IMG/VR virus record: IMGVR_UViG_3300030329_004888
Span: 1-64,000 of that record
Length of the DNA: 64,000 nucleotides
Reading direction: 5' to 3' (one strand)
Origin: a virus
Every line of letters starts with the position of its first letter. Position 1 is the first letter of the stretch. The position numbers were made by a program, and so were the translations under genes. Under the pieces are notes generated by a model that searched no databases, was not told the DNA's origin, and worked only from the letters and a program-made list of their open reading frames with translations. Below, piece after piece: positions 1 through 64,000 of the stretch.

Positions 1-192
1 TCCCACCGCTCTTGATTGAATACGGCTGTATAATTAGTGGCATTTCCGGTGACACCGGCTAAGTGGCCATCGTTATATGCCATAAATGACGGATGCTGAG
101 GAGTGTCTATTACCACAAGGCCGTCTTCATCAGCTGATCCAGCCACCGTTAATCCAGTAGTAATAGTCCCGTCATTTTCGGCAACGGAGAAA
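1..192. repeat. 192-bp near-identical repeat, copy 1 (fibre tip)
   Basis: This matches 34424-34615 base for base apart from three differences at window positions 15, 164 and 174. Similarity stops abruptly at base 193, where the two fibre genes diverge in DNA while keeping a similar protein pattern. The left limit is the window edge, so the true repeat may be longer. Confidence 0.97.
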
Positions 193-1466
193 ACCAATTT
201 GCCTGTTTCAGAGCCGTGATCGGCCTCAGCAACAATGCCCTCGATTTTGGCAAATGGTTCTTCTGTGTTGTTGCTGGCGTCAGTCCCGTAAAACTGAATG
301 GTGCCCATAAGATCACTGTCAGCGCCACTGGCCGAATCTTTTGTGAACTGGAGGATGCCAGCCGTTCCGTCAGCATTAGTGTTTTTAAGCTCAACTTTGG
401 GAAGATTTGAAGAGGTAGAGGTAGCCGTAAGTATATCACTGCCGAACGTGAGATTAGACTCAACCGTGGCCTCATCACTGTCCTTAAACGTCGCTACCCC
501 GTTGGCAGTTGAGCCGTCCCAGCTGATGCCTGAACCAGACGTAAGGTCTGTCCCATCGACGGCAACACTCATGCCCGCGGCCATGTCAATGCCACCGTCA
601 TCGATGTCCATGATTTCGGTGCCGTCGATATAGATCGAGATCTTGCCGTGGTTGGCCGTGCCGGATGCAGTAGCCGTGCTGATTTTTATTTCCTCAGCAG
701 TTTTAGTGCTGGTCCCGTTTAAGACCTCGATCTTAAGCGCCTCTGTTGCACTGGTCCCTATCGACAGTGACGTGTCGGCATTGTTGTTGTCGTCAAAAAT
801 CGTAACATCACCGGCAGTAACTCCGAGTGTAGCAGTACCGGCAGATAGTGTTAGGTTGTTGTTGCCGCTCGTGTCAATGGTGCTGGCAGCGTCGAAGGAA
901 AAAGTTGTCGCCTTAACTCCAAGTGCTTGCCCGCTATCGCCTATAGCGTCCGTATACACATTAGCCCATCGCACCGACGTGGTGCCGAGATCATCTGTGC
1001 TATCGGTATCGCTGACAATATTACCACCAGTCGTCAGCACTCCCGCGCTGCTGATAGCAGCTGCGGTTGCGTTATTAGCGGTGACCGTAAAACCATTTGT
1101 AGAATGATTGTAACTTATTTTTCCGATGTCGTTGTCGGTGTCGCCGAAATGAATGTTTCCGGTGTTGCTTGCGCCCGATAGGATGGTAATACCTGAGTTG
1201 CCGCTATTTTCAAAGACCCCCTCATCGGCGTCGGCGTGAGCTTGGACGGAACCGGCGCTGGCAGTGTAGACATGTAGCTGCCCGCCGTCTGCTGACGTTA
1301 TACCCGCCCCGATAACCAACTCGCCTAATACATACGAGGCTGTCGATACTACATCATCATTGTCGATCGATCCAAAATGATTACAAATGTTGTTGAATTC
1401 TGCATTGAGGTCAGCAGCCGTTAGAGTCTCAGCCGCGTTCCACGTTTTTACCCTGCTCAGTGCCAT
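1..1466 (-). CDS. Tail fibre protein, partial (C-terminus beyond the left edge)
   Basis: The frame opens at ATG 1466 and runs off the left edge without a stop (488 codons visible). The start overlaps the stop of the upstream gene as TAATG. The N-terminus has the KTW-x4-ETLTA-x-DLNAEF pattern also seen in the complete fibre at 34078-37260, which fits a conserved anchor to the tail. The body is rich in Gly, Thr, Ser, Asp and Ala with short beta-type repeats (TTGGN, SGNNNLTLS, GTSATEALKIE), as in trimeric fibre shafts. The visible end (SVAENDGT, then TPQHPSFMAYNDG) enters a C1q-like head that is almost identical in DNA to the right fibre. Role: host recognition. The function is inferred from position and composition. 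Confidence 0.85.
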   Translation of the reverse strand, partial: MALSRVKTWNAAETLTAADLNAEFNNICNHFGSIDNDDVVSTASYVLGELVIGAGITSADGGQLHVYTASAGSVQAHADADEGVFENSGNSGITILSGASNTGNIHFGDTDNDIGKISYNHSTNGFTVTANNATAAAISSAGVLTTGGNIVSDTDSTDDLGTTSVRWANVYTDAIGDSGQALGVKATTFSFDAASTIDTSGNNNLTLSAGTATLGVTAGDVTIFDDNNNADTSLSIGTSATEALKIEVLNGTSTKTAEEIKISTATASGTANHGKISIYIDGTEIMDIDDGGIDMAAGMSVAVDGTDLTSGSGISWDGSTANGVATFKDSDEATVESNLTFGSDILTATSTSSNLPKVELKNTNADGTAGILQFTKDSASGADSDLMGTIQFYGTDASNNTEEPFAKIEGIVAEADHGSETGKLVFSVAENDGTITTGLTVAGSADEDGLVVIDTPQHPSFMAYNDGHLAGVTGNATNYTAVFNQERW

Positions 1467-3577
1467 TACCGCGTATCTCCTTTCGGCCACGCATGTATCC
1501 CTCCACGGGCGCCTATACTGCCTAACGTTTTAAGAATATTTTGCGACGTCGGCCCTTGGCCGAATCCCTCTGTCAGCCACTGCCGAGTCCTGGTCCCCGC
1601 CGGAGCCGCAGTAGCCTTGGCCATACCTGCCATCGCTACCCCCTTGCCCAAGAGCGTCGCCGGAGATCTTAGGAGATCTCCCATGAATTGCATGAACATA
1701 TTTGCTCGTCCAGTCCCCGATCTGTTAGCAAACCTCTCAGCAACGTCAGCATCCCTGAGCATGTTAGCAAAAGAAAAAATGTTGTTAGCGAGATCTTTGT
1801 CAAAGATGGCCTCCAACTTAGGCAACCCTCCCATTTGCTTGATCGCCGACAGCATCGACGCACCGCTTAACGCTTGCTCTTTTTCTCGGCCCCGCTTTAT
1901 GCTTTTTTCGCGAAGCTCGGTAAGAACCTGCGCTTGAATCGCTCTCCACACGCGCCCGCCCTCAAATGTTGTGGTCAGCCCTGACTCCCCTATGGAGGCT
2001 CCGAGCCGCTGCTTAAGGCGCCGAATCTGGCCTGGTTGGAACGTGCCTCCCATGATTTTGGGAATCACATTGCCCATGGCGTCTGGGTCTGTGAGCAGCC
2101 GGTTCACGGAGGCCTTGTCTTCGATCAAGAACCTCTCCTTGGCCATCGACTTGGCTTTTTTAGCCGCCTGCGGAATCTTAGCGGCCTTCTCGGCCGTCTC
2201 CATTGCTATTTGCGGATCGGCGAGTCGTCCGCCTGCTGATGTTATGGGCGACCACTGCGCCGCCTTTTCTCCTTGGTGGATCAGGTGCGCGTCCAGGTCT
2301 CTCGTGATGGCTCCGTATAAATTCGATAGCTGGGCATCTGCTCCGTGTCGTGTAAATGCTCGCGACGCCTTCTCATCGAGCGCATCGCCGATAACCTTTC
2401 GGTATCCGTCGAATTCACGAAAGCTCGTCAGCTTAGATAGATCCCGCTGAATCTTTCGCAGCTTTTCAACGGTCGCCGATGGCAACTCGAGATCTAAATC
2501 GACCATGGTCCGCTCGAGCAGATGGTTGAGCGACTGGAGTGTTTCTTCCGGGTTCATCGGCGCGTCAGGGTCGATTAATTCTTCCGCTCTCTTGTACGCT
2601 TGGTTTACCTGCTGCTTGCGGGCCTCCAGGGTTTTGGTCGCGGCCGCTAAAATGTCTTCCCCGGTAGCTTCTCGGCCAGCGGCCTTCCGCCCTACCCCCT
2701 CCCCTATCTTTTTGAAAGTAGCTTTTGTCGCCGTCTCCCACGGCTCCCGGACCTGCCGCTCCATGTAGGTCTCAAGCCCTGGTATCTCACCCATCCTCTG
2801 TTCGGCTGCTTGCAGCGTCGGCGAATCAGTCCGCGCTGATAACGGCAGGGCTTCCTCAAGACCCTTTTTCCCAAGATCAGCAGGATACGCCTTGTCCAAT
2901 GCTCGGGCAGGATCAGTAACCGTCTCATCCAACCGTCCGCCCACTCCTGACCTAAATGGGGCTGCGAGTTTATTTACCCCTGCCCGCAAAAGGTCGCCTC
3001 CCACTTTCCCGCCCGCTCCCCAGAGCGCTGCTTCGGAAATATCTTTGCCGCTGTAGTCCTCTCCAGACCCTAACAGTCTCCCGAAATACTGTTGCGCGGT
3101 TTCGCCCGCGGCTTCTCCCGCCGCAGATCCGGCCAGCGCAAGAGGCCACGAGGCCGCTCCTCCTGAAACCATTGCTCCCAATGCCCCGCCTCCAATCTCC
3201 CCGAGAATCCCCCCGCCTACCGGCAGCACCTCTCCGGCCCAATCTGCTATGTCCCCAATGTCAAATCCCTCTGGGTCTAACCGACGTGTCCCCTGTTCCG
3301 TTGTAACCATGACCCCGTCGGGTGTGACTTGGGCATCGTATCCGCGCTCGCTTAGGATGTTAACAATGCCCTCTGGCGTATTGGCAAACGATGTCGCGGC
3401 CCGGTCGAAAAAGTCCGGACGCCCAGGATCGGGAGCTGTTATTTGAGTCTCGGTATCGCCAAGCAACGCTATCTGTTGTTCTGCGGTTAGCCCTTGCAGA
3501 GCCGGAAGTTGCAGGATCTCGTCTGTAGACTTTACGGTCCCGTCGGCGTTGAGCAAATCTGTCAGCGGAATGGCCAT
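1466..3577 (-). CDS. Large internal virion (ejection) protein, left genome
   Basis: Protein of about 703 residues directly upstream of the fibre in the late operon. A Gly/Ala-rich hydrophobic stretch (roughly residues 110-165, with GGGILGEIGGGALG) is followed by long charged helical regions and a Gly-rich end. The same slot in the right genome holds the 856-residue protein at 37262-39832. Large helical proteins between nozzle and fibre genes in podoviruses are typically ejected with the DNA, so I infer that role. ATG 3577 follows one base after the stop of the upstream gene. GTG 3589 is an in-frame alternative that would overlap it. I see no lytic transglycosylase motif. Confidence 0.6.
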   Translation of the reverse strand: MAIPLTDLLNADGTVKSTDEILQLPALQGLTAEQQIALLGDTETQITAPDPGRPDFFDRAATSFANTPEGIVNILSERGYDAQVTPDGVMVTTEQGTRRLDPEGFDIGDIADWAGEVLPVGGGILGEIGGGALGAMVSGGAASWPLALAGSAAGEAAGETAQQYFGRLLGSGEDYSGKDISEAALWGAGGKVGGDLLRAGVNKLAAPFRSGVGGRLDETVTDPARALDKAYPADLGKKGLEEALPLSARTDSPTLQAAEQRMGEIPGLETYMERQVREPWETATKATFKKIGEGVGRKAAGREATGEDILAAATKTLEARKQQVNQAYKRAEELIDPDAPMNPEETLQSLNHLLERTMVDLDLELPSATVEKLRKIQRDLSKLTSFREFDGYRKVIGDALDEKASRAFTRHGADAQLSNLYGAITRDLDAHLIHQGEKAAQWSPITSAGGRLADPQIAMETAEKAAKIPQAAKKAKSMAKERFLIEDKASVNRLLTDPDAMGNVIPKIMGGTFQPGQIRRLKQRLGASIGESGLTTTFEGGRVWRAIQAQVLTELREKSIKRGREKEQALSGASMLSAIKQMGGLPKLEAIFDKDLANNIFSFANMLRDADVAERFANRSGTGRANMFMQFMGDLLRSPATLLGKGVAMAGMAKATAAPAGTRTRQWLTEGFGQGPTSQNILKTLGSIGARGGIHAWPKGDTR

Positions 3578-3578
3578 A

Positions 3579-5069
3579 TTAGCGGACACTCCCCGTGAGC
3601 TTCTCTCTCTGCTGGTCTTCCAGTATTTTCTGAGCCGCCCTTAAGCTGTCTCCCGCCGCCGTCGCCGCGTCCTTGGCCAGCGCTCCATACTTACTGACGG
3701 TTGGCCTGAGCGACTCTACCGGCGCTAACTCCGGTAATTCATACGTGGCGAAAAACTTGTCCACCAGTGCTTGCGCTGACGTTTCGTCGATGAAATTCAC
3801 ACTCCCTTCTTTTTCTCCGAACAACATCCCGTAGGCATGCATCGTTACTGCACGTTCGTTTTCAAGCGCGTCTTTCACGGTCTTGGCATTTGTAGAATAA
3901 TTCCTCCTACCGGCGTTAAGCAATTTCAGTCGGACGGCTTCGGTAAACATGTCGCCCTCTAACCATTTCTCCCCGCTGGCAATCAGTCCTAATCGCTCCA
4001 GATAGCCTGCCGCCTCTTCCACGGTCGCGCTTTCCGCTGGCCTTACGCTAACGCCAGGGTCAGCCAGGCGGACAAACGCATTGGTCATCTGGACATCTCC
4101 AGCACCATTCGATTGCTCGTATCCCGTATGCAGCAGGTTGATGCCGAATTTCAGGTCGCCCGCTTTCCTAATGAGCCCATCGCTCTTCAATTTTTTGAAT
4201 GTTTCGCCATACACAAGATCGCTAAACCTCTTGTTTACAGCGTCGGCTTCTTTTTTGTTGCCGGCATTGTATGCCAGTGCTACGCGGTCCTGGAAATTAT
4301 TTTTGGTCGAGTAGTCCGACAGCATGAACTCTCCCGGAATGGTCTGCATCCACTGATCAAATGGGATGCCCGTTGTGCCTGCCAGCGCCGCGTCTTTCAA
4401 AATTCCATCGGCGACTTTCTCATTTCGTTTAGTCGTCTGATCACCCACCGTAATCGCTGTCTGCACCTTTTGGTATGGCGTAAGCCCGCCCGCGGCCTCC
4501 ATCCGCATTTTATCGAGCGCGGCCTTCGCCGCCAGTCGGGACATCTTGCCTTTTTCAAATCCCTCGAGTTCGGTCGGATCCATGACGGCCTTTTCGGCGG
4601 CATAGCGCCAGGGGTTTACGTCTAACCCTCCGGACGCCGACGTGAGCCTGCGTCCGGTATCGTCGATAGGCAATTGATACGCCTTGCTTGCCCCTCGGGC
4701 TAACGCATCTTTGCGTTCCGCCTCTGCGAGTTGCAGGGGCCGCATCTTTTCCCCATGCTGCCGCAGGGATTCCGCGTCCTTAAGCCCTTGATACATGCCC
4801 ACCAGGTCGCCTCCTATGTTGGCGGCTTGACCCAACTTGCTGAGTATGTTGGTCGCCGTGCCAGTCTTGTGGACGACGGGCGTAGGCTCCGACCGAGCAA
4901 ACCGGTTGCTCCGGAACGCGTTGATGAGGTTAGCCGTCTGCTGCGCTTCTTTTTGTTTTTGCTGTGTTTTTCTGGCGTCTTTTCCGGCATAATGTTTTCC
5001 GGCGAGAGACGATAACAGCCCAACCCCTTTGAGGGCCAGCGCTATTGTCGCAGGATTAATCGCTGCCAT
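3579..5069 (-). CDS. Internal virion protein, left genome (496 aa)
   Basis: Mostly helical and charged. A Gln/Lys-rich segment near the N-terminus ends in ANLINAFR, and the counterpart at 39945-42164 has ANLINALR in the same context, so the two appear homologous although the right one is about 240 residues longer. A conserved threonine/valine patch follows in both (TPVVH against TPAVA). ATG 5069 overlaps a 16-codon leader frame as TGATG, which suggests coupled translation. Position in the late operon suggests an ejection protein; no enzymatic motif is visible. Confidence 0.55.
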   Translation of the reverse strand: MAAINPATIALALKGVGLLSSLAGKHYAGKDARKTQQKQKEAQQTANLINAFRSNRFARSEPTPVVHKTGTATNILSKLGQAANIGGDLVGMYQGLKDAESLRQHGEKMRPLQLAEAERKDALARGASKAYQLPIDDTGRRLTSASGGLDVNPWRYAAEKAVMDPTELEGFEKGKMSRLAAKAALDKMRMEAAGGLTPYQKVQTAITVGDQTTKRNEKVADGILKDAALAGTTGIPFDQWMQTIPGEFMLSDYSTKNNFQDRVALAYNAGNKKEADAVNKRFSDLVYGETFKKLKSDGLIRKAGDLKFGINLLHTGYEQSNGAGDVQMTNAFVRLADPGVSVRPAESATVEEAAGYLERLGLIASGEKWLEGDMFTEAVRLKLLNAGRRNYSTNAKTVKDALENERAVTMHAYGMLFGEKEGSVNFIDETSAQALVDKFFATYELPELAPVESLRPTVSKYGALAKDAATAAGDSLRAAQKILEDQQREKLTGSVR

Positions 5070-5169
5070 CAGATATGCCTCAACTTTTTATATCGCATTT
5101 CTTGCTCCTGAAGTTTCATCGCGCCTATTGAGGTACTATAGTAGACCGGACGCCCCCATTTCCATCGCT

Positions 5170-8160
5170 CTATCCCCCGGGCCAGATTCTAAGAATCTCT
5201 TCTAATGCGGCCCGACCGGTAAGCGGCGGCAATCCCATCTCTGCTCGGCGTCGATTCATCGCCTCTTCTTGGGCGCGTCTTCTTTTTGCTCTGTTTCCAG
5301 CTTGGATGTCCTCATTCGTGACTTTGACTTCTCGGGTTTCATCTTCGCCGGTGACGGTAGCTGCACCATAATCGCCAGAGATCTGCGATGAATCTGGCCC
5401 GGTGCGGACATTCGATCCCATGCCCCCTTGCACATCATATTCTTCCCAGTCATCCGAAACCCTATCCTGATCCATAATTTTTCGGATGAGGTCATCCCTC
5501 GCATCGATTCCACCTCTACGATCGACCCCTCGGTTCCCGAAATACCTATCAGTAGGACGATTCGGATCCCTCCAGTAGTCGTCTGCGCTGCCCATTCTTG
5601 GACCGTAGATTTCTTCCAATCTAAGCAGCAGGGCTTCTTTTTCTTCGGGGTCTAAGTCGCTTTTTTCGATCTCTAACTCCTGCGATACCCGGTTGGCCTC
5701 CTGCTCGTAGGAGGTGACGTCTTCGCCAAATTGCTGGCCACGCCCCGCTAAAGTTTGACGACCATCATATCTTCCGGTCAGGCCCGCTTCAGTGGCGCCT
5801 CGAGCTACCCGTTGTGTTTCGAGATCGTCTTCCATCCGTGTTCGCGCCATCGTGTCTTCGGTGCCCAGTCTCCCTAATCGGTCCGCCTCGCCAAATTCTC
5901 GCTGGAGCGTTTTAGTTGGCCCACCGGGACCGACGAGACTACCTGTTAGCTCAGCCCGAGTGAAATCTTCGCCCTGGCGAGCTTGGCGGATACTCTCCTC
6001 AAACATCTCCCGCTGCGTTGGCGCCGTCTGTGTTAGCTGACGCGCTAACGTCCGGTCTGCAACATTCTGTTGGAGGTCGGCCGCGTCAAACTGGAGCCCG
6101 GCTTGCGCTAACCGCGCCGGTAGTGTGGCTGCTCCACGCAATGACCCGGTCAGCTCAGACTCGCGGAAATCTCTGGCGTCGATACCCTCCTGACGAGTCA
6201 TGGCGTCGCCGATCGCTTGGCGTTGTAGATCCTGCTCGGCCATCGATATCTGATCGCGGCGCTGCTGGAACGGCATCACATCGCCAATAGCCTCACGGCG
6301 CATCTGACCCTCCATCCCGGCGCGTTGGTCGCGCTGCGATGCTAACCCGGACACATCGCCGATAGCCTGGCGCTCGAGCTCTTGGTTCAGAGATTCGAGG
6401 CGATCACGACGACCTTGATATCCTAATGCGTCGGCGATCGCTTGAGACTGCATGTCGTAGCCTAATGCATCGACGTCGAGCATCTGCTGATCTCGACCGC
6501 GTGTTAGCTCGTTAAAGACATCGGCCGTATCGCCGCCCCGTAATACTCCCAACCGGTTGAGCATTTCACGGCCCTCGTCCATCGATCGTCCATAGCGCTC
6601 TTCCACCCGCGCCCGCTGTGCTGCCATAGCCGGGTTCTCCCCGCCCATCAATCTATTCCTGATAACCTCTTCTGCCGCTCCTGACAGCTCGCTCCCGATA
6701 GGCACTGTTCGCCGCCCGCCTTCCTCGAGTCGGAGCATCGCTGCCCGCTCCGCAGCGTCTAAGCCTTCCGACTCCCCTAAGTAAGAGTCTTGCTGTAAGC
6801 GCCGCAGCGCTTGCGCTTCGCCTTCGTTTGTCAATCCTGATTGGGGATCCAGAAACCTGCCGCCCGTTAACCGATCGGTCAGTCTCTCGCCGATGGCCTG
6901 CTCCATCGCAGACTCTGTGCGCTCTGGCACCGAGACTGCCGTGACATCAGGGAGCGATAGGTTTTCAACTGCTGCTCGGCCCGCCTCCTCTGCCCGCTGT
7001 CCCATCAATTGCAGGACGTTCTGTTGATTCCCTCGCAGCGCGTCGTCGCTCTGCAAGTCTAAGGCGGCGCCCCTACTAAGCTGCTGGTCGATTTCCGTAT
7101 TCAGACCGCTCCCTTGTATGGCTTGGGGACCGGTAATCGTCTCTGCCGCCAGCGGAATATCCCCCGAAGATGCCGCGTTTGAAAATGCAGCCTGCGTTGG
7201 ATCGCGCTGATCAATAGCCTCGGTAGACCCGGTCTGAGTCTCTACCGTTGCTTGTTGTTGCCTTAAGAGGTTCTTGCGCTCCTGTTCATCCATCGCAGTT
7301 TGAGGATCTTTTTTTGGACCCGTAACACTCACTTGGGCCGGGTCAGTAATCCAATGGACCCGCGAGCTGCCAGGGCGGCGCGTGTAGAATCCGCCGTTAG
7401 GATCTTCATAAACCGGAAACCCTTCGTGCATGCGGCCCGCGACTTTAGATCCGCCACGGTCATCGACGTCTGGCCAGTCTGTCACCGTGCCGTCTCCAGT
7501 ATCAGCAGTATCTGTTCCGCCGCCCGCTAACATGGTGTCGATATAATCAGAGCGATCCTGCTGAACCGTGGACACCTGCTGCTTTTCGCCCGCTGCTGCC
7601 ATTACCGCTGATGGGTCCAGCTGTGCTCCAGTAGCTAACGTTTTCGGGCCTCCGCTTGCTCCCATTGCTGCCGCCTGAGCTGCCGCTGGAGCTACCGCCC
7701 CCACGTTCCGAGCGGCAGCTCCCATTGCTGCCGCTGGAGTCGGAGGCGCAGGACCGCCGTCTCGATTTCCCGAAGAAACCTGAGTCTTCCCCGACGACGC
7801 TGCCTGAGCTCCCATTGCTGCCGCAGGAGTGGCTGCTCCACGGGCCATCGCTGCCGCTGGATCGACTGCCCCCACGTTCCGAGCTGCCGTTCCCATTGCT
7901 GCCGCTGGATCGACTGCCCCCGCATTCTGGACCACCGCTCCCATTGCTGCTGCCGGGGCCACTGCTTCTGGCGCCAGTCGCTCGCCGATCGCGTCTGCCT
8001 TGGACATCGTCTCAAACGGCGATGCTTTTTTGGGCGCCGCAGCAGAGCCCTGGGTGAACGGGTTCCCCTTAGCCGCAGTAGAGCCCTGGGTGAACGGGTT
8101 CCCCTTAGCTGTCGGGCGCTTTTTCTTCTTTTTAGCGCTTTGTCCATGCATCATCATCAT
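5170..8160 (-). CDS. Repeat-rich late structural protein, left genome (996 aa)
   Basis: Large protein immediately downstream of the nozzle gene. The lysine-rich start carries two copies of AKGNPFTQGS. Residues about 50-190 hold five or six copies of PAAAMG separated by Gly/Ala/Val linkers. The middle has four spaced RQAIGD- or REAIGD-type units in a Gln/Arg/Glu-rich coiled region. The C-terminus is acidic, then basic. The right genome has a 970-residue protein in the same slot with other repeats. Role inferred as an internal virion or tail protein. Several ATG codons in tandem (8160, 8157, 8154) make the exact start uncertain. Confidence 0.6.
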   Translation of the reverse strand: MMMMHGQSAKKKKKRPTAKGNPFTQGSTAAKGNPFTQGSAAAPKKASPFETMSKADAIGERLAPEAVAPAAAMGAVVQNAGAVDPAAAMGTAARNVGAVDPAAAMARGAATPAAAMGAQAASSGKTQVSSGNRDGGPAPPTPAAAMGAAARNVGAVAPAAAQAAAMGASGGPKTLATGAQLDPSAVMAAAGEKQQVSTVQQDRSDYIDTMLAGGGTDTADTGDGTVTDWPDVDDRGGSKVAGRMHEGFPVYEDPNGGFYTRRPGSSRVHWITDPAQVSVTGPKKDPQTAMDEQERKNLLRQQQATVETQTGSTEAIDQRDPTQAAFSNAASSGDIPLAAETITGPQAIQGSGLNTEIDQQLSRGAALDLQSDDALRGNQQNVLQLMGQRAEEAGRAAVENLSLPDVTAVSVPERTESAMEQAIGERLTDRLTGGRFLDPQSGLTNEGEAQALRRLQQDSYLGESEGLDAAERAAMLRLEEGGRRTVPIGSELSGAAEEVIRNRLMGGENPAMAAQRARVEERYGRSMDEGREMLNRLGVLRGGDTADVFNELTRGRDQQMLDVDALGYDMQSQAIADALGYQGRRDRLESLNQELERQAIGDVSGLASQRDQRAGMEGQMRREAIGDVMPFQQRRDQISMAEQDLQRQAIGDAMTRQEGIDARDFRESELTGSLRGAATLPARLAQAGLQFDAADLQQNVADRTLARQLTQTAPTQREMFEESIRQARQGEDFTRAELTGSLVGPGGPTKTLQREFGEADRLGRLGTEDTMARTRMEDDLETQRVARGATEAGLTGRYDGRQTLAGRGQQFGEDVTSYEQEANRVSQELEIEKSDLDPEEKEALLLRLEEIYGPRMGSADDYWRDPNRPTDRYFGNRGVDRRGGIDARDDLIRKIMDQDRVSDDWEEYDVQGGMGSNVRTGPDSSQISGDYGAATVTGEDETREVKVTNEDIQAGNRAKRRRAQEEAMNRRRAEMGLPPLTGRAALEEILRIWPGG
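7640..8110. repeat. Coding repeats: PAAAMG units and AKGNPFTQGS pair
   Basis: Within the 996-residue gene the string CTCCCATTGCTGCCGCTGG and close variants recur about every 60 bases. Nearer the start, two copies of a unit encoding AKGNPFTQGS lie 36 bases apart. Such tandem coding repeats change copy number easily. Confidence 0.8.
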
Positions 8161-8162
8161 AA

Positions 8163-9725
8163 TTAAATCATCCCTGCTTTTTGTTTGCGCCGTCGCCCGA
8201 TCACCTTGTATTGCAGGTGAGTGCGCCGTACTCTATACGGCTCATTACTATTGTTGTTGGTAAATAACAGCGAGCTATGAGGATCATAGCCACGCAGCTC
8301 AAGATCTTTTGAAACCATCCGCGTAGTACCCAGCTTAGAGGTTCCGAGAGTAAATGAGTCCAATGCTGCGCCTCCTAAAACCGTTTTAAACGTGCCACTA
8401 TGGACGCCGACCCCTTGTGACTCTTGGTCGATCGTTATTGTATACTCGCCGAGCGCGTCGAAATAAGTTTTGGCATAGAGCCATCGCAAATCGACATCTG
8501 CGCCGTAAGGGGCCGCGGCCCCCGTCATGAAATACGAATCGTTTTTAGATCCATCGTCGGTATAGAGATTCTCGGGGGCATGATCATACAACACTCCCGT
8601 ATAACTCCCCGCATGCGGCTTGCCGTCAATAATAGCAGCACAGTTGCGTTCCAAGTTGGTGCCATTGCGATACGGACCATACCACGCCATACGCGTAGTG
8701 CCCGTTGACGGGTCTTGGTATAGATGTTTAGTAGACAGCACCATTATGTCATTCATCTTAGTTTTGCCGCTGCCGTAGGTCAGCCAAAACCACACCTCGT
8801 CCTCAGTCGCCCAGTATACCGCAAAACATTGTGACAGCCGGGACGTTACAACATTATCCCAATACCCCTCATCAAGCGCATAGCTGATGCGCTCAATCGT
8901 GTCTCCGCCTGTCCACATGTATATGCCGTCGTCCAGCGGGAACACCTGGACATTGCCTGGCAATACGATTACAGCTCGTCCAGATATAGTTCCGCCGCGC
9001 TGAGGGTTACGAGGATCTGAGCTGGTACGTTGCTGGACCTGATACGGGATTTGACTATTGCCTGTTGGTATCAATGTGTATAACGCGTCTTCGGTGTGGA
9101 CCGACAATGCATTTTGCATCGGGACCAGCGCAGTAATAGGAGCGCCGAAATTGTAGAACGCGGTGCTGCCCCATGTCTCCGGGTCGCCCGCGTCGCTATA
9201 CCATAGTCGGTCGCTGTTAGCGTTAGTGTATCCCATCCATACGCGGTTATCCCAGTAGCCAACGTGCTTAGCCGTGGTGAATCTACTGTCTACGTCAAGC
9301 GCGGATATGTTGCCGCTGCCTGTCCATTTGATTGGCCCGTTGACGCCGTTGGTTAAGACCAACTTGTCAAATGCTCGGACCCACTCAAATGTATTATCAT
9401 CGCCAGCTGTAATTGTCACGGTCGATGTCCGGTCTACCCAGCCATCATCAAACTCATAGAATTTTGTGCCCGCAGTGGCAAACACTTTAGCGGCGCCGCC
9501 AGGAATTTGAAATTCGCCGACGCTCGTAAACGTCGGCGGTCCAGAAATCGCCGCCGTGCTTTCGTACTTCGCGGTCCCGTGGCGACGCTCAACTGCCGCC
9601 GCCGCATTTAACCGCGTGTTCTGCATTTTTTGCAACCCGTTTGCCGTAATGTCTTCTGGGGGGAGGTCATACCGCACCCCTTGTCCCCATGGTCCATACT
9701 GCACGGTTTCAGCGTCAATGGCCAT
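8163..9725 (-). CDS. Tail nozzle / tail tubular protein B-like, left genome
   Basis: 520 residues, beta-rich, opening with MAIDAETVQYGPWGQGVRYD; the right counterpart (45593-47209) opens MALRADDVQYGPWTAGVQYD. Both share internal segments such as NRVWMGYTNANSDRLWYSD against NRVWYANTNANSDRLWYSD, and a conserved ALSVHTEDALYTL region. Size and position (after the adaptor, before the ejection proteins) fit the propeller-like nozzle that closes short tails, like T7 gp12 or P22 gp10. Starts by TAATG overlap with the upstream gene. The function is inferred; homology to the right copy is clear. Confidence 0.72.
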   Translation of the reverse strand: MAIDAETVQYGPWGQGVRYDLPPEDITANGLQKMQNTRLNAAAAVERRHGTAKYESTAAISGPPTFTSVGEFQIPGGAAKVFATAGTKFYEFDDGWVDRTSTVTITAGDDNTFEWVRAFDKLVLTNGVNGPIKWTGSGNISALDVDSRFTTAKHVGYWDNRVWMGYTNANSDRLWYSDAGDPETWGSTAFYNFGAPITALVPMQNALSVHTEDALYTLIPTGNSQIPYQVQQRTSSDPRNPQRGGTISGRAVIVLPGNVQVFPLDDGIYMWTGGDTIERISYALDEGYWDNVVTSRLSQCFAVYWATEDEVWFWLTYGSGKTKMNDIMVLSTKHLYQDPSTGTTRMAWYGPYRNGTNLERNCAAIIDGKPHAGSYTGVLYDHAPENLYTDDGSKNDSYFMTGAAAPYGADVDLRWLYAKTYFDALGEYTITIDQESQGVGVHSGTFKTVLGGAALDSFTLGTSKLGTTRMVSKDLELRGYDPHSSLLFTNNNSNEPYRVRRTHLQYKVIGRRRKQKAGMI

Positions 9726-10636
9726 TACGATACCGTAACCAACGTGTTGTCAACGATGATCCCAAACGGAGATGTCGCGCCAGACGACACTGATGGATAC
9801 GATCGATTGCCCTGCATACGTAGATTTTGCCGCAGCGCCAACTCGAGGACTCGATTGAGTTCCATCGCTTCTCTCGCGCTCCCTGCGTCGTCACCCTTTT
9901 CTGCCAAGTATAACTTAGAGGCGCCGTAGACACACGCGCCCTCGAGTATTTGCGGGAGGCCCAACGTCAAAAACTCACTGCCGTCATTGGCCGCAGCCCA
10001 TGACGTTAGCGCTATGCGATACCGGACGCGGATAACTTCCGCCGTGGTATCAGGGGCCCTCCATAACTCTATCGTCGGATATCCAGTGTGCACATCGACG
10101 CCGCCAACCAATACTGTCTCGACGGTCCCGGTCTCGGTCTGGTCCTCCGTTAGGAGATCATACGAGTCTGGGCCAACAACTACTAATGCGCGTTCGTTGG
10201 TTTCATCGTAAAATGAATGCCATGCTCCTACCGCTGACTCGATCGGCGTATAGATTCGTGTTGCAGCGGAGCTTTTAAATGTTGCAGAGCCCGCCCCCGA
10301 AATAGACACTGTCTCATCAGCCGTAAACGACCCGGTCGGACTGTATACGTATATCTCGTTTTTGACGTCGCTATAGCCGTCGATCTTAGCGGTCTTGCCA
10401 GACGACAGGCCCGTTATGGTTGCGTCCGCCGCAAACGCTCCTGTGTCACTGGTTACCGTTAGCGTATCGGTCGTGCGGAACGTGGCGGTGCGGTCCAACC
10501 ACCACCAGTCAACCAGGTTTGAAACCTCCACCGCTGTCAGGTTGATGTAGTTCCGCGCCTCGTTTTTGAAATCAACATTGGTAGTGTCCAACCCAACACG
10601 GTTGAGCACCATCGTGATCGCTTCGCCCAGTGTCAT
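9725..10636 (-). CDS. Head-tail adaptor / tail tubular protein A-like, left genome
   Basis: 303 residues starting MTLGEAITMVLNRVGLDTTN, with VDWWWLDRTATFRTT shortly after. The right copy (47209-48147) has the same plan: AMTMALDRAGLNS, then QWWWLNKTGTFRTT. The helical N-terminus, the aromatic WWW patch and the C-terminal helical segment with LGLPQILEGACVYGASKLYL resemble podovirus adaptor proteins that sit under the portal. It overlaps the preceding 81-residue gene by ATGA. Confidence 0.72.
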   Translation of the reverse strand: MTLGEAITMVLNRVGLDTTNVDFKNEARNYINLTAVEVSNLVDWWWLDRTATFRTTDTLTVTSDTGAFAADATITGLSSGKTAKIDGYSDVKNEIYVYSPTGSFTADETVSISGAGSATFKSSAATRIYTPIESAVGAWHSFYDETNERALVVVGPDSYDLLTEDQTETGTVETVLVGGVDVHTGYPTIELWRAPDTTAEVIRVRYRIALTSWAAANDGSEFLTLGLPQILEGACVYGASKLYLAEKGDDAGSAREAMELNRVLELALRQNLRMQGNRSYPSVSSGATSPFGIIVDNTLVTVS

Positions 10637-10878
10637 ATCAGATTCGCCCAGCTTCCGTTTTCGTATGCTTGCATTTTGTTTGTTGTCGTGTTGTAGATCA
10701 TCATACCGTTAGCTGCCGTCACTGCGTCGCGCTCAGTCGATGTCAGGTTGGCAACGCGAATCGTTGACCCGATGGCCAACGTCTCTACGTCCGCCGCTCC
10801 CAACAACGCGGTCTGTCCAAAAAAGTTGGCCGCGTTGGACTGCCCTTGGACAGTTTCATCGCGTCGCGCTATCGTCAA
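10633..10878 (-). CDS. Small fibre-type domain protein, left genome (81 aa)
   Basis: The C-terminal half reads ERDAVTAANGMMIYNTTTNK and then a YENGSW ending, a short beta motif that recurs in many phage fibre and appendage proteins. The 91-residue protein at 48144-48419 is its counterpart (QRNALSAANGMLIYNSSTNK). It overlaps genes on both sides by 4 bases, within a chain of coupled late genes. Probably a minor virion appendage or head-fibre protein; role not proven. Confidence 0.6.
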   Translation of the reverse strand: MTIARRDETVQGQSNAANFFGQTALLGAADVETLAIGSTIRVANLTSTERDAVTAANGMMIYNTTTNKMQAYENGSWANLI

Positions 10879-11555
10879 TTTACCATGCCCTCATCACCCA
10901 CGGTGAACGAGTCGGCCATAATGCCGTAGCGCACGTTGGTATCCATTTTCTTTCCTTGGCTTTTCAAATCGAGCCAGTGTTTGTAATGCTCCGTCTTGAC
11001 CGGCCTGCCGTCGGGCCCCTTGAGGGCTTTCTCCGGATCAGGGCATGTAGTAACGCCATCCGCAGCGACAAACTTTGGAATGTAACTGGGCGGCAGAGGT
11101 TCAAATCCTTTTTGGTGCGCAACTTCGACCCCTCCGTGTACGCGGAGCGCTGGTTCCGCGCTATAATTTCGAGTATAGTCTCCGCTCGGCGGCACTGCTG
11201 CTGATTCCAAGTCAAGCATTTTCCGCAGGTCAGGAGACTGTGATGCGGTGTGGACTACTTGACGGACAATGTCCGGATCTTTAAGTGCTGCTATCAGCGC
11301 TTCTTTGTTGATCGCTGCCGGTGCTGTCGGAACCGGGGCCTGTAGCTCTGGAGCAATATCGACTAATGGTTTCAATTTCGATTGTTCTTCGTTGATGGCT
11401 TCAATTTTTTTAACTGCGTCCGGGTCCGGCTCGCCGGTCAGTGTGCCTATCGGCTGGCCCATTGCGTCATACTGCTCATTTGTTGCCAAGATATTTTCTC
11501 CCCTGAAAAAAGATATGAGCAGCGAGGCATACGCCCCGCCGCTCATCTCCGTCAC
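10875..11555 (-). CDS. Late protein of unknown function, left genome (226 aa)
   Basis: Acidic and proline-containing, with no domain I recognise. It lies between the decoration-like protein and the small fibre-type protein, the same slot as the 150-residue protein at 48406-48858. The two share a VAADGVTTCPDPEKAL-like against VEPLPSPDVTDAEFV ending only loosely, so homology is uncertain. It starts four bases after the preceding stop and overlaps the next gene by ATGA. A minor head protein is plausible. Confidence 0.5.
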   Translation of the reverse strand: MTEMSGGAYASLLISFFRGENILATNEQYDAMGQPIGTLTGEPDPDAVKKIEAINEEQSKLKPLVDIAPELQAPVPTAPAAINKEALIAALKDPDIVRQVVHTASQSPDLRKMLDLESAAVPPSGDYTRNYSAEPALRVHGGVEVAHQKGFEPLPPSYIPKFVAADGVTTCPDPEKALKGPDGRPVKTEHYKHWLDLKSQGKKMDTNVRYGIMADSFTVGDEGMVN

Positions 11556-11558
11556 TGC

Positions 11559-12071
11559 TTAGTTGCTAACATTGTTGACAAACGGATGTGAAATGCTGGA
11601 TAAAGTCGTGCCGCCTGAATCAGCAGCTACCGCATACGCTCCATAAATCACATCGCCAGCCACCACAGTATCATCTACGCTACTGGCCGTAGCAGTCAGA
11701 TACAGCTGCGCCCCGTCAGCCACATCGCCGCTGGTAATGGCGACCGTTCCGTCAATGCAATACCAACCATACTGGTTGGCCACATTGGCGCTCATCGCCA
11801 CTCCGCACTTGCCTACAGCATTCGCTGAAGGTCGCGACGTAGTGAACCCAGCTCCGTCGATCAGAACCAAGTTCCCCGCTGCCGTACTGGCAACGCCTTT
11901 ACAATACACAAACGTCATGTCTCCATACCCCGGATTGTCAATGTCCCTCGCTTGTACGCGAGATCCCAATGGGACAGGAAGTGGAGTAACGTCTGGGTCA
12001 GCAATTGCGGCCGACGTCTCCGCAATTCCTTGATCAAAAGTTGTTTCCCCGACCATCTTCCAAGTAGCCAT
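11559..12071 (-). CDS. Head decoration-like protein, left genome (170 aa)
   Basis: Small beta-rich Gly/Ala/Thr/Val protein directly downstream of the major capsid gene. The middle reads KCGVAMSANVANQYGWYCI and is followed by VADGAQLYLTATASSVDDTV and a DVIYGAYAV segment. The layout resembles DUF2190-type capsid stabilising proteins, which keep an initial promoter-like beta strand and an AVADSGG ending. The right genome has a 266-residue protein at this position. Assigned from composition and position, without a decisive motif. Confidence 0.55.
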   Translation of the reverse strand: MATWKMVGETTFDQGIAETSAAIADPDVTPLPVPLGSRVQARDIDNPGYGDMTFVYCKGVASTAAGNLVLIDGAGFTTSRPSANAVGKCGVAMSANVANQYGWYCIDGTVAITSGDVADGAQLYLTATASSVDDTVVAGDVIYGAYAVAADSGGTTLSSISHPFVNNVSN

Positions 12072-12090
12072 GTGTTATCTCCTTCTTGGC

Positions 12091-13077
12091 TTAGACGCCG
12101 GTTATAGCTGTCGCAACACCGTTGCGACGCCTGTTGTTTGTGATTAGCTGAAGTCCGGCAACTAAATAACTCAGCTGCGCCAGCTGTCCGTTAGATTGCA
12201 ATGAGACAAACGGCGTCTTTTTGAAGTTCGCTTGTTTCATTACTCGAAGTTGGACAGAGCTCGTATCAATATGATAGCTGTGCAACGATGCTATATCATT
12301 GTCAGCGATGACCTCAGCGCCCATATACCTCGGGAACTCTGGGCCTTTGATCCCTTCTACGTTCGAGAGCGATACCTCTCCATATCCGGTGCTTGCCAGC
12401 GCGGTGCGGTAGGCAGAGGCGATCGAATATGTAGTGACGATAGCATCGTTTTTCCCGCCCTGAATCCTGCACAGATCCATGATGGCGTTCCACGCAACGA
12501 ACCCGTCAAAAATGGTATCTACAGTGTCCGTCGTAAACGTCTTTGACGCGGTATACCGCTGGCTTTCCCAGCTCGCGGTATCAGCTGGATCTATACCTCC
12601 TAATACCTCATTGGCAGAATCAGCCATGATGTCTTGGTAACCGATAATCGATTTTCCCGATTGATTACCGCAAATATCTTCGTTAATGGATTTCAGCAAC
12701 GAGTTCATTGCGTTGTCGCCAAGACCTTTCAGAAGATCGAAAACTTGTTCTTTGCCGCTGTTCTGCCAGTTGGTCGTGTCGTCCAGGACAATAGGCACTG
12801 CATAGTATCGCCTGTTGTAATGGGCTGACTGAAATGGATCTGCCGGAGTTTTTGAAAGCGGATCGTATCCGTCAAAAGCCTCCGCGGTTGAAGATCCGGT
12901 CTCGATGATGACGGAAATTTCTTTGCCGCCACCGTCCATGATCTGCATGCCGCGCCGCCGATGAAACCCAAGTGCGTTATAGGCTTCAAAGACGTTGTCG
13001 ATTTGTTTTGAATCGACCGTGCGCCGGGTGCTCGACCACCTCGAATCCCAGACCTCGCTGGTCGTCTGTCCTGCCAT
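12091..13077 (-). CDS. Major capsid protein, left genome
   Basis: 328 residues, placed between scaffold and decoration genes. It shares with the right copy (49781-50779) the N-terminal pattern TxEVWDSRWSSTRR against TETWDAAWTLTMR, the internal SLNEDICGNQSGKSIIGYQD against INAAIHGAQSGKSIVGLQD, and the C-terminal VAGLQLITNNRRRNG against VVGVQLMTNNRRRQG. HK97-type folding is expected for this position but cannot be read from sequence. A good ribosome site (GAAGGAAG) precedes ATG 13077. Confidence 0.82.
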   Translation of the reverse strand: MAGQTTSEVWDSRWSSTRRTVDSKQIDNVFEAYNALGFHRRRGMQIMDGGGKEISVIIETGSSTAEAFDGYDPLSKTPADPFQSAHYNRRYYAVPIVLDDTTNWQNSGKEQVFDLLKGLGDNAMNSLLKSINEDICGNQSGKSIIGYQDIMADSANEVLGGIDPADTASWESQRYTASKTFTTDTVDTIFDGFVAWNAIMDLCRIQGGKNDAIVTTYSIASAYRTALASTGYGEVSLSNVEGIKGPEFPRYMGAEVIADNDIASLHSYHIDTSSVQLRVMKQANFKKTPFVSLQSNGQLAQLSYLVAGLQLITNNRRRNGVATAITGV

Positions 13078-13109
13078 TTTAGATATCTTCCTTCAAATTT
13101 CTCCCCCGC

Positions 13110-14039
13110 TTACAGCGTCGCTTCGATCTCGGCGAGCGCCTGCTCTCGCGTAATACTACCGCCCGATTCCGCTATCCCAGGCGAACCGCTCTGTGCCGCA
13201 GAGGCTCGCTTTGCAGTGTTTCGCAAAGCTCGCTGTTGCCCGATCGCGTCTGTGCGATCATTAAGTGCTCGCTTAGTAGCCAGCGCCATTGCTTCTGCTA
13301 CGGTATACGCTTCTCCCGTATCGGCGTTCTCCGTGCGAGTCAACGCTGCGGCCACGGCGCGGTGCCGTGGATCCCAATCGTCTACCCGTCCGAATATCGC
13401 CTCGGCCGCTTCGATCTGGGCGTTAGCCTCCGATCGAGCTTGAGCTGTCTGTGCCTGAGTGACTCGGTCAACCGCTGCTGTCGTAGTTGATAGCTGGTCC
13501 AAATACGGTTTATACGGTTCGAGCGCTGCCGCCACTTGGCGATCAGCGATCTCTTGCGCCCGCTCTTGGACAAGCTGGTCCACTACGGTCAGGCCCCGCG
13601 CCTCGTCTGGCCCTAACTGAGCTGCCAGCGCTTGTACGGGGTCTACCTGCTGCGATTGGTTATACTGCGCGAGATGCTGGTTGAGCTGCTGTTGCGTTTC
13701 GAGCACTGCTGCACGATCTGCCTCAACGGCTCGACGCTCATCTGCAACGGCCTGCATCTTGCGGGTGTAATCCGCGAGGCGCAATCCGTCTCCGGAACCA
13801 TCTGCTCCCGCTGCTGCCGGGGAAGTAGTGGTTGTGGTTTGTGCTGCCGTGTTGTTTCCTGCGTCTGTGCCGTTACCAGCGGCGGTCGGGTGCTCTGCAC
13901 TTTGCGAGTCAGAATCGGACGTCCCAATATCAGGCTCGACAAACCCCATCCCCATTTCGTTGACGGATTCGGAACCCGAGTCGTTACTGTCCGGTTGCTC
14001 TGAGCTGGCCGCAGAATCGACGGCGACGGCTTCGGTCAT
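13110..14039 (-). CDS. Scaffolding protein, left genome
   Basis: 309 residues. The N-terminal third is acidic and low in complexity (Ser, Asp, Glu, Thr, Ala). The middle is a Gln/Ala/Glu-rich coiled coil (about 90-210), and the C-terminus is basic-to-mixed and ends EIEATL. This composition, directly upstream of the capsid gene, is typical of scaffolds. The right counterpart is 50810-51691, with the same acidic start and LARLQGQQEVVASQQEEVD-type coils. Confidence 0.72.
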   Translation of the reverse strand: MTEAVAVDSAASSEQPDSNDSGSESVNEMGMGFVEPDIGTSDSDSQSAEHPTAAGNGTDAGNNTAAQTTTTTSPAAAGADGSGDGLRLADYTRKMQAVADERRAVEADRAAVLETQQQLNQHLAQYNQSQQVDPVQALAAQLGPDEARGLTVVDQLVQERAQEIADRQVAAALEPYKPYLDQLSTTTAAVDRVTQAQTAQARSEANAQIEAAEAIFGRVDDWDPRHRAVAAALTRTENADTGEAYTVAEAMALATKRALNDRTDAIGQQRALRNTAKRASAAQSGSPGIAESGGSITREQALAEIEATL

Positions 14040-14070
14040 GATACTCTCCTACCTGTTTAGCGGGACCAGG

Positions 14071-14547
14071 TTAAAACCCTGGTCCATCATCTATGTCCCG
14101 GTCTAAGTTTCCAGTTTCCTTCCAATCGACCCGGTCCTTATCGATCAGATTTGTAATCTCCTCTTCTGAATCTGCGATAATAACATCGCTGTGGCCGCTC
14201 TGCGCCTCTGCTTGTGCGTTCCGGGCGCTTTCAGCATCTGCCATAATATGATCACGGCTCTGCGGGCGCCCAACATCCTCGAGCCCTTGGTCGCGCAAAA
14301 CTTTCTGCCGGTGTCCGTAGCTGCTGTATTCAACGCCGGTCTGCGGATCCGGAAAGCCCTTGTTGTATCCGCGTTCGCTGGAAGAAAAATTCCAACGCAC
14401 CATGTTGTTGAATCCCCCAAGATGTTTTTGCGCTTGGTCTCCGCAACGAGGGCACTCTACGCTGTCCTTAATGTCCTTATAGCTCACAGACATTTCATCC
14501 TCGATCAAGTGGCCGCACTTACATTCGTAATCATGGAATACTGGCAT
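14071..14547 (-). CDS. Zinc-ribbon (FmdB-like) protein, left genome
   Basis: 158 residues. Starts MPVFHDYECKCGH with cysteines at 9 and 11, then CPRC at 32-35: a CxC-x20-CxxC zinc ribbon like the FmdB regulatory family. An aromatic/basic region and an acidic C-terminus follow. The right genome has a related 139-residue protein (51706-52125) at the same place between portal and scaffold genes. Small zinc-ribbon proteins in phage head modules are common but of unknown role. Confidence 0.7.
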   Translation of the reverse strand: MPVFHDYECKCGHLIEDEMSVSYKDIKDSVECPRCGDQAQKHLGGFNNMVRWNFSSSERGYNKGFPDPQTGVEYSSYGHRQKVLRDQGLEDVGRPQSRDHIMADAESARNAQAEAQSGHSDVIIADSEEEITNLIDKDRVDWKETGNLDRDIDDGPGF

Positions 14548-14902
14548 CGCCCTGTCCCTCTCGTGAATTCATAACTTCTTCCAATTGCGTCATTAGCTCT
14601 GGGGGCAAGATCTCCGACAATACTAAGTCGGGCGGGATCTCACCGCCGAAAAACGCCATGTCCAGATACCCAGGTATCGAGATCTCTTTGCCGTGTCGGA
14701 TCATATAATCCAACAACGGGTCGTCGGACTGACTGCCGATCGGCGCCGATCCGTGATCTTCGGCCGAGGCAATCCCCTGGCCCTCGGTCGGCATCGCGTT
14801 AGCAGATTGAGCGCCGATCGCGCCCAAAATAGTCTGCTGATTGCCGGTCGGGCTATCGGCCCTCGGCCCACGAGGGTCGATCGATTCCGCCTGCGAATTC
14901 AT
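14531..14902 (-). CDS. Small head-module protein of unknown function
   Basis: About 123 residues when started at ATG 14902, which has GGAGA seven bases upstream. The open frame extends to 14968. Pro/Ser/Gly-rich start, then a hydrophobic middle (YLDMAFFGGEIPPDLVL) and an acidic end. It overlaps the 908-residue gene (stop 14853) by about 50 bases at its start and the zinc-ribbon gene by 17 bases at its end. No counterpart in the right genome, so it belongs to the block inserted between portal and zinc ribbon. Confidence 0.55.
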   Translation of the reverse strand: MNSQAESIDPRGPRADSPTGNQQTILGAIGAQSANAMPTEGQGIASAEDHGSAPIGSQSDDPLLDYMIRHGKEISIPGYLDMAFFGGEIPPDLVLSEILPPELMTQLEEVMNSREGQGDASIP

Positions 14903-17579
14903 AAATCCGTCTCCGGGTAGTTGGCGCGTCAGCCGCGCCGGTTTGAAATTGTTTCCACGCGTCTTCAACGCCGCCTACCGCCGCTACGTTGCGCTTGTAC
15001 GCTGGGGAGAACAGTCCTCGGACCGCCTCCCATGTTACGCTCTGTAATTGTCGAGGATACTCCAATCCCACTCGTTTCGACGCCTCCCTATACGCGTCGG
15101 CGTGTAGTGGATACAATCCCTGTAGTCCCGTCGCTGCCGCTTTTGACCCTGAGCCCATAGAGTGCTTAACGTGCGGGTGCGATGCGCCCAGCGGTCGCAT
15201 CAGACTGGCAGCGATCGCATGAGTATCCATGGTTACGCTCGGCGGTAACGACAAGCCCCCGCCGGGATCGTTCGGAAAAATAATGTTGTTGTAGAAACTC
15301 CGCACTTTGTGTGCGCCGCCCATCGCCCGCGAAATAGACCCCATAGACCCGTCGCGCAAAACCCTGACAGCAGAAGCCGTGGAGCCTGCGTCTGACCACG
15401 AGAGGGCGCCAGGCTTCGACATAGCGATCATCTCCCCGGTCTTTTTGTCGATCTCCGGCATGTTATATACATAGTCCCCCGGATCCCCCTCGGGAGTGAC
15501 AATGCGGTGCTGAGGATTGTGGTGAGCTTGGCTATAAACCCGAAGCCAGATAGCCTGCAACACCGGATCTTCGATTTCGTGCAGGGTCTTGCCTTCAATC
15601 CTGACAACATCGTCCCAGGTAAAATTGCCCTGTGTCTTTCCGCGTATCGCCGGGATACTCGCCGCCACTTGCATCATCTTAGCGTCGAACGGTTGGTCTC
15701 CGGCGTGTGTCCACATATCGAGGATGCGTTCCGCCATCGCAACGTTGGAGAACCATTCTTTCTGCGGCGACAACGCCGCTATTACTCCTGCCGCCTGTTC
15801 AACCGTTACGTTATATTTTTTAGCAAACCGGTTCGCAATTTTGTTGGCGCCGTCATACCATTTCATCGCTCGAGCACGGTCCTCCGGATCCATCCTCTCG
15901 AACAGATACACCAGGTTTTCGGCCTCGTGCTCCTTCATAAATTCGATTATTTCTTTAGGGTCAGAGGCGTCTCGCATCTTGTCCGGCAGATTGACATAAG
16001 GCGGATCAAGCACCTTCTCCCCTTTTTCCGTAATCCAGCGCTCATCCGTCATGAGCTTAACGTCTTTTTCCAAGGCAGTGACCGGCTTACCGGTCTTTGG
16101 GTTCACCGTGCCCGCCAAGGCGGGATCGTATGCGTCATACATCGCGTCGATGGTTACGGGACTCGGCGTGAGGTCGTCGGGATTGACGACTAATTCCCCG
16201 CCCTTTTCCGCCGTCGGAAACGCCTGCGGAATCACCCTCCCGGTTTGCGGCTCGACTTCGATCCCCTTCCCAAGCGTGTTCAGAATGTCGGGAGACCGCC
16301 GAGCTACAATAAACTGACCGTGGACAGTTACGTTGGCCGGGCCGAAAACATTACCTACCTCTTCCAGGTAATCTCCTGCGGGGCGGTTGTTCTGTTTCGC
16401 CCGGAGCCCCGTTTGGGCGTCTAATGCCCCCTCGGACACTTTTTTGTCGCCGCTGCCGCGGTGTATGCTGATTCGCAATTCGCCGCCGGGCACAACCAGA
16501 TCGTACGCCGATTGCAGCACCCGTCTGCGAGCCTCTGGCGTCGGGATAACGTTGAGCACACTATTGAGCGTAACATAGTCCGCCGGCTCAGAGCTGAATT
16601 CGGCTAATACGCGGGCGTTATGGGCCGGATCCCGGTTGTAAACATCCTGGACCTGGAGCTCAACGCCAAAATTGTCCTGCATATGCCTAATAGCGTCGTC
16701 TTCCCTGCCGCCGCCTATATCCAACACCCGAGCTCCCCGGTCATCAGCCCAATCCCACGGCGTTCTCCTGTCGCCTCCCTTCTCGATGTTCGGATTAAAC
16801 GTCGCCGATACCTGCCTAATGTCGGTTGCCTTCGACGCAGCGTTCTTGGGGTCGGGGATTAACAAATGATGATGATTGTCAGGGATAGCTTCGAGATATT
16901 CCGGCGGGACAGGCCCCAGGAACCCGCGACGGTCTTTGGGGGTGTAGATCTGTTGTGCAAGCGACGTAGGCTTAGGATCCGGCAAAGGGAATTTTTTCTT
17001 TGCCATCAGCAGCCCAGATACCAATCCCCCCCCTTTGCCTGCCGGTCCCAGAAAATCTTCCGGGCCTGTAAGCCCGGCGAGCCCGCGCTCGTCCATGACC
17101 TGGCCTATCAATTCCAAGATCCCCTTACCGCTACGCTTGGCCACTTCGTAGACCCCCTGCACTGCATCGACCACCCCTTGGTTGACGCCGTCTTTCTGCG
17201 CCCCTTCTCTATAAACCTCTCCTACCTTACCGCTAACGCCCTTGGCCAAGTCCGCTGCCGCGCCCCAATCCGTGCCCCGGAGCGTCTCGACAGGATCCCT
17301 CCGAAACTGCCCGACACTCTGCGCGGCCTGCGCCAGGTCCGGGATATCTTCCGTCACCCATTTTTGAACCCCTTCCGGCGTCTGCTTGCCCCAATGCACC
17401 GCCCGCTGCACAGACGGATCTTCGGCGGCTTGCTGCAAAAAATCAACCAAGCCGCTAATCGAATACGGGCCCTCCTGCAATGCGGGAGTGTCTTGGACAA
17501 AATCCGCTACGCCCGTTAGCCACTCAGGCGAATTAGGAGTAGCCCGCCGATCTCGCGGTCCCTGAAATTGATGTGTCAT
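14853..17579 (-). CDS. Large polyvalent virion-module protein with a methyltransferase-like domain
   Basis: 908 residues. The N-terminal 200 are helical. Residues about 280-430 look like a class I S-adenosylmethionine methyltransferase: VLDIGGG at 285-291, an acidic QDVYNRDP after the second strand (311-318), then a TLNSVLNVIPTPEAR loop and VVPGGELRISIH. The C-terminal half holds a second conserved phage domain (about 575-640, KKYNVTVEQAAGVIAALSP, then KEWFSN). It lies between portal and scaffold genes, where the right genome has nothing. Multi-domain proteins of this kind in head modules are often packaged and injected. Substrate unknown; the methyltransferase call rests on motif order. Confidence 0.62.
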   Translation of the reverse strand: MTHQFQGPRDRRATPNSPEWLTGVADFVQDTPALQEGPYSISGLVDFLQQAAEDPSVQRAVHWGKQTPEGVQKWVTEDIPDLAQAAQSVGQFRRDPVETLRGTDWGAAADLAKGVSGKVGEVYREGAQKDGVNQGVVDAVQGVYEVAKRSGKGILELIGQVMDERGLAGLTGPEDFLGPAGKGGGLVSGLLMAKKKFPLPDPKPTSLAQQIYTPKDRRGFLGPVPPEYLEAIPDNHHHLLIPDPKNAASKATDIRQVSATFNPNIEKGGDRRTPWDWADDRGARVLDIGGGREDDAIRHMQDNFGVELQVQDVYNRDPAHNARVLAEFSSEPADYVTLNSVLNVIPTPEARRRVLQSAYDLVVPGGELRISIHRGSGDKKVSEGALDAQTGLRAKQNNRPAGDYLEEVGNVFGPANVTVHGQFIVARRSPDILNTLGKGIEVEPQTGRVIPQAFPTAEKGGELVVNPDDLTPSPVTIDAMYDAYDPALAGTVNPKTGKPVTALEKDVKLMTDERWITEKGEKVLDPPYVNLPDKMRDASDPKEIIEFMKEHEAENLVYLFERMDPEDRARAMKWYDGANKIANRFAKKYNVTVEQAAGVIAALSPQKEWFSNVAMAERILDMWTHAGDQPFDAKMMQVAASIPAIRGKTQGNFTWDDVVRIEGKTLHEIEDPVLQAIWLRVYSQAHHNPQHRIVTPEGDPGDYVYNMPEIDKKTGEMIAMSKPGALSWSDAGSTASAVRVLRDGSMGSISRAMGGAHKVRSFYNNIIFPNDPGGGLSLPPSVTMDTHAIAASLMRPLGASHPHVKHSMGSGSKAAATGLQGLYPLHADAYREASKRVGLEYPRQLQSVTWEAVRGLFSPAYKRNVAAVGGVEDAWKQFQTGAADAPTTRRRIYEFAGGIDRPSWAEGR

Positions 17580-17594
17580 TATGCCCTACACAAC

Positions 17595-17649
17595 ATCTGG
17601 TATGCGGGCCTGGGCCCGATTCGGGATAAAACCACAAGATATTGGGGTG
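17595..17649. repeat. 55-bp dispersed element, copy 1
   Basis: This 55-base segment matches the reverse complement of 23091-23145 at about 44 positions. The best-kept part begins ATCTGGTATGCGGGCCTGGG. Read in the late (minus) direction it ends 16 bases before the start of the 908-residue gene. Copy 2 lies upstream of the early promoter in the same orientation relative to its downstream genes. Confidence 0.7.
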
Positions 17650-17656
17650 TCTGCAT

Positions 17657-17836
17657 CTATTCCCCGCTCAGCGCCACTAACGCGTCCCGCTGGTCTTGGG
17701 TTAACGTATACACAACCCCGTTCCGCGCATTGGCGGGCTGTAGGCTGGCGATAATTTCCCGCACTGCCTCTTGCACTGCTGTCGGTTTTTTAGGCGCCGC
17801 CGCTTTCGGCGCCGCTTTTGCTTTTGTCTTTGCCAT
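17657..17836 (-). CDS. Small Lys/Ala-rich basic protein, left genome (59 aa)
   Basis: ATG 17836 lies two bases after the portal stop. The first 20 residues alternate lysine, alanine and proline (MAKTKAKAAPKAA), followed by a short helix (VQEAVREIIASL) and a VVYTLTQDQRDAL segment. The 84-residue protein at 55654-55908 starts the same way (MAKKKAPAKKKAA) and lies beside the right large terminase, so the two may be relatives in shifted positions. The basic tail suggests nucleic-acid contact; function unknown. Confidence 0.65.
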   Translation of the reverse strand: MAKTKAKAAPKAAAPKKPTAVQEAVREIIASLQPANARNGVVYTLTQDQRDALVALSGE

Positions 17837-17837
17837 A

Positions 17838-19961
17838 TTAGCTACTCCTCATAGTTTCGGCCGCTTCAACCTGCGCGGCATCGCTTATCCGCTGCGCGTT
17901 GCTGGCTACCTGCCCCTGAAGGTCAAGCCCCATAGACGGCGATCCGCCGCCTCCCGCAGGTTGGCCCATCGCATTTTGTTGCTGCTGCTGCTGCGCTTCC
18001 GCATGCCCTTGGATGTGCTGCGCTACTACCGCGTCAATCTGCTGGATCTGCTGCTGTGCCTGCGGATTGAGCGGACGTCCCGCCGGGTCTGTCATCTGCG
18101 CCGCTTGCATTAATTGCATATACGCCGGGTGATCTCGATACATATTGTGCGTGTCTGTGTGCGTCGGATGATCCTGTTCGATCAAGACATCGGTGTCTTG
18201 CCCATTCATAAAGCGGTCGTTTTCAAGCTGTGCCGCCCGCTGTGCTTCGACGTTGACATCAGAGACCATCAGTTTTTCGACGTCGATGACGTCAAACGCT
18301 GACGCCATGGCCTTATCGAGTTCGACCTGGTCGAAGTTGGGCCGGTTAGCGGCCCGGTCGTAGAATGCCAGGAAACGGTCTTGCTCGAGCTGCTCATATA
18401 ATGGTTGCGTCGATCCGACGCGAGAATGGATACGGAAATTCCACAGAAAATCACTTGTCCGCAGTGCTCTGACGATTTGTGACGCGCCCTCCGGGGCCAC
18501 GTTGATCGTGAAATCTTCCGGCGTGTAGCGCGGATCGCCCATAATCTGAAACGCGTTGCGAACCACCATTTCATACGCTTGGGAAACCTTAGCCTCCATC
18601 CAATTGCCGTTTAGCTGGGCGGCTGCGGCTACTACCGCAGCTTCCGTGGCCGTGTCGGATTCTCCCGGCGCTGGCGGCTGCACAGCGGCGATCTGATCCT
18701 CATACGATAACAGCGACTGCTCGTGAGCATACAGATCAGGAGGGACCGAGGAATATGAAAGTTCGCGGATGGAGTTGATGTCCTGAACCGTCTGAAACTC
18801 GCCGTCTCTCCCCGCCCGCAATTTCTCTAAAATCTCAGGATTGGCCAAGACTTCGCTTTCGGCGACAACTCCCTGCCGCGCCGTACGTTTCAAAAGATCA
18901 CTGCGACGGCTGATCTGCTCGATGATCCCCGCTTGGAGATCCTCGAGATACGCCATCTGTCCCATCGGATAAAACGACGCCGAGTGCATATCAAATTTGA
19001 TCGGGACAAAGGGAAATCCGTTCTCGACAAGCCAGCCTGCCGCCGGGATCCCTCCCTCGATGTCAAGCACTGGCTCGCTCAATTCGCCTGTCTCGTCTTC
19101 CGCGAATATCAGATTGCCGACCGAGTCGATCATCTGGGGGAACGAGCGCTTGATAAACGGATGCTCTTGCTCGAGGATCGGATCCTCGACTCCGTCGGCA
19201 AACATGATCAACCGGCGCCCTATGCGATCATGGATACGATCCACCAATACAAACTCGCCGTTGTCGATCGACTCCTTCAAAGCTTGGCGCTCCTCTGTAT
19301 CGGATTGCGCTCCCATTACCTCCCCGAACATCAGATCGTCCGCCGAATTCCCGGCCGCAGTTGCCGATAGCTGCCTCTTGTGCTGGACGTTCGGATCGTC
19401 GCGGAGGAACTTCAGTGGCATCCACATTTTCTCCCGAATGTAGCGGGCATGCCCTAACCGATGGGGCGGACACGCTGGATCCAGATGCACACATCCAGGA
19501 GCTACTCGAGACACCGCGACCATGTCATCGGCCATGTCGTCATTGGCAATATACGGAGCGATCATCGTGTCGCCTGGAGGGTTGTAGTCCAGCCGTAGCC
19601 AGCCGACCCCGCAGAACAACGCGTCAAAAATAGCCTGATGCATATGATCTCGGACGTTAGCAAGACGGAAAAATGCCGCGCTCGCTCGCTCGAGCAACTC
19701 AGCGACCTGGTCGCCTTCCTCGTCCTCGATCAAGAAAAATTGCTTGGGATACCGAAAGGCAATCGTGCTGATAATCTGGCGGACAATCGGATAAAACCGA
19801 GACACCCGGACAATATCGCTCGGCTGGAGATCCCGAATGCGCTCATCGAATTGGAGGTCGTATAGATCCACCAATCGCTGCCATTCCGCCATGCGCCCCC
19901 GGTAGAGACGGTCCAGCGTCTTCATCTCGTCTGCCCAGAATGCCAGCTCTTTTTTATTCAT
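17838..19961 (-). CDS. Portal protein, left genome
   Basis: 707 residues, overlapping the large-terminase stop by ATGA. Homologous throughout to the right portal (52122-54224): both start with an aromatic, charged helix and a WQRLVDLYDLQF against WRRLIGLYKLEF segment, share SRFYPIVRQIISTIAFRYPK against SRFYPLTRLIITSTAFNYPK, and have a Gln-rich C-terminus with an Asp/His segment. It forms the ring through which DNA enters and leaves the head. Size and gene order (terminase-portal-capsid) agree. Confidence 0.85.
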   Translation of the reverse strand: MNKKELAFWADEMKTLDRLYRGRMAEWQRLVDLYDLQFDERIRDLQPSDIVRVSRFYPIVRQIISTIAFRYPKQFFLIEDEEGDQVAELLERASAAFFRLANVRDHMHQAIFDALFCGVGWLRLDYNPPGDTMIAPYIANDDMADDMVAVSRVAPGCVHLDPACPPHRLGHARYIREKMWMPLKFLRDDPNVQHKRQLSATAAGNSADDLMFGEVMGAQSDTEERQALKESIDNGEFVLVDRIHDRIGRRLIMFADGVEDPILEQEHPFIKRSFPQMIDSVGNLIFAEDETGELSEPVLDIEGGIPAAGWLVENGFPFVPIKFDMHSASFYPMGQMAYLEDLQAGIIEQISRRSDLLKRTARQGVVAESEVLANPEILEKLRAGRDGEFQTVQDINSIRELSYSSVPPDLYAHEQSLLSYEDQIAAVQPPAPGESDTATEAAVVAAAAQLNGNWMEAKVSQAYEMVVRNAFQIMGDPRYTPEDFTINVAPEGASQIVRALRTSDFLWNFRIHSRVGSTQPLYEQLEQDRFLAFYDRAANRPNFDQVELDKAMASAFDVIDVEKLMVSDVNVEAQRAAQLENDRFMNGQDTDVLIEQDHPTHTDTHNMYRDHPAYMQLMQAAQMTDPAGRPLNPQAQQQIQQIDAVVAQHIQGHAEAQQQQQQNAMGQPAGGGGSPSMGLDLQGQVASNAQRISDAAQVEAAETMRSS

Positions 19962-21343
19962 CCTGCGTATCTGTATTGGTTATCGTCATTACTCAGTAGT
20001 CGATCGATTAGAGTTTGCCCATCGCCGCTCGGACGCACGTCTGCGCGTCGCGGTCGGTAGACATGGTTGATACCGTATCGGAGCCCGTCGGCAGGGTGGT
20101 CATCGCCCCCCTTCTCGACGTCCTCGGCATTGCGTGAACATCGTTGCACCGTCGCCAGGCTTTCGACCACGCGATCTGTGCGGTGCCGGAAAAACTTGAT
20201 CCGCCCGGAATACATCAGATCCTTGAGATTGCGCCAGCCGGTTATCCGGTCGGCGTTCGCCCGCGTCAAATGGATGCCCTCGGCCTCGAAGGAGTCCTTG
20301 GGCGCCTTGGCCTGCGACGCCTCTCCCGGAGCTCTGCGTGTCCACATGTCCGGAGGCGCCAAGTGCAGCCGGGGCCGGTGCCGCAGATATGGGCAGTTGT
20401 CGATCATCGCTGCGATTGCTCGAGCGTGATCTGCTCCGCCCGCCCCGGCACGGTAGTATTCATCGATGACCCAAACGGAATCATCGTAATCAACGGCGAT
20501 GAGCCCCGCCCATGTGGGGTTGGACTCGCCATAGTCCATGCACGAAAATACCGACCACGTTGACGGAATCTCGAACCCGTCAACGACGGCGTCCTTCCGA
20601 GAAAACATCGAAAAATAGTTGCCGATGACAGCGTCCCAATCGCCATCCTTCCAAGCTTTGATCAGCTCCGGGTCGCCGAGGTTCTCCAGGCGCTGCTCGT
20701 ATCCCGGATCCCGGCCGAGGCCCAACTTGTTATCGGTCAGCTTCGACGGCACAAACATCCGAACCATCCCGGAGTCGGAGTCCTGAAGCGGGACCATCCC
20801 CTGCGGGTAGTCTCCGATCCCAAAGTATTCTTTGATCTCATTATGACAACGACCTCCTGGGTTGCCAGTGGCCCGTATCCGTTTATTCATTGCTGCGCCA
20901 CGCAACCGAGAGGTCATCATCCGATAGGGTGTCAACGTCTCCCAACTGGGGAGCTCGTCCCATCCGATCCAGCTCAGGCTCCACCCCATGTATTTTGTAT
21001 AGTCCTGCTCTCTCTCGAGGTGCCGCAATCGCAACACGGCTCCTCCGGGGAATTTCCAGGTGTATTTGCCAACCAGATACTCGCCCCCGCAATGCGGGTA
21101 GATCTCATGAGAGCGATCGATGATCTCCTCGAGATCCGGGTAGGAAAGTCGAAACAGAACCCCTTTCCACTTGGATCCCTGGTCAAGATCCTGCGCGAAA
21201 TCGCCGAGCAGAAAATCGCTCTTACCGCCAAATACTGCGCCGCCGTAGAACAGCTCATCAACAGCAGATCCCATCCATACGGCGGTTCGCTGCGGTCCTG
21301 GCTGCGCTGCCCAGCTATACTGTTCCGGAGGCTCTTCGATCAT
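19958..21343 (-). CDS. terL: Terminase large subunit, left genome
   Basis: 461 residues. ATPase half: Walker A GGAVFGGKS (34-42), Walker B ending WDE (128-130) and coupling motif ATGNPGG (158-164). Nuclease half: SCMDYGES with Asp270, then VWVIDEYY around 291-297 and DDHPADGLRYG near the C-terminus, giving the usual acidic triad. It pumps and cuts DNA at the portal. Walker A departs from the right copy (GGARGGGKT) at two positions. No clear ribosome site precedes ATG 21343. Confidence 0.92.
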   Translation of the reverse strand: MIEEPPEQYSWAAQPGPQRTAVWMGSAVDELFYGGAVFGGKSDFLLGDFAQDLDQGSKWKGVLFRLSYPDLEEIIDRSHEIYPHCGGEYLVGKYTWKFPGGAVLRLRHLEREQDYTKYMGWSLSWIGWDELPSWETLTPYRMMTSRLRGAAMNKRIRATGNPGGRCHNEIKEYFGIGDYPQGMVPLQDSDSGMVRMFVPSKLTDNKLGLGRDPGYEQRLENLGDPELIKAWKDGDWDAVIGNYFSMFSRKDAVVDGFEIPSTWSVFSCMDYGESNPTWAGLIAVDYDDSVWVIDEYYRAGAGGADHARAIAAMIDNCPYLRHRPRLHLAPPDMWTRRAPGEASQAKAPKDSFEAEGIHLTRANADRITGWRNLKDLMYSGRIKFFRHRTDRVVESLATVQRCSRNAEDVEKGGDDHPADGLRYGINHVYRPRRADVRPSGDGQTLIDRLLSNDDNQYRYAG

Positions 21344-21387
21344 TTCTGATTAACTATAATAGGTATTATCGTTAGTATAATTCAGGG

Positions 21388-21825
21388 TTAGTCAGTGTAT
21401 TCCGCGATCCTGTTTTGTGCTGTTTGCGGCGCCAATGCCGCCTTCAACTCCTCGAGCGATGGCCTCGCCTCCTGCTTAACCGCTCTGTAGGAGATCGGCT
21501 CGCCATCGATCCCGGTCAATTCTACACGATCGGTAAACCCTCGGCGACCATGCTGTGTTTTCAGGTAGAATTGGATTGCGGGAAAATGGCCCTCCCGAAC
21601 CAACTTGTGCAGCTGCCCAACTGCCTCGTCGCCGACTTTCTCTCGAGCAGCATCGACTGCCTTGCCGAGCTCGGGGAATCTGCGGATGTAGTCGTAGATC
21701 GTCAACCTCTGGCACCCCAAGACCTTGGCAACGGCAGTCAGATTGCCATCGCATCGGACGATCTCCTTCTCCATTTGCTTGACGTCGTATTTCAGCGGAT
21801 GCTTCTGAGGCATGGCATTGTTCAT
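21388..21825 (-). CDS. Terminase small subunit-like DNA-binding protein, left genome
   Basis: About 145 residues from ATG 21825 (the open frame extends to 21912). The N-terminal helix-turn-helix (NLTAVAKVLGCQRLTIYDYI) is followed by a helical region and AIQFYLKTQHGRRGF, a pattern common in phage small terminases and related regulators. It is the first gene of the late block and sits 44 bases upstream of the large terminase. The role, recognising the packaging site, comes from position and HTH. Confidence 0.68.
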   Translation of the reverse strand: MNNAMPQKHPLKYDVKQMEKEIVRCDGNLTAVAKVLGCQRLTIYDYIRRFPELGKAVDAAREKVGDEAVGQLHKLVREGHFPAIQFYLKTQHGRRGFTDRVELTGIDGEPISYRAVKQEARPSLEELKAALAPQTAQNRIAEYTD

Positions 21826-21978
21826 CTGTTTAGAGGTTTTACGGCGCTGGCGGGCCGGATTTTGACGTCCTGCCCCCCGCCAGCGCGTCACCAGGAGGAA
21901 AGCCGGTCGCAAGGGCTTTCATGTGATACCTGAACAATACATCAACCGCATAGTATGGCGCAAGCGCTGTTTGACCGC

Positions 21979-22110
21979 ATCTGGCTGCATTTGGCTGCAT
22001 TTGACTGCAAAGTTTAGACGGGACAAGGAATTCCAAAAACGCATCCCCCCATGTCGCGATACGATTCCGGCGGGACAAGGATCTTCAAAGACGCATCCGC
22101 CCATGTCACG
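21979..22110. repeat. Direct repeats upstream of the small terminase
   Basis: Two kinds occur. TGGCTGCATT-type units repeat three times at about 21979-22010. Then a 38-base unit beginning GGGACAAGGA and ending CCCATGTC occurs at about 22020-22057 and 22072-22109 with few differences. They lie just before the packaging genes, where a pac or cos recognition site could be. No function is shown. Confidence 0.7.
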
Positions 22111-22363
22111 TTAACGCCTCTGAGCGGCAATAACGCGTATGCCCCGGGGAATAGCACAGCGCTATGTAGCGTGTGACCTCCCTAACCCCCAAGCCCATGG
22201 CCGACACAACCGATGCTATGGGAAAACTTTTCCGGGGCAGAATGGGGGCAGAATCACCGATGTCCCATACAACCTCTTAATCTACAACACGTTACATCCA
22301 AAAAGACGCTCGAAGCCAGGGCAGAATGGGGGCGCTTTTTTACAACACCTAACCCAATGCACT

Positions 22364-22499
22364 ACAACACCTTACGTAGATTCGGGGCGGAAAGGGCGCG
22401 TTTCTCCGACCTTTAACCTATATAACGTAAAATATATTTCTATAGGACTTTATATAGGAAAACAGGCCCTTTTGTCCCTAACACAACGTAAGGTGTTGT
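22364..22499. repeat. 14-bp inverted repeat pair
   Basis: ACAACACCTTACGT at 22364-22377 is the exact reverse complement of ACGTAAGGTGTTGT at 22486-22499. Related TACAACAC strings occur just upstream. The spacer is AT-rich and contains TATAGGA twice. Confidence 0.85.
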
Positions 22500-22516
22500 T
22501 TTTACTCGTTTGAGGG

Positions 22517-22583
22517 AGGGCCAAATGAGGGCCAAATGGGGTTTTTTAGGGGCCAAAAGGGCGCTTTCTGGTCAAAGGGGCGC
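22517..22583. repeat. GGCCAAANGGG motif cluster
   Basis: Related motifs occur at 22517-22527, 22528-22540, 22548-22564 and 22570-22583, with a fifth at 23165-23180 (AGGGCCAAAGGGGCGG). Their density in a gene-free region suggests protein binding sites or iterons. Confidence 0.6.
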
Positions 22584-22631
22584 ATCTTCCTGAGAGCTAC
22601 CTCTCAGGATTTTTGTCCCTTTTGTCCCCAA

Positions 22632-22671
22632 GGGTACCTCCTCTTTTTTAAAAAAACGAGAGGAGGTACCC
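22632..22671. terminator. Bidirectional hairpin, copy 1
   Basis: GGGTACCTCCTC pairs with GAGGAGGTACCC (12 bp), with a T6/A6 pair inside the loop. It is repeated at 23002-23041 with one change. It may act as a terminator in either direction or as a boundary of the module between the two copies. Confidence 0.75.
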
Positions 22672-22711
22672 TTCTTTGTCAAAGTTATGCCCTGCCAGGG
22701 GGGAGACCGGC

Positions 22712-22764
22712 GAGATACCGTGACATACTCCAGGTCTGTGCTTGGAGGCATGTCACGGTATCTC
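22712..22764. repeat. 53-nt hairpin with a perfect 15-bp stem
   Basis: GAGATACCGTGACAT (22712-22726) pairs exactly with ATGTCACGGTATCTC (22750-22764). The 23-base loop adds CTCCA/TGGAG pairing. It is not followed by a T run, so it is not a standard terminator. Confidence 0.9.
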
Positions 22765-22841
22765 TTATATGTGTTGATCCCTCCGGATCGAGTGCAACCG
22801 TGCAACAGTCCCCCCTCCTACCATGAGCCGAGGGGCTGCTG

Positions 22842-22979
22842 CAAGTGTTAGGTCCGCTAGGACCACTGTAGGACAACAACTTACGGAGGATACAGAAGTG
22901 TTAGAACCGGAGCGTCCTAACACTTCTGGAAGAGACGCAAGTGATTGGGAGACAACGATCCTAACGGACCTAACACTTG
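22842..22979. repeat. 138-bp concentric nested inverted repeats
   Basis: The outer arms (22842-22862 and 22959-22979) are inverted copies with one mismatch and contain CAAGTGTTAGGTCCG. The inner arms AGAAGTGTTAG (22894-22904) and CTAACACTTCT (22917-22927) are exact. Both pairs share one centre at 22910.5. Each arm carries AAGTGTTAG, giving two direct and two inverted copies, as expected for an initiator or repressor that binds cooperatively. Confidence 0.9.
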
Positions 22980-23001
22980 TATAGACCGCTACGATCCAAA
23001 A

Positions 23002-23048
23002 GGGTACCTCCTCTTTTTTAAAAAAACGAGAGGAGCTACCCTTTTTTT
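23002..23048 (+). terminator. Hairpin copy 2 with T run
   Basis: Same 40-base hairpin as 22632-22671 except one base in the 3' arm, here followed by seven T residues (23042-23048), so it has full rho-independent terminator form on the plus strand. Confidence 0.8.
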
Positions 23049-23090
23049 ATCAAATAAAAAAAATAATCTCATATTGTGCTGGCCGAAACG

Positions 23091-23145
23091 CACCACAACA
23101 TGTTGTGGTTTTTGACACTTTCGGCCCCAGGCCCGCATACCAGAT
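23091..23145. repeat. 55-bp dispersed element, copy 2, with a palindrome and T run
   Basis: Reverse complement of 17595-17649 with about 80 percent identity. It contains the perfect palindrome CCACAACATGTTGTGG (23093-23108) followed by five T residues. GGCCGAAA (23081-23088) and TTTCGGCC (23119-23126) bracket it and could form an outer stem. Confidence 0.7.
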
Positions 23146-23208
23146 AGAGTGTATGTTTTCGAGGAGGGCCAAAGGGGCGGATTTCTTCAAGATATTATTC
23201 AAAATCCC

Positions 23209-23238
23209 TTGACGTATGCAATACTGCATAGTTATATT
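23209..23238 (+). promoter_or_regulatory. Early promoter with operator palindrome
   Basis: TTGACG (23209-23214), an 18-base spacer, then TATATT (23233-23238). The spacer holds TATGCA-ATAC-TGCATA, the same architecture as the promoter at 26388. It would drive the genes from 23312 and is probably controlled by the XRE repressor at 26051-26314. Confidence 0.75.
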
Positions 23239-23311
23239 AGTATTCCCAGTCGGAAGTGCACATCGGCTGGGGAAAAAACCAGAAGTGCACAAACCAAGAG
23301 GAGCAGCAAAG

Positions 23312-23611
23312 ATGGCAAAGTCAGCACGGAAGGCGAGTAACCCAGAAACATTTTCACACTACGCGCACACTCTCAATCATTACGCATTGGGAAAAAGTCT
23401 TGCCAATGCCAAGAAAAGGATTAAAGACCACGCTAACTCAAGTTGTTACAAGTACGGCTACCAAATTCTCGAATTCTCAAGACCGATAACGGTAGAAGAG
23501 TACAACGTTGATCCAATAGACGGATACATGACAGTGGTAAAGGGCGTCACATTAGAGGCTGTTTACACCCACCCCAAATGGGCCAAACGGCTCATCAAAC
23601 CCGTTAACTGA
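23312..23611 (+). CDS. First early gene, unknown function (99 aa)
   Basis: Starts MAKSARK behind a strong GAGGAG ribosome site. The open frame extends upstream to 23216, but ATG 23312 is the one with the site. Lysine- and tyrosine-rich, with KDHANSSCYKYGYQILEF and an ending VYTHPKWAKRLIKPV. I recognise no family. It lies about 75 bases downstream of the operator-bearing promoter, so it is expected to be made early. Confidence 0.7.
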   Translation: MAKSARKASNPETFSHYAHTLNHYALGKSLANAKKRIKDHANSSCYKYGYQILEFSRPITVEEYNVDPIDGYMTVVKGVTLEAVYTHPKWAKRLIKPVN

Positions 23612-23636
23612 AATAAAACAAAGACCCCCGCAACCG

Positions 23637-23656
23637 CCCCCCCCCTTAGGGGGGGG
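23637..23656 (+). promoter_or_regulatory. G/C hairpin directly before a ribosome site
   Basis: A run of nine C, the loop TTA and a run of eight G are followed by CAAGGAG. The same plan occurs at 25615-25637, and GGGGCAAGGAG alone occurs at 24097. It probably protects the downstream message or tunes initiation. Confidence 0.6.
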
Positions 23657-23676
23657 CAAGGAGAGGAGCAGCAAAG

Positions 23677-24087
23677 ATGACCGGATCAATGGAAAAAATA
23701 AGAGAAGAGTTGAAAAAAGAAATCCAAAAGAGTGTGGATGTAATCTACGATAAAGCCTGTAAGGCCGCCGATCCGGACAGGTTTGTTACTGACCTATTAA
23801 TAGGTATTGTAAACAAAGTAGGTCCAGAAACTATCGAAGAAGTAATGGAACTACTTACAGAAGATGATTGGAATCGTACTCAGTTAGTGATCGAGCCTCT
23901 GAGAGGCATGGAAAAAGAAGCACTCCTTGAAACTCATAGTCTGAGCCCTCTTGACGTAGCATCTTACGTAATAAAACGAAACCTGTTTAACGAAGGTAGG
24001 GATGAATTACGTAAGGCTCATAAAATAGGGTTTGACGCACCGGATTCACGTTTCACAAAAGTTTACTTTAACCGAACCCATTTCTAA
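23677..24087 (+). CDS. Early protein of unknown function (136 aa)
   Basis: Helical, acidic and lysine-rich (MEKIREELKKEIQKSVDV), with a repeated EEVMELLTEDDW-type helix and a C-terminus ending VYFNRTHF. No known domain is apparent. The ribosome site GGAGAGGAG lies before ATG 23677, just after the G/C hairpin. It belongs to the operon that continues with the methyltransferase-like gene. Confidence 0.7.
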   Translation: MTGSMEKIREELKKEIQKSVDVIYDKACKAADPDRFVTDLLIGIVNKVGPETIEEVMELLTEDDWNRTQLVIEPLRGMEKEALLETHSLSPLDVASYVIKRNLFNEGRDELRKAHKIGFDAPDSRFTKVYFNRTHF

Positions 24088-24110
24088 AATAAACCAGGGG
24101 CAAGGAGAAG

Positions 24111-24932
24111 ATGGCAATGGCAAAGTCAGCAAATAATACCAGGACTCTGAACGTATTATCGCTCTTCGATGCGACCGGAGAATGGGTGCGACCGTACTAC
24201 GAAGCCGGTCACAACTGCATGGCCATCGACATCCAGTCCTCCGGAGAATACTCGGAGTATCGTGTAGGACAAGACGACTCGATTGACGTGAGCGACATCA
24301 ACATTGAATGGTTTTTCGACCAGCCTGAAATGAGCGAGTACTACTCCCGTATCGACGTACTCCTTGCGGCACCTATGTGCACACATTTCTGCTCGTCGGG
24401 CGCTCAGTACTGGCCCCAAAAAGATTCTGACGGGAGAACGGAAGAACACCTCGAGCTCGTCTACCAAACATTGCGAACGGTTGAATTTCTGAAGCCGTCG
24501 GTGTGGTGCATCGAGAACCCGGTCGGACGCCTCAACAAGTTAATCCCTGAACTCGCCGACGTCGGCCCATGGTATATACAGCCGCACCACTATGGAGACC
24601 CTTACACCAAAAAGACAGGGCTGTGGGGCCGCTTTTCTCGCGACCTACCGCGCAACGATGTCGAGCCTATCCGCGCATGTGATGCCGGTTCGTGGCTAAT
24701 GCAGTTGGGCGGCTCAAGCGATAAGACAAAAAAACTCCGCTCTACTACGCCTCAAGGATTCGCCAGGGCGTTTTTTGAAGCGAACCATCGCTTGCCTGAA
24801 ACTAACTCCATCGAGTCTCCTGAGTTCCGGGAGGCTTGTGGAGCCACTGACGATGAGGAGATCGAGTGGAACGATTACTATGATATGTGGACAGTTGACG
24901 CGGCTAACAATTTGCCGTGTGCGCTGGACTAA
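24111..24932 (+). CDS. DNA cytosine-5 methyltransferase-like protein, left genome
   Basis: 273 residues. Motif I is LSLFDATGEW (16-25) followed by EAGH; motif IV is LAAPMCTHFCSSGA with the putative catalytic Cys90; motif VI is ENPVGRL (135-141). The usual PPC of cytosine methylases is PMC here, and the sequence is short for a full enzyme with a target recognition domain. The protein at 60315-61079 is homologous and keeps PPC. This phage family is usually annotated as a cytosine methylase; activity, target and whether it modifies or protects phage DNA are unknown. Ribosome site CAAGGAG. Confidence 0.72.
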   Translation: MAMAKSANNTRTLNVLSLFDATGEWVRPYYEAGHNCMAIDIQSSGEYSEYRVGQDDSIDVSDINIEWFFDQPEMSEYYSRIDVLLAAPMCTHFCSSGAQYWPQKDSDGRTEEHLELVYQTLRTVEFLKPSVWCIENPVGRLNKLIPELADVGPWYIQPHHYGDPYTKKTGLWGRFSRDLPRNDVEPIRACDAGSWLMQLGGSSDKTKKLRSTTPQGFARAFFEANHRLPETNSIESPEFREACGATDDEEIEWNDYYDMWTVDAANNLPCALD

Positions 24933-25094
24933 CCGAAGAAAGGGAGAATGTTGTGGACAGGGTGTATAGAGCTCGAAAGGGGTCACCGCCCCGGAGACGG
25001 AAACAAAAACAAAAAAAGGAGCCGAAGAGATTTAACCACGGGCTCCGTAACCACTGCCCCCGTCGTAGGCGGGAAAAGGAAAAGAGGATTACTC

Positions 25095-25604
25095 ATGATC
25101 ACATTGAGAAACAACTTTCACAATAGCTCTACCCGCATACGAGCAAAAATCGGGGACTTGCTGGACGAGGCCCAGGTCAAACGAATCGGCAAGCGGTTGT
25201 GCAGCTCAAGGGGGTGCGGCTGCTCGGACGACACCGGAACCAGAGGCGCCCAGGACTACGGGTTGGAAATTGTTGACATTGGTGATCGGGGCCTACGGAC
25301 CTCAGACACATACAAAGTAGTCGCCCGTAACCAGCGCGGCCCCCTGTTCCCGGTCGGGATGGTCGTCATCACCACCGCCGCCGTGGACACACACGGAATT
25401 GATCGTGTCCACGATTGCATGCGCCGTCACGCCTCGGGAGATTGGGGAGATGCCAATCCGGAGGATAACGCGGTCAACGACAATAGCGTCGCCAGGGGCC
25501 GGGGACAGATCCTGTCAAACTACAATCTGCCGGACGGTAGGCTGTGGGTCATCACGGAGCATGACCGTTGCGCCACCACCGCTTTGCTTCCGGAACATTA
25601 CTAA
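25095..25604 (+). CDS. Fusion of two mobile-element domains of unknown function (169 aa)
   Basis: ATG 25095 follows AAAGAGG; a longer frame from 24948 lacks a site. Residues 1-50 (MITLRNNFHNSSTRIRA, then a CxCG-like SSRGCGCSDD) resemble a short domain common in phages and plasmids. The C-terminal half (RRHASGDWGD, then NYNLPDGRLWVITEHDRCATT and LLPEHY) resembles a widespread plasmid and integrative-element protein with the GDWGD, ITExDR and TTxLLP signature. Neither has a known function to my knowledge. Both parts are recognised by pattern only. Confidence 0.65.
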   Translation: MITLRNNFHNSSTRIRAKIGDLLDEAQVKRIGKRLCSSRGCGCSDDTGTRGAQDYGLEIVDIGDRGLRTSDTYKVVARNQRGPLFPVGMVVITTAAVDTHGIDRVHDCMRRHASGDWGDANPEDNAVNDNSVARGRGQILSNYNLPDGRLWVITEHDRCATTALLPEHY

Positions 25605-25614
25605 CGCTTAATCG

Positions 25615-25637
25615 CCCCCCGAAAGGGGGGCAAGGAG
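25615..25637 (+). promoter_or_regulatory. C6-GAAA-G6 hairpin before a ribosome site
   Basis: Six C, a GAAA tetraloop and six G, then CAAGGAG, twelve bases before ATG 25649. It is the same design as 23637-23663 upstream of another gene in this operon. Confidence 0.6.
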
Positions 25638-25648
25638 ACTATCACTAA

Positions 25649-26050
25649 ATGCGACTATCGATCAACGATCCCCGAGTCAACGCGCTCAAGCCCACGCTAC
25701 GTAGGGAGGTAATCCTGTGTGGTAGCGTGGCAGCAGCAGCACGAAAGTTGTCGTTGATTTTGGCGGATCATTACTATCCCTACAGCATGCCAGAGGATGC
25801 TCCAAAAAATCTGTGGCGCCGGAGAGGCAGGCTCTTCCAAACGATCATCACGCCACGGCTCCTCTATTCGATATTGCGGCCGAGGGACAAAGGATCCGCG
25901 GCGCTGGTGGATGAAAAATCGCTAACCCGATTAGAGACTGCGTATGACGTGTTCAACCCACACCACGTATTCCCGCTGTGGATACGCCTGCTCAGCTACC
26001 TCCCTCGTCACCGCTATAAGACGCCGTCAATCCGAAGGCGGGTCAAATAG
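25649..26050 (+). CDS. Early protein of unknown function (133 aa)
   Basis: Basic, helical protein; the N-terminus has REVILCGSVAAAARKLS, which could be a helix-turn-helix-like segment, and the C-terminus is very basic (HRYKTPSIRRRVK). The ribosome site AAGGAGAC lies before ATG 25649. It ends one base before the stop of the convergent repressor gene (26051), so the two transcripts collide. Function not recognised. Confidence 0.65.
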   Translation: MRLSINDPRVNALKPTLRREVILCGSVAAAARKLSLILADHYYPYSMPEDAPKNLWRRRGRLFQTIITPRLLYSILRPRDKGSAALVDEKSLTRLETAYDVFNPHHVFPLWIRLLSYLPRHRYKTPSIRRRVK

Positions 26051-26314
26051 CTATGCGGAGACGCAGTGCAGGAGATCGCCTGGCTCGCACTCTAATGCAT
26101 GACACAGCCTGCCAAGCGAGTGCATCGATGGCCCGCCTCGCCCCTTCGCTAATCTGTAGAGATTTACCGAATCGACGTCGGCGAGCCGTGCTAATTCGCT
26201 GCGGGAGGAAATTCCTCTCGCGTCCATTAATCGCTCGACCTCTCCCCATCGTAACTCTATGCGCGGGGATGGCGACGTGTGATCTGATGATGATGTCCAG
26301 TTATGAGTAGTCAT
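26051..26314 (-). CDS. XRE-family repressor, left genome
   Basis: About 87 residues from ATG 26314. The helix-turn-helix is SRSELARLADVDSVNLYRLA, then a GPSMHSLGRLCHALECEPGDLL tail typical of XRE/Cro repressors. It diverges from the gene at 26471. Its promoter places the transcription start almost on the ATG, so the message is probably leaderless, as for lambda cI from PRM. A longer frame to 26383 would run through the promoter. Likely binds the TATGCA-N4-TGCATA palindromes at 23215 and 26394. Confidence 0.8.
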   Translation of the reverse strand: MTTHNWTSSSDHTSPSPRIELRWGEVERLMDARGISSRSELARLADVDSVNLYRLAKGRGGPSMHSLGRLCHALECEPGDLLHCVSA

Positions 26315-26320
26315 ATTGCT

Positions 26321-26349
26321 ATATTGCAGACACTCGAGGGAGCTGTCAA
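26321..26349 (-). promoter_or_regulatory. Repressor promoter (leaderless)
   Basis: Minus strand: TTGACA (26349-26344), 17 bases, CAATAT (26326-26321). The ATG begins 7 bases downstream. TGCTATATTGCA (26317-26328) lies on the -10 and start and could be an autoregulatory operator. Confidence 0.65.
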
Positions 26350-26387
26350 GTTTAAATGGGAGGCTGACAGAAATATATCCCAATCAC

Positions 26388-26417
26388 TTGACATATGCAG
26401 CATTGCATATCTATATT
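26388..26417 (+). promoter_or_regulatory. Main early/replication promoter with operator palindrome
   Basis: TTGACA (26388-26393), an 18-base spacer, TATATT (26412-26417). The palindrome ATATGCA-GCAT-TGCATAT (26393-26410) fills the spacer. It drives the operon 26471-31712 and diverges from the repressor. Confidence 0.8.
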
Positions 26418-26470
26418 AGTGGTCCTGGCTCACACCGTGTCAGGGTCAAAACCCGCAAGGAGAACACGCA

Positions 26471-26779
26471 ATGAATCCTCCCATGATGTCTACCAAGCAG
26501 CTCAACTGGTTAAGCGAAAAAGATTCGGATGATTTAGTAGTCTATTATTGGATCGCTCGACCTGACAATATTGCAATCGGGGATTGGGTGTTGGCGTGGA
26601 AGCCCAAGTATGCGGATGATGCAGAGACCACGTTAGACATTATCAGGAGCCAAGCGTTCATCGCTGTGACCTCTGACCGACTGCGGGAAGACGCTTTCCT
26701 GCGGCCGAATAAGGAGATGATCGACAAAGTCAAAAAAGAGCATGGCTACGTAAATTCCTCCGGTTGCCCCCGATATTAA
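26471..26779 (+). CDS. Early protein of unknown function (102 aa)
   Basis: First gene after the operator-bearing promoter, with CAAGGAGAA before ATG 26471. Contains a hydrophobic, aromatic middle (DDLVVYYWIARPDNIAIGDW) and charged ends; ends SSGCPRY. It does not look like Cro or an antiterminator from sequence. First position in a repressor-controlled operon often holds a regulator, but that is inference only. Confidence 0.65.
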   Translation: MNPPMMSTKQLNWLSEKDSDDLVVYYWIARPDNIAIGDWVLAWKPKYADDAETTLDIIRSQAFIAVTSDRLREDAFLRPNKEMIDKVKKEHGYVNSSGCPRY

Positions 26780-26817
26780 CACACGCTCACTCACACACAC
26801 TATTAAGGAGTTTTAAT

Positions 26818-27108
26818 ATGACCCACAAACCCATCCCTGCAAAAGATAAAGTTTTGATCTCGACCAAGTCTCTAAGCGCTTTGGTTTCCGCACCGAATGA
26901 CCTGACGGTAGGTCAACGGGAGAACCTCGATAAATTAGAGATTGTCCAACGGATGACGACGTCGGAACGCCCAACTGATTTTGACACTGCCATTTTGCTC
27001 GATCCTCCAAACGAGATTAACGTAGTGTATACGCACTGGGGCCCGGAGGGTCAGAGGATGGAAACGACCCTGGTTGTCTCCGAAGTAATCGAAGAAGAGA
27101 TCGAATAA
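26818..27108 (+). CDS. Small conserved early protein, HWGPEGQRMETTL family, left copy
   Basis: 96 residues from ATG 26818 with TAAGGAG ahead. The C-terminal third (NEINVVYTHWGPEGQRMETT, then VVSEVIEEEIE) matches the 57-residue protein at 61076-61249 over more than 30 residues, while the N-terminal two thirds have no counterpart. The shared part ends in a very acidic tail. Its stop overlaps the next start as TAATG. Unknown function, but conserved between two diverged early regions. Confidence 0.72.
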   Translation: MTHKPIPAKDKVLISTKSLSALVSAPNDLTVGQRENLDKLEIVQRMTTSERPTDFDTAILLDPPNEINVVYTHWGPEGQRMETTLVVSEVIEEEIE

Positions 27109-27206
27109 TGAGACCTCGGGTAGATCGGTTAGCTACATGGATGCTGGTAATCGCTACGGCAATACTCGCTGTCCAAATCATCCCAACATTAGTGGAGAGA
27201 CTCTAA
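27108..27206 (+). CDS. 32-aa single-membrane-span microprotein
   Basis: Translation starts by TAATG overlap at 27108 and the stop TAA abuts the next ATG (27207). The peptide has a basic start (MRPRVDRLATW), one hydrophobic span (MLVIATAILAVQIIPTL) and a charged end (VERL). It is too short for usual gene callers, but its tight packing between two genes argues that it is real. Role unknown; a membrane-acting early peptide is possible. Confidence 0.6.
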   Translation: MRPRVDRLATWMLVIATAILAVQIIPTLVERL

Positions 27207-27431
27207 ATGTATGACCCCCTCGAGCAGTTGTATGTACAGGAGCAGTCTGAGCTCGTTGCTGAAAAAGTTGCTGCCGACTATCACGATCACGTAGAACGAT
27301 TGGAACATGCAACAGCCGACGCAGGATGGACTGAGCATATCGCTCGCATTAAACAAGAACAACCGCTTGGCATTCCCCGCTCGATGGAGACGAGCGGGCC
27401 CATCGCACAACTAACGCACGTTAACTATTAA
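27207..27431 (+). CDS. Early protein of unknown function (74 aa)
   Basis: Acidic helical protein (QEQSELVAEKVAADYHDHVE) starting immediately after the stop of the 32-residue gene. Contains two histidine-rich patches. No family recognised. It precedes the SSB-like gene by 21 bases in the replication operon. Confidence 0.6.
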   Translation: MYDPLEQLYVQEQSELVAEKVAADYHDHVERLEHATADAGWTEHIARIKQEQPLGIPRSMETSGPIAQLTHVNY

Positions 27432-27452
27432 TCATTATCAGGAGAATCAGTT

Positions 27453-28163
27453 ATGGCATTTGGACTATCTGGAGGCGGAGACTTTTTACCGACCGTACGC
27501 TACAACGCCCGCGAAGGAATTTTCTCCCGCGTTGACCGTCGCCCCATGAGCGACGGCACTTGGGCTAACGATATCACCGATATCACACCAGCGCTGTCTG
27601 AGACGGGATTCCTGGCAGACGTCGCAAACACGGAAGTGGGGTATATTAGATACGAGGGCGAGGTGGACTTCAAGCTGGTCCACAACTCTCTCGCCATGCC
27701 CGCTTGCCCGTCCGATCTCTACAAGCCGGGATTTCGGATGCAGCTATGGTTGCCGGGCGAAGTGGCCGAGGGAGCGTGTCTCAGGCACTTTTCCTCCACG
27801 GCAGCTACTGTGCTGCGTCGCATCGATAACCTCCACGACGAGTGGTCGCAAAGCGCTTCCCAACCGTCACACGACAAGGTTTCCGGGGCCGTTGTCCCGC
27901 ACGTCAAGATCACGATCGAGGACGTGACTACAAGCCGCGGCACATTCAAGGCGCCGATCTTCACCATCCATGGATGGTGTAACCGGCCAGAAGAATGGCC
28001 GATGTTTGAGGCCGATGCAGCGGCGCCCGCCACAAGTTTTACTACTGGATCACAGGCGCCTCAGCCGGAGGCTACAAAGGAGCCGGTAACCACACAGGCC
28101 GTCATGGATACATTCGACGGCGAGGTCGTTGTCGAAAAAAAACAGGGCGATCTCCCCTTCTAA
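27453..28163 (+). CDS. Single-stranded DNA-binding protein candidate
   Basis: 236 residues with CAGGAGAA before ATG 27453. The body is beta-rich with aromatic residues (GYIRYEGEVDFKLVH, then MQLWLPGEVAEG and HVKITIEDVTTSRGTFKAPI) and is followed by an Ala/Pro/Gln/Thr linker. It ends KKQGDLPF, closely like the D-[IL]-P-F tip by which bacterial SSB proteins recruit partners. It sits directly before the primase-polymerase. The OB fold itself is not provable by eye, so the call rests on tail, linker and neighbours. Confidence 0.6.
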   Translation: MAFGLSGGGDFLPTVRYNAREGIFSRVDRRPMSDGTWANDITDITPALSETGFLADVANTEVGYIRYEGEVDFKLVHNSLAMPACPSDLYKPGFRMQLWLPGEVAEGACLRHFSSTAATVLRRIDNLHDEWSQSASQPSHDKVSGAVVPHVKITIEDVTTSRGTFKAPIFTIHGWCNRPEEWPMFEADAAAPATSFTTGSQAPQPEATKEPVTTQAVMDTFDGEVVVEKKQGDLPF

Positions 28164-28236
28164 TCGATGGGTGCTCCGGGGTTGAGCGACAGTGCGAGAC
28201 CTCGGGGCCCCGTTACCATCAAGGGAGCAATCCATA

Positions 28237-28851
28237 ATGGACAAATCAGACGCCCTGCTGGAGCATGCGCTACGATACGCAGAGATAGGATGGGCAGTAT
28301 TCCCGTGTTCACCTCGAGGGAAAAAGCCCGCGATCTCAGGCGGTCGCGGCTGCTTGGACGCCACAACTAATATCGACCAGATCCGCCATTGGTGGGGGCA
28401 GAATCCTGAGCTCAACATAGGACTGGCTACTGGCGCCCCCAGTGGCGTAGTTGCCGTTGACATCGACAGCCGAACTAATGGACACCATTTCTGGCAGGCC
28501 GCTCTCGATGATCACGGAGATCTGCCCGACGGGGTGTGGATCAGCTTGACCGGCGGCGGAGGATGGCATCATTTTTTTGCGTACGACAACCAAGCTAACT
28601 ATGATATTGCGCCAGGTGTCGAAATCAAATCGACCGGTAAATACGTAATCCTGCCGCCGAGCATACACCCAACCGGAAATGCGTATCTTTGGAACTTGGA
28701 TCACACACCTTTCACCGATGACTACGATACTACTAATGACAACGACCACACCGACAAACAACAACCCAGTGCCGATGCCGCCGTGGCTACGACAGATGAT
28801 ACCGTCCATCCAGATTTCGGACGACTCCGAACCTCGCCGCCCGTCACATAA
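28237..28851 (+). CDS. Primase-polymerase (Prim-Pol, PF09250-like)
   Basis: 204 residues from ATG 28237, with AAGGGAG upstream (the frame is open from 28192). Prim-Pol landmarks: the N-terminal ALRYAEIGWAVFPCSPRGKK-type opening, GGRGCLDAT, the catalytic acidic pair in VVAVDIDSR, SLTGGGGWHHFF, and the GVEIKSTGKYVILPPSIHP segment. It makes primers or copies DNA for phage replication. The frame ends in an Asp/Asn/Thr-rich linker that overlaps the helicase frame, whereas relatives usually have both parts in one protein. Confidence 0.8.
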   Translation: MDKSDALLEHALRYAEIGWAVFPCSPRGKKPAISGGRGCLDATTNIDQIRHWWGQNPELNIGLATGAPSGVVAVDIDSRTNGHHFWQAALDDHGDLPDGVWISLTGGGGWHHFFAYDNQANYDIAPGVEIKSTGKYVILPPSIHPTGNAYLWNLDHTPFTDDYDTTNDNDHTDKQQPSADAAVATTDDTVHPDFGRLRTSPPVT

Positions 28852-30685
28852 TATTTTCGATCGAGCTCTGTCAGGTGAGTTACCCGATCTGGCGGCTACA
28901 GTCCCGCCGGAAGTCGAGCGATACGGACAGTCTGTATTGACAGCAGCGATGGATAGTATCCGCCGAGCGCCAGCGGGAGAGCAAGAGGAAACTCTCAATC
29001 GATCGGGATATCGCGTAGGACAAATAGTCGGCGCCCATGCGATCAACGCTGAGGCAGCGCGAGGCGCTCTCCTGCAAGCGGCTGCTGAGATGCCTGTCCA
29101 CAACCCGAGCGACCCGTGGACTACCGGATTCCTCTACTACAAAATCTCACGGTCGATCAGTCACGGCGCCCTCGATCCAGACCCTATTGGAGGCATCATG
29201 ACACGTCGGCCATCGGACCCGGCGTATGCCTCTACGCCCATCGTCCCGCCAGGGGGGCCTGGTCCCCATCCCCCCATGACAGACATGGGTAATGCCGAGC
29301 GTTTTTGCGAGCGCTGGCAGGAGGAGCTCAAATACTGCACCGAGCTCGCCAAGACGGAGCTCGGGGGATGGATGAGGTGGAATGGGCGCCATTGGCAAAT
29401 CGATGATCTGCTGGGCGTCCAAGAGCTGGCGAAGGATTGCGTTAGGGCTATCGCGCAGGAGTCGCCCCCGGTCATGGGCCCCCCAAAAATGGTGCAGGGG
29501 CTCGCGGTTGACGAGGGTAAAAACCTGACTGCCGAATGGGCGAAAAAGTGCGAGGACGAGACCCGCTTATTAAAGATGATGAGGCTGGCACGATCGATAC
29601 CCCCTATGCCGGTACACGCTGACGCGTTCGACGCGAAGCCAGATCTATTTAACGTCGAGAATGGGACTATCGATTTGAGCAGCGGCACGTTGCGTAGCTC
29701 GAGGCGCACTGATCTCCTCACTCAGTGCGCCCCAGTAACGTATGACGCGGATGCTCAATGCCCTCAGTGGCTGGCGTTCTTGTCCCAGTGCATGCGTGGG
29801 AATGACCGGCTGGTCGAATTCCTCCAAACGTGGGCAGGATACTGCCTGACAGGATCAACGATCGAGCACAAGTTGGTCATCCATTACGGCGAGGGGAGCA
29901 ACGGCAAATCGACGTTCTCTGATGTCTTGGCAACTCTCATGGGACCATATAGCGCAACCGCGGCGGCGAGCTCGTTTATGATTTCATCGAAAGGCTACGA
30001 GGACAACGCCCGTAACGATCTGGCAGCATTGCGATCTACTCGCTCGGTAGGAGTAGTTGAAACTAATGAGACTGACGCCGTTAACGAGGCCCTGCTAAAG
30101 AGGGTCACCGGCGGCGATCCTATAACCGCTCGATTTTTGCATCGTGAATTTTTTACGTTTGTTCCAGGGTTCAAGGTGTCCATGTCTACTAACACCCTGC
30201 CCAACATAGCGGGGATGGATTACGGCACATGGCGGCGCATCTGCTGTATCGAGTGGGGCGTTGTATTCGGCTCCGCGGGAGCTCCTGCGGTAGACAAGGC
30301 CCTCAAAGAAAAATTGCTAACAGAGTTGCCGGGGATTCTGAACTGGGCGCTCGAGGGATGCCGGATATGGAGGACCAATGGGTTATCCATTCCTCCTGAG
30401 ATCGCTGCCACGACCGCCAACTATAGAGAGTCCCAAGATATCTTGGGGCCATTTATCGAGGAATGTTGCGTTGTCGATCCCAATCAAACAGAGCAACAAA
30501 CCCGAATGTATGAATGCTACTTCGCGTGGAACACACACAAAACTATGGGTAAGAAACAATTCTTCGAGCTCTTGTCACAACGCCCAGGAATAGCGCGGGG
30601 GAAATCACAGGGGTTCCGGATCTTCCGCGGCATAACTATCTCGGAGGAGGCCGGGATGCGGTATGTTTCGGATCGATCGTATTGA
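28679..30685 (+). CDS. D5-type replicative helicase (SF3-like), second half of a primase-helicase
   Basis: Open frame of 668 codons, +1 relative to the Prim-Pol frame. Residues about 105-165 (ETLNRSGYRVGQIVGAHAI, then ARGALLQAAAEM) match the region that follows Prim-Pol in fused proteins. A D5_N-like section follows, then Walker A GEGSNGKST (404-412) and later STNTLPNI and RRICCIEW segments of the D5/P4 primase family. Unwinds DNA at the fork. No ATG in the overlap has a good ribosome site, so the start is uncertain: 28718, 28736, 28775 and 28796 are candidates, and frameshifting is possible. Confidence 0.78.
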   Translation: MRIFGTWITHLSPMTTILLMTTTTPTNNNPVPMPPWLRQMIPSIQISDDSEPRRPSHNIFDRALSGELPDLAATVPPEVERYGQSVLTAAMDSIRRAPAGEQEETLNRSGYRVGQIVGAHAINAEAARGALLQAAAEMPVHNPSDPWTTGFLYYKISRSISHGALDPDPIGGIMTRRPSDPAYASTPIVPPGGPGPHPPMTDMGNAERFCERWQEELKYCTELAKTELGGWMRWNGRHWQIDDLLGVQELAKDCVRAIAQESPPVMGPPKMVQGLAVDEGKNLTAEWAKKCEDETRLLKMMRLARSIPPMPVHADAFDAKPDLFNVENGTIDLSSGTLRSSRRTDLLTQCAPVTYDADAQCPQWLAFLSQCMRGNDRLVEFLQTWAGYCLTGSTIEHKLVIHYGEGSNGKSTFSDVLATLMGPYSATAAASSFMISSKGYEDNARNDLAALRSTRSVGVVETNETDAVNEALLKRVTGGDPITARFLHREFFTFVPGFKVSMSTNTLPNIAGMDYGTWRRICCIEWGVVFGSAGAPAVDKALKEKLLTELPGILNWALEGCRIWRTNGLSIPPEIAATTANYRESQDILGPFIEECCVVDPNQTEQQTRMYECYFAWNTHKTMGKKQFFELLSQRPGIARGKSQGFRIFRGITISEEAGMRYVSDRSY

Positions 30686-30698
30686 GAGGAGTATCAAC

Positions 30699-31127
30699 AT
30701 GTCTCATCATACTGTCCAGGAGATTGTGATACCGGGGGAGCTGCCCACGCTTAACGCGGTGTTGGCAGCAACCAAATCGCATTGGAGTATGTATGCGGCG
30801 ACAAAAAAACAAATGACAAACAAGGTCGCGTATCTGGCTCGCAAAGATCTTCGACCGATCGAAAATTCAGTGGAGGTGGAGATAGAATGGACAACCAAAG
30901 ACCGGCGACAGGATCCCGACAATATCAGCTACGGCGCAAAATATCTGCTCGATGGATTAGTAGCAGCGGGAATCCTCCAGGACGACAATCGAAAAATAGT
31001 ATGCTCGATCGCACATCGATTCCCCGAGCCGAGCAAAAAGCATCCCCAGGTAAAGATGGTGCTAACCGAGGTTCAGAAGTGTGGGATGAATGGACAGCCC
31101 AACGGCAAGAAGACCAAGCCCTCATGA
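30699..31127 (+). CDS. rusA: RusA-family Holliday junction resolvase
   Basis: 142 residues from ATG 30699 behind GAGAGGAG. Shows the RusA core DPDNISYGAKYLLDGLVAAG followed by ILQDDN, with the conserved acidic residues and the KDRRQDPDN approach. A dimeric endonuclease that resolves branched DNA before packaging or during recombination. Its stop overlaps the next start as ATGA. Confidence 0.88.
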   Translation: MSHHTVQEIVIPGELPTLNAVLAATKSHWSMYAATKKQMTNKVAYLARKDLRPIENSVEVEIEWTTKDRRQDPDNISYGAKYLLDGLVAAGILQDDNRKIVCSIAHRFPEPSKKHPQVKMVLTEVQKCGMNGQPNGKKTKPS

Positions 31128-31234
31128 AAGCGCGACGCTCGACATGTCGATGCAAAACATGTCGATGCAAAAACTGTAGTTGTGCAAAAGGGAGTCGCAA
31201 ACGTTGCACCTCGTTTGGGAAAAAACTATTATGA
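31124..31234 (+). CDS. 36-aa metallothionein-like cysteine-rich peptide
   Basis: Starts by ATGA overlap with rusA and ends by ATGA overlap with the next gene. The centre is CRCKTCRCKNCSC: six cysteines in thirteen residues, a CxCxxCxCxxCxC array, plus one later cysteine. Lys/Arg fill the rest. That array is the metal-cluster pattern of metallothioneins. In DNA it arises from a 15-base unit, ACATGTCGATGCAAA, repeated in tandem. Coding is supported by the double overlap; metal binding is inferred. Confidence 0.65.
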   Translation: MKARRSTCRCKTCRCKNCSCAKGSRKRCTSFGKKLL

Positions 31235-31515
31235 ATAAATCGAAGACCAACAGGAACCAGAGGCCCATCCAACATGATGGCTACATGCGGTTGGCAACAG
31301 CTGTTATAATTGCTGCCATACGTGCCCTGCAACAGGTACGAAAAAAACTGGAGCAGGATTGGCTGACAACAGACGAGGTGGTCATGCTGGCAACAGAAGC
31401 CATGGAAGCCGAGGAATTTTTGAGAAATCGCGATAGTCCGTACCATCAGATGATACGCTATCGGTATCCGATGCTGGACGAGAAAATCCGGCGCATGTTA
31501 GACGAGATGACATAA
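31231..31515 (+). CDS. Early protein of unknown function (94 aa)
   Basis: ATG 31231 overlaps the preceding stop (ATGA), and the stop overlaps the next start (TAATG). Basic N-terminus, then helical (MRLATAVIIAAIRALQQV, then LTTDEVVMLATEAMEAEEFL), ending in a charged helix. No family recognised. Coupling to rusA suggests a role in recombination or nuclease control, but the sequence gives no direct sign. Confidence 0.6.
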   Translation: MNKSKTNRNQRPIQHDGYMRLATAVIIAAIRALQQVRKKLEQDWLTTDEVVMLATEAMEAEEFLRNRDSPYHQMIRYRYPMLDEKIRRMLDEMT

Positions 31516-31712
31516 TGAGAGAGTGGTGTGCGAGGACCGACTGGGGAGCGGATTGGAGTCTCGCAGCATTGCGGGGCTCCAGCAGTAGCGGTGACATGAT
31601 AGACAGGAATAGAGAGGCCACTGCTGACTCGCACACCACACCATCTCGCCAAAGCCGAACAGGCCGTTTTTTGGCTAATAAAAACAATATGTTACGGATT
31701 TACCTCGAGTAA
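31515..31712 (+). CDS. Possible small protein at the end of the rusA chain (65 aa)
   Basis: Starts by TAATG overlap. Ser/Arg/Thr-rich, apparently disordered in the middle (RGSSSSGDMIDRNREATADS), with a basic end. No known domain. The overlap favours coding, the low-complexity content weakens it. Confidence 0.4.
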   Translation: MREWCARTDWGADWSLAALRGSSSSGDMIDRNREATADSHTTPSRQSRTGRFLANKNNMLRIYLE

Positions 31713-31967
31713 AATTGACAGAGGACAGCCTAAACGGGGCTATCCGGTCGGCATGAGCGCAGCGAGAAGTTTTGCCACTTCTCGCTCGCGAAGAGAGCTG
31801 ATCAAGATGGTTAGCCCGTGGAGTTCCTTGCGGTCTTCACAGATTGTGTTCGCAATCTCAGGCTGTCTCTCGCGCCCGTCGTGTCAATAACGACGCCTGC
31901 TTTGGGAGCGGGGGTGTGGGCGCATACCCGCTGAGAGGGCGGGCACATATATACAGAGCGAGGCCAC
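31713..31967 (+). other. Structured gene-free segment with four successive hairpins
   Basis: Exact stems occur at 31761-31769/31778-31786 (AGCGAGAAG), 31841-31846/31853-31858 (AGATTG), 31877-31882/31890-31895 (CGTCGT) and 31907-31912/31927-31932 (AGCGGG). None is followed by a T run. The segment ends just before the HTH gene at 31968. It could be a leader or a small RNA. No tRNA features found. Confidence 0.6.
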
Positions 31968-32195
31968 ATGACAGACCCGCAGCAGGATAAGAACGAAACT
32001 ATACGAGATATAATACAGAGGACGCGTCCCAAATACATGACGCTGGCCCAGTTTGCCGACGCGTTAGGCATCCACAATGACACCGCGTATCGATGGGCCA
32101 AATCGGGGAAATTACGAATCCGTCAAGTAGGGGCGGGCAAAAAAATCTTTGTCGCCGTTGACGAATTAGATGATACAGATACTACCTGTAACTAA
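31968..32195 (+). CDS. Excisionase/MerR-type helix-turn-helix protein
   Basis: 75 residues: MTLAQFADALGIHNDTAYRW followed by AKSGKLRIRQVGAGKKIFV, the winged-helix plan of HTH_17/excisionase proteins (a helix-turn-helix, then a beta wing). Such proteins bend DNA in excision or act as small regulators. There is no integrase in the window, so excision cannot be claimed. It converges with the lysis operon, whose last gene ends 6 bases away. Confidence 0.68.
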   Translation: MTDPQQDKNETIRDIIQRTRPKYMTLAQFADALGIHNDTAYRWAKSGKLRIRQVGAGKKIFVAVDELDDTDTTCN

Positions 32196-32201
32196 CGGGG
32201 A

Positions 32202-32573
32202 CTATAGCTCAGATACGACCTCGACTTCGGCAGCGGTTGGTTCGCCATTGCCGGTTGGCACCTGGCTGTCAGGATCCCCAAACTCCTGCAAGACAGCTAT
32301 GGCACCACACGTCTGATGATATGCAGCGTCTAACTGTTGCCGGGCGGTTGCGTTTTGTTCTAACCGTTTCAGCAGGTCGTCCCGTTGTGTCATCAGCTCT
32401 TCGGCTCGAGCAGCAATGTCTTTCATTTCTTCTTTTTCGGTTTCCGTTTCGCGGCTTTTGTCGCGGCGCGTTTGGCCGCGGCTTTTCCCGCTTTTGTGTA
32501 CGGATAATGTCGGGTTCCCACGACTGGCATAGCGTGATTCCTTTCGCTTTTTGTTTCGTGACTTATAAGGCAT
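32202..32573 (-). CDS. Basic coiled-coil late protein (123 aa)
   Basis: Last gene of the leftward late operon. The first 40 residues are very basic (MPYKSRNKKRKESRYASRG). An acidic coiled coil with EELMTQRDDLLKRLEQ follows, then an acidic tail. It overlaps the preceding gene by 11 bases. Function unknown. Confidence 0.55.
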   Translation of the reverse strand: MPYKSRNKKRKESRYASRGNPTLSVHKSGKSRGQTRRDKSRETETEKEEMKDIAARAEELMTQRDDLLKRLEQNATARQQLDAAYHQTCGAIAVLQEFGDPDSQVPTGNGEPTAAEVEVVSEL

Positions 32574-33006
32574 CGTAGTTCCAGCTTATCACACATTCGG
32601 CCGGATCATCTCCCAGCACCTCTTGCATCTGCGACAGTGCGTCGCGGGATTTCCATACCGCGCACGAGGTCTCTGGCTCGTAATAATCCGCCTTGCTACA
32701 ACCGGGAGACAGGCACCCCTGGAGCTGGCGGGTGTAGTTTGCGGGATGGATCAAACACGCGAACCGGTCCGCCCTGCCTTCAGAGATTGCTACGTCCCCG
32801 CCTACAAATATACGACACGTCCCGTAGCGCGGCGACTCCCATGGCAATACTACATACGTCCCGGTCGGGATACAACTCTCATACGGGAGGTTGTCTAACC
32901 ATGGTCTCTCGAGCCCGTGCCACGATTGATCGCTGCCCACAACGGAGATCACACTCTGTGTCCCGTTGCGGGTAGAGCTGTAGCGATCAATTGTTATAGT
33001 CTTCAC
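32563..33006 (-). CDS. DUF5675-like protein, lysis candidate
   Basis: 147 residues from a GTG start that overlaps the holin-like stop (GTGA). Contains the PTGTYVVLPWESPRYG stretch, then CLIHPANYTRQLQGCLSPG, the His...GC...G pattern of DUF5675, which often lies beside phage holins. Probably acts on or near the cell wall, though no enzymatic proof is known to me. Adjacent genes are membrane proteins, which supports a lysis cassette. Confidence 0.65.
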   Translation of the reverse strand: MKTITIDRYSSTRNGTQSVISVVGSDQSWHGLERPWLDNLPYESCIPTGTYVVLPWESPRYGTCRIFVGGDVAISEGRADRFACLIHPANYTRQLQGCLSPGCSKADYYEPETSCAVWKSRDALSQMQEVLGDDPAECVISWNYDAL

Positions 33007-33233
33007 GCGCTCGCGGCAAATTTAGCGTCGGCATAACCCTTAACCGCGTCCACTAATCCCTGGATGACCAAATACACTATGGTCGGCACACCCTGCATGT
33101 CTGGAGCAGTTCCGGCAATTGCTGTCTCACCGATAACTGCGGCTCCTATCTTTTTCGAGATTAATCCCTTTGCTCTTTCGAGTAAGAATTCCACGATAGT
33201 TTTCTCCTTTTGTTTTTTCCATTCTTTTATCAA
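33003..33233 (-). CDS. Holin-like small membrane protein (76 aa)
   Basis: Very basic N-terminus (MIKEWKKQKEKTIVEF), a moderately hydrophobic helix near AAVIGETAIAGTA and a second one at VPTIVYLVIQGLVDAV, ending with Ala-rich residues. Position directly before the DUF5675 gene suggests a holin or antiholin. The hydrophobicity is lower than in classic holins. The run of T/A before the start includes GGAGAA. Confidence 0.5.
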   Translation of the reverse strand: MIKEWKKQKEKTIVEFLLERAKGLISKKIGAAVIGETAIAGTAPDMQGVPTIVYLVIQGLVDAVKGYADAKFAASA

Positions 33234-33303
33234 TCATTTTTTGGCGAAGAGTTTTTTTCTTAAACCTCCGCCACAGCCTAAAAACCGTTAGTGCCCGCCT
33301 TCG

Positions 33304-33729
33304 TTAACTTGTGGCATAGTAAATTTTTTGCAACCAGCTAACACTATTTGCAAGTGCCCACATTATCGCCGCAGTGACCAAGGCGTCATTGAAATAAGGC
33401 TCCCATTCGGGACCACCTGGATACCCAGTCGTTTGCCACCAGTAAAAAAGACTGGTATAGCAAAATGCTGCAACACTTGAACTGACGGCAGATTGCCTTT
33501 GGATACTTGCGGCCTGCTCCGATTTGGTGATCAAAAAATCTACATTACGCTGCTTCTCTTTTACCTCAGCCCGTGTGCCGGTTAGCTCCTTGCGGTCGTC
33601 TTTGCTTGTGGCAAACGCTAACTGCCTCTCACGTTTGCATCGTTCAAGCTCAGATAACGCTCGCTTGTATTCGTCTCTGATTTCGCCGAATGAGCTGAAC
33701 TGGTTAGGGTCTTTGAATTTACGCGCCAT
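33304..33729 (-). CDS. Coiled-coil protein with two membrane segments (141 aa)
   Basis: Residues 20-75 form a charged coiled coil (EYKRALSELERCKRERQLAF). The C-terminal half has two hydrophobic segments (SSSVAAFCYTSLFYWW and ALVTAAIMWALANSVSWL). It starts one base after the stop of the 28-residue gene. A spanin- or holin-like role in lysis is possible from context. Confidence 0.55.
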   Translation of the reverse strand: MARKFKDPNQFSSFGEIRDEYKRALSELERCKRERQLAFATSKDDRKELTGTRAEVKEKQRNVDFLITKSEQAASIQRQSAVSSSVAAFCYTSLFYWWQTTGYPGGPEWEPYFNDALVTAAIMWALANSVSWLQKIYYATS

Positions 33730-33730
33730 C

Positions 33731-33817
33731 TCACATTGAGATCAGGAGTTGCCATACCGTCGCTACGCCAATTATGGCTATCACGCCTCCTGAGATTAGT
33801 AGTACCTTTTTAATCAT
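33731..33817 (-). CDS. 28-aa membrane microprotein in the lysis cassette
   Basis: ATG 33817 overlaps the upstream stop (ATGA), and its own TGA is followed one base later by the ATG of the next gene. Sequence: MIKKVLLISGGVIAIIGVAT, then a short hydrophobic end. One membrane span with a basic N-terminus. Tight packing supports translation; a lysis role is inferred. Confidence 0.6.
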   Translation of the reverse strand: MIKKVLLISGGVIAIIGVATVWQLLISM

Positions 33818-34059
33818 CTACCTAATGCCGCATCCTCTTCAGCCTGTCGCACGGCTCTATTTTTATAATTTCCTGCTGCCAACTTTCGATCATATTCTGG
33901 ACCCCACTTCGCAACTTTGCTGGCCAGTGCCTTCTCGCTATCAATAGCGCGACCTCCGTCATCCCCATTGCGAGAACAGACGTGATTCCACCAGTCGTCG
34001 GGACTGATGACTACATGCGCTAACACGACGCTCTCTCTACTTGTTAATGCTCGTGGCAT
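33814..34059 (-). CDS. Late protein of unknown function (81 aa)
   Basis: AAGGAAC precedes ATG 34059. Tryptophan-containing start (VISPDDWWNHVCSRNGDDGG), then a basic helical end. It is the first gene after the fibre and leads the lysis cassette. No family recognised. Confidence 0.55.
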   Translation of the reverse strand: MPRALTSRESVVLAHVVISPDDWWNHVCSRNGDDGGRAIDSEKALASKVAKWGPEYDRKLAAGNYKNRAVRQAEEDAALGR

Positions 34060-34077
34060 AAGAGTTCCTTTTTAGAA

Positions 34078-37000
34078 TTAAGTTCCTGTACTGGCGGTCA
34101 ATAGATGCCCCTCAAATCGTGAATGTGCCATCACTCGCACAAGAGCAGAACCCTGTCCCCGAAACTCAACTGTAACATGGGCAGTATCCCCTCTCTCCAT
34201 ATCGGCTACGCAGGAGCCGTTAAATGTCTGGCCACCGAACGGCCAAGTGTTGTTGCTTATCTCGCCGCTGTGCCAAATTATGTAGCTGAAATTACTGGTG
34301 ACTATGTACGACATAGCCTCATTGGTGTCGGTTGTGATACCGTCAACCATTATGGAGGCCATGAAAAAATACCGACCATCAACCGGAGCGGTAAATACTC
34401 CATTGACTTGATCGGCCCCCACATCCCACCGCTCTTGGTTGAATACGGCTGTATAATTAGTGGCATTTCCGGTGACACCGGCTAAGTGGCCATCGTTATA
34501 TGCCATAAATGACGGATGCTGAGGAGTGTCTATTACCACAAGGCCGTCTTCATCAGCTGATCCAGCCACCGTTAATCCAGTAGTAACAGTCCCGTCGTTT
34601 TCGGCAACGGAGAAAGTCATTCTACCAGCTTCGGTGCCACTTCCTGTCTCAGCTGCATCTACTAAAATTCTGGCATAATGTTGTGAAGCTGGAGTCCCAT
34701 CATCTATGCCTTTAAAATCAATCTTGCCAACATGATCTGCATCTACTCCGTCTACGCCAGTACCTCTGGTTTTCTTGAATGTAAGAACTCCAGAAGAAGC
34801 ACTATTGTGTTCGTTGTAAATCAGCAACTCTGGAAGATCACCACTGCCAGTGTTGAAAAGCTGAAGCTTGGCATTACTGTCCTCGTCCCAAGTTAATCCT
34901 GACGATACGTTAAGAACGGTAGCAGCACTACTGTTATAAGCAAGTAACCCCGTATTAGTAGAGCCAGTGGTACTAACGCCACCTGCAGCCGAAGTCCAGT
35001 CCAGATTACCAGATCCATCCGTCTTCAAATATTGATCTGCACTGCCATCAGCCGTCGGGAACTCCCATGCTACACCGGCTGAACTGAGCTTTAAAGCTGT
35101 GCCTGATGCTGTCCCAAGTCCCTTGGCATCGGTGACACGCACAACTTCCGTGCCATCATACTGCTGAAAAACGATGTCCTTGGCATCCTGCAAAGGCTTA
35201 ATTATTACATTGTTGCTTGAATTGGAAATTCTCAGAAGATCAGTGCCCCCATCTGCATACTTGATACCCTCTGTAGCTGTATCAGAATCAAGGGTAATCG
35301 AATCCACGGTATCTAAGGTTATAGCCCCTGAATCGCTACTGTCATCCGTAGTAGTAATGGAGTATACACCGGCTGAACTGACTGCATGAGTTACATATTC
35401 CTGTGCGTCGTATTTGAGGATTAATGGGGCAGTGGTGTCCGTGGCCGTAATTGCAGCTGACGTGATTGTACTGCCCACTGTCATGGCCCCATCGGCTTGA
35501 ATTACGCCCGCCCCAGAGATCGTCGCTCCAGTGTCGCCATATCCTCCACCAAATGTGGCACCCGCCGTGCACACCAATGAGGCCAGAGTAGCAGCCCCCG
35601 TAGTAGCCAGAGTGCCCGAAGTAGTGACGCCACCACCATCCGCTATCGTAATCGCGTTATCACCATCAGTATAGCCGATACTTGCCGTTTGTACTTCGCC
35701 GCCAACTTTTAGGTCGCCAGATACATCGACTCGCGTAGAAGCATTAAGATCAATAATCGCCTCACCGTCTATACGCAGTGTGCCATCTGCTGACTGTTGA
35801 ATGAAGCTCGCCGCATCACCGAAAGTGAGTTTGTTGGTAGAGTTAAGCGTTAGGCCTGTGCCATCTGTATGCGTAAGCGAGGTGTCCAGGTCAGCGCCAA
35901 ACTCAAGCACCGCAGAGTCAGATTTAAGTTGAACATCATTTACAAATATTGCATTGCCCTCGTCACTGCCGTCGAATGTCACTGCTGTGACTGCTGACCC
36001 ACCGTCGTCAACTTTAATAATTACATCAGCATCGTTGGCCTGGGCATCTATCGTAATATTGCCGCTGGTTGTAACCAAGCTAACTGCGGCATCGCCAGTG
36101 GCTATATCATCTGCCGCAGTTGCCGATGTCAGCGCCCCTATGTCACTGGCCACCTCGGTGCCAGTGCGGTAATCAACGTTGCCGCTGCCATCGAGGACCA
36201 GGAACTTATCAACATCACTCCCTGCCGCTGCCACCGAGCCTATCGTCAACGTGCTGGCCGTAGTAACGCCGCCGCCGTCTGCTATCGTAATGGCATCGTC
36301 GCCATCGGTGTAGGCGATTTTAGTTGTCTGCACCTCTCCAGGTACGTTTATGCCAGCGGCTGCATCCAGAACCTTCAGATTGGTTGCATCGCCATTGTCT
36401 GTAAAAACCAGATCCTTGCCATTGGTTGCCAGCTTGATGGTAACGTCCCCGCTGTTGCCTTCCGTGAACCGCAAGACCTCGGTGCCAGCGTCTTTGAATA
36501 TATGGATCCCGGTATGAGCATCGAGCGTCAGATTACCGCCTGAGTCCACTGTAATGGGCGTGGCCGCTATTGTTACCCCGGTGGTTCCGTCGTGAGTCAA
36601 GGTGACATCGTTGCCAGCGCCCATCGACAGGACAGCACTGTCAGAACCAAGGGTCACATCGTCTCCTACGGACAGATCGCCCACAACCTCAACTAATCCA
36701 GCCTGCGATATACGCAGTCGCTCTGTAGTGGAATTGTCTGTATCGGCAGTAGTCGAGAACACAAGCTCAGTAGGCAAGTCATTCGCGCCCGGAGAGCCGT
36801 TTACTCGAGCAAGCATCGATGCCCCCGGTGTGGCAAAGTCTCCACTGCTGCCAGTTACGTCACAACCATAAAAATAAATGCCGCCCAAAACATCATTGTC
36901 TACTACGGCTCCCTTGCCCCCAATTGTCCCGTCGCGTGACTTTGCAAAATTAATCTGACCCCCGGAGGCATCAGCGGAAAACCGTCCCACCAACAGTGAA

Positions 37001-37260
37001 GAGTCCGCATCTGCCGTACCCAGTACCTGCAATTGATTGGCAGCGTTGGTTGTCAGTGCCGCGGTATGCCCAAGAACCGTGTTGGCGTTGTTGAATGTGT
37101 GCAACCCCGTCCACGCATACGCATCCGATAGCGTGAGATTATCGGCGTCGAGGGCATTGTCATTGATGCCCGTTAAAATCCCATTAAACTCTGCGTTGAG
37201 ATCGGACGCTGTCAGCGTTTCGTTGCTGGCCCATGTTTTTGTGCGTGATATATTTGGCAT
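34078..37260 (-). CDS. Tail fibre protein with C1q-like tip, right genome
   Basis: 1060 residues. The N-terminal anchor (SRTKTWASNETLTASDLNAEF) resembles the left fibre. The long shaft is made of degenerate beta repeats, and a segment YTDGDxAITIADGGGVTT occurs twice (DNA near 35630-35690 and 36270-36330). The last 130 residues look like a C1q/TNF-type jelly roll: HPSFMAYNDG, YTAVFNQERWD, GVFTAPVDGRYFF and VRVMAHSRFEGHLL. This is the receptor-binding end. DNA for the start of this tip is nearly identical to bases 1-192. Confidence 0.88.
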   Translation of the reverse strand: MPNISRTKTWASNETLTASDLNAEFNGILTGINDNALDADNLTLSDAYAWTGLHTFNNANTVLGHTAALTTNAANQLQVLGTADADSSLLVGRFSADASGGQINFAKSRDGTIGGKGAVVDNDVLGGIYFYGCDVTGSSGDFATPGASMLARVNGSPGANDLPTELVFSTTADTDNSTTERLRISQAGLVEVVGDLSVGDDVTLGSDSAVLSMGAGNDVTLTHDGTTGVTIAATPITVDSGGNLTLDAHTGIHIFKDAGTEVLRFTEGNSGDVTIKLATNGKDLVFTDNGDATNLKVLDAAAGINVPGEVQTTKIAYTDGDDAITIADGGGVTTASTLTIGSVAAAGSDVDKFLVLDGSGNVDYRTGTEVASDIGALTSATAADDIATGDAAVSLVTTSGNITIDAQANDADVIIKVDDGGSAVTAVTFDGSDEGNAIFVNDVQLKSDSAVLEFGADLDTSLTHTDGTGLTLNSTNKLTFGDAASFIQQSADGTLRIDGEAIIDLNASTRVDVSGDLKVGGEVQTASIGYTDGDNAITIADGGGVTTSGTLATTGAATLASLVCTAGATFGGGYGDTGATISGAGVIQADGAMTVGSTITSAAITATDTTAPLILKYDAQEYVTHAVSSAGVYSITTTDDSSDSGAITLDTVDSITLDSDTATEGIKYADGGTDLLRISNSSNNVIIKPLQDAKDIVFQQYDGTEVVRVTDAKGLGTASGTALKLSSAGVAWEFPTADGSADQYLKTDGSGNLDWTSAAGGVSTTGSTNTGLLAYNSSAATVLNVSSGLTWDEDSNAKLQLFNTGSGDLPELLIYNEHNSASSGVLTFKKTRGTGVDGVDADHVGKIDFKGIDDGTPASQHYARILVDAAETGSGTEAGRMTFSVAENDGTVTTGLTVAGSADEDGLVVIDTPQHPSFMAYNDGHLAGVTGNATNYTAVFNQERWDVGADQVNGVFTAPVDGRYFFMASIMVDGITTDTNEAMSYIVTSNFSYIIWHSGEISNNTWPFGGQTFNGSCVADMERGDTAHVTVEFRGQGSALVRVMAHSRFEGHLLTASTGT
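34424..34615. repeat. 192-bp near-identical repeat, copy 2 (fibre tip)
   Basis: Counterpart of bases 1-192, shifted by exactly 34,423. Differences at 34438, 34587 and 34597. Beyond 34615 the two fibre genes differ at most third positions. Confidence 0.97.
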
Positions 37261-37261
37261 T

Positions 37262-39832
37262 TTATTCTTCCGGAACGAAAATGGTGCCTCTTTGTTGTGA
37301 TGTGGCGCTGGGGTACTGCAATTTGGCTCTATCCCAATCTTCTTTTAAGCCAGAATCAATTGTATCAATCTGTTCTCCGCGGATTATTTCGTCTGATTCC
37401 CAATCTCCCGCATTAGCCAGCCTTACGGCCACCTGCCCAATCGTTGCTCCCTGCGCGATCCATTGTGATGGCCTTCCTTTAAGCGCCCCTGTGGCCGCAG
37501 TTCTTGCGTAAGCCTTCATGCCTTCTCTTACATTGTCAAACATAATCTTGACGTTCTGTCGCTGTACTGGATCTGATATTTCCAAAAGCATTTTACTCAT
37601 ATACCGAGGCGAAAACACAAGTGTAGCAGGGATTAATGAAAGCAAAGCTGTAGCCGCACCAGCTACAGCTGGCATCACCGGGGCCACCTGTACTCCAACA
37701 TAGGCAGCCGTAGCTGGCAGCATTCCGAAGCCAATCGCATTACGACTCACTTTCGCAACTGAGTTTACTAAGTTATTCCCATGTTGTATAACATGGGATT
37801 TACCGGTAAGGCCACCGCCTGTAACATCCATCGTAGCAATCGCAGCACCGCGAACCGCAAAATCCTGCCCAGCCTCCTGCTCCAGTCTTTTAAGCATGGC
37901 CCAGGCTTGGTCCTCTCCTTCGTCCAAATATCTAAATATATTATTATCTACTCGGGTACGCAGAGCACTCCTGAATTCGCCAGGAGTATTCAACATTTTA
38001 GGCTCAAGGCCCAAGTTGGCCTTCATATCAGCAAGCAGTGCCTTATCTGATTCATACTGACGTGTAACGTCGCGGTATTTCCACATTTCTCCTGTTTCCG
38101 GGTGCGGATATTCCGCGTCCAGCAATGTGTATTGTTTTTCTATAAACTCTCGCAACTCAAAACGCAATTTCGACAAGGCCCGCCTTGGTTGACTAATTTC
38201 TTTAGTATCGGTGGTTAATTTATCTATAGCCCCCTGTATCTGATCTAAAAAGTCCTTCAGTCCATCAATATTAGTGGGAGGGGTATCTAATATTTTTTTG
38301 TGGAAACGGGCTACCGCTTTTCTTCCCTTGCCTGGCAGTATAGGAGTGGTCTTGCCCTTGCCAAGATCTTTGGGCCAGATAATCTGGACGTCTCCAGAGC
38401 GCGTCTGGTAGGTTACGCCACGCTCGCCCGGAGGCCTTTTAAGGGTCTGCCTCCCTTCCGTTGGCGTCTGAATTGTTACCTCCTTTGGATATACTGCCAA
38501 AGGAGCCCTTCTTCCTTTCCAGCCCGGTAGCGTAGCTTCTTTAGAGATAACTACAAATTCATCCCCTACATCAAGATTAAAATCCTCAAGATTTTTAACA
38601 ACCAAATCCTTAAGATCAGACATTTCTTCATTGGTAATTATTTTTTTTCTCCAGGGAGCAAGCCCCCTATCAAAATGACCCTGAAATGCTTTAATTCGGT
38701 CTTGTATGGCATCGATTGTATTGGCTGCGTCAATATAAAAACTATCCTTTATTTTTTTCCTGGCCTCATGGTAGCCCGCCTCCCACGGCTGGGGGAAGCC
38801 CTCCGGAAAATCCTTGTCAAAGTCAGCATACCCATAGGTTTGCGCCCACCGCTTTTTCCCTTGTCCGGGGGCTCGTTTTAAAAGATCTATAGTTTCTTTC
38901 GTTGCTGCACTGGTAGATGTTAAGAAGTATGACGAGGCCTCAGACAGGAACCTTTTCCCAACTCCCTTTAGCTCCACCATAGCATCTTTAACTCTAAGAT
39001 CAGGATTTGTTATGATTCTTGTAAACCCATATTTAGGCGCACCATCAGTGTTAATGCCCTCATAGAGCCTATTGAAGTATTTTCCAAGATTAACATCTTT
39101 TAGATAATTCCAGCCCCTTTTTGCCTGAAATGTTGGTTTTATAAAATCAGGACGTTCCCCATAGAGTTCCTTGAAGCGCGGGAACCCAGCACCAACTGAT
39201 GCGGTTGCCGGGTCTTCCATATATCTGACCAGTTTCATCAATTCAGGAGACTCCCTGATCATCGGCAGGCGTCGGAGGCCCGGACCGAGAAGCCCGGACA
39301 GAAGCAGAGGCGCATCAAGGGGCCGCTCAAGCATCCTTTCTAAGGCAAAGGTGTTTTTTGCCCCCTCTTTCATCTGCTCATACTTCTCAACATCTCTGTT
39401 TTGTTCAGCCTCCGACGCTATCCGCTTATAATCAGCCAATCCAGGAACCCTTGACTCATAATCCTCTCCCCCCAGCCCCGTTATAAGATTTCCAGGGTCA
39501 GATGGGGAAATTCCCGTGGCTCCTGAAAGAGCCCCTGAAATCATTCCTGCTGTGTCGTAAGGATTCCACGCTGCGGACCCAAGTTCCGGAAACAGCGAAA
39601 GAAAGTTTAAAAAAGTTCTTCTTGGTAGTTTGTCTCGCTCGCTTTCCAGCGGGTGTGAGATGGCCCTATCTATTGCTCCATCTGGCGATAGGACATTTGT
39701 CGCATCTTGCAACAACTCACTCACAAAACGACCGGGGCGCGTTCGATCACGACCCTCTTCACCAAAAGGGCCAGGCGTAATTTCCTCTTCTACTTCTGGG
39801 TCCATATCTACAACAAATTCAATTTTTGCCAT
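37262..39832 (-). CDS. Large internal virion (ejection) protein, right genome
   Basis: 856 residues, upstream of the fibre with one base between. Charged, helical, with Arg/Lys-rich central regions (KRWAQTYGYADFDKDFPEGF) and a hydrophobic stretch near residues 715-760 (MLPATAAYVGVQVAPVMPAV, then GAATALLSLIPATLVF) that could enter a membrane during ejection. The same slot as the 703-residue left protein, though little sequence is shared. Base composition is more AT-rich than the left genome's late genes. Confidence 0.58.
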   Translation of the reverse strand: MAKIEFVVDMDPEVEEEITPGPFGEEGRDRTRPGRFVSELLQDATNVLSPDGAIDRAISHPLESERDKLPRRTFLNFLSLFPELGSAAWNPYDTAGMISGALSGATGISPSDPGNLITGLGGEDYESRVPGLADYKRIASEAEQNRDVEKYEQMKEGAKNTFALERMLERPLDAPLLLSGLLGPGLRRLPMIRESPELMKLVRYMEDPATASVGAGFPRFKELYGERPDFIKPTFQAKRGWNYLKDVNLGKYFNRLYEGINTDGAPKYGFTRIITNPDLRVKDAMVELKGVGKRFLSEASSYFLTSTSAATKETIDLLKRAPGQGKKRWAQTYGYADFDKDFPEGFPQPWEAGYHEARKKIKDSFYIDAANTIDAIQDRIKAFQGHFDRGLAPWRKKIITNEEMSDLKDLVVKNLEDFNLDVGDEFVVISKEATLPGWKGRRAPLAVYPKEVTIQTPTEGRQTLKRPPGERGVTYQTRSGDVQIIWPKDLGKGKTTPILPGKGRKAVARFHKKILDTPPTNIDGLKDFLDQIQGAIDKLTTDTKEISQPRRALSKLRFELREFIEKQYTLLDAEYPHPETGEMWKYRDVTRQYESDKALLADMKANLGLEPKMLNTPGEFRSALRTRVDNNIFRYLDEGEDQAWAMLKRLEQEAGQDFAVRGAAIATMDVTGGGLTGKSHVIQHGNNLVNSVAKVSRNAIGFGMLPATAAYVGVQVAPVMPAVAGAATALLSLIPATLVFSPRYMSKMLLEISDPVQRQNVKIMFDNVREGMKAYARTAATGALKGRPSQWIAQGATIGQVAVRLANAGDWESDEIIRGEQIDTIDSGLKEDWDRAKLQYPSATSQQRGTIFVPEE

Positions 39833-39847
39833 TGCATAATTTCCCTA

Positions 39848-39943
39848 TTACTGAGCAACAGTTAAGCCGGCTTCCTCCACGGTTGCATACGGCAAAATAT
39901 CCACCTTGGAGCCTATGTCTAAATATTTAGACACTGTGTTCAT
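39848..39943 (-). CDS. Possible 31-aa late microprotein
   Basis: Fits between two late genes: ATG 39943, stop TAA 39850-39848. The peptide is amphipathic (MNTVSKYLDIGSKVDILPYA) with an acidic then hydrophobic end. No ribosome site is obvious, so coding is uncertain. Confidence 0.35.
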   Translation of the reverse strand: MNTVSKYLDIGSKVDILPYATVEEAGLTVAQ

Positions 39944-39944
39944 A

Positions 39945-42164
39945 TCATCTAGAATCCTGTGCCCAATCGGGCTTAATCGGCTCTCCTCCAGCTTGTAGCA
40001 TTGGAAGGTCTTCCCCCGCAATGTCTCTTTTATACTTCTCCCAATTATTCATAATTTGTTCCATAGTCATTTCAGGAAACCGTCTTGCAAAATCTATTAC
40101 AAACTCATTGAGGCTCAGATTGTCCTCCAAGGTGATCTTTTTTTCTTCTGACTCAAATGTATAAAATGCCGCATTGGAAAATTTCTTTGCTTCTTCCAGT
40201 ACCTGATCTTTTGTCTGATGAAGTCGCTTGTCCTTCATCGCCCCATTCCACCCCTCTACATATCTGTCCACTTCTACCAGAAAGGCATTTCGCTGGGCTT
40301 CATGTATGGCTTTAGCAACGTTATACATATTTTCCACATAGCCCACGTCCAACAGACCGCCTTCGGCCTTTGTCATAATGTCTGCCGTAATCTGGTCCTT
40401 CCAAGAGGCAGCACTTCTCGCTAACGCAACGTCGCCCTCTCGCACCGTCGCAGGGTCAATGCCTCGCTGGAAAAAGTTCATAACTGCAACCTGGTAGGCA
40501 TCTTTCCCCAATTTATCCGTGTGCCATGCTTTATGGAGAGCATTCAAGGACGAGAAAACATTTAAACTGCCCTGTGGCCCAACAAAAGACCGGTATGTTT
40601 CTATGTCTCTCAAACCCGTGCTGAAGGCCAGATTATACTTACTCACGTAGGCCGCTTCCGCAAGGTTTTCTTTATCTACTTTTCTTTGTTCTTCAGCTTC
40701 CTTCCAACGAAGCTCTCTGTTCTCCCTGACGCGCTCTCTTACGGCTTTGGCAGAGCTTATACGAGACTCAATGAGCTTGTTTTGTCCCGCTGCCCGTAAA
40801 GTTTTAAGGCGACCCAATAATCTTGCATCTATAACAGGCAAACGGGTTGTCCGCTCCGTAAAGATATCTCTGTATTCCCAACTCGTACTCACTGATTTGC
40901 CATTTTCTTTTGTCATCCAGCCATTTTCTAAAAGCCACTCCTCCGCGCTTTTCAGAGAAGGGTATCCGGATGGCGTAAATTCTTCCCCTTCCACTTCAGC
41001 CCTAAGTCCCTCGCCCGCTGCAAACCTACCAACCTCTGCCGCTATCGCTGCCTCGTATCCTTCAAGGGCAATTGCTTGGTCATTTAAATAATTCTTACGA
41101 TTTTCTTTACTCATATTACTTATAGTTTGTTGCCAAAGGCGACGGTCATTCGCTTCCAAGCGATCTGCCGCTTCAGTCTTATTTTTCTTAGCCTCCCAGC
41201 CGCCACGGAAATGAGACTCAAAATACGCGGCTTCCTCTGGATGCTCTTTTATAAAATTGATCCATCGGTCATCTTGTCGGGCCTCTTCTAATGCCAGATC
41301 AAAACCGCCTTCAGTTTTGCCATGGCGCTCATAGCCCTCAAGGCCCAGTACTCCAATCTTGCTTTTGATCTCCGTGGAAGTCGGTTTCTTCGGTATTTTA
41401 GCTGCGGCCAAAAGCCTTTCCTCTGTGGTCTTTTTGAGGTCAAAATCTTCCAACCACCGACGATGTAGTTCCTTTTCTTTAGCACGGCCTATTTGACGGT
41501 TGTATTCTGCTGCTTCCCCTGCGTCCCCGGCCTCTCTTACTGAACGGATTGCCCCGGCACCTTTGCCCACGCCCTTTGCCAGAGTCTCAAGAAAGGTCTG
41601 CTCTGCGACTGCTGGAGTACCTCTGGCTCCGGCTCCCGGACGCAGGGCGTTGATAAGATTTGCACTCGCCTGACTGGCAGCTGCTTCCTTAATAGCTTTG
41701 TTCTGGGATCGTCCTGCAAGGAACTCTCCACCAATAGAGCCCAGCACTTCAAGCATTCTCAGTGGCGTATTGGCCCTTGGCTGTCCCGGCACAGGAATGG
41801 TAGCAAGATCCTGCAAGTAAGTGCCCTGTGTTTCATTCGGAGCCCCGGCACCGTCAAGATCCTTGCCTTTTGTTCGTGGAAGGTCTCTTGGGGTAGTTTC
41901 TGGAGGCTCTTCTTCGTCTTCAATATGTCCAATTGGCTGAATAAGGTCTGGTCGATGGCCAGGGGGGGGATAGCGGTACAGGCCGTCAATTTCTGCCTCT
42001 GCCTCTGCTCGAGTAAGCCCTTGGCCCATTAAAATGCTTATGCGAAGCTCTCGCTCTTGCTCCTCTGTCATCGCAAACCCAGGGTCAAAGTCTGCTCCTC
42101 TTCGTGTAATCCAATTTAAATTCGCAGGAGCCCGAACATCCGTGCTTGGTTTATTGGTATACAT
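39945..42164 (-). CDS. Internal virion protein, right genome (739 aa)
   Basis: Mostly charged coiled helices with many Glu/Lys/Arg. Residues near 160-215 hold KEAAASQASANLINALRPGA and TPAVAEQTFLETLAKGVG, matching the left 496-residue protein (ANLINAFR, TPVVH), so the pair are homologues of unequal length. The N-terminus is Pro-rich. Predicted ejection protein from position and composition. Confidence 0.58.
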   Translation of the reverse strand: MYTNKPSTDVRAPANLNWITRRGADFDPGFAMTEEQERELRISILMGQGLTRAEAEAEIDGLYRYPPPGHRPDLIQPIGHIEDEEEPPETTPRDLPRTKGKDLDGAGAPNETQGTYLQDLATIPVPGQPRANTPLRMLEVLGSIGGEFLAGRSQNKAIKEAAASQASANLINALRPGAGARGTPAVAEQTFLETLAKGVGKGAGAIRSVREAGDAGEAAEYNRQIGRAKEKELHRRWLEDFDLKKTTEERLLAAAKIPKKPTSTEIKSKIGVLGLEGYERHGKTEGGFDLALEEARQDDRWINFIKEHPEEAAYFESHFRGGWEAKKNKTEAADRLEANDRRLWQQTISNMSKENRKNYLNDQAIALEGYEAAIAAEVGRFAAGEGLRAEVEGEEFTPSGYPSLKSAEEWLLENGWMTKENGKSVSTSWEYRDIFTERTTRLPVIDARLLGRLKTLRAAGQNKLIESRISSAKAVRERVRENRELRWKEAEEQRKVDKENLAEAAYVSKYNLAFSTGLRDIETYRSFVGPQGSLNVFSSLNALHKAWHTDKLGKDAYQVAVMNFFQRGIDPATVREGDVALARSAASWKDQITADIMTKAEGGLLDVGYVENMYNVAKAIHEAQRNAFLVEVDRYVEGWNGAMKDKRLHQTKDQVLEEAKKFSNAAFYTFESEEKKITLEDNLSLNEFVIDFARRFPEMTMEQIMNNWEKYKRDIAGEDLPMLQAGGEPIKPDWAQDSR

Positions 42165-42202
42165 TATCTGCCGCCATCATATCCGTATCTCTGCCTGTTT
42201 GC

Positions 42203-42631
42203 TTACGTTAAAAGAGGAGCAGCCATCCCAGGCTTCAAGACGTCTTTTAGCCCCTGTCCGGGTGATAGATTGTAGCTGCCACCAGCCAGAATAGATTCCG
42301 CTAATGGATCAAGAACCTGGGTTGTTCCAAATTTGCCCGCGCCGGGACGGTCTTCCAGTAAGTATTGATGCTCTGGACCGGGTTTATTAAATAAATCCCC
42401 TATTTGTTTTTGGAATTCCGGATTTCCCAGTAGGCCAGCCAGCCAGTGCGATCCCGATTCCTGTTGCCGTCGTGCTGGAGGCATGACCCCACCACTCATA
42501 GCAGCCACCGCGGCATCCCGTGCGGCTCCGCTTGCTGCTCGTCTTTCTGCCGCCGACTGCTGCCTGTGGCCCATATACGACTGCCCAGCCGAAATAAGAG
42601 TGCCTAATAATGGAATTACCCAAGGTGCCAT
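42203..42631 (-). CDS. Late structural protein, right genome (142 aa)
   Basis: Hydrophobic start (MAPWVIPLLGTLISAGQSYM) followed by an Ala/Arg/Ser-rich helix (GHRQQSAAERRAASGAARDA) and a Gly/Pro-rich end. The left genome has no separate equivalent, although its 496-residue protein has a similar start (LLSSLAGKHYAGKDARKTQQ). It may be a split-off N-terminal piece of an ejection protein. Confidence 0.5.
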   Translation of the reverse strand: MAPWVIPLLGTLISAGQSYMGHRQQSAAERRAASGAARDAAVAAMSGGVMPPARRQQESGSHWLAGLLGNPEFQKQIGDLFNKPGPEHQYLLEDRPGAGKFGTTQVLDPLAESILAGGSYNLSPGQGLKDVLKPGMAAPLLT

Positions 42632-42677
42632 ATCAATTCTCCTGTCTGATCTTCATTTCTTTTTTATAACTTTTGCT

Positions 42678-45590
42678 TTACCAGTTCGCGTCATCTGCTC
42701 TGTCCGAACGACCATGCTCCGATTCTTCGTCGCGAGTTCCCTTGCCTATCTCAAGCCATTCATACCATTTGGCTCTCTCGTGGGCCGGAAGGTCGAGCAT
42801 GTCAATTAATGCCTTTGCAAGGCCAAGCTGTTCAGAAGACCTGGTGGCAATATTTAACTTTGGATCCAATGCCGCAGTAACTGCCGCCAGTATAGCCATC
42901 TCATTTTCTCTTCCAGCCATTGTAGTCTCGCCATACAGTTTACCCATCTGGGTAGCGATCATCTGATCCCGTGTCGTCCTCTGACCCGTCAGGCCTGCTG
43001 CTTCTGCAAGCGCAAATTCACGATCCGCACGATGGCGTTCTGCGGCGTCGCTCAGAATCTCTGCCCTGGCCCTTGCTTTATCCAACTCAAACTGCCTTGC
43101 CGCTTCTTCAAGGTCACCGGAACGCAATGCGCCCATGCTTTGAAGTTCAGCCACTCTTGTGTTCCATTCCTCCTTAGATCGTTCTTCAAAATCCAATAAC
43201 AAAGATGCCGTTATCGGATCTGCCGCCAGTGCATCGGCATCCATTGCTATGTCCGGATTATACATGCCTTCTAAAATTGTTGCCAAATTACCAATGTCAT
43301 CTGTGCGCGTAGTTCCTGTGCCACCAGTGCCAGTGCCGGTGCCGTCGCCTACTGCATCACTGATCATGGACTGCAACCGGTCCCAGTCAAACTCACCGTC
43401 CTCTCCGAGAACCCGCTTTATGTCGTCCCAGTCCTGATCCCTTAACCAGTCGCTCAACTCTGTTATCTTTGGAGACAGCATGCCTGTTGTCTGATATATG
43501 TCTCCCAGCATGCCGCTCAATCTCTCCTCATAACCAGGAAAATCGATACCTCGTAATTGCTCGGCAAGTGGCCCTAATAATTTCGTCAACTCATCTACCG
43601 GGCCCTGTTCTGCAAAAATACCCATCACTGGATCAAATAGTTTTGTTATGTCTCCTGCAAGTGGCCCTCCTTCTGCAAAAAGGGCCCCCAGATTTTCAAT
43701 GCCGGTGCCAAACTCATCCGTGATGCCTGGAATTTCGTCCGCGAAGGCCGTTCCAATGTCATCAACGCCTGTGCCGAACGTTTCCAGAAGCCTTTCAAGG
43801 CCGGTGTCGAACTCTCCTGTGATACCAGGAATCTCTTCTCCGAAGGCCGTTCCAATTTCACCAACGCCTGTGTCAAATTCTCCCGTGATACCTTGCAGGA
43901 TGCGGTCTAACTCCCCTTCGGGCATGAGCGCATCAATCTTCTCAGGGATGACCAGTCCTTCAAGGGCTCCCGTAATCTCCTCCGCTGCACCCGGAATGCC
44001 CGTCAGTGCGTGAATAGAAGCAGGGTCTAATGAGACCGGCCTCATTTCAGGGGGCTCAAAATCCCGAAGAGCTTTGCTCAGTCCTGTTACCTGCGGACCG
44101 AGCATCCCCAGTGTGGTCGGAAGCTCGCCCAGTGCGTCGATTATTTTCGGATCCAACCCCAGACCCAATGCTACTTCCGGAGTAATCTCCCCCATCTCTC
44201 CAGCAAGAATTTTCCCCAAAGCCGTTTGATCAAAGTCTCTTGTGAGATCAGCCGCAGGGACCATGGTTTCAGGAATTTTCCCGCTTAAAAGCTCACCCAG
44301 CCTCGTTGCGTCAAAGCCTTCTGTGAGCGCCTCCGGAGAGACCATCGTTTCAGGAACCTCCCCTCGCAGGAATCCTCCCAGTACTGTGTCATCGAATCCT
44401 GCCGTAAGGGCTTCGGGGGACACCATCGTTTCAGGAGTTTCTCCTGCCAGCAGTAATCCCAAGTCAGTCGCGCCGAAGTCTCCCTCTAAAGTATCCAGCC
44501 TGTTCTGAGCCAGATTAAAAAGATCCTCATCCCCATCCATTAACGCTTGGACCTTGGTCGCTTCAAGTTGTGTTACTAAGTCCTGAATACCCTCTCGGGC
44601 ATCCGCAAATGGATCCGCCCCCATGAGAGTTCCAAGGGCCCCCCCTGCCAGGGCCTCCTGTAGGCCTTCAGCGCCTGCCATCAACGCCCCTGTTTCCGGA
44701 TCTAATAATCCCCGTGACGTCTCCAAATCAGCCAGTGTGTCCCCTGCTAATTGATCCAGGCCCCCTTCTCCGAAAGACCCCTTCATCAGTTCGAGGGCCT
44801 CGACTATGCGATCCACCTCTGCGCCAAGGCCACCGGGCCCTGTAATCTGGCCCTGTACGCCCGAAATAAGAGGATCCCAGGCCCTGAATTCCCCTCCTAT
44901 GTCTCCTCCTGTCCTCTGGACTTCTCCTAATTTGCCCATAAGATCGCCAAAGGACGTACCGGCAAGAGCCGCCATGTCTCCCCTCAGCAGCTGCGATAAC
45001 CCCACGGTGGTTTTTAGGTCTTGGGATAAGCGGCCAAAGCCACCGTCTTCTCCGCCAGCAGTGTCCCAGTCATAGTCTCTTCTGGAGGTCAATGTGGGAG
45101 GCCATGGAATAATAGGCGGACGACCTTCTTGGTTAAAAACCCTTGTTACGCGGTCGGTGCCAGCATTGGTTCTCAGCCAGTCTATCCTATCAGGATAGTA
45201 TTTGGCATAATAATAAATATCGTCATCGCTCCACGTCGTAGGGTCATTACGATTATAATCGTGCACGGTTCCGTCGGGTTTCACATAAGGCACATTTGTA
45301 TCCCCCGAGTACGTGCCGCCTGGCCAATGTATCGGATCTTTTGGCTGGCCTGCATGGCCTGATACCGTATCCTCACCAGAAAAAGTGCCCGATGTAGTCG
45401 TTGTGGAGCCCGTGGCTACGTGGCCTCCCGGATCATGCACTTTAGGGGCGGTTTTAGTAGCCCCATTTGTCCCGCTCGATGATTGGACGTTTTTATGCTG
45501 GGAGCCAAGATGAGTAGTAGTGGGCAGGCCAGTGAAAGACCCTTTTTCTTTTGGTCCACCAACTCTGCCAAGATCAACTATATGTGCCAT
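42678..45590 (-). CDS. Repeat-rich late structural protein, right genome (970 aa)
   Basis: Occupies the slot of the left 996-residue protein. The central part holds units built on FDxTxLGxxLxGxxPETMVSPE (three or four copies near residues 375-460) and then EFDTGVGEIGTAF-type units (near 575-640). The C-terminus is helical (LRSGDLEEAARQFELDKARA). A highly acidic, repetitive virion protein; role unknown. Confidence 0.58.
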   Translation of the reverse strand: MAHIVDLGRVGGPKEKGSFTGLPTTTHLGSQHKNVQSSSGTNGATKTAPKVHDPGGHVATGSTTTTSGTFSGEDTVSGHAGQPKDPIHWPGGTYSGDTNVPYVKPDGTVHDYNRNDPTTWSDDDIYYYAKYYPDRIDWLRTNAGTDRVTRVFNQEGRPPIIPWPPTLTSRRDYDWDTAGGEDGGFGRLSQDLKTTVGLSQLLRGDMAALAGTSFGDLMGKLGEVQRTGGDIGGEFRAWDPLISGVQGQITGPGGLGAEVDRIVEALELMKGSFGEGGLDQLAGDTLADLETSRGLLDPETGALMAGAEGLQEALAGGALGTLMGADPFADAREGIQDLVTQLEATKVQALMDGDEDLFNLAQNRLDTLEGDFGATDLGLLLAGETPETMVSPEALTAGFDDTVLGGFLRGEVPETMVSPEALTEGFDATRLGELLSGKIPETMVPAADLTRDFDQTALGKILAGEMGEITPEVALGLGLDPKIIDALGELPTTLGMLGPQVTGLSKALRDFEPPEMRPVSLDPASIHALTGIPGAAEEITGALEGLVIPEKIDALMPEGELDRILQGITGEFDTGVGEIGTAFGEEIPGITGEFDTGLERLLETFGTGVDDIGTAFADEIPGITDEFGTGIENLGALFAEGGPLAGDITKLFDPVMGIFAEQGPVDELTKLLGPLAEQLRGIDFPGYEERLSGMLGDIYQTTGMLSPKITELSDWLRDQDWDDIKRVLGEDGEFDWDRLQSMISDAVGDGTGTGTGGTGTTRTDDIGNLATILEGMYNPDIAMDADALAADPITASLLLDFEERSKEEWNTRVAELQSMGALRSGDLEEAARQFELDKARARAEILSDAAERHRADREFALAEAAGLTGQRTTRDQMIATQMGKLYGETTMAGRENEMAILAAVTAALDPKLNIATRSSEQLGLAKALIDMLDLPAHERAKWYEWLEIGKGTRDEESEHGRSDRADDANW

Positions 45591-45592
45591 AA

Positions 45593-47209
45593 TTAAATGC
45601 CTGCTCTGGCTTTGCGTTTACGGCCTATGTCGGTATAGGCAGGATGACATCTGCGTATACGAAATGCCTGATTTCTTGTATTATTGGAAAATCGTATGGA
45701 AGTATGTGGATCGTATTCGGATAAATCCAAATCCTGATACAGCATTCGCAGAGTAGCTAACGCCCCCTGATTTAATGAACTGACATCTAAAGTGAACCCG
45801 CCCCCGTTGACATTAAACGCACCGGTCAGTCCGGCCACTCCACCGGATTCCTGCTCGTAGTTGACCGTCAACTCTGCCTCTACGTCATGCGGAGGAGAAG
45901 TGGAATCGTAATACACGCGCACATTTCGCCAGCGCACCGTGTTTCCGGAGCCCGCTGGTGCCGTAGCTCCCGTTTTAAAGTATTGCCTGATTGCAGTCCC
46001 TGACGTTCCCTTATTGTCGTCTGAATAATGCACCTTGGTTGTGCCGTCGCTGTTTGCGTCCGTGCTTATGGGATCGTGGTTTTCCAGTTGGCCATATACA
46101 TTACCCGAACCCTGAAGCGTTCCGGCGTGAGGTCGCTCGTCAATCAGTGCCGCACAATTGCGCGTAAAAAACGGGCCGCTTCCCGTATACGGACCATACC
46201 AGATGTCAAAGCGATCTGAATACACCATAATATGATTCATGGCACTTTGTGTGCCGCCGGGCGTTGAAGGATACGGAAGCCAGAACCATGCCTCGTTCAG
46301 CCGTGGAAAATACAGGCCAAAGCATTTAGGCCCTACATTGGCAGCATCCAGATTCGGCCAGTATCCCAGGTCCAATGAATACGATTTCTTTTCTGTCTCA
46401 TCTCCCCCTGACCACATGTAGATGCCGTCATGTCGCAAGAACAACTGTCGATTGCCGGGCAGCACCACAATGGCCCGGCCTGATATAGTGCCTACATCTG
46501 TTCGCTTTTGCAGTTGATAAGGAATTGCCGTATTACTGGTTGGCACCAGAGTATGGATGCCCTCATTGGTATGTACAGTCAGGGCATTCTGGGTAGCCAT
46601 AAGGCCGGTAACGGGAAGACCTATGTTGTAGAATGAAGTAGACTGAATTGTATTAATATCACCAATATCTGAATACCATAACCGATCTGAATTGGCATTG
46701 GTATTAGCATACCAAACCCTATTTTCCCAGTAGGCCACATGACTACAGTTTGTAAATCGAGAGTCAATATCAGCCGCAACGGCATCTGCGTCCGGATCCC
46801 ACTTAATAGGAGGATTTACTCCATTGGTGAGAATCAACACCCCGTTGCAGTTGGCCCACTCAAACGTATTGGCATCTGCATGCGTGATAATTTCGCCACC
46901 ACTTACGTCTGTTACGTCTGTCCAGTCATTGCTGGTGTAGTGATACAGCCTAGTGCCGCGGACCATAAAAACAACCTTGGTGGACGGGGGGTCTATAAAC
47001 TCCCCACAGGCCAACACTGACTTGTTAATTACAGGAGCCTCTCCTTTATACGGCACCGTCCCCTTGCGAGTCTCCACTGCGCCCGCAGCATTGATCCGCA
47101 TATTTTCCATTTCAGCAAGGCCGTCGTCTTCGACGTCTTCTGCGGCTCGGTCATACTGAACTCCAGCCGTCCAGGGACCATACTGAACATCATCCGCACG
47201 TAAGGCCAT
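45593..47209 (-). CDS. Tail nozzle / tail tubular protein B-like, right genome
   Basis: 538 residues, homologous to 8163-9725 across the length: YGPWTAGVQYD opening, NRVWYANTNANSDRLWYSD, the QNALTVHTNEGIHTL segment, GRAIVVLPGNRQLFLRHDGI and a closing IRFSNNTRNQAFRIRRCHP. Beta-propeller-like proteins of this size close short tails. TAATG overlap with the upstream adaptor gene. Confidence 0.74.
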   Translation of the reverse strand: MALRADDVQYGPWTAGVQYDRAAEDVEDDGLAEMENMRINAAGAVETRKGTVPYKGEAPVINKSVLACGEFIDPPSTKVVFMVRGTRLYHYTSNDWTDVTDVSGGEIITHADANTFEWANCNGVLILTNGVNPPIKWDPDADAVAADIDSRFTNCSHVAYWENRVWYANTNANSDRLWYSDIGDINTIQSTSFYNIGLPVTGLMATQNALTVHTNEGIHTLVPTSNTAIPYQLQKRTDVGTISGRAIVVLPGNRQLFLRHDGIYMWSGGDETEKKSYSLDLGYWPNLDAANVGPKCFGLYFPRLNEAWFWLPYPSTPGGTQSAMNHIMVYSDRFDIWYGPYTGSGPFFTRNCAALIDERPHAGTLQGSGNVYGQLENHDPISTDANSDGTTKVHYSDDNKGTSGTAIRQYFKTGATAPAGSGNTVRWRNVRVYYDSTSPPHDVEAELTVNYEQESGGVAGLTGAFNVNGGGFTLDVSSLNQGALATLRMLYQDLDLSEYDPHTSIRFSNNTRNQAFRIRRCHPAYTDIGRKRKARAGI

Positions 47210-48147
47210 CAGGCAGTCAGACTCCCTTCACTGATAGAGAAGTCAAAGGCACTGCCCTCGCCTGCCCACTCTGTCGCCGGTCGTCGTCGCCACTTGCGCG
47301 TACCCCATATACGCAAGTTCTGCTCTTTGCCCGCTTCCAGCATTTCCTCATACAGGGCCCTGTTTATATTGGCCCCTTCATCGTCTCCTTTTTCCTGCAT
47401 ATACAACTCGGCAGCGCCAAAGACCAGCGCCGATTGCAACTGCTCTGGAATCCAGCGATCCAGTTCAGTGTCGTCATTCGACTCTGTCCAATCAGGAATG
47501 TAGGCAAGGTAGCGATAGCGGATGGTTTCATTGGTAGTGGAGTGGGCTGGATGAAAGCGAATAGCTATCTGCCCCGGATGCCCGGCAGTCACGTCAATGC
47601 CGTCTACGGTTATATCAGAAACATCCCCGGTTTCATCCCGTTCAGGATCCAGCTTGTCAAAGCGATTATACCCCTGGAACGTAAGCACCTCTCCGTTGGT
47701 TTGATTGTAAAAGTTTATCGGAGCCAACACATCTGCGGCCAGATAATACACTTGCGTGAACTCCCTTGACGCAAACGTGCTGGTAGCACCGGAGGTTTGT
47801 CCGGTAAGCGTGTAATAGGTTGCTGTCGTAGGCGATACGCTGTTTTCGCTGTAAACGTAAAGTCGCGAATTGGTCGTGTCTGCTTCTTCCAGCGTTGCTT
47901 CGTAGTAGGGATCCTGCCCGTCACGAAGCTGCTCGCCGTCTGTAAAATTGCCAGTAATTCCCGAAACCGTCAGTGAACGGGTCGTACGAAATGTCCCTGT
48001 CTTATTCAGCCACCACCACTGGGCCTGACCGGAAATACGCTTTGCTACAATATTCAAATACAGCCGTACCTGGTTCTTGTATCCGGTGGTTGATGAATTC
48101 AGACCAGCCCTGTCGAGGGCCATTGTCATTGCATCAGAAAGTTTCAT
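47209..48147 (-). CDS. Head-tail adaptor / tail tubular protein A-like, right genome
   Basis: 312 residues, homologue of 9725-10636: AMTMALDRAGLNSSTTGYKN, then AQWWWLNKTGTFRTTRSLTV and the C-terminal PEQLQSALVFGAAELYMQEK helix. It bridges portal and nozzle in short-tailed phages. Overlaps the upstream small gene by ATGA. Confidence 0.72.
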   Translation of the reverse strand: MKLSDAMTMALDRAGLNSSTTGYKNQVRLYLNIVAKRISGQAQWWWLNKTGTFRTTRSLTVSGITGNFTDGEQLRDGQDPYYEATLEEADTTNSRLYVYSENSVSPTTATYYTLTGQTSGATSTFASREFTQVYYLAADVLAPINFYNQTNGEVLTFQGYNRFDKLDPERDETGDVSDITVDGIDVTAGHPGQIAIRFHPAHSTTNETIRYRYLAYIPDWTESNDDTELDRWIPEQLQSALVFGAAELYMQEKGDDEGANINRALYEEMLEAGKEQNLRIWGTRKWRRRPATEWAGEGSAFDFSISEGSLTA

Positions 48148-48419
48148 ATTAAATCAGCCCAGCTTCCGTTTTCGTATCCCTGAAACTTATTAGTGCTTGA
48201 ATTGTAGATAAGCATGCCGTTGGCCGCACTCAACGCATTGCGCTGTGTCGTTGTCAGTGACGGCAATTGAACATACCCCGTCGTACTGTCCACTTTAACT
48301 GACTGCGCTTCCACATGATTGAACAGACCCAGTTCCCCAAAAGAAACCGCCTGATTCTGCTGACCGGCAACTACCCGGTCGGATCGCTGAACCGGAGCAA
48401 GTCTTTTATTCGGAGGCAA
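48144..48419 (-). CDS. Small fibre-type domain protein, right genome (91 aa)
   Basis: Counterpart of 10633-10878. Ends QRNALSAANGMLIYNSSTNK, then FQGYENGSW. Preceding residues (FGELGLFNHVEAQSVKVDST) match the left FGQTALLGAADVETLAIGST in spacing. Same ATGA overlap with the adaptor gene. Possibly a head-surface or tail appendage protein. Confidence 0.6.
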   Translation of the reverse strand: MPPNKRLAPVQRSDRVVAGQQNQAVSFGELGLFNHVEAQSVKVDSTTGYVQLPSLTTTQRNALSAANGMLIYNSSTNKFQGYENGSWADLI

Positions 48420-48858
48420 CGAACTCAGCGTCTGTTACGTCTGGACTGGGAAGCGGTTCCACTCCATCAGTGGCAAATTCCATTTGGGCCGATTCAGCCA
48501 GAGAGTCTGCATCAAGAGACTCTACTCCGTATTCGGCTACTTCACGGGCCGTAATCGACGTAGTAGCTCCTCCTCCTTGACCAGCATGGTAACGAGCCGC
48601 TACGTGCGCCTGGGCCGCTTCCTTGCCCATCTTTTCGACCAGAGCCTCAGACGGCTTAGGCACAAATCCAGGAGGATGCTCAATAGACAGTCCTGACGAG
48701 TTCATGCGCCTGGCATCTTGATTGGTTTGTTGAGGACGGCGAGTCTTGATGGTGCTGCCCACTTCCAAGGCCTGCTGAAGCAATCGCTTCTGGTCAGGAG
48801 TCGCCTTAGACAATAAGCCTGTCAAGCCTTCGATTGTATTAGCACTTACTTCACTCAT
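48406..48858 (-). CDS. Late protein of unknown function, right genome (150 aa)
   Basis: Helical and acidic with an EGLTGLLSKATPDQKRLLQQ start and a DVTDAEFVASE end. Same slot as the left 226-residue protein between decoration-like and small fibre-type genes. It overlaps the next gene by 14 bases. No family recognised. Confidence 0.5.
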   Translation of the reverse strand: MSEVSANTIEGLTGLLSKATPDQKRLLQQALEVGSTIKTRRPQQTNQDARRMNSSGLSIEHPPGFVPKPSEALVEKMGKEAAQAHVAARYHAGQGGGATTSITAREVAEYGVESLDADSLAESAQMEFATDGVEPLPSPDVTDAEFVASE

Positions 48859-48921
48859 AATAGCCTTTCTTTTAAAAAAAGAGAGGGAAGAAGCGATTCC
48901 CCTTCCCCCTCTTTCTTCTAT

Positions 48922-49722
48922 TTACACTTCACCAAGTCGCAGCATCACTCCGATGTAGGCACCAGTGGTGCCTACATTACAAGCGATACCAACCAAAGGC
49001 TCAGTTTCTGCGTCTTTAAGCTGAACGGCTCCCGCTGTGCCGTCGCCAAGGGTCACATTATCACCAATAGCCGGAACAGCAGTACCGTTGGTTTCCATCA
49101 AAACAGTGGCAATACCAGCTGTCTGAAACCACCCGTAGTAGTTGGCGGTAAATGCGATCGGAGTAACGCCAGTAACAAGAATGTCTGTCGTGGTTGCTCC
49201 GATAAGTTCATCAAATGGATTACCTTGGATAAAGATGTCAGACGCAGTAGTTAAGGCAACCTTGAGTGGATCATACAATTCCAGATCCACTTTGCCACTG
49301 GTAGTGGCACCTGTTGCACTACTGGTCTTGATACGATACTGGATTCCTTCACCAAGACCGTCATCCAGATCATTATTGATCTGCAAATACCCACCAGCAA
49401 AATCATCTTTATTTTTGCTTGCCAGTGTGATTTGCAATTTAGAAGACCCAGCAGCCGGACTGTAATCGCCAGAAGCAGCAATTACAGCATTATCCGTCGA
49501 TGCTAAAGACGTTGTTGAAACATCTGGAGCAACCAAAAGTCCGGCCTTTACAGCGGCACCCGTATAGCCATATCGAAATACGCGGCCATCTGCAAGTTCC
49601 AGCTTTTCGCCAAGGGCAAATTTGGCAGTCGATGACTCATCATAAATACTTTGACCAGCTTTACTGCCTTTGCCAACGCCTCCAACGCGATTAGTAGCAA
49701 AGTTATGATTTAAGTAACTCAC
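48922..49722 (-). CDS. Head decoration-like protein, right genome (266 aa)
   Basis: Beta-rich protein after the capsid gene. Middle and end read NYYGWFQTAGIATVLMET and then TAGAVQLKDAETEPLVGIAC, ending LRLGEV. The aromatic YGWxQ/YGWYC segment is shared with the left 170-residue protein. It is about 100 residues longer at the N-terminus. Decoration or capsid-stabilising role inferred. Confidence 0.52.
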   Translation of the reverse strand: MSYLNHNFATNRVGGVGKGSKAGQSIYDESSTAKFALGEKLELADGRVFRYGYTGAAVKAGLLVAPDVSTTSLASTDNAVIAASGDYSPAAGSSKLQITLASKNKDDFAGGYLQINNDLDDGLGEGIQYRIKTSSATGATTSGKVDLELYDPLKVALTTASDIFIQGNPFDELIGATTTDILVTGVTPIAFTANYYGWFQTAGIATVLMETNGTAVPAIGDNVTLGDGTAGAVQLKDAETEPLVGIACNVGTTGAYIGVMLRLGEV

Positions 49723-49780
49723 GGTAATTCCTTTCCCCTATGGTCAGGGTGTGAACCCCCATTGGCTTGGGGGCAAGGGT

Positions 49781-50779
49781 TTACGCCAAGTCGTACAACA
49801 GACCTTGACGGCGTCTGTTATTCGTCATTAGCTGTACGCCCACGACCACGAAAGCGACTTTCGCCAGCTGGTTGGTAGGCTCTTTGAATGGAGTCTTTGC
49901 GAAGTTCAGGCCACCCTGAATCTTCAACTTCAGATACTTCGTATTCAGCAGATACATTGAATCAGAAACACAGTCCCTGTCTCCAATTACTGGAGCGCCG
50001 CGGAAAGAGATGTCTCCTTCTGCGCCAAGGCCAAATCCCGGACCAGATCGACCCGATCCACTTTTGACGAAGCGAGTGTATCCGGTGCCCTCAAAGAGTG
50101 CCTCGTATTCACCGTAGTACGTCATTGAAGTGATAATCAGATTAGTCTTGTCGTTTGCTTCTGACGCATTATTCCAAACCACTCCCATGCCCAGTGGGCC
50201 CTGAAAGCGATTATTTGACTGCGTAGAAAAAGACGTATAACTGGCGTTGAAATCGGTGCGCTGGTTGTCCCACCAACTATTGCTGGACACTGCAATTGAA
50301 TGCAAAGTTGTAGAGGTGCCCTCTGCACAAATGTCCTGCAAGCCAACAATCGACTTACCTGACTGCGCCCCGTGAATGGCGGCGTTGATGGTGTCCATCG
50401 ACTTGGTCATCGCCTGCTTGGTTTTAGCTTCCAGCAATTTGACGGCTGAGTCTGATTTACGCGCTTCGCGCTCTTCCGTCATCGAAATGACGATAGGCGT
50501 AGCATTGTATCGAAACTGCTCAAAGGCGGCGGTGATGCCGTCGGTGCTGTCCGTAGACAACACGTCAAAGCCATCAAACCATTCCGAAGATCCCAACCCG
50601 TACATCAGGTCTTCCTGAATCTCCTTACCGCCGTTTTCTACTTCCATGATTCCGGACCTGCGAAAGCGTCCAACCGTGGGATAGGCATCGCTGATATTAT
50701 CAGTGAGGCGTTTCCGCTTGGCCCTCATTGTGAGAGTCCAGGCGGCATCCCACGTTTCTGTGGTAGAAGTGGCTGCCAT
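49781..50779 (-). CDS. Major capsid protein, right genome
   Basis: 332 residues, homologue of 12091-13077: TETWDAAWTLTMRAKRKRLT, MEVENGGKEIQEDLMYG, AQSGKSIVGLQD and FKEPTNQLAKVAFVVVGVQL followed by TNNRRRQG. The position after the scaffold gene agrees. Copy number and fold cannot be read here. Confidence 0.82.
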   Translation of the reverse strand: MAATSTTETWDAAWTLTMRAKRKRLTDNISDAYPTVGRFRRSGIMEVENGGKEIQEDLMYGLGSSEWFDGFDVLSTDSTDGITAAFEQFRYNATPIVISMTEEREARKSDSAVKLLEAKTKQAMTKSMDTINAAIHGAQSGKSIVGLQDICAEGTSTTLHSIAVSSNSWWDNQRTDFNASYTSFSTQSNNRFQGPLGMGVVWNNASEANDKTNLIITSMTYYGEYEALFEGTGYTRFVKSGSGRSGPGFGLGAEGDISFRGAPVIGDRDCVSDSMYLLNTKYLKLKIQGGLNFAKTPFKEPTNQLAKVAFVVVGVQLMTNNRRRQGLLYDLA

Positions 50780-50809
50780 GTAGTATTACCTCATACGTTA
50801 TTGTTATTA

Positions 50810-51691
50810 TTATCGATAGTCGGTTGTGCCAAAGCCAAGCTCCTGCATACCGGCTAACAGTTGATTGTCAGACAATTGTCCATCCGATGGCGATGCATGT
50901 ACGGGAGAACTCGGACGAGTCGCGTTGGCATTGCGTGTGTCGCGGTGCTGGCCGTGTAAGGCCTGGCTCTGCTGCTGCGCCCTGCCGGTGACAAGTTCGT
51001 AGGCTTCCGTCGGTGTGTAATTCTGTCCTGTTGCTGGATTTACGACAGCACTCAATGCTCCCACCTGTGCTTTATACTGATCGATGTCTGGGTATTTTGC
51101 ACGGGCCTCTTGAGCAACTGCATTAACTTCCTGGGCGCGATTCTGAATCACATTAGCCGCCAACTGCTTGACGACATTTTCCACCATTTGAAACCGCTTG
51201 TCGTAATTGTTCAGCTTATCTCCCGTCGTCAGACGATTGATCTCCTGAACAATGTCAAGCGCACGTCCTTCATCTTCAGACAGCGATGACCGCAGTGTCG
51301 CCAGCGGATCGACTTCTTCCTGCTGAGATGCCACTACTTCCTGCTGTCCCTGCAAACGAGCCAACTGCACTTCTGCCTGCTGGGCCCGCTGTTCTGCCGC
51401 TCTGGTTGCTTCTGAATCCCTGCGCCGTTTGGCGTGGTAATCCCTCAGCAGTCTCTGATCTCCGTCGGATAGCACGGAAGGATCGGACACTTCGTCCAAA
51501 TCCTGTGGATACTGATTGCCAGTGGTACCGTTCGATGGCAGGGCAGGAAGATTCTGGGCTGGAACGTCTTCAGGCTCAGTGGCGAGGTGTCCGGCGTCTT
51601 CAAGATCTGCCGCAAAGTCGTCCTGTTCTGAAGCATCTGCCTGTTGTCCGGCCTGTCCCTGTTCGTCAGGAAGCTGTGCACTTTCAGTCAT
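50810..51691 (-). CDS. Scaffolding protein, right genome
   Basis: 293 residues with an acidic Gln/Asp/Glu N-terminus (EQGQAGQQADASEQDDFAAD), a Gln/Ala/Arg coiled centre (RAAEQRAQQAEVQLARLQGQ) and a short C-terminal helix (LSDNQLLAGMQELGFG) that may contact the capsid protein. Same gene order as on the left. Confidence 0.7.
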   Translation of the reverse strand: MTESAQLPDEQGQAGQQADASEQDDFAADLEDAGHLATEPEDVPAQNLPALPSNGTTGNQYPQDLDEVSDPSVLSDGDQRLLRDYHAKRRRDSEATRAAEQRAQQAEVQLARLQGQQEVVASQQEEVDPLATLRSSLSEDEGRALDIVQEINRLTTGDKLNNYDKRFQMVENVVKQLAANVIQNRAQEVNAVAQEARAKYPDIDQYKAQVGALSAVVNPATGQNYTPTEAYELVTGRAQQQSQALHGQHRDTRNANATRPSSPVHASPSDGQLSDNQLLAGMQELGFGTTDYR

Positions 51692-51705
51692 AATATATCA
51701 CCTTG

Positions 51706-52125
51706 TTAAAAAGAAACGTCAAATTTGCCTTGACGGGCACGGTTGAGAGCTTCGCGTTCTGCTTTCTTGAAGTCGTCCTTGTCCATCCAGGCGGCATTCT
51801 CATTTACTGCGCGCGGAGACATCTCCTCTGCGGAGGGTCGATGACAGCGACTGCCACCGACCGTATCTCCTCCTTCTATAACATCCAGTTCTTTCATTAA
51901 CTTCTTTTTATGTTCGTAGCTTTCCACATATTGACCCAGTCCCGGCTCATACCGGCCATACATACTGGAGCGAGTCGTATGCAGATGATTGCCTCCTTTG
52001 GTCGCCCATGAGGCTTTCTTGCCGCACTCACAGACAATGGTTTCAGGAATGCGTTTGCCCTCTACTGGATAATCCGGATACTTCTTGCCGCAGGTGTCAC
52101 ACCCGTAATCCCATAATCGTATCAA
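51706..52125 (-). CDS. Zinc-ribbon (FmdB-like) protein, right genome
   Basis: 139 residues; MIRLWDYGCDTCGKKY and later VCECGKKASW give cysteines at 9, 12, 32 and 34, a zinc ribbon with the inner spacing swapped relative to the left copy. The C-terminal KKAEREALNRARQGKFDVSF is basic. Overlaps the portal stop by 4 bases, so here it follows the portal directly with no inserted genes. Confidence 0.68.
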   Translation of the reverse strand: MIRLWDYGCDTCGKKYPDYPVEGKRIPETIVCECGKKASWATKGGNHLHTTRSSMYGRYEPGLGQYVESYEHKKKLMKELDVIEGGDTVGGSRCHRPSAEEMSPRAVNENAAWMDKDDFKKAEREALNRARQGKFDVSF

Positions 52126-54224
52126 TTTTGATTCCTATCTGAGACAATGTCCTGTGAAATGTTCTGTGCCGCCGAACGCACCGCAGACTCTACGCCGCCG
52201 GTCGCCCTGGAGATAGTATTGGTCGCCCCGCCTTCATCGGAAACTGGAGACACCCTGCCACCACCGCCACCCGGAGGAGGAGCCGCTCTACCGCCGCCCG
52301 CCTTCTCCTGCAAAAATTGCTGGTGCTGCTGCATGTGCATCGCTCTCATCTGACCGACGACCTGCTGTAGCTGCGGCGGCAGTTGCAGGAACAGGGCCGA
52401 TCCCTGCTCCAGTTGCTGATGAGTTTGCAGGTGCGCCTGATGATCGTCCTGCGGTTGGGCCGTGGCCGGTTTCGCCTGACCCGTCATTGCATACATAACC
52501 ATCAGTTCGTTTTCGGTTTCTGCCGCCCGCATTGCATCCCAGCGCACCGACTGACCGATAAAGCGGTCTACGTTGGGCACCTTGAAGGCCCGCAGAAGCA
52601 TCTTGATCGATTCCATGCGTGGTATCTCAGGCATCTGAATCAGGTAATTGAAGAGCGCCAGCGTATCCTCGCGTTCCAACTGCTCAAACAGCGGTTTCAT
52701 GGAACCGGCCTCGACCTGGACCTTGAAATGCATGTTCAGCATATCGGCCTGGACTGCCTCAAAGACCGGGTCGGTTTCCGATTCAGCAACATTGATTAAA
52801 AAGTTTTCCGGCGTATAGCGCACGTCAGACATAATCCGCAGGGTATTGTGAACGATGTTTGTATACAGATCCGCAACCTTGGACTGCATCCACTCCCTGT
52901 TCAGCTGTCCGAAAGAAGCCATGAGGCTGGCCTCAGTAGCCGTTCTCCGCGGTCCTCCTCCTGCCTGCAACTGACTGACGTTGAGAATCTGTTCTTCGTA
53001 ATTGCGGAAATCTGCTTCAATGCCCAGTTGATCAGGAGGGGGATTGCCCTGCTGCAATTCGGCAAAGGAGTTGTGCACATCCTGCACCCATACCAAAGAC
53101 AGATCCTTGCCGTCTTCTATGTCTTCTCCCAGTTGCGGATTTTCTTTCTGCTCGTCTTTGCGTCCCAGGATGATGCGTGTGCCCCGCTTCAGCAGGCCCG
53201 TGCGCCGGGACAATGATTCGACAATTCCCTTTTGCGTGTCTTCCGCATAGGCCATCATCGGCAGTCCGTACAGTTCATCGTGCGACAGATCAAACGCCAG
53301 TGTTGCATAATTGAATCCGTTGCGAACCAGATAGCCGCCGGTAGGCGTAAACTCCCCGTTCAGGCGCTGTTCTCCGGTTATGGGATCTACCGCCATGCCC
53401 GATTCCCCGGCGAGGAACGGATGCGGCCTGTCTTCCAATGGCTGAGGAATGCCATCGGCAAACGTATACTGACGTTTGTGAATGCGGTCATGGACTTCGC
53501 GCAGAATCACATACTTGCCCTGCGCCTTGGCGTCCCGGAACGCAGACTCCTCTTCTTCGGACCCGAAGTTGCGCTGCTGCATCTCTTCAAGGATCTCGTT
53601 CTCTGCGTCCTTTTCTCCCATCGGTTCAATGCGATTGACCAGATTCTGATCAAAGCGCCTGTCCTTCATTACAAATTCATACGGCACCACCATCTTCTCC
53701 CAGACAAACCGTGCCTGCCCGAAGTCGTGCGGCGGCGTCAGCGGATCGGGGAAGAAGTTGAACGGCGATACTCTCTGCCAGCAGACCATGCCGTTCTGCA
53801 TCGCGTCATTAGCGACGTAGGGAGGCATTAAGTCGCTGTCTCCCACGGGGTTAACTCCGCACTTCAAAATTCCCATATAGCAATAGAGCGAATCAAAAAT
53901 AGCCTGCTGTACGTGTGGTTTGACATCCATCATGGCTATCGCCTCGTTGGCCACCCGCTCGAGTATCTCTGCATTCAACTGGCGGTTGTTGTCATCCACG
54001 CGCATAAAGACTTTGGGATAATTAAAAGCAGTTGAGGTTATGATCAGACGGGTGAGCGGATAAAACCGCGACACCTTCTGCACCCTCGACTTCTTCATCC
54101 CGGCAATGCGAAACTCCAATTTGTACAGACCGATCAAGCGTCGCCACAGTTCATGCTTGGGAGCCATGTACTGTTCGCAGGTCTTGAACGTTTTCTGCCA
54201 GAACTGGACGTGTTCTTCTCTCAT
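52122..54224 (-). CDS. Portal protein, right genome
   Basis: 700 residues, homologue of 17838-19961: SRFYPLTRLIITSTAFNYPK, DMLPPYVAND-like against TMIAPYIAND, a YGLPMMAYAEDTQKGIVESL segment, TATEASLMASFGQLNREWMQ against TATEAAVVAAAAQLNGNWME, and a Gln/Met-rich C-terminus ending in a Gly/Pro run. Ring at the packaging vertex. Confidence 0.86.
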   Translation of the reverse strand: MREEHVQFWQKTFKTCEQYMAPKHELWRRLIGLYKLEFRIAGMKKSRVQKVSRFYPLTRLIITSTAFNYPKVFMRVDDNNRQLNAEILERVANEAIAMMDVKPHVQQAIFDSLYCYMGILKCGVNPVGDSDLMPPYVANDAMQNGMVCWQRVSPFNFFPDPLTPPHDFGQARFVWEKMVVPYEFVMKDRRFDQNLVNRIEPMGEKDAENEILEEMQQRNFGSEEEESAFRDAKAQGKYVILREVHDRIHKRQYTFADGIPQPLEDRPHPFLAGESGMAVDPITGEQRLNGEFTPTGGYLVRNGFNYATLAFDLSHDELYGLPMMAYAEDTQKGIVESLSRRTGLLKRGTRIILGRKDEQKENPQLGEDIEDGKDLSLVWVQDVHNSFAELQQGNPPPDQLGIEADFRNYEEQILNVSQLQAGGGPRRTATEASLMASFGQLNREWMQSKVADLYTNIVHNTLRIMSDVRYTPENFLINVAESETDPVFEAVQADMLNMHFKVQVEAGSMKPLFEQLEREDTLALFNYLIQMPEIPRMESIKMLLRAFKVPNVDRFIGQSVRWDAMRAAETENELMVMYAMTGQAKPATAQPQDDHQAHLQTHQQLEQGSALFLQLPPQLQQVVGQMRAMHMQQHQQFLQEKAGGGRAAPPPGGGGGRVSPVSDEGGATNTISRATGGVESAVRSAAQNISQDIVSDRNQN

Positions 54225-54225
54225 A

Positions 54226-55650
54226 TCAGTTCAATATGCTTTCTGCATGGGCTGTGCGTAAATCCTTTATGAGATTGGTGCCCAGGAACGGATCCTTGCG
54301 AACCACCGGGGCAGTTGGAGTAGGCTGATACACATGCATGATACCGTAACGGGCCGCATCGGCGGCATGGTCTTCACTCTTGGTGTCAAGATCTTCCGGG
54401 TTGGACTTGGACCGCGGCAATGTCGGCATGGTGCGAAGCAGGTTCGGACACCAGTCGGCAAAGGCATACAGTCGTTTATTGGTTAAAGCATCGTTGATAA
54501 CGCGCCAGCCGGTAATGCGATCATTGTTGGCCTTGCTAAGAAACAGTCCCTGCTGTGAAAACACATCCGCAGGCGATTGACTGACCACTTCATGCAGTCG
54601 CCGCTTGACCCACATACTGGGATCGGCATAGATAATGGACGGACGCCGTCCTCCTGTAAAGGGACAGGAACTGATGATCTTGTCGATTTCATAGGCATGA
54701 GTACTGGCTGCGGCCCCACCCATGTAATACTCGCTGATAAAATAGATCTGACCGTCGTAATCAACGGTTACCAGATAAAAGGCAGTAGGTGACGACTCCC
54801 CGTAATCCATGCACCCGAACAGGGGCCATGATTCAGGGATTTCAAATGAAGGCACGGCCACAGATGAATTCCAGGTGCCGAAGAACGCCCCCAGCGATAC
54901 CTGCCAGTCTCCTTCCAGCCAGGCGCGAACCAACTCCGGATCCCCTACTGACTTAAGCCTGTCTATGTACAACGGGTCGTTTTTAAGCAGTATCTTGTTG
55001 TCGGACAATAAGCTGCGTATCCACATGCGTGGCATGACCGACTGGGTGTCCCGAATGAGTTCCCCCTGGGGACCGGCGTCAATATAATATCGCTTTACTT
55101 CATTATGGCCAACGCCGCCGGGATTCCCCGTCGCCCTGATGCGCTTGCAGGGAATGTCCTCCGCGGAACGCAGGCAGGCCTTGAGTTTGTGATATGGTTT
55201 GAGATCAGGCCAGTTGGTCAACTCGTCAAACGAGATATGAGCATAGGAGTGGCCCTGATAATGATCGGCATCCCCTTCGGTTTCCATATGCCGCAACCGC
55301 AGAATGACATGGCCGGTAGCATGGGGAATGCGGAATTCATGCACCCCTACCTTGTATTCGGTGCCGGGAAATGCCTTATATAGAACTTTTTTACCTTCTT
55401 CGACCACTTCATCCAGTTCCGGATAGGTTTTACGGAAAATTATTCCCCTCCATGCCGTGCCATACTCCTGTACGTCCGCAGCAAAGTCGCCGATCAGAAA
55501 GGAAGTCTTCCCCCCACCACGAGCCCCACCAAAAAACAACTCAGGTACAAAAGAAGCACGAATAGCTTTTTCCTGGGGCCCCGGTTGAGGCATCCATTGA
55601 TCGCGCTCTGCTCCCGGTGTCTTGGCGGCATTGTCGGATACTCTGGGCAT
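54226..55650 (-). CDS. terL: Terminase large subunit, right genome
   Basis: 474 residues with classic Walker A GGARGGGKT (41-49), Walker B ending FDE (141-143), coupling motif ATGNPGG (173-179) and nuclease motifs around GCMDYGES and DYDGQIYFISEYY, then DHAADAARYG. ATG 55650 is preceded by AGAGGGTAGG. Packages DNA into the head through the portal. About 35-40 percent of residues appear shared with the left copy by eye; this is not computed. Confidence 0.93.
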   Translation of the reverse strand: MPRVSDNAAKTPGAERDQWMPQPGPQEKAIRASFVPELFFGGARGGGKTSFLIGDFAADVQEYGTAWRGIIFRKTYPELDEVVEEGKKVLYKAFPGTEYKVGVHEFRIPHATGHVILRLRHMETEGDADHYQGHSYAHISFDELTNWPDLKPYHKLKACLRSAEDIPCKRIRATGNPGGVGHNEVKRYYIDAGPQGELIRDTQSVMPRMWIRSLLSDNKILLKNDPLYIDRLKSVGDPELVRAWLEGDWQVSLGAFFGTWNSSVAVPSFEIPESWPLFGCMDYGESSPTAFYLVTVDYDGQIYFISEYYMGGAAASTHAYEIDKIISSCPFTGGRRPSIIYADPSMWVKRRLHEVVSQSPADVFSQQGLFLSKANNDRITGWRVINDALTNKRLYAFADWCPNLLRTMPTLPRSKSNPEDLDTKSEDHAADAARYGIMHVYQPTPTAPVVRKDPFLGTNLIKDLRTAHAESILN

Positions 55651-55653
55651 TGC

Positions 55654-55908
55654 CTACCCTCTGATACCGGCTAACTTCTCGTTAATGTCGTTAAAGGCGG
55701 TTTCAGAAAGCAATCGTGCCGGTATGCCGCCCGCCAGCATGGTAATCTGGGCCGCGTTGAGTAAATCCTGTGCTTCCGCGGCCAGATCCTTCGACTTGCC
55801 TTTCTGAACTACAGTAGCAATAGCGCCACTGTCATCGACTTCCACTACTTCTGAGGCAGCAGGCTTGCTTGCCGCTTTCTTTTTAGCAGGAGCTTTTTTC
55901 TTTGCCAT
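55654..55908 (-). CDS. Small Lys/Ala-rich basic protein, right genome (84 aa)
   Basis: Starts MAKKKAPAKKKAASKPAASE, then an acidic VVEVDDSG patch and helices (DLAAEAQDLLNAAQITMLAG). It lies between the terminase genes, behind AAGGGAG. The left 59-residue protein has the same kind of start but lies behind the portal gene. Histone-tail-like basic ends suggest DNA contact; function unknown. Confidence 0.6.
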   Translation of the reverse strand: MAKKKAPAKKKAASKPAASEVVEVDDSGAIATVVQKGKSKDLAAEAQDLLNAAQITMLAGGIPARLLSETAFNDINEKLAGIRG

Positions 55909-55922
55909 TCTAATTTCTCCCT

Positions 55923-56399
55923 TTATCCTGAAACGACCTCTGCCTCAACCGGCACGGCCTGTTCCATCTGTTCGTTCTGCTTGAGCCATTCGTCGTAACT
56001 GGCTGCCCGTGGAGGCACCCTGACACCGACATCGCCGGTATGATGATGCTCATGTTCCACGACCATGCGGTCATCCCCTACTTCCTGACGGATGGCCTGC
56101 AATACTTTTACTTTGAGATTGACGTTGGGCCGCTCGGCATTCTTGAGATCGTTGTACAGAGACTGCAATTCGATGACGCGCTCTTTGCGATGCGCCAGCG
56201 GCACGTCTTTGAAGTTCGCTCTCCATAAGTCCAGCCTGCGGTGGTACTCTTCGATGAAATCCGGATCCCGACGCCAGCGATTGATCCGCTGTCGGGTTAC
56301 CCCCAGGATTTCGGCAATCTCTGCGGATACGTCGCCGCCTCCCCAACGCTCCAGAACCAGCAGGTCCATGGCCTTGGTATGGAGGGGAATGATCTTCAC
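55923..56399 (-). CDS. Terminase small subunit-like protein, right genome
   Basis: About 158 residues from GTG 56399 (GGAGG is 8 bases upstream; TTG 56405 is an in-frame alternative that would sit too close). The helix-turn-helix SAEIAEILGVTRQRINRWRR is followed by long helices and a His-rich EHEHHHTGDVG patch, then an acidic end. It recognises the packaging start if the analogy holds. Not clearly homologous to the left small terminase beyond the HTH. Confidence 0.66.
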   Translation of the reverse strand: MKIIPLHTKAMDLLVLERWGGGDVSAEIAEILGVTRQRINRWRRDPDFIEEYHRRLDLWRANFKDVPLAHRKERVIELQSLYNDLKNAERPNVNLKVKVLQAIRQEVGDDRMVVEHEHHHTGDVGVRVPPRAASYDEWLKQNEQMEQAVPVEAEVVSG

Positions 56400-56419
56400 G
56401 GACAAGTCCTCCGGGACGC

Positions 56420-56758
56420 TTATACTAAGGCGCTTGCCGGAGAAGGCCTTTCAGGAGCGCCGTTTCCAAGAGGAGAAGCTCCCGTCTGACCCATGTCAGG
56501 GCCAAGTCCTCCAGGGCCCTCGGGGCCACCGCCCTGCTGTTTCAGCAAAAGAAGCATCAACGGCAGCAGTTTCTGTATGTCCATGTCGCCCATCGATCCT
56601 CCTGCCTGCCCGCCGAACAAGGCCTTCAACTGCTGTAATAAACCGGAAACGTCCCCTCCGGGAGGGCCTGCTCCTGGTCCGGGAGCGGAACGAGCCGCAT
56701 CTGCCTGTGCTTCCCCTTCAGGGGTGTAAGGAAATTCCTGTCCGTTTACCATTGGCAT
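56420..56758 (-). CDS. Gly/Pro-rich protein, right genome (112 aa)
   Basis: Acidic and proline-rich ends flank a hydrophobic core (MDIQKLLPLMLLLLKQQGGG). Precedes the small terminase. The left genome lacks it. Function unknown; late expression from the promoter at 57626 is expected. Confidence 0.55.
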   Translation of the reverse strand: MPMVNGQEFPYTPEGEAQADAARSAPGPGAGPPGGDVSGLLQQLKALFGGQAGGSMGDMDIQKLLPLMLLLLKQQGGGPEGPGGLGPDMGQTGASPLGNGAPERPSPASALV

Positions 56759-56799
56759 AATTCAAATCTCTTTGTTGGATGTGTGGAGCATTGCAGACT

Positions 56800-57441
56800 C
56801 TATCTGTTGAAGCGGTCGAATGTCGGAGCCTGACTGCGGTAATTGACAGGAGTCGGGTCGTCCCTTCTCAAGCCACCGCCGTATCTTCGCAGAACGTCCG
56901 CAGGATCTCCGCGGTTGACAGAGCGTCCTTCCAGCATCTTTCGGGCCAGTGCCCTGGCGTGATCCTGTTCCCCTTCGCGTTGGGCAAATTCATTTGGGCC
57001 CCGTCGCCCAAGTCCAAATCCCTGGGTGCCCCTGTACGTGCGCCTGGGCCGCATCCCACCTCTTCCATACGTCGTTCCACCCGCTCTTTGATAAAGGGTG
57101 TCCATGGGAGTTTCTCTGGCAATGTCCATGGCCCTTTGGGCCCGACCCTGATCAGTGGTGGGCCTTGGTCCGAAATCTCTTACGTGCCTTTGAATTGGTG
57201 AAAACCCCGACCCGGACTCCTGGGCCGTAATATCTGTAATTCCCTTGCGACGCGCCCCCTGCATGGCCAGCGTCTTAAGTAGTTTTGAGATGTTTTCCAG
57301 CGATACGTCCCCTCGTCCCGCCATATCAGCGGCGTTGAGGGCAGCCTGTTGGTAAGGAGCCCCCTCGCCTACGATATTTCGAGTTCCCCATACGCTTGGT
57401 TTTATACCAGGTATTCCAGTGATTGTTCTTGTTTCGGCCAT
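56800..57441 (-). CDS. First late gene, right genome, Arg/Gly-rich (213 aa)
   Basis: ATG 57441 has AAGGAGTGG ahead. The C-terminal two thirds are rich in Arg and Gly (GTTYGRGGMRPRRTYRGTQG, GLGRRGPNEFAQ), as in nucleic-acid-binding tails. No family recognised and no counterpart in the left genome. It is the first gene of the right late operon. Confidence 0.6.
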   Translation of the reverse strand: MAETRTITGIPGIKPSVWGTRNIVGEGAPYQQAALNAADMAGRGDVSLENISKLLKTLAMQGARRKGITDITAQESGSGFSPIQRHVRDFGPRPTTDQGRAQRAMDIARETPMDTLYQRAGGTTYGRGGMRPRRTYRGTQGFGLGRRGPNEFAQREGEQDHARALARKMLEGRSVNRGDPADVLRRYGGGLRRDDPTPVNYRSQAPTFDRFNR

Positions 57442-57469
57442 TGATTACCACTCCTTGGTTTGCATATAT

Positions 57470-57534
57470 AAAAAGGCCACAAAGACACCTGTCCGAACCA
57501 TCTCCCGTCTGACAAGTAACCTCTGTGACCTTTT
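57470..57534. repeat. Imperfect inverted repeat in the late leader
   Basis: AAAAGGCCACAAAG (57470-57483) and CTCTGTGACCTTTT (57521-57534) are inverted copies with two mismatches. Direct copies of CCATCTCCCGTCT and CCATCTCTCGTCT lie at about 57499 and 57554. They fall in the 180-base leader before ATG 57441 and may fold or bind a regulator. Confidence 0.55.
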
Positions 57535-57625
57535 AATCTCCCGTTGTCGAAACCATCTCTCGTCTACTGCCTATGCTTCCCCCGAGTATGGGCAGTTCCT
57601 CCAGACCATAGTTTTCGACCCCTAC

Positions 57626-57654
57626 AGCATACCAAAAGGGAATTTTATTGTCAA
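57626..57654 (-). promoter_or_regulatory. Late promoter candidate, right genome
   Basis: Minus strand: TTGACA (57654-57649), a 17-base spacer, TATGCT (57631-57626). Transcription would begin near 57618 and cover 57441 down to the lysis genes. It is a host-type sigma-70 site, in line with no phage RNA polymerase gene. Confidence 0.7.
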
Positions 57655-57659
57655 GTATT

Positions 57660-58220
57660 ATTATTTGGCTGTAAATACCATGAGGGTGAGAGTGGTGATA
57701 ATATTTGGGGTGTATAGCCAGGGCCCGGGTGTTCCCCTGTCGGGTTCACCTTCGGTGAATGCAAAACCATAAAATTGCTCCGGCTCCTAGCTACTGCCCA
57801 CATGAGCACTGCTAATTCAAGCACTACTGCCCTAATGGGCATCATTGAATGCCTATTGGATATGGTTGGTAGTAGGCAAATAATTTGCCCAATGTGTGGG
57901 TTATCTTGCCTAATGTGTGGGTTGTTGTGGTTGCTTGGGTAGGCCTTGGGTAGGTCTGAATTGATAGGCCTATAGGTACAACCATAGGCCTATTGGTTAG
58001 ATGATTAGATATGTCTAATTAGTAATACTAATACCCCATCTAATCCTATTCCTATAGCGCCCATACCTATAGGCCTATTAGGTACCTATATAGGTACCTA
58101 TAGGTACTGCTGTTCATATAGGCCTATCTAATAGGCCTATACAAAACAAATAATTAAGTACATAAAAATAGGCCTATAGGATAATCCTATAGGCCTATCG
58201 GTTAAAGGTTAGTAGGCGTG
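57660..58220. other. Gene-free, repeat-rich region of the right genome
   Basis: No convincing gene. It holds two copies of AATGTGTGGGTT (about 57889 and 57914), a run of GGTACCTATA-type motifs around 58080-58105 and the seven ATAGGCCTAT copies listed separately. It is strongly AT-rich on the right half. Position between two leftward units and repeat content fit a replication origin or control region. Confidence 0.65.
57964..58198. repeat. Seven copies of the palindrome ATAGGCCTAT
   Basis: Exact copies start at 57964, 57984, 58069, 58118, 58131, 58168 and 58189, with spacings of 20, 85, 49, 13, 37 and 21. Shorter relatives (CCTATAGG, GGTACCTATA) lie between them. Irregular spacing and the ten-base palindromic unit rule out CRISPR and point to iterons or operators. 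Confidence 0.92.
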
Positions 58221-58301
58221 TTACCAGTTAAACACCATTTCCAACAAGACGACCACTAGAGCGCCATTGAGCGTATACAAGACAATCCCGCAAATATGCA
58301 T
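58221..58301 (-). CDS. 26-aa hydrophobic microprotein
   Basis: ATG 58301 lies one base after the stop of the 24-residue gene. MHICGIVLYTLNGALVVVLL followed by EMVFNW: one membrane span. Third in a chain with GP88. Coding status rests on the overlaps and on hydrophobicity. Confidence 0.45.
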   Translation of the reverse strand: MHICGIVLYTLNGALVVVLLEMVFNW

Positions 58302-58302
58302 A

Positions 58303-58377
58303 TTATCTATTCTCCCGTTGTAATCTCCAAAGGCCATAGGCCACACCAAACGCAAGTATCAACAGATCTAATATCAT
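58303..58377 (-). CDS. 24-aa hydrophobic microprotein
   Basis: ATG overlaps the GP88 stop as ATGA. MILDLLILAFGVAYGLWRLQ then RENR: a membrane span with a basic end. Short, but coupled to GP88. Confidence 0.5.
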   Translation of the reverse strand: MILDLLILAFGVAYGLWRLQRENR

Positions 58378-59117
58378 GACACCATACCATCAACAACAAA
58401 ACCGGTAGTGTCTTTTTTTGCCTTGCCTTTGGCTAACAGGCCTACAACCACGCCTTGACGGTCTAACATGCGCGCATCATGAGAGTCGCCATCTATAACG
58501 TCATGACCACGAAAGAAGGGAGGTAACGTCTTGCGGAATACTACCGCCACATTACGACCCTTCCGTAACCATTCCTTGCAATCTTGCCAATTGTCGCCTT
58601 GCGTGGTCTCGTATCGCGATAGCGTCAAGTGATAGTTATCACGATCCATCTTATACAATCTTGACGCATTTTTCGTGTAGTCGTAAAACTGCACGTTTGG
58701 GAATATGTCAAGTATGGTTTTGCCACAACAGGCAATGTCAAAAGTGATAGATTCCCAAGGCAAATCGCTTGTACCGTTTAGCCGTATAGCTGGCACAAGG
58801 TTCTTACTTGCTGCCTTCGTTACTACCTTCAAAATATCTTTATAGAGCAATTCTCCAAACTGTTCTTGGTTCTGAAAAAATAATACCGTTCTTGCTATTC
58901 GTGCTTGCTGTATAGCGTTTGTCTTTTCTCCACGTTTTACGATACCAGCACGCCCCGCACTATTCAGACAAGCTTTGCGACAACCAGACGTAGAAAATTG
59001 ACAGACATTATAGCTGGACAAATTTGCTGGCGCTAAGTGTAGGATACCCGTTTCGTATCCAGCTAGGATACTCTTAGCCGTTTTCGGGTTGTGTGTGCTT
59101 TCGGTTAATAGTTTCAC
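58374..59117 (-). CDS. GP88-family phage protein
   Basis: 247 residues from GTG 59117, two bases after the preceding stop. Shows the family pattern NPKTAKSILAGYETGILHLA, then CQFSTSGCRKACLNSAGRAG, the IARTVLFF helix and IRLNGTSDLPWESI. The conserved cysteines and RLNGTSD motif match the Gene product 88 family (PF17338) known from phages; its biochemical role is not established as far as I know. Leftward transcription, opposite to the other early genes. Confidence 0.78.
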   Translation of the reverse strand: MKLLTESTHNPKTAKSILAGYETGILHLAPANLSSYNVCQFSTSGCRKACLNSAGRAGIVKRGEKTNAIQQARIARTVLFFQNQEQFGELLYKDILKVVTKAASKNLVPAIRLNGTSDLPWESITFDIACCGKTILDIFPNVQFYDYTKNASRLYKMDRDNYHLTLSRYETTQGDNWQDCKEWLRKGRNVAVVFRKTLPPFFRGHDVIDGDSHDARMLDRQGVVVGLLAKGKAKKDTTGFVVDGMVS

Positions 59118-59119
59118 GG

Positions 59120-59560
59120 TTAGTCCATCCTTGATAGGTAGTACGCGTCTTCAATGCCACAGTGTTGCAAGTGTTCAACGCAGGCCTTAGCCCAAACTTC
59201 TTTAGGCTCTAACGACTGCCCAAACATATCAACACTGTAGTAATTCCCTCCACGGTAGCTATCGCGTTTCATAATGCCCGAACGTTTCATCGCTCGCCCA
59301 AATGCCGTATTGCCTTTGACGTGCACGGTAGCGAACCCACAGCAACCTTGCTCAATAGCAAACCTTTGGCCTGTCATTGTATCAATGGCACTAATCGGAG
59401 TAGGTACAACGTCTTTAGTCGCTATAGATGCGTACTCTATAGCATCATTCCAAATTTCGATATGTCGCATATCACTAATTGGGAATGTCGCTACTCTCTG
59501 CCTTGCCTGTAACCATTGTTCTTCATTCACCATCAGGCGTTCTGGGTCTAATCGTTCCAT
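59120..59560 (-). CDS. Protein of unknown function upstream of GP88 (146 aa)
   Basis: ATG 59560 has GGAGAG eight bases upstream; a longer frame to 59767 would run through the probable promoter. Sequence features: WNDAIEYASIATKDVVPTPI, EQGCCGFATVHVKGNTAFGR and a C-terminal helix with CVEHLQHCGIED. No family recognised. Operon with GP88, controlled from the operator at 59621. Confidence 0.62.
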   Translation of the reverse strand: MERLDPERLMVNEEQWLQARQRVATFPISDMRHIEIWNDAIEYASIATKDVVPTPISAIDTMTGQRFAIEQGCCGFATVHVKGNTAFGRAMKRSGIMKRDSYRGGNYYSVDMFGQSLEPKEVWAKACVEHLQHCGIEDAYYLSRMD

Positions 59561-59620
59561 CTTTCCAACTCTCCAATTTTTGGTGACACCATTGTCACTA
59601 CCAATAAAGATACTACAAAC

Positions 59621-59637
59621 ACTGCATATAATACAGT
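59621..59637. promoter_or_regulatory. 17-bp operator, copy 1
   Basis: ACTGCAT-ATA-ATACAGT: arms ACTG[CT]AT/AT[AG]CAGT. It lies over a TATTAT -10-like box on the minus strand, upstream of ATG 59560. Confidence 0.65.
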
Positions 59638-59867
59638 ATATATATGAATTTATTTTATGTGGTTTTATACTGCCCATCTTTTCACTGCCCACATAAACCA
59701 GTGCACGAACAAACCAGTGCCCACTTGGGCACCTGGGCCCACGCGAGCCGGTCGTGCGTGTTGTCATGATTTTTTATATGAATTTTGGATGGCGTTGAAA
59801 TCCGGGGAAAATTGGAAAAGTTGGATGGTCTGCATAATGGGGGAAAATTGCACCACTCAAATAATCC

Positions 59868-59902
59868 TTGCATGGACATCCTCCATACTGTATCTTATGC
59901 AG
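59868..59902 (+). promoter_or_regulatory. Early promoter with 17-bp operator, copy 2
   Basis: TTGCAT (59868), 16 bases, TATCTT (59890-59895). The operator ACTGTAT-CTT-ATGCAGT (59886-59902) has the same arms and spacing as copy 1. It drives the rightward genes from 59944. Confidence 0.6.
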
Positions 59903-59943
59903 TGCTGATGAGAATACCCTCATCACGACTTAGGAGAGTCAAC

Positions 59944-60312
59944 ATGCCACACCATGGATGTCAGTCCTCACAGGATAGAATTTTAGGTAGTCTCATAGAC
60001 TCGATTCGCGCCGTAAATCTGCAATGCACTATCGACCGCGCACCGACTGACCAACACTCAGCCCGTTACCTGTTACGAATCGAAACAAGAGCAGGAGTCG
60101 CAGAAGAATTAGAAACGGAGATCGGGCAGATCGAGCTTGAGTTCCATTTCAAGGGATTCACCGTCACCCCAACCCAGAACCTGCTCCGACTACTCCCCCA
60201 CGACTACACGGAGAGTGGGCGATCTCAGACGCTACTAAGCACTGAGGAGCGCAGTGAATTTCTCGCTGAGGCACAGCGTCTGATGGAAGATCTTAGCGAG
60301 GGGGCCTACTAA
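59944..60312 (+). CDS. First rightward early gene, unknown (122 aa)
   Basis: ATG 59944 follows TAGGAGAG; the open frame begins at 59785 but lacks a site there. Helical protein with ELETEIGQIELEFHFKGFTV in the middle and an acidic end (RLMEDLSEGAY). No family recognised. It stands in the position of a regulator or nuclease inhibitor, but nothing proves it. Confidence 0.65.
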   Translation: MPHHGCQSSQDRILGSLIDSIRAVNLQCTIDRAPTDQHSARYLLRIETRAGVAEELETEIGQIELEFHFKGFTVTPTQNLLRLLPHDYTESGRSQTLLSTEERSEFLAEAQRLMEDLSEGAY

Positions 60313-60314
60313 CC

Positions 60315-61079
60315 ATGGACAAATTCAGACCAATGCCAATGGGGTGGGCACGTCCTCCATCATCCAAACGAGTCATCTTGTCCTTGTGCGATCATACTGG
60401 TATGTGGGCTTCTCCTTATGTGAGTGACAGAAACGAGACGATCTTCGATTCGGACGGGAATCTCGAAGAGAGAGTCAGTCGCTATCATGTCTATCTCATC
60501 GACGTCAAGATGCCGGTGAAACCAGACTACCTTCCCGATGATCTATGGATCGATGAAAACGACCACGATAATGTCACACGAGTCCAGATGGATGTGAGAG
60601 ATGTGGAAATGTGGATGGAAACCCATCTTGAGTGCCGTCCGTGGGGCGTACTGGCGGCTCCACCCTGCACGGATTTCAGTGGATCTGGTGCCCGTTGGTG
60701 GGCCGAAAAGGACGCCGATGGCCGCACTGATTTATCTGTCTCCATAGCCCAGTCCTGCGTCCGCGTTGGCAGGCTCAGTACCAAGTGGTGGGCCTTGGAG
60801 AATCCGGTAGGCAGATTAAATCGGTGGTTGGGCAAACCCAAGATGTATTTTCACCCCTACCATTACGGCGACCCCCATTCCAAAAAGACCGCATTGTGGG
60901 GCGACTTCAACACCGACCTCAAACGGCAATGCGTTGAACCAGTCATGTACACCACCAAGGGCGGCAAAAAGGGCAGTTACAGTTGGGCCAAATACGGTGG
61001 TAGGGGCGAGAAGACCAAGACGATGAGAAGCATTACCCCCAGTGGTTTTGCACGGGCCTTCAAGGCGGTGAACCCATGA
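60315..61079 (+). CDS. DNA cytosine-5 methyltransferase-like protein, right genome
   Basis: 254 residues, homologue of 24111-24932. Motif I RVILSLCDHTGMW (19-31), motif IV LAAPPCTDFSGSGARWW with Cys118, then KDADGRT and ENPVGRL (162-168), YHYGDPHSKKTALWG near the C-terminus. It keeps the standard PPC that the left copy lacks. The C-terminal KTMRSITPSGFARAF segment is shared too. Stop overlaps the next ATG (ATGA). Methylase function probable, target unknown. Confidence 0.74.
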   Translation: MDKFRPMPMGWARPPSSKRVILSLCDHTGMWASPYVSDRNETIFDSDGNLEERVSRYHVYLIDVKMPVKPDYLPDDLWIDENDHDNVTRVQMDVRDVEMWMETHLECRPWGVLAAPPCTDFSGSGARWWAEKDADGRTDLSVSIAQSCVRVGRLSTKWWALENPVGRLNRWLGKPKMYFHPYHYGDPHSKKTALWGDFNTDLKRQCVEPVMYTTKGGKKGSYSWAKYGGRGEKTKTMRSITPSGFARAFKAVNP

Positions 61080-61249
61080 AGGACAAAGTCAAGCTGGTCC
61101 GGCAATTGCACGATGACAGCACACCATATGAGATTGAGGCTGGCGATGACGAGATGCACATCGTCTACCGCCACTGGGGCCCAGAAGGACAGCGTATGGA
61201 GACCACGCTCATCGTCACCGACATCATCGAGGACGAGTTAGACCATTAA
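61076..61249 (+). CDS. Small conserved early protein, HWGPEGQRMETTL family, right copy
   Basis: 57 residues, starting by ATGA overlap with the methyltransferase-like gene. DEMHIVYRHWGPEGQRMETT, then LIVTDIIEDELDH, matches the C-terminal third of the 96-residue left protein (26818-27108). Here the shared domain stands almost alone, which shows that it is a functional unit. Function unknown. Confidence 0.72.
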   Translation: MKDKVKLVRQLHDDSTPYEIEAGDDEMHIVYRHWGPEGQRMETTLIVTDIIEDELDH

Positions 61250-61261
61250 CAGGAGATCATT

Positions 61262-61426
61262 ATGCGTAAAACATTTTTGGACATCGACGATTATCCAACC
61301 AAAGAAGACGCAGAAGCAGAGTGCCCATGGGCCTGTGCCGTTGAGCCAGCAGAGGGCAGTTGGGCTTGCTTTGAGTCAGCCACAGATTGGGAGTTGTGGA
61401 CAAAAGAACTCATCCCCATGGACTAA
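61262..61426 (+). CDS. Small acidic protein (54 aa)
   Basis: ATG 61262 with AGGAGA upstream. MRKTFLDIDDYPTKEDAEAE, then CPWACAV and an acidic end with WELWTKELIPMD. Two tryptophan/cysteine pairs. No family recognised. Confidence 0.6.
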   Translation: MRKTFLDIDDYPTKEDAEAECPWACAVEPAEGSWACFESATDWELWTKELIPMD

Positions 61427-61440
61427 GCAATAGCCGATAA

Positions 61441-61456
61441 CGCCCCTTCGGGGGCG
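61441..61456 (+). promoter_or_regulatory. CGCCCC-TTCG-GGGGCG hairpin
   Basis: Six-base stem with a stable TTCG loop, between two genes and not followed by T. Probably stabilises or processes the early message. Confidence 0.6.
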
Positions 61457-61523
61457 TCTGGTTGGGACTGATCGCCCAATCACTGACGAGGCAGATCCTC
61501 GCACACAACAGGAGAGTTGAGAG

Positions 61524-61829
61524 ATGACAGAACAGAACAGCACCCAATCCGTTGCCGTCAACGAGGACGAGGATTTCGAGACCCGGTACTGGCTCAAGCA
61601 GATCCAGCCGCTGATCGGCAAAGGAGTTATCGTTGGGCTGGCCGTAGACGACAGCGGCAAGTACGAAGAATTCGGGATGGGTGAGACCCTCTACGGTATC
61701 AAGGTTAGAACTGGAAAGAAGGGTAGCAAGGCTGAGAATCAATATGTGATCTGGATTTTAAGAGACGAGGAAGGGAATGGGGCTGGGGCAATCGACGTGC
61801 AGGGAATCAGCGAGGAGGACGAGCAATAA
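61524..61829 (+). CDS. Early protein of unknown function (101 aa)
   Basis: Starts after CAGGAGAG. Acidic, with FETRYWLKQIQPLIGKGVIV, then VDDSGKYEEFGMGETLYGIK and an ENQYVIWILRDEEGNGAG segment of beta type. Its stop overlaps the next start as TAATG. No family recognised. Confidence 0.62.
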   Translation: MTEQNSTQSVAVNEDEDFETRYWLKQIQPLIGKGVIVGLAVDDSGKYEEFGMGETLYGIKVRTGKKGSKAENQYVIWILRDEEGNGAGAIDVQGISEEDEQ

Positions 61830-62158
61830 TGCACGATCCAGTAGAATCAGCACTCAATTACGAGTCAGACAAACAGGCAGCATGGGAGAGGGAATTGATG
61901 GAGCGGCACGGCGTCGAACGCACCGGTGAGGAATGGCAGGGCCTCACGGGAGCAGAGGTGCGCCAGTGCCGCCAGCATATGCAGTTGACGGCATCGGCGT
62001 TGGCAGATCAGTGCGGCACCAAGTGGAGGACTGTCTGGAATTGGGAGAAAAACGGCGTGAAAGGCCCTGCCGCCAAGCTCATCGAACTATTGGTGAGGTT
62101 GCACGATCTGAAGCTTTCTTATACATTGGACGATACCGACTCTCCTAAGACGAGGTAA
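61829..62158 (+). CDS. XRE-type helix-turn-helix regulator, right genome
   Basis: 109 residues; the HTH is LTGAEVRQCRQHMQLTASAL followed by ADQCGTKWRTVWNWEKNG, where the second helix contacts DNA. A short Leu-rich helix and acidic tail follow. Coupled to the gene before it (TAATG). Ends just before a strong terminator. Confidence 0.76.
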   Translation: MHDPVESALNYESDKQAAWERELMERHGVERTGEEWQGLTGAEVRQCRQHMQLTASALADQCGTKWRTVWNWEKNGVKGPAAKLIELLVRLHDLKLSYTLDDTDSPKTR

Positions 62159-62178
62159 TTCTCGTTAGTTGGTATATA

Positions 62179-62215
62179 CCCCCCATCCTCGCATAACGCA
62201 GGGATGGGGGGTTTT
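62179..62215. terminator. Strong bidirectional terminator
   Basis: CCCCCCATCC (62179-62188) pairs with GGATGGGGGG (62202-62211), then TTTT on the plus strand. It separates the rightward early operon from the converging gene at 62217-62735. Confidence 0.85.
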
Positions 62216-62216
62216 G

Positions 62217-62735
62217 TTATGCCTCCAGTAATTCCTGCAATGCCCGTTGGTCCTCATCGCGCCAAACCTGTCCCACCCTGTCGGTCGTGTAGGCGATTGC
62301 CGCCTGCGGCCCACGTTTATGCCGTGTTCGTTTCTTGGATTCGGGTAGCTCGTCCAGAGTAGACGACGTCAATAGTTTTTTGATTGCTGTCCATGATACG
62401 TTTTTCCCAATCGACTGGGCATCGAGCCACGCATCCACACCTCCAGACGCATTAGCCTCCAGATAAAACGCACGGGCATAATACAGGTCACGGACAGATC
62501 GATCCAGATCCATAGCCAGTTTTCCCATCAACGAGCCGGTGCCCCGTTGCCCCAGCCCGGCATACATGGGATGGCTGACGATGGCCTCGCCGATTTCATA
62601 GCGGCAATGGATGGCCTCCATATGGGCGGCAAATCCCCGTTCGTAGATGATAGCGAGAATGCCCTGAAAAAGCTGTTCATACTCATTGCCGAAATCAGCT
62701 GGCTGTAAATCAGCTTTTGGAATGGCCAGAGACAT
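62217..62735 (-). CDS. Helical protein of unknown function (172 aa)
   Basis: Starts MSLAIPKADLQPADF behind AAGGAA. Contains EQLFQGILAIIYERGFAAHM, RYEIGEAIVSHPMY and LMGKLAMDLDRSVRDLYYAR, reminiscent of the helical N-terminal part of DUF1016/YhcG-like or plasmid regulators, but I would not name a family. Basic KKRTRHKRG linker, then an acidic tail. Possibly a DNA-binding regulator. Confidence 0.6.
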   Translation of the reverse strand: MSLAIPKADLQPADFGNEYEQLFQGILAIIYERGFAAHMEAIHCRYEIGEAIVSHPMYAGLGQRGTGSLMGKLAMDLDRSVRDLYYARAFYLEANASGGVDAWLDAQSIGKNVSWTAIKKLLTSSTLDELPESKKRTRHKRGPQAAIAYTTDRVGQVWRDEDQRALQELLEA

Positions 62736-63084
62736 GGGAAAATTCCTTTCGATTGTTTGATATTATTGTGACGGTGAAAACGCGAGGCTCATCCGTCATA
62801 AATAAAAAATTGGTCCGGGAAAAAACAATTCTTTGGCGAGAATTTCCCGGACCGATTCTAATTCGACCTTTTGCGAGGTTGAATTAACTCTTGAATCCTA
62901 AGAAAAATTCCGGCCAGGCGCCAATTAAATCTGCACCTCCGCCGATCGGCATCTCGACGAAACCGACCCACATCGTGACGATGATATAAAATAAAAAAGG
63001 CCGGCAGACAAAAGCTGTCCACCGACCCGTGAGGAGTTGGTCACAATGGCAATCGTGAGATGATTGGCCTGTCCGAATATAGGG
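62736..63084. other. Gene-free segment with hairpins
   Basis: Holds the 11-base inverted repeat GGTCCGGGAAA/TTTCCCGGACC (62812-62822 with 62843-62853), a weaker AATTCGACC/GGTTGAATT pair near 62861-62886 and the terminator at 62986-63027. No gene seen. Confidence 0.65.
62986..63027 (-). terminator. Terminator of the second repressor
   Basis: Minus strand: GGTCGGTGGAC (63027-63017) pairs imperfectly with GTCTGCCGGCC (63009-62999), then a T/A run (TTTTTTATTTTA). It lies downstream of the leftward repressor gene at 63085-63318. Confidence 0.72.
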
Positions 63085-63318
63085 CTATCGATCCGATTGC
63101 GCTATCAAGCACGATGCTGCACAGTTCAGCGCACCGGCCAAGGCAGCCAGGGTCGCCGAAGAAAACGGTTTGCCGTGCAGAATTTTGCTTAAATGAGAAA
63201 CATCCAACTGGGCAACATCAGCCAGTTCAGCCTGGCTCTCAATCCCCAGTTGAGCCATGCGATCCAGCACCACAGCACGATTGATGGTGATTAATATTTT
63301 CATTGACCCCGTAGTCAT
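63085..63318 (-). CDS. XRE-family repressor, right genome, leaderless
   Basis: 77 residues. HTH: ESQAELADVAQLDVSHLSKI followed by LHGKPFSSATLAALAGALNC, a compact Cro/C1-type protein. The -10 TATAAT lies only 8 bases before ATG 63318, so the message is probably leaderless, as for the left repressor (both proteins begin MTT). A downstream ATG 63303 is an alternative. Shares its promoter region with the rightward gene at 63367. Confidence 0.78.
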   Translation of the reverse strand: MTTGSMKILITINRAVVLDRMAQLGIESQAELADVAQLDVSHLSKILHGKPFSSATLAALAGALNCAASCLIAQSDR

Positions 63319-63355
63319 ATATCCCTATTATACCCATAAGCACCTCACAACACAA
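63303..63355. promoter_or_regulatory. Overlapping divergent promoters, right genome switch
   Basis: Plus strand: TTGACC (63303-63308), 17 bases, TATTAT (63326-63331). Minus strand: TTGTGT (63355-63350), 17 bases, TATAAT (63332-63327). The two -10 boxes occupy the same bases, so only one polymerase can bind at a time. Confidence 0.75.
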
Positions 63356-63366
63356 GGAGAGTAGGA

Positions 63367-64000
63367 ATGCCAGACACTATCGAATTACATGACGGGAGCG
63401 TTCAGGATTTAACGTTTAGGTACGGCAACTGTGCCCGGATGACGAGCCGCAGCGGCACCGGGTTCTATTATCGGTTTGAATTGGAGGAGGGCAGGCTCAA
63501 CGCCAATGCCCACATCGTCAAAGCGATTGCGGAAAATTGGCCCGGACGAGGGGGATCGATGCGAATCGAACGCCACTCTGCTGCCTCGTACACGATCAGC
63601 AACGTTAATCCCAGTGAAAATGCACAGTACGCCCTCGATATGTGCGAATGGAACAACAACACGCGGAAGTACGATATAATCCCTTTCGACTTGGGGACGG
63701 CGGGGACGCCAGAGACGGCAACTCCTCAACACAGCCCTCCGTCAACAGCAACGTCGCCGTCCCCCACTCCAGCCACAATCGAAAGCAACACCCAGTGGGA
63801 CGACATCACCGACCTGATGAGGTTCTGCCTGCTGGAGGCCAAAAGAATGTGGGAGAGGACGCAGGTCGAAGCACAGGGGGATCACGCCAAAGCGATTCAG
63901 GCGCTGGCCGTGAGTCTGTACATCGACGCGCGGAAACTGGGCATCACAGTACCGACAGACGACCGCAACGAGTTGATCGCCCAAGAGGTGGACGACGAGG
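63367..64000 (+). CDS. Early protein, partial (C-terminus beyond the right edge)
   Basis: ATG 63367 follows AAGGAGAG; 211 codons are open to the edge with no stop. The N-terminal part is beta-like (FRYGNCARMTSRSGTGFYYR), then a Pro/Thr/Ser-rich linker (about residues 120-140), then a helical segment LMRFCLLEAKRMWERTQVEA and ALAVSLYIDARKLG. Placed behind a repressor-controlled promoter. The layout (domain, linker, helix) could suit a DNA-binding or replication protein, but I recognise no family. Confidence 0.65.
   Translation, partial: MPDTIELHDGSVQDLTFRYGNCARMTSRSGTGFYYRFELEEGRLNANAHIVKAIAENWPGRGGSMRIERHSAASYTISNVNPSENAQYALDMCEWNNNTRKYDIIPFDLGTAGTPETATPQHSPPSTATSPSPTPATIESNTQWDDITDLMRFCLLEAKRMWERTQVEAQGDHAKAIQALAVSLYIDARKLGITVPTDDRNELIAQEVDDE

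What the first reader, a model, noticed from the sequence alone, without database searches (positions are those of the whole stretch)
22632..23041. 410-bp module bounded by twin hairpins and filled with nested palindromes
Two 40-base hairpins (39 of 40 identical) bracket a 53-base hairpin with a perfect 15-bp stem and a 138-bp set of concentric inverted repeats with four AAGTGTTAG sites. The module contains no gene. The symmetry and insulation suggest a replication origin, a partition-like site or a structured RNA, and I know no standard phage element of this form.
Basis: partly seen in the sequence, partly recalled or inferred. Interest (0 to 1): 0.75.

Follow-up and report, generated by a model that had tools for sequence, protein, structure and literature searches.

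The report
Stem-loop flank of phage replication origin
The palindrome-packed stretch is real, and it most likely forms the stem-loop side of the place where this marine phage starts copying its DNA; the starting site itself looks to be just to the left, and the exact job of the 410-bp part is still inferred.

Summary
Twin hairpins (39/40 identical), a 15-bp-stem hairpin and a 138-bp concentric dyad lie where stated. The dyad is the strongest 66-nt-arm dyad in the 64 kb (48/66 pairs; mean 16.4, sd 3.6), and the module folds 12-14 sd better than shuffles.

The module is not isolated. It abuts an array of G-rich iterons (22234-22629, plus 23166-23180). That array holds a second concentric dyad (22360-22503) with inverted iterons around an AT-rich centre. 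The phage encodes a Prim-Pol and a P4-family SF3 primase-helicase whose model ends in a winged-helix-like fold and resembles the SaPI5 primase-helicase. Relatives carry inverted iterons and hairpins at the same place. Among 60 other D5-helicase loci the top repeat cluster lies just 3' of the helicase gene in 34 (5.4 expected), and the four strongest dyads lie there too.

I conclude that 22.2-23.2 kb is the replication origin and that the module is probably its stem-loop flank. A structured RNA read leftward is the main rival: the 138-bp dyad has 7 G-U pairs on that strand and 0 on the other, but I found no promoter. The module has no detectable homologue, so pair conservation could not be tested.

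The parts
22234..22629 (.). Array of G-rich iterons of the form GGGNC(N)AAN(G)GGGG in both orientations (about 10-11 bp between G-runs): 22234, 22319, 22384, 22467(-), 22518, 22529, 22549, 22569, 22617(-)
   Evidence: Pattern scan: 43 matches in the window against 24.9 expected, 14 of them in this 0.4-kb stretch and 1 more at 23166; regex 11 of 16 hits in 22.1-23.3 kb
22360..22503 (.). Candidate core origin: concentric dyad with outer arms ACAACACCTTACGT/ACGTAAGGTGTTGT, inner inverted iterons, AT-rich centre CCTATATAA...TTATATAGG
   Evidence: Second-best 66-nt-arm dyad in the window (39/66); 41/72 pairs in best register; TACAACACCTTACG sites at 22283, 22341, 22363, 22487(-) and 22872
22570..22627 (.). 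Iteron - 9-bp hairpin (22588-22609) - inverted iteron stem-loop that abuts the module
   Evidence: Inverted repeat I4; terminator-like tail TTTTTGTCCC on +
22632..22671 (.). Twin hairpin, left copy (stem 22630-22673)
22712..22764 (.). 53-base hairpin with perfect 15-bp stem
22842..22979 (-). 138-bp concentric inverted repeat with four AAGTGTTAG sites; folds best as the - strand (54 pairs, 7 G-U) against + (47 pairs, 0 G-U)
23002..23041 (.). Twin hairpin, right copy (stem 22998-23045); followed by TTTTTTT on +, so terminator-like for rightward transcription
23092..23109 (.). Perfect 18-bp palindrome ACCACAACATGTTGTGGT, operator-like
   Evidence: I19; a 63-bp element holding it has a diverged reverse copy at 17587-17649
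23166..23180 (+). Single right-hand G-rich iteron GGGCCAAAGGGGCGG
23209..23238 (+). sigma-70-like promoter for the rightward early genes
   Evidence: TTGACG-18-TATATT, 10 of 12 matches; chance frequency is high
28192..28851 (+). Prim-Pol domain protein (putative initiator primase)
   Evidence: PF09250 E 2.7e-35
28679..30685 (+). P4-family D5/SF3 primase-helicase with predicted C-terminal winged helix (putative origin-binding initiator)
   Evidence: PF08706 4.4e-27, TIGR01613 257 bits against cut-off 108.7, AlphaFold model H-E-H-H-E-E at 590-654, Foldseek to SaPI5 primase-helicase 7ola

Best explanation
The region 22.2-23.2 kb is the replication origin of this phage, and the 410-bp module is its right-hand stem-loop flank. 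Shown from sequence: inverted iterons around an AT-rich centre at 22360-22503, a second iteron-hairpin unit at 22570-22627, then hairpin, hairpin, concentric dyad, hairpin. Also shown: the phage encodes a Prim-Pol and a P4-family SF3 helicase with a predicted C-terminal winged helix. Inferred: the helicase binds iterons through the winged helix, assembles as hexamers at the dyads, melts the AT-rich core, and the large stem-loops exposed on one strand help loading or give the Prim-Pol a priming site. The twin hairpins also carry T-runs on the + strand, so they may additionally stop rightward transcription from crossing the origin.
For: Iterons are concentrated here. Dyads at 22910, 22431, 22598 and 22651 are the best in 64 kb, the last tied with one in phage B's array at 58104. 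A TACAACACCTTACG-like site of the core recurs inside the 138-bp dyad at 22872. Relatives have inverted iterons and hairpins at the same place, upstream of the small terminase: L012, L024, L009, L010, L030, L032; L032's record has a D5 helicase. Cultured D5 phages AcaML1 and phi105 and Methanoculleus virus L4768 have iterons directly after the primase gene, L4768 with a long perfect stem-loop. Of 60 other D5 loci with enough 3' sequence, the top repeat cluster lies within 0.9 kb 3' of the helicase in 34 (5.4 expected); the strongest 40-nt-arm dyad does so in 19 of 53 (4.8 expected) and the four strongest of all lie there. L130, L151 and L098 show concentric inverted iterons of 83-228 nt like the 138-bp dyad; L098's iteron is AAGTGTCCT. 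Initiator. Literature: pRN1 needs a 100-nt stem-loop and its authors propose the same for Prim-Pol/SF3/winged-helix phages (PMC4234260); PICI origins are two iteron sets around an AT-rich site (PMC6092414).
Against: The G-rich iterons do not occur inside the module itself, so its membership of the origin rests on adjacency and architecture. No relative carries this module. The G-U bias of the 138-bp dyad is expected for an RNA or single strand rather than a duplex binding site. The origin is not directly 3' of the helicase gene as in most D5 loci. Phage B in the same contig has a palindromic array at the same place but no D5 helicase in the record. GC skew changes here, but gene orientation also does.
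Confidence: 0.55

Rival explanations
1. The module is a structured non-coding RNA made from the minus strand (toward the late genes): a separate small RNA or the folded leader of the late transcript, for example a processing, antitermination or replication-control RNA.
For: The 138-bp dyad pairs as 28+4+7+15 bp with 7 G-U pairs on the minus strand and none on the plus strand; 7:0 has probability about 0.0005-0.004 under neutral decay of a perfect repeat. Minus-strand fold of the module is the stronger one, -224.6 against -195.7 kcal/mol. The remaining mismatches are gathered in three symmetric internal loops.
Against: No promoter-like site on the minus strand near 23.05-23.3 kb. Terminator-like T-runs of the hairpins face the plus strand. 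No Rfam match. Iteron palindromes of relatives also show strand bias (0:4 in L012, 0:3 in L024). The 53-base hairpin and middle part show no such bias. A folded single DNA strand would give the same bias.
Confidence: 0.27
2. The module is mainly a transcriptional insulator: tandem rightward terminators (22588-22609, 22632-22671, 23002-23041) that keep transcription out of the origin or the early genes, with the inner palindromes serving as repressor operators.
For: Right twin hairpin is followed by TTTTTTT, left by TTCTTT, 22588-22609 by TTTTTG on the plus strand. The locus separates divergent late and early operons.
Against: Does not explain the 138-bp dyad or the 53-base hairpin. AAGTGTTAG is found nowhere else in the contig, so no other operator of the same kind is seen. 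Intrinsic terminators do not need 40-base near-identical copies.
Confidence: 0.1
3. The module is a non-autonomous mobile element whose ends are the twin hairpins (as in IS200/IS605-derived elements) that landed in the origin region.
For: Near-identical palindromes in direct orientation at both ends, no gene inside.
Against: No second copy in the contig, none of the hairpin in IMG/VR or in 84,980 species genomes, none in plasmids. Similar duplicated hairpins occur inside the origin of L012. No empty site can be shown because relatives do not align here.
Confidence: 0.05

Closest known systems
Stem-loop origin of Sulfolobus plasmid pRN1 and of phages BIP-1/BPP-1 (PMC4234260)
   Same: Prim-Pol plus SF3 helicase plus winged-helix initiator; a long stem-loop of about 100 nt in non-coding DNA with little sequence conservation.
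   Different: pRN1 has one stem-loop close 3' of the initiator gene and no iterons; here there are several stem-loops, an iteron array, and the locus is over 5 kb from the Prim-Pol and helicase genes.
PICI/SaPI replication origins (PMC6092414)
   Same: Two sets of iterons around an AT-rich site; initiator of the same helicase fold (SaPI5 primase-helicase 7ola).
   Different: Those lie immediately 3' of rep; no large non-iteron stem-loop module is described in the passages read.
Satellite phage P4 alpha protein with its iteron origin
   Same: Helicase is of the P4 primase C-terminal family (TIGR01613); P4 alpha binds origin repeats through a winged helix (as reviewed in PMC4234260).
   Different: P4 alpha has a Toprim-type primase; here the primase is a Prim-Pol encoded as a separate overlapping ORF. 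P4's separate crr site was not compared.
RSF1010 oriV with ssiA/ssiB priming hairpins (described in PMC4234260)
   Same: Iterons beside stem-loops that may be priming sites.
   Different: RSF1010 uses RepA/RepB'/RepC, not a Prim-Pol/SF3 initiator. Here the twin hairpins are direct repeats; whether that differs from ssiA/ssiB was not checked.

Membership tests
Iteron origin of a P4/SaPI-type (D5/SF3) replicon | Initiator with D5_N/SF3 helicase of the P4 family in the same genome | tested here: met
Iteron origin of a P4/SaPI-type (D5/SF3) replicon | C-terminal winged-helix DNA-binding domain | tested here: met
   Model residues 590-654 H-E-H-H-E-E, pLDDT about 90; prediction only
[quoted passage not shown]
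   22360-22503
Iteron origin of a P4/SaPI-type (D5/SF3) replicon | Position directly 3' of the initiator gene | tested here: not met
   Origin candidate 22.2-23.2 kb, helicase gene ends at 30685; repeat scan of the contig lists no cluster 3' of the helicase. Relatives of this phage share the position near the small terminase
Iteron origin of a P4/SaPI-type (D5/SF3) replicon | Initiator binds iterons and drives replication | not testable with these tools
   needs binding and replication assays
pRN1-type stem-loop origin | Prim-Pol + SF3 + winged helix initiator | tested here: met
   on two overlapping ORFs rather than one
pRN1-type stem-loop origin | Large stem-loop whose structure is conserved in relatives | tested here: inconclusive
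   Stem-loops of different sequence at the same place in relatives; this module itself has no homologue
pRN1-type stem-loop origin | Integrity of the stem-loop required for replication | not testable with these tools
   needs mutants
Known structured RNA family (Rfam) | Match above the curated score | tested here: not met

The most novel reading that the evidence does not exclude
The module is a new, densely folded phage RNA of about 400 nt read leftward beside the replication origin, bracketed by twin hairpins, that controls origin firing or the switch to late transcription.
Probability: 0.2. Interest if true: 0.65.

Novelty: new variant of a known kind. Interest (0 to 1): 0.42.

Why it matters
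Origins of Prim-Pol/SF3 phages are hardly mapped. This locus, with its relatives, suggests a general layout (concentric inverted iterons plus large stem-loops) that could be used to locate origins in uncultured phages, and offers a compact case to test whether stem-loops are for helicase loading, priming or RNA.

Tried and rejected
Rfam at gathering and permissive thresholds: nothing above a family cut-off. tRNA/tmRNA: none. Homologues of the module by blastn in phages and plasmids, by nhmmer/blastn in the loci fetched up, and by hairpin patterns in IMG/VR and species genomes: none, so no covariation test was possible. Terminase relatives in genome contigs: none. GC skew: uninformative because it coincides with the change of gene orientation. 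Mob/Pre-type relaxase: no match, but the control genomes did not ring either, so rolling-circle use is not formally excluded. One blast match of the origin region to L012 (22216-22238, 91% of 23 bp, E 0.009 and 0.07) is too weak to prove homology. Partition site: no evidence sought beyond gene content.

Full report
Observation. The twin hairpins differ at one of 40 positions, while the bases just outside them have diverged, so the hairpins themselves look constrained or recently duplicated. The 138-bp dyad is the strongest in the window (48 of 66 pairs, mean 16.4, sd 3.65), and the module folds 12.4 (+) and 13.9 (-) sd better than shuffles. AAGTGTTAG occurs only there.

Setting. The window is most of a 69,507-bp virus record that appears to hold two related tailed phages in tandem. 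The module lies in phage A, in a 1.3-kb gap between the leftward packaging genes (small terminase-like protein 21388-21864, PHROG match 6e-6; large terminase 19958-21343; portal-like 17838-19961) and the rightward early genes. The early genes include a Prim-Pol (28192-28851), a D5/SF3 helicase (28679-30685) and RusA.

What surrounds the module. The same gap holds a G-rich iteron in both orientations: 15 of 43 pattern matches in the whole window fall in 22234-23180, against 24.9 matches expected in all 64 kb. Two of these iterons face each other around an AT-rich centre, inside an outer pair ACAACACCTTACGT/ACGTAAGGTGTTGT; this concentric dyad, 22360-22503, is the second best in the window. A further iteron-hairpin-iteron unit (22570-22627) touches the left end of the module. 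One more site related to the outer arm lies inside the 138-bp dyad at 22872.

Relatives. Terminase relatives at 72-74% identity carry, at the same place, different sequences with the same design: GGGGGCGTTAGGGGCGCTTT-like units in L012 and L024, TTAGGGTAGTTAGGG in L009 and L010; the more distant L030 and L032 have GACCAGTAAA. L032's record also has a D5 helicase. In cultured D5 phages AcaML1 and phi105 and in Methanoculleus virus L4768, inverted iterons follow the primase gene, in L4768 together with a long perfect stem-loop. In 60 D5-helicase loci from IMG/VR the top repeat cluster lies within 0.9 kb 3' of the helicase in 34 (expected 5.4), and the strongest dyad in 19 of 53 non-identical ones (expected 4.8), including the four strongest. 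L130, L151 and L098 have concentric inverted iterons of 83 to 228 nt. These counts use simple repeat and dyad scores, chosen after seeing the first examples, and the loci are not phylogenetically independent.

Initiator. The helicase exceeds the cut-off for the P4 primase family (257 against 108.7 bits). An AlphaFold model from 25 sequences (mean pLDDT 76; helicase part about 90) ends in an H-E-H-H-E-E domain, the order of a winged helix, and matches the SaPI5 primase-helicase (TM 0.66 on the target). Published work shows that pRN1, with the same domains, needs a 100-nt stem-loop and proposes the same for phages (PMC4234260), and that PICI origins are iterons around an AT-rich site (PMC6092414).

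Mechanism. Best reading (0.55): origin, with the module as its stem-loop flank; helicase binds, hexamers load, AT-rich core melts, exposed stem-loops help loading or priming. Only the anatomy is shown; every step of action is inferred.

Main rival. The 138-bp dyad makes 54 pairs with 7 G-U as the minus strand and 47 with none as the plus strand. Under neutral decay of a perfect repeat a 7:0 split has a probability of 0.0005-0.004, depending on the transition bias, though a difference of 7 or more in either direction has 1-9%. This favours a folded single strand, RNA or DNA. Against RNA: no minus-strand promoter found, plus-facing T-runs after the hairpins, and milder strand bias in iteron palindromes of L012 and L024. 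Mutation bias could also produce it.

Limits.

Noticed in passing
window 1-64000 and L018: The 69.5-kb record seems to hold two related phages in tandem: terminase, portal-like and several other genes occur twice at 30-46% identity, and the contig's two ends (1-215 and 69401-69507) match 34424-34638 (94%) and 33722-33828 (98%). This looks like a chimeric assembly or a cointegrate.
   Followed up: partly
window 57847-58204: Phage B has a palindromic array with 14 copies of AGGCCTAT at the equivalent place before its packaging genes, although no D5 helicase was found for it.
   Followed up: partly
window 28192-28851 and 28679-30685; L092 4071-4640(-) and 2356-4134(-): Prim-Pol and helicase are separate overlapping ORFs in two phages but fused in L091; overlapping genes or a programmed frameshift rather than a sequencing error.
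   Followed up: partly
window 23091-23153 and 17587-17649: A 63-bp element with an 18-bp palindrome upstream of the early genes has a reverse copy (78%) just upstream of the 908-aa leftward gene; possible shared operator or promoter.
   Followed up: no
L078 751-1150: Very dense repeats (13 copies of CCTGACCG in 400 bp) just before the iteron region of this relative.
   Followed up: no
L047 5851-6000: Extremely stable hairpin at a contig end (-110 to -118 kcal/mol in 150 nt), perhaps an assembly artefact or a terminal structure.
   Followed up: no

Follow-up and report, generated by a model that had tools for sequence, protein, structure and literature searches.

The Neurospora-type fungal copper metallothionein is a eukaryotic peptide of about 25 residues with seven cysteines, mostly as CxC; its cysteine spacing differs from that of the phage peptide described here, and it is far less basic. 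Cysteine clusters also serve other functions, and CXC-type zinc-cysteine domains that bind DNA exist. Among bacteria, the SmtA, BmtA and Pseudomonas metallothioneins are small cysteine-rich metal-thiolate proteins; PMC7387436 describes them as having a fold and a Zn/Cys/His cluster of about nine cysteines, that of the P. fluorescens Q2-87 protein being Zn3Cys9His.

The window analysed here comprises 64,000 of the 69,507 bases of a virus record, and it contains a 36-codon ORF whose predicted product is MKARRSTCRCKTCRCKNCSCAKGSRKRCTSFGKKLL. The product has seven cysteines and no histidine, and so lacks the SmtA/BmtA-type cluster of about nine cysteines with histidine as described in PMC7387436. 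By count from the sequence, 13 of its 36 residues are Lys or Arg and none is acidic. We propose that this ORF is a translationally coupled gene for a metal-thiolate, mini-metallothionein-like peptide of recent origin, a reading to which we assign a probability of roughly 0.45.

The peptide matched no family in Pfam (E up to 1), PHROG, NCBIfam or PADLOC and no sequence among solved structures, which tells against the proposed gene. No metallothionein family model of the SmtA/BmtA type matched in Pfam or NCBIfam, which is a weak test. In the open full-text papers covered, including passages of PMC9337993, nothing bore on phage or viral metallothioneins, and many journals lie outside that scope. 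A comparison with cellular genomes puts the family searches in perspective. The pattern CxCKxCxCKxCxC (the Lys pattern), which the window array also fits, occurred at a minimum of 118 loci in bacterial and archaeal genomes, and 15 among the matches listed survived mechanical filtering, a group that includes evident repeats. Three of the 15, bacterial ORFs at L405, L429 and L434, encode peptides that look like small metallothioneins, judging by their sequences. They resemble the window peptide in having 33-39 residues with repeated CxCxxC, which supports the coupled micro-gene, whereas they have more cysteines (up to 18) and lie on bacterial contigs. These three peptides are likewise without a Pfam match, so for a peptide this short the lack of a family match carries little information.

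Anatomy of the micro-ORF

The ORF lies between a gene for a RusA-like Holliday junction resolvase and an ORF to which no family was assigned (Table 1). The first-pass annotation had reported that it overlaps both neighbours by ATGA and that it grew from a tandem 15-base unit; the overlaps and the tandem repeat are borne out, the repeat with a 100% match. The overlaps on both sides support the coupled micro-gene. The six-cysteine array begins 7 codons after the ORF's own in-frame ATG; its CRCKT and CRCKN units come from the tandem repeat, and CSC then follows. Reading from the sequence, GGAG stands upstream of the rusA start, and no clear Shine-Dalgarno sequence precedes either the micro-ORF or the next ORF, so that coupling would be the natural reading of the arrangement.

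Table 1. Features of the micro-ORF locus, in window coordinates
Feature	Position	Strand	Basis
D5-type primase/helicase gene, upstream of rusA	28679..30685	+	Pfam, PHROG
RusA-like Holliday junction resolvase gene (rusA)	30699..31127	+	PHROG 1682 E 1.6e-26; Pfam RusA E 0.00031, narrowly below the curated cut-off
Proposed micro-gene, 36-codon ORF with cysteine array	31124..31234	+	Sequence, ORF list, gap shuffles
ATGA overlap, rusA stop / micro-ORF start	31124..31127	+	Sequence
Tandem repeat, 15-base unit ACATGTCGATGCAAA, 2.1 copies, under the array	31142..31172	+	Repeat search, 100% match
CxCxxCxCxxCxC array, CRCKTCRCKNCSC	31145..31183	+	Sequence; pattern counts in window and record
ATGA overlap, micro-ORF stop / next ORF start	31231..31234	+	Sequence
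Next ORF, 94 residues, no family assigned	31231..31515	+	ORF list; Pfam and PHROG searches; relative search

As this anatomy suggests, ribosomes finishing rusA would restart at the shared ATGA, read the 36 codons and restart a second time at the downstream ATGA onto the 94-residue next gene. The peptide produced would be small and soluble, and by analogy with metallothioneins the thiols of its CxCxxCxCxxCxC array would bind zinc(II) or copper(I) under the reducing conditions of the cytosol; on that analogy, metal binding is plausible. The further suggestion of the first-pass annotation, that the peptide may protect nucleases, gained no support. The array would have been built or extended by the 15-base duplication now seen as the repeat. 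Given the absence of the array from the relatives examined, the micro-gene would be an accessory gene of this lineage.

Cysteine-array micro-ORFs in other phages

The pattern CRCxxCRCxxCxC, with Ser also allowed at the Arg sites, matched 120 or more viral loci. By eye, nearly all of the matches listed were off-frame readings of other genes or of repeats, which counts against the coupled micro-gene; L240 was the clearest exception. A strict form of the pattern, CRCKxCRCKxCxC, gave two loci, both rejected as off-frame repeats.

The Lys pattern occurred at 71 loci in viral DNA, several of them near-duplicates of one another. Classed by eye, these comprised 28 self-standing micro-ORFs, 14 longer proteins with the array inside or at the end, and 29 shadows of other genes. 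An in-frame ATG preceded the array in all 28 micro-ORFs, in all 14 longer proteins and in one of the 29 shadows, a separation that is not independent of the classes because the ATG was partly used in assigning them. The longest competing frame spanned 28-107 residues for the micro-ORFs, 69-138 for the longer proteins and 85-1691 for the shadows.

An in-frame ATG likewise precedes the array of the window ORF, matching the loci classed as genes, and this supports the coupled micro-gene. The frames that compete with its array are one of 36 codons on the same strand and an antisense frame of 190 residues that covers the array and spans rusA. The antisense frame is probably spurious; it nevertheless resembles the shadow class and so weighs against the proposed gene. 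With C-x-C-K-x-C-x-C-K-x-C-x-C in a short ORF that has its own ATG, the window ORF would belong by kind to the phage micro-ORFs, which is a matter separate from any claim of descent.

The 28 micro-ORFs represent 14 distinct peptides, for example MCKCKECKCKPCTCNK, MCDCKDCNCKECNC, MNCDCKECTCKECNCNCGCGC and MKNCDCKECNCKNCDCKNCKCCEDN, and they stand beside different genes in unrelated phages. Cysteine-array micro-ORFs exist, then, as a scattered set in phages, and the occurrence of this spacing in unrelated phages, in these 14 peptides and in the 14 longer proteins, supports the coupled micro-gene. The suggestion that similar short frames might be found elsewhere therefore held up, in the form of micro-ORFs that have this spacing and are 12-25 residues long. 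The companion claim, of rarity outside metal-binding peptides, is left unsupported, since in DNA most arrays with this spacing are other genes read out of frame.

Phage micro-ORFs of this set (L086, L089, L099, L112, L113, L128 and others) share with the window ORF the C-x-C-K-x-C-x-C-K-x-C-x-C spacing, a very short length and a position between genes. They differ from it in having only 12-25 residues, with the array usually right after the start, and in carrying Lys, Asp, Glu or Asn between the cysteines where the window peptide has Arg and Thr. Their neighbours are also different, and rusA was never among them at the loci viewed.

One micro-ORF family was also searched for independently of the array, by way of its neighbouring gene. 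This gave 80 loci, of which the 55 with at least 420 nt upstream were examined and the other 25 left out. A short upstream ORF with CxCxxC was present in 20 of the 55; 19 of these have their own start, reading MC, and in the remaining one (L483) a longer ORF terminates in the array. The filter demanded at least four cysteines and would overlook copies at the other 35 loci that had decayed further. The family, MCKCCNCKNCNC and its relatives, consists of cysteine micro-ORFs in marine-type phage contigs, at varying distances upstream of the matched gene. The 19 separate micro-ORFs have 12-14 residues and correspond to 11 distinct DNA sequences, among which a single cysteine loss was seen, at the end of L507. 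In the eight micro-ORFs of 12 residues, the cysteine codons swap between TGT and TGC at two positions and the variable sites shift among Lys, Asn and Asp. Judged from these few changes, the codon pattern is that of a selected cysteine peptide. The presence of separate cysteine micro-ORFs at 19 of 55 loci, together with these synonymous changes, lends support to the coupled micro-gene; what the family supports is the existence of micro-genes of this sort, not the descent of the window's. A maturase gene lies near one micro-ORF family, and T7-like phages carry relatives of it; in the six of 63 matching records that were examined on the coding strand, no comparable micro-ORF was found, and two chance CxC stretches appeared.

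Several longer phage proteins end in cysteine arrays. A protein of about 120 residues at seven loci (L126, L132, L142, L147, L149, L151 and L154) ends in NPNCKCKxCKCKNCGCVPSVE and carries a second motif of the CxxCxGTG type; its L132 copy had no match among named phages. Additionally, two phage proteins of about 100 residues (L109, beginning MPSVSKSQQRFFGAV, and L121, beginning MPAKSEKQRKLFGAV) have long CxC arrays at their ends.

Conservation beside rusA

The first-pass annotation had described the peptide as locked into the rusA operon, and conservation of the array in relatives had been set beforehand as the refutation test. The alignment of rusA provided 80 related loci, some on contigs already met, with at least 400 nt 3' of rusA in 77 of them. 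CxCxxCxCxxCxC was found in none of the 80, in any frame, within stretches of up to 5 kb on each side. The refutation test thus went against the claim, in a sample whose nearest rusA is only about 47% identical to the window's. At two of the loci (L275 and L281) an ORF downstream has CxCxxC of a different kind, and rusA ends in ATGA or GTGA in 36 of the 80.

A second route, to phages with relatives of rusA or the primase, led through 80 retained terminase relatives. It reached rusA relatives in L012, L026, L028 and L047, and a primase with no rusA directly after it in L034. No cysteine array follows rusA in those four loci, in L003 or in L002, which is this record's own second rusA. The claimed lock into the operon is not supported by these results: the peptide is not a conserved partner of rusA, and the absence of the array at the 80 loci and in the nearest phages argues against the coupled micro-gene.

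Searches for close relatives of the window itself returned one distant locus with rusA and none with the primase, with the 94-residue next ORF or, at the nucleotide level, with the window against a phage collection. BLAST with the peptide also found no relative, although the low-complexity filter may have masked the query.

Alternative explanations and the layout of the record

The array exceeds chance expectation for a single gap. CxCxxCxC has two matches in the window, both within the array, against 0.13 expected from shuffles, and it has no match outside the array in the whole record. When the 103-nt gap was shuffled 20,000 times, the frame was open in 5,675 shuffles, and these open frames included none with seven or more cysteines and one with CxCxxCxC. 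With the 15-mer duplication kept, an open frame carried CxCxxCxC in 49 of 20,000 shuffles and the full array in none. That the array was unreached in either set supports the coupled micro-gene, but these figures overstate the surprise because the array was singled out after the whole window had been read; a single duplication accounts for half of the array, which weighs against that reading.

Openness of the micro-ORF, by comparison, is weak evidence, since open frames are cheap here. Beyond its TGA, the frame of rusA runs on without a stop for 36 codons (window 31128-31235) with ordinary composition, KRDARHVDAKHVDAKTVVVQKGVANVAPRLGKNYYE, and the array frame spans 159 codons from stop to stop, mostly across rusA. 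The G+C content of the micro-ORF by codon position (0.30/0.68/0.35) is unlike that of nearby genes, largely because of its Cys, Arg and Lys codons, and counts against the proposed gene. Reading frames in this phage could not be distinguished by synonymous codon usage.

The strongest rival to the coupled micro-gene is a coupling ORF without a selected product. Here the frame would be read only to bring ribosomes from rusA to the next start, and the cysteines would have arisen incidentally, when 15 bases were duplicated by chance in a spacer free to evolve. The absence of the array from every relative examined is consistent with this, as are the common ATGA or GTGA ends of rusA, the ease with which the gap frame stays open, the perfect 15-mer repeat and the lack of a clear Shine-Dalgarno sequence before the next gene. 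However, the full array never arose in an open frame even with the duplication kept, and its spacing is shared with micro-ORFs in other phages that look selected. We consider this rival a serious possibility that falls short of an even chance.

It is improbable that the locus is the remnant of a longer rusA, cut by the TGA, with the array as an off-frame shadow of the former tail. The open rusA frame beyond the stop would fit such a history, as would the predominance of shadows among viral arrays of this kind, but no row of the rusA alignment extends past the present stop and the window protein is the longest of the five.

Still less probable is a DNA element, in which the 15-base direct repeat, which with its flank contains the palindrome CGACATGTCG, would serve as an iteron or binding site, leaving the peptide incidental. 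The direct repeat is perfect and lies between two genes, and the word TGCAAAA, as read from the sequence, is found a third time in another frame. Against this, the repeat has only two copies, with no further copy in the window at up to two mismatches and a single chance-level match at three; RNA structure at the locus gave no signal (z -0.25), and Rfam had no match. A tRNA search was negative as well. A nucleic-acid-binding peptide, whose metal-organised cysteine cluster fixes a very basic chain on DNA or RNA near RusA or the primase, would suit the 13 Lys/Arg without acidic residues, the rusA and primase neighbours and the precedent of CXC-type domains, but with the array unconserved beside rusA and no Pfam domain match it is very unlikely.

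If their products are made and bind metal, micro-genes of this sort would rank with the smallest known in phages for which a chemistry can be predicted, being little beyond a cysteine array, and would point to zinc or copper handling by phages during infection. A wider generalisation is more doubtful, and we offer it tentatively: that unrelated phages repeatedly carry metal-thiolate micro-genes of 12-40 codons between other genes, selected for their cysteines and missed by gene callers, of which the window ORF would be a young, strongly basic, resolvase-coupled variant grown by tandem duplication.

The record itself consists of two diverged, collinear phage-like units that adjoin, window 1-32200 and 32200-64000, the latter running on to 69507. 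Eight protein pairs with 30-46% identity, among them terminase, portal, capsid-region proteins and DNA methyltransferase, occur in the same order in both units. This layout could reflect tandem proviruses, a chimera made in assembly or a duplicated genome. The second rusA of the record lies at 64521-64880 and is 36% identical to the first.
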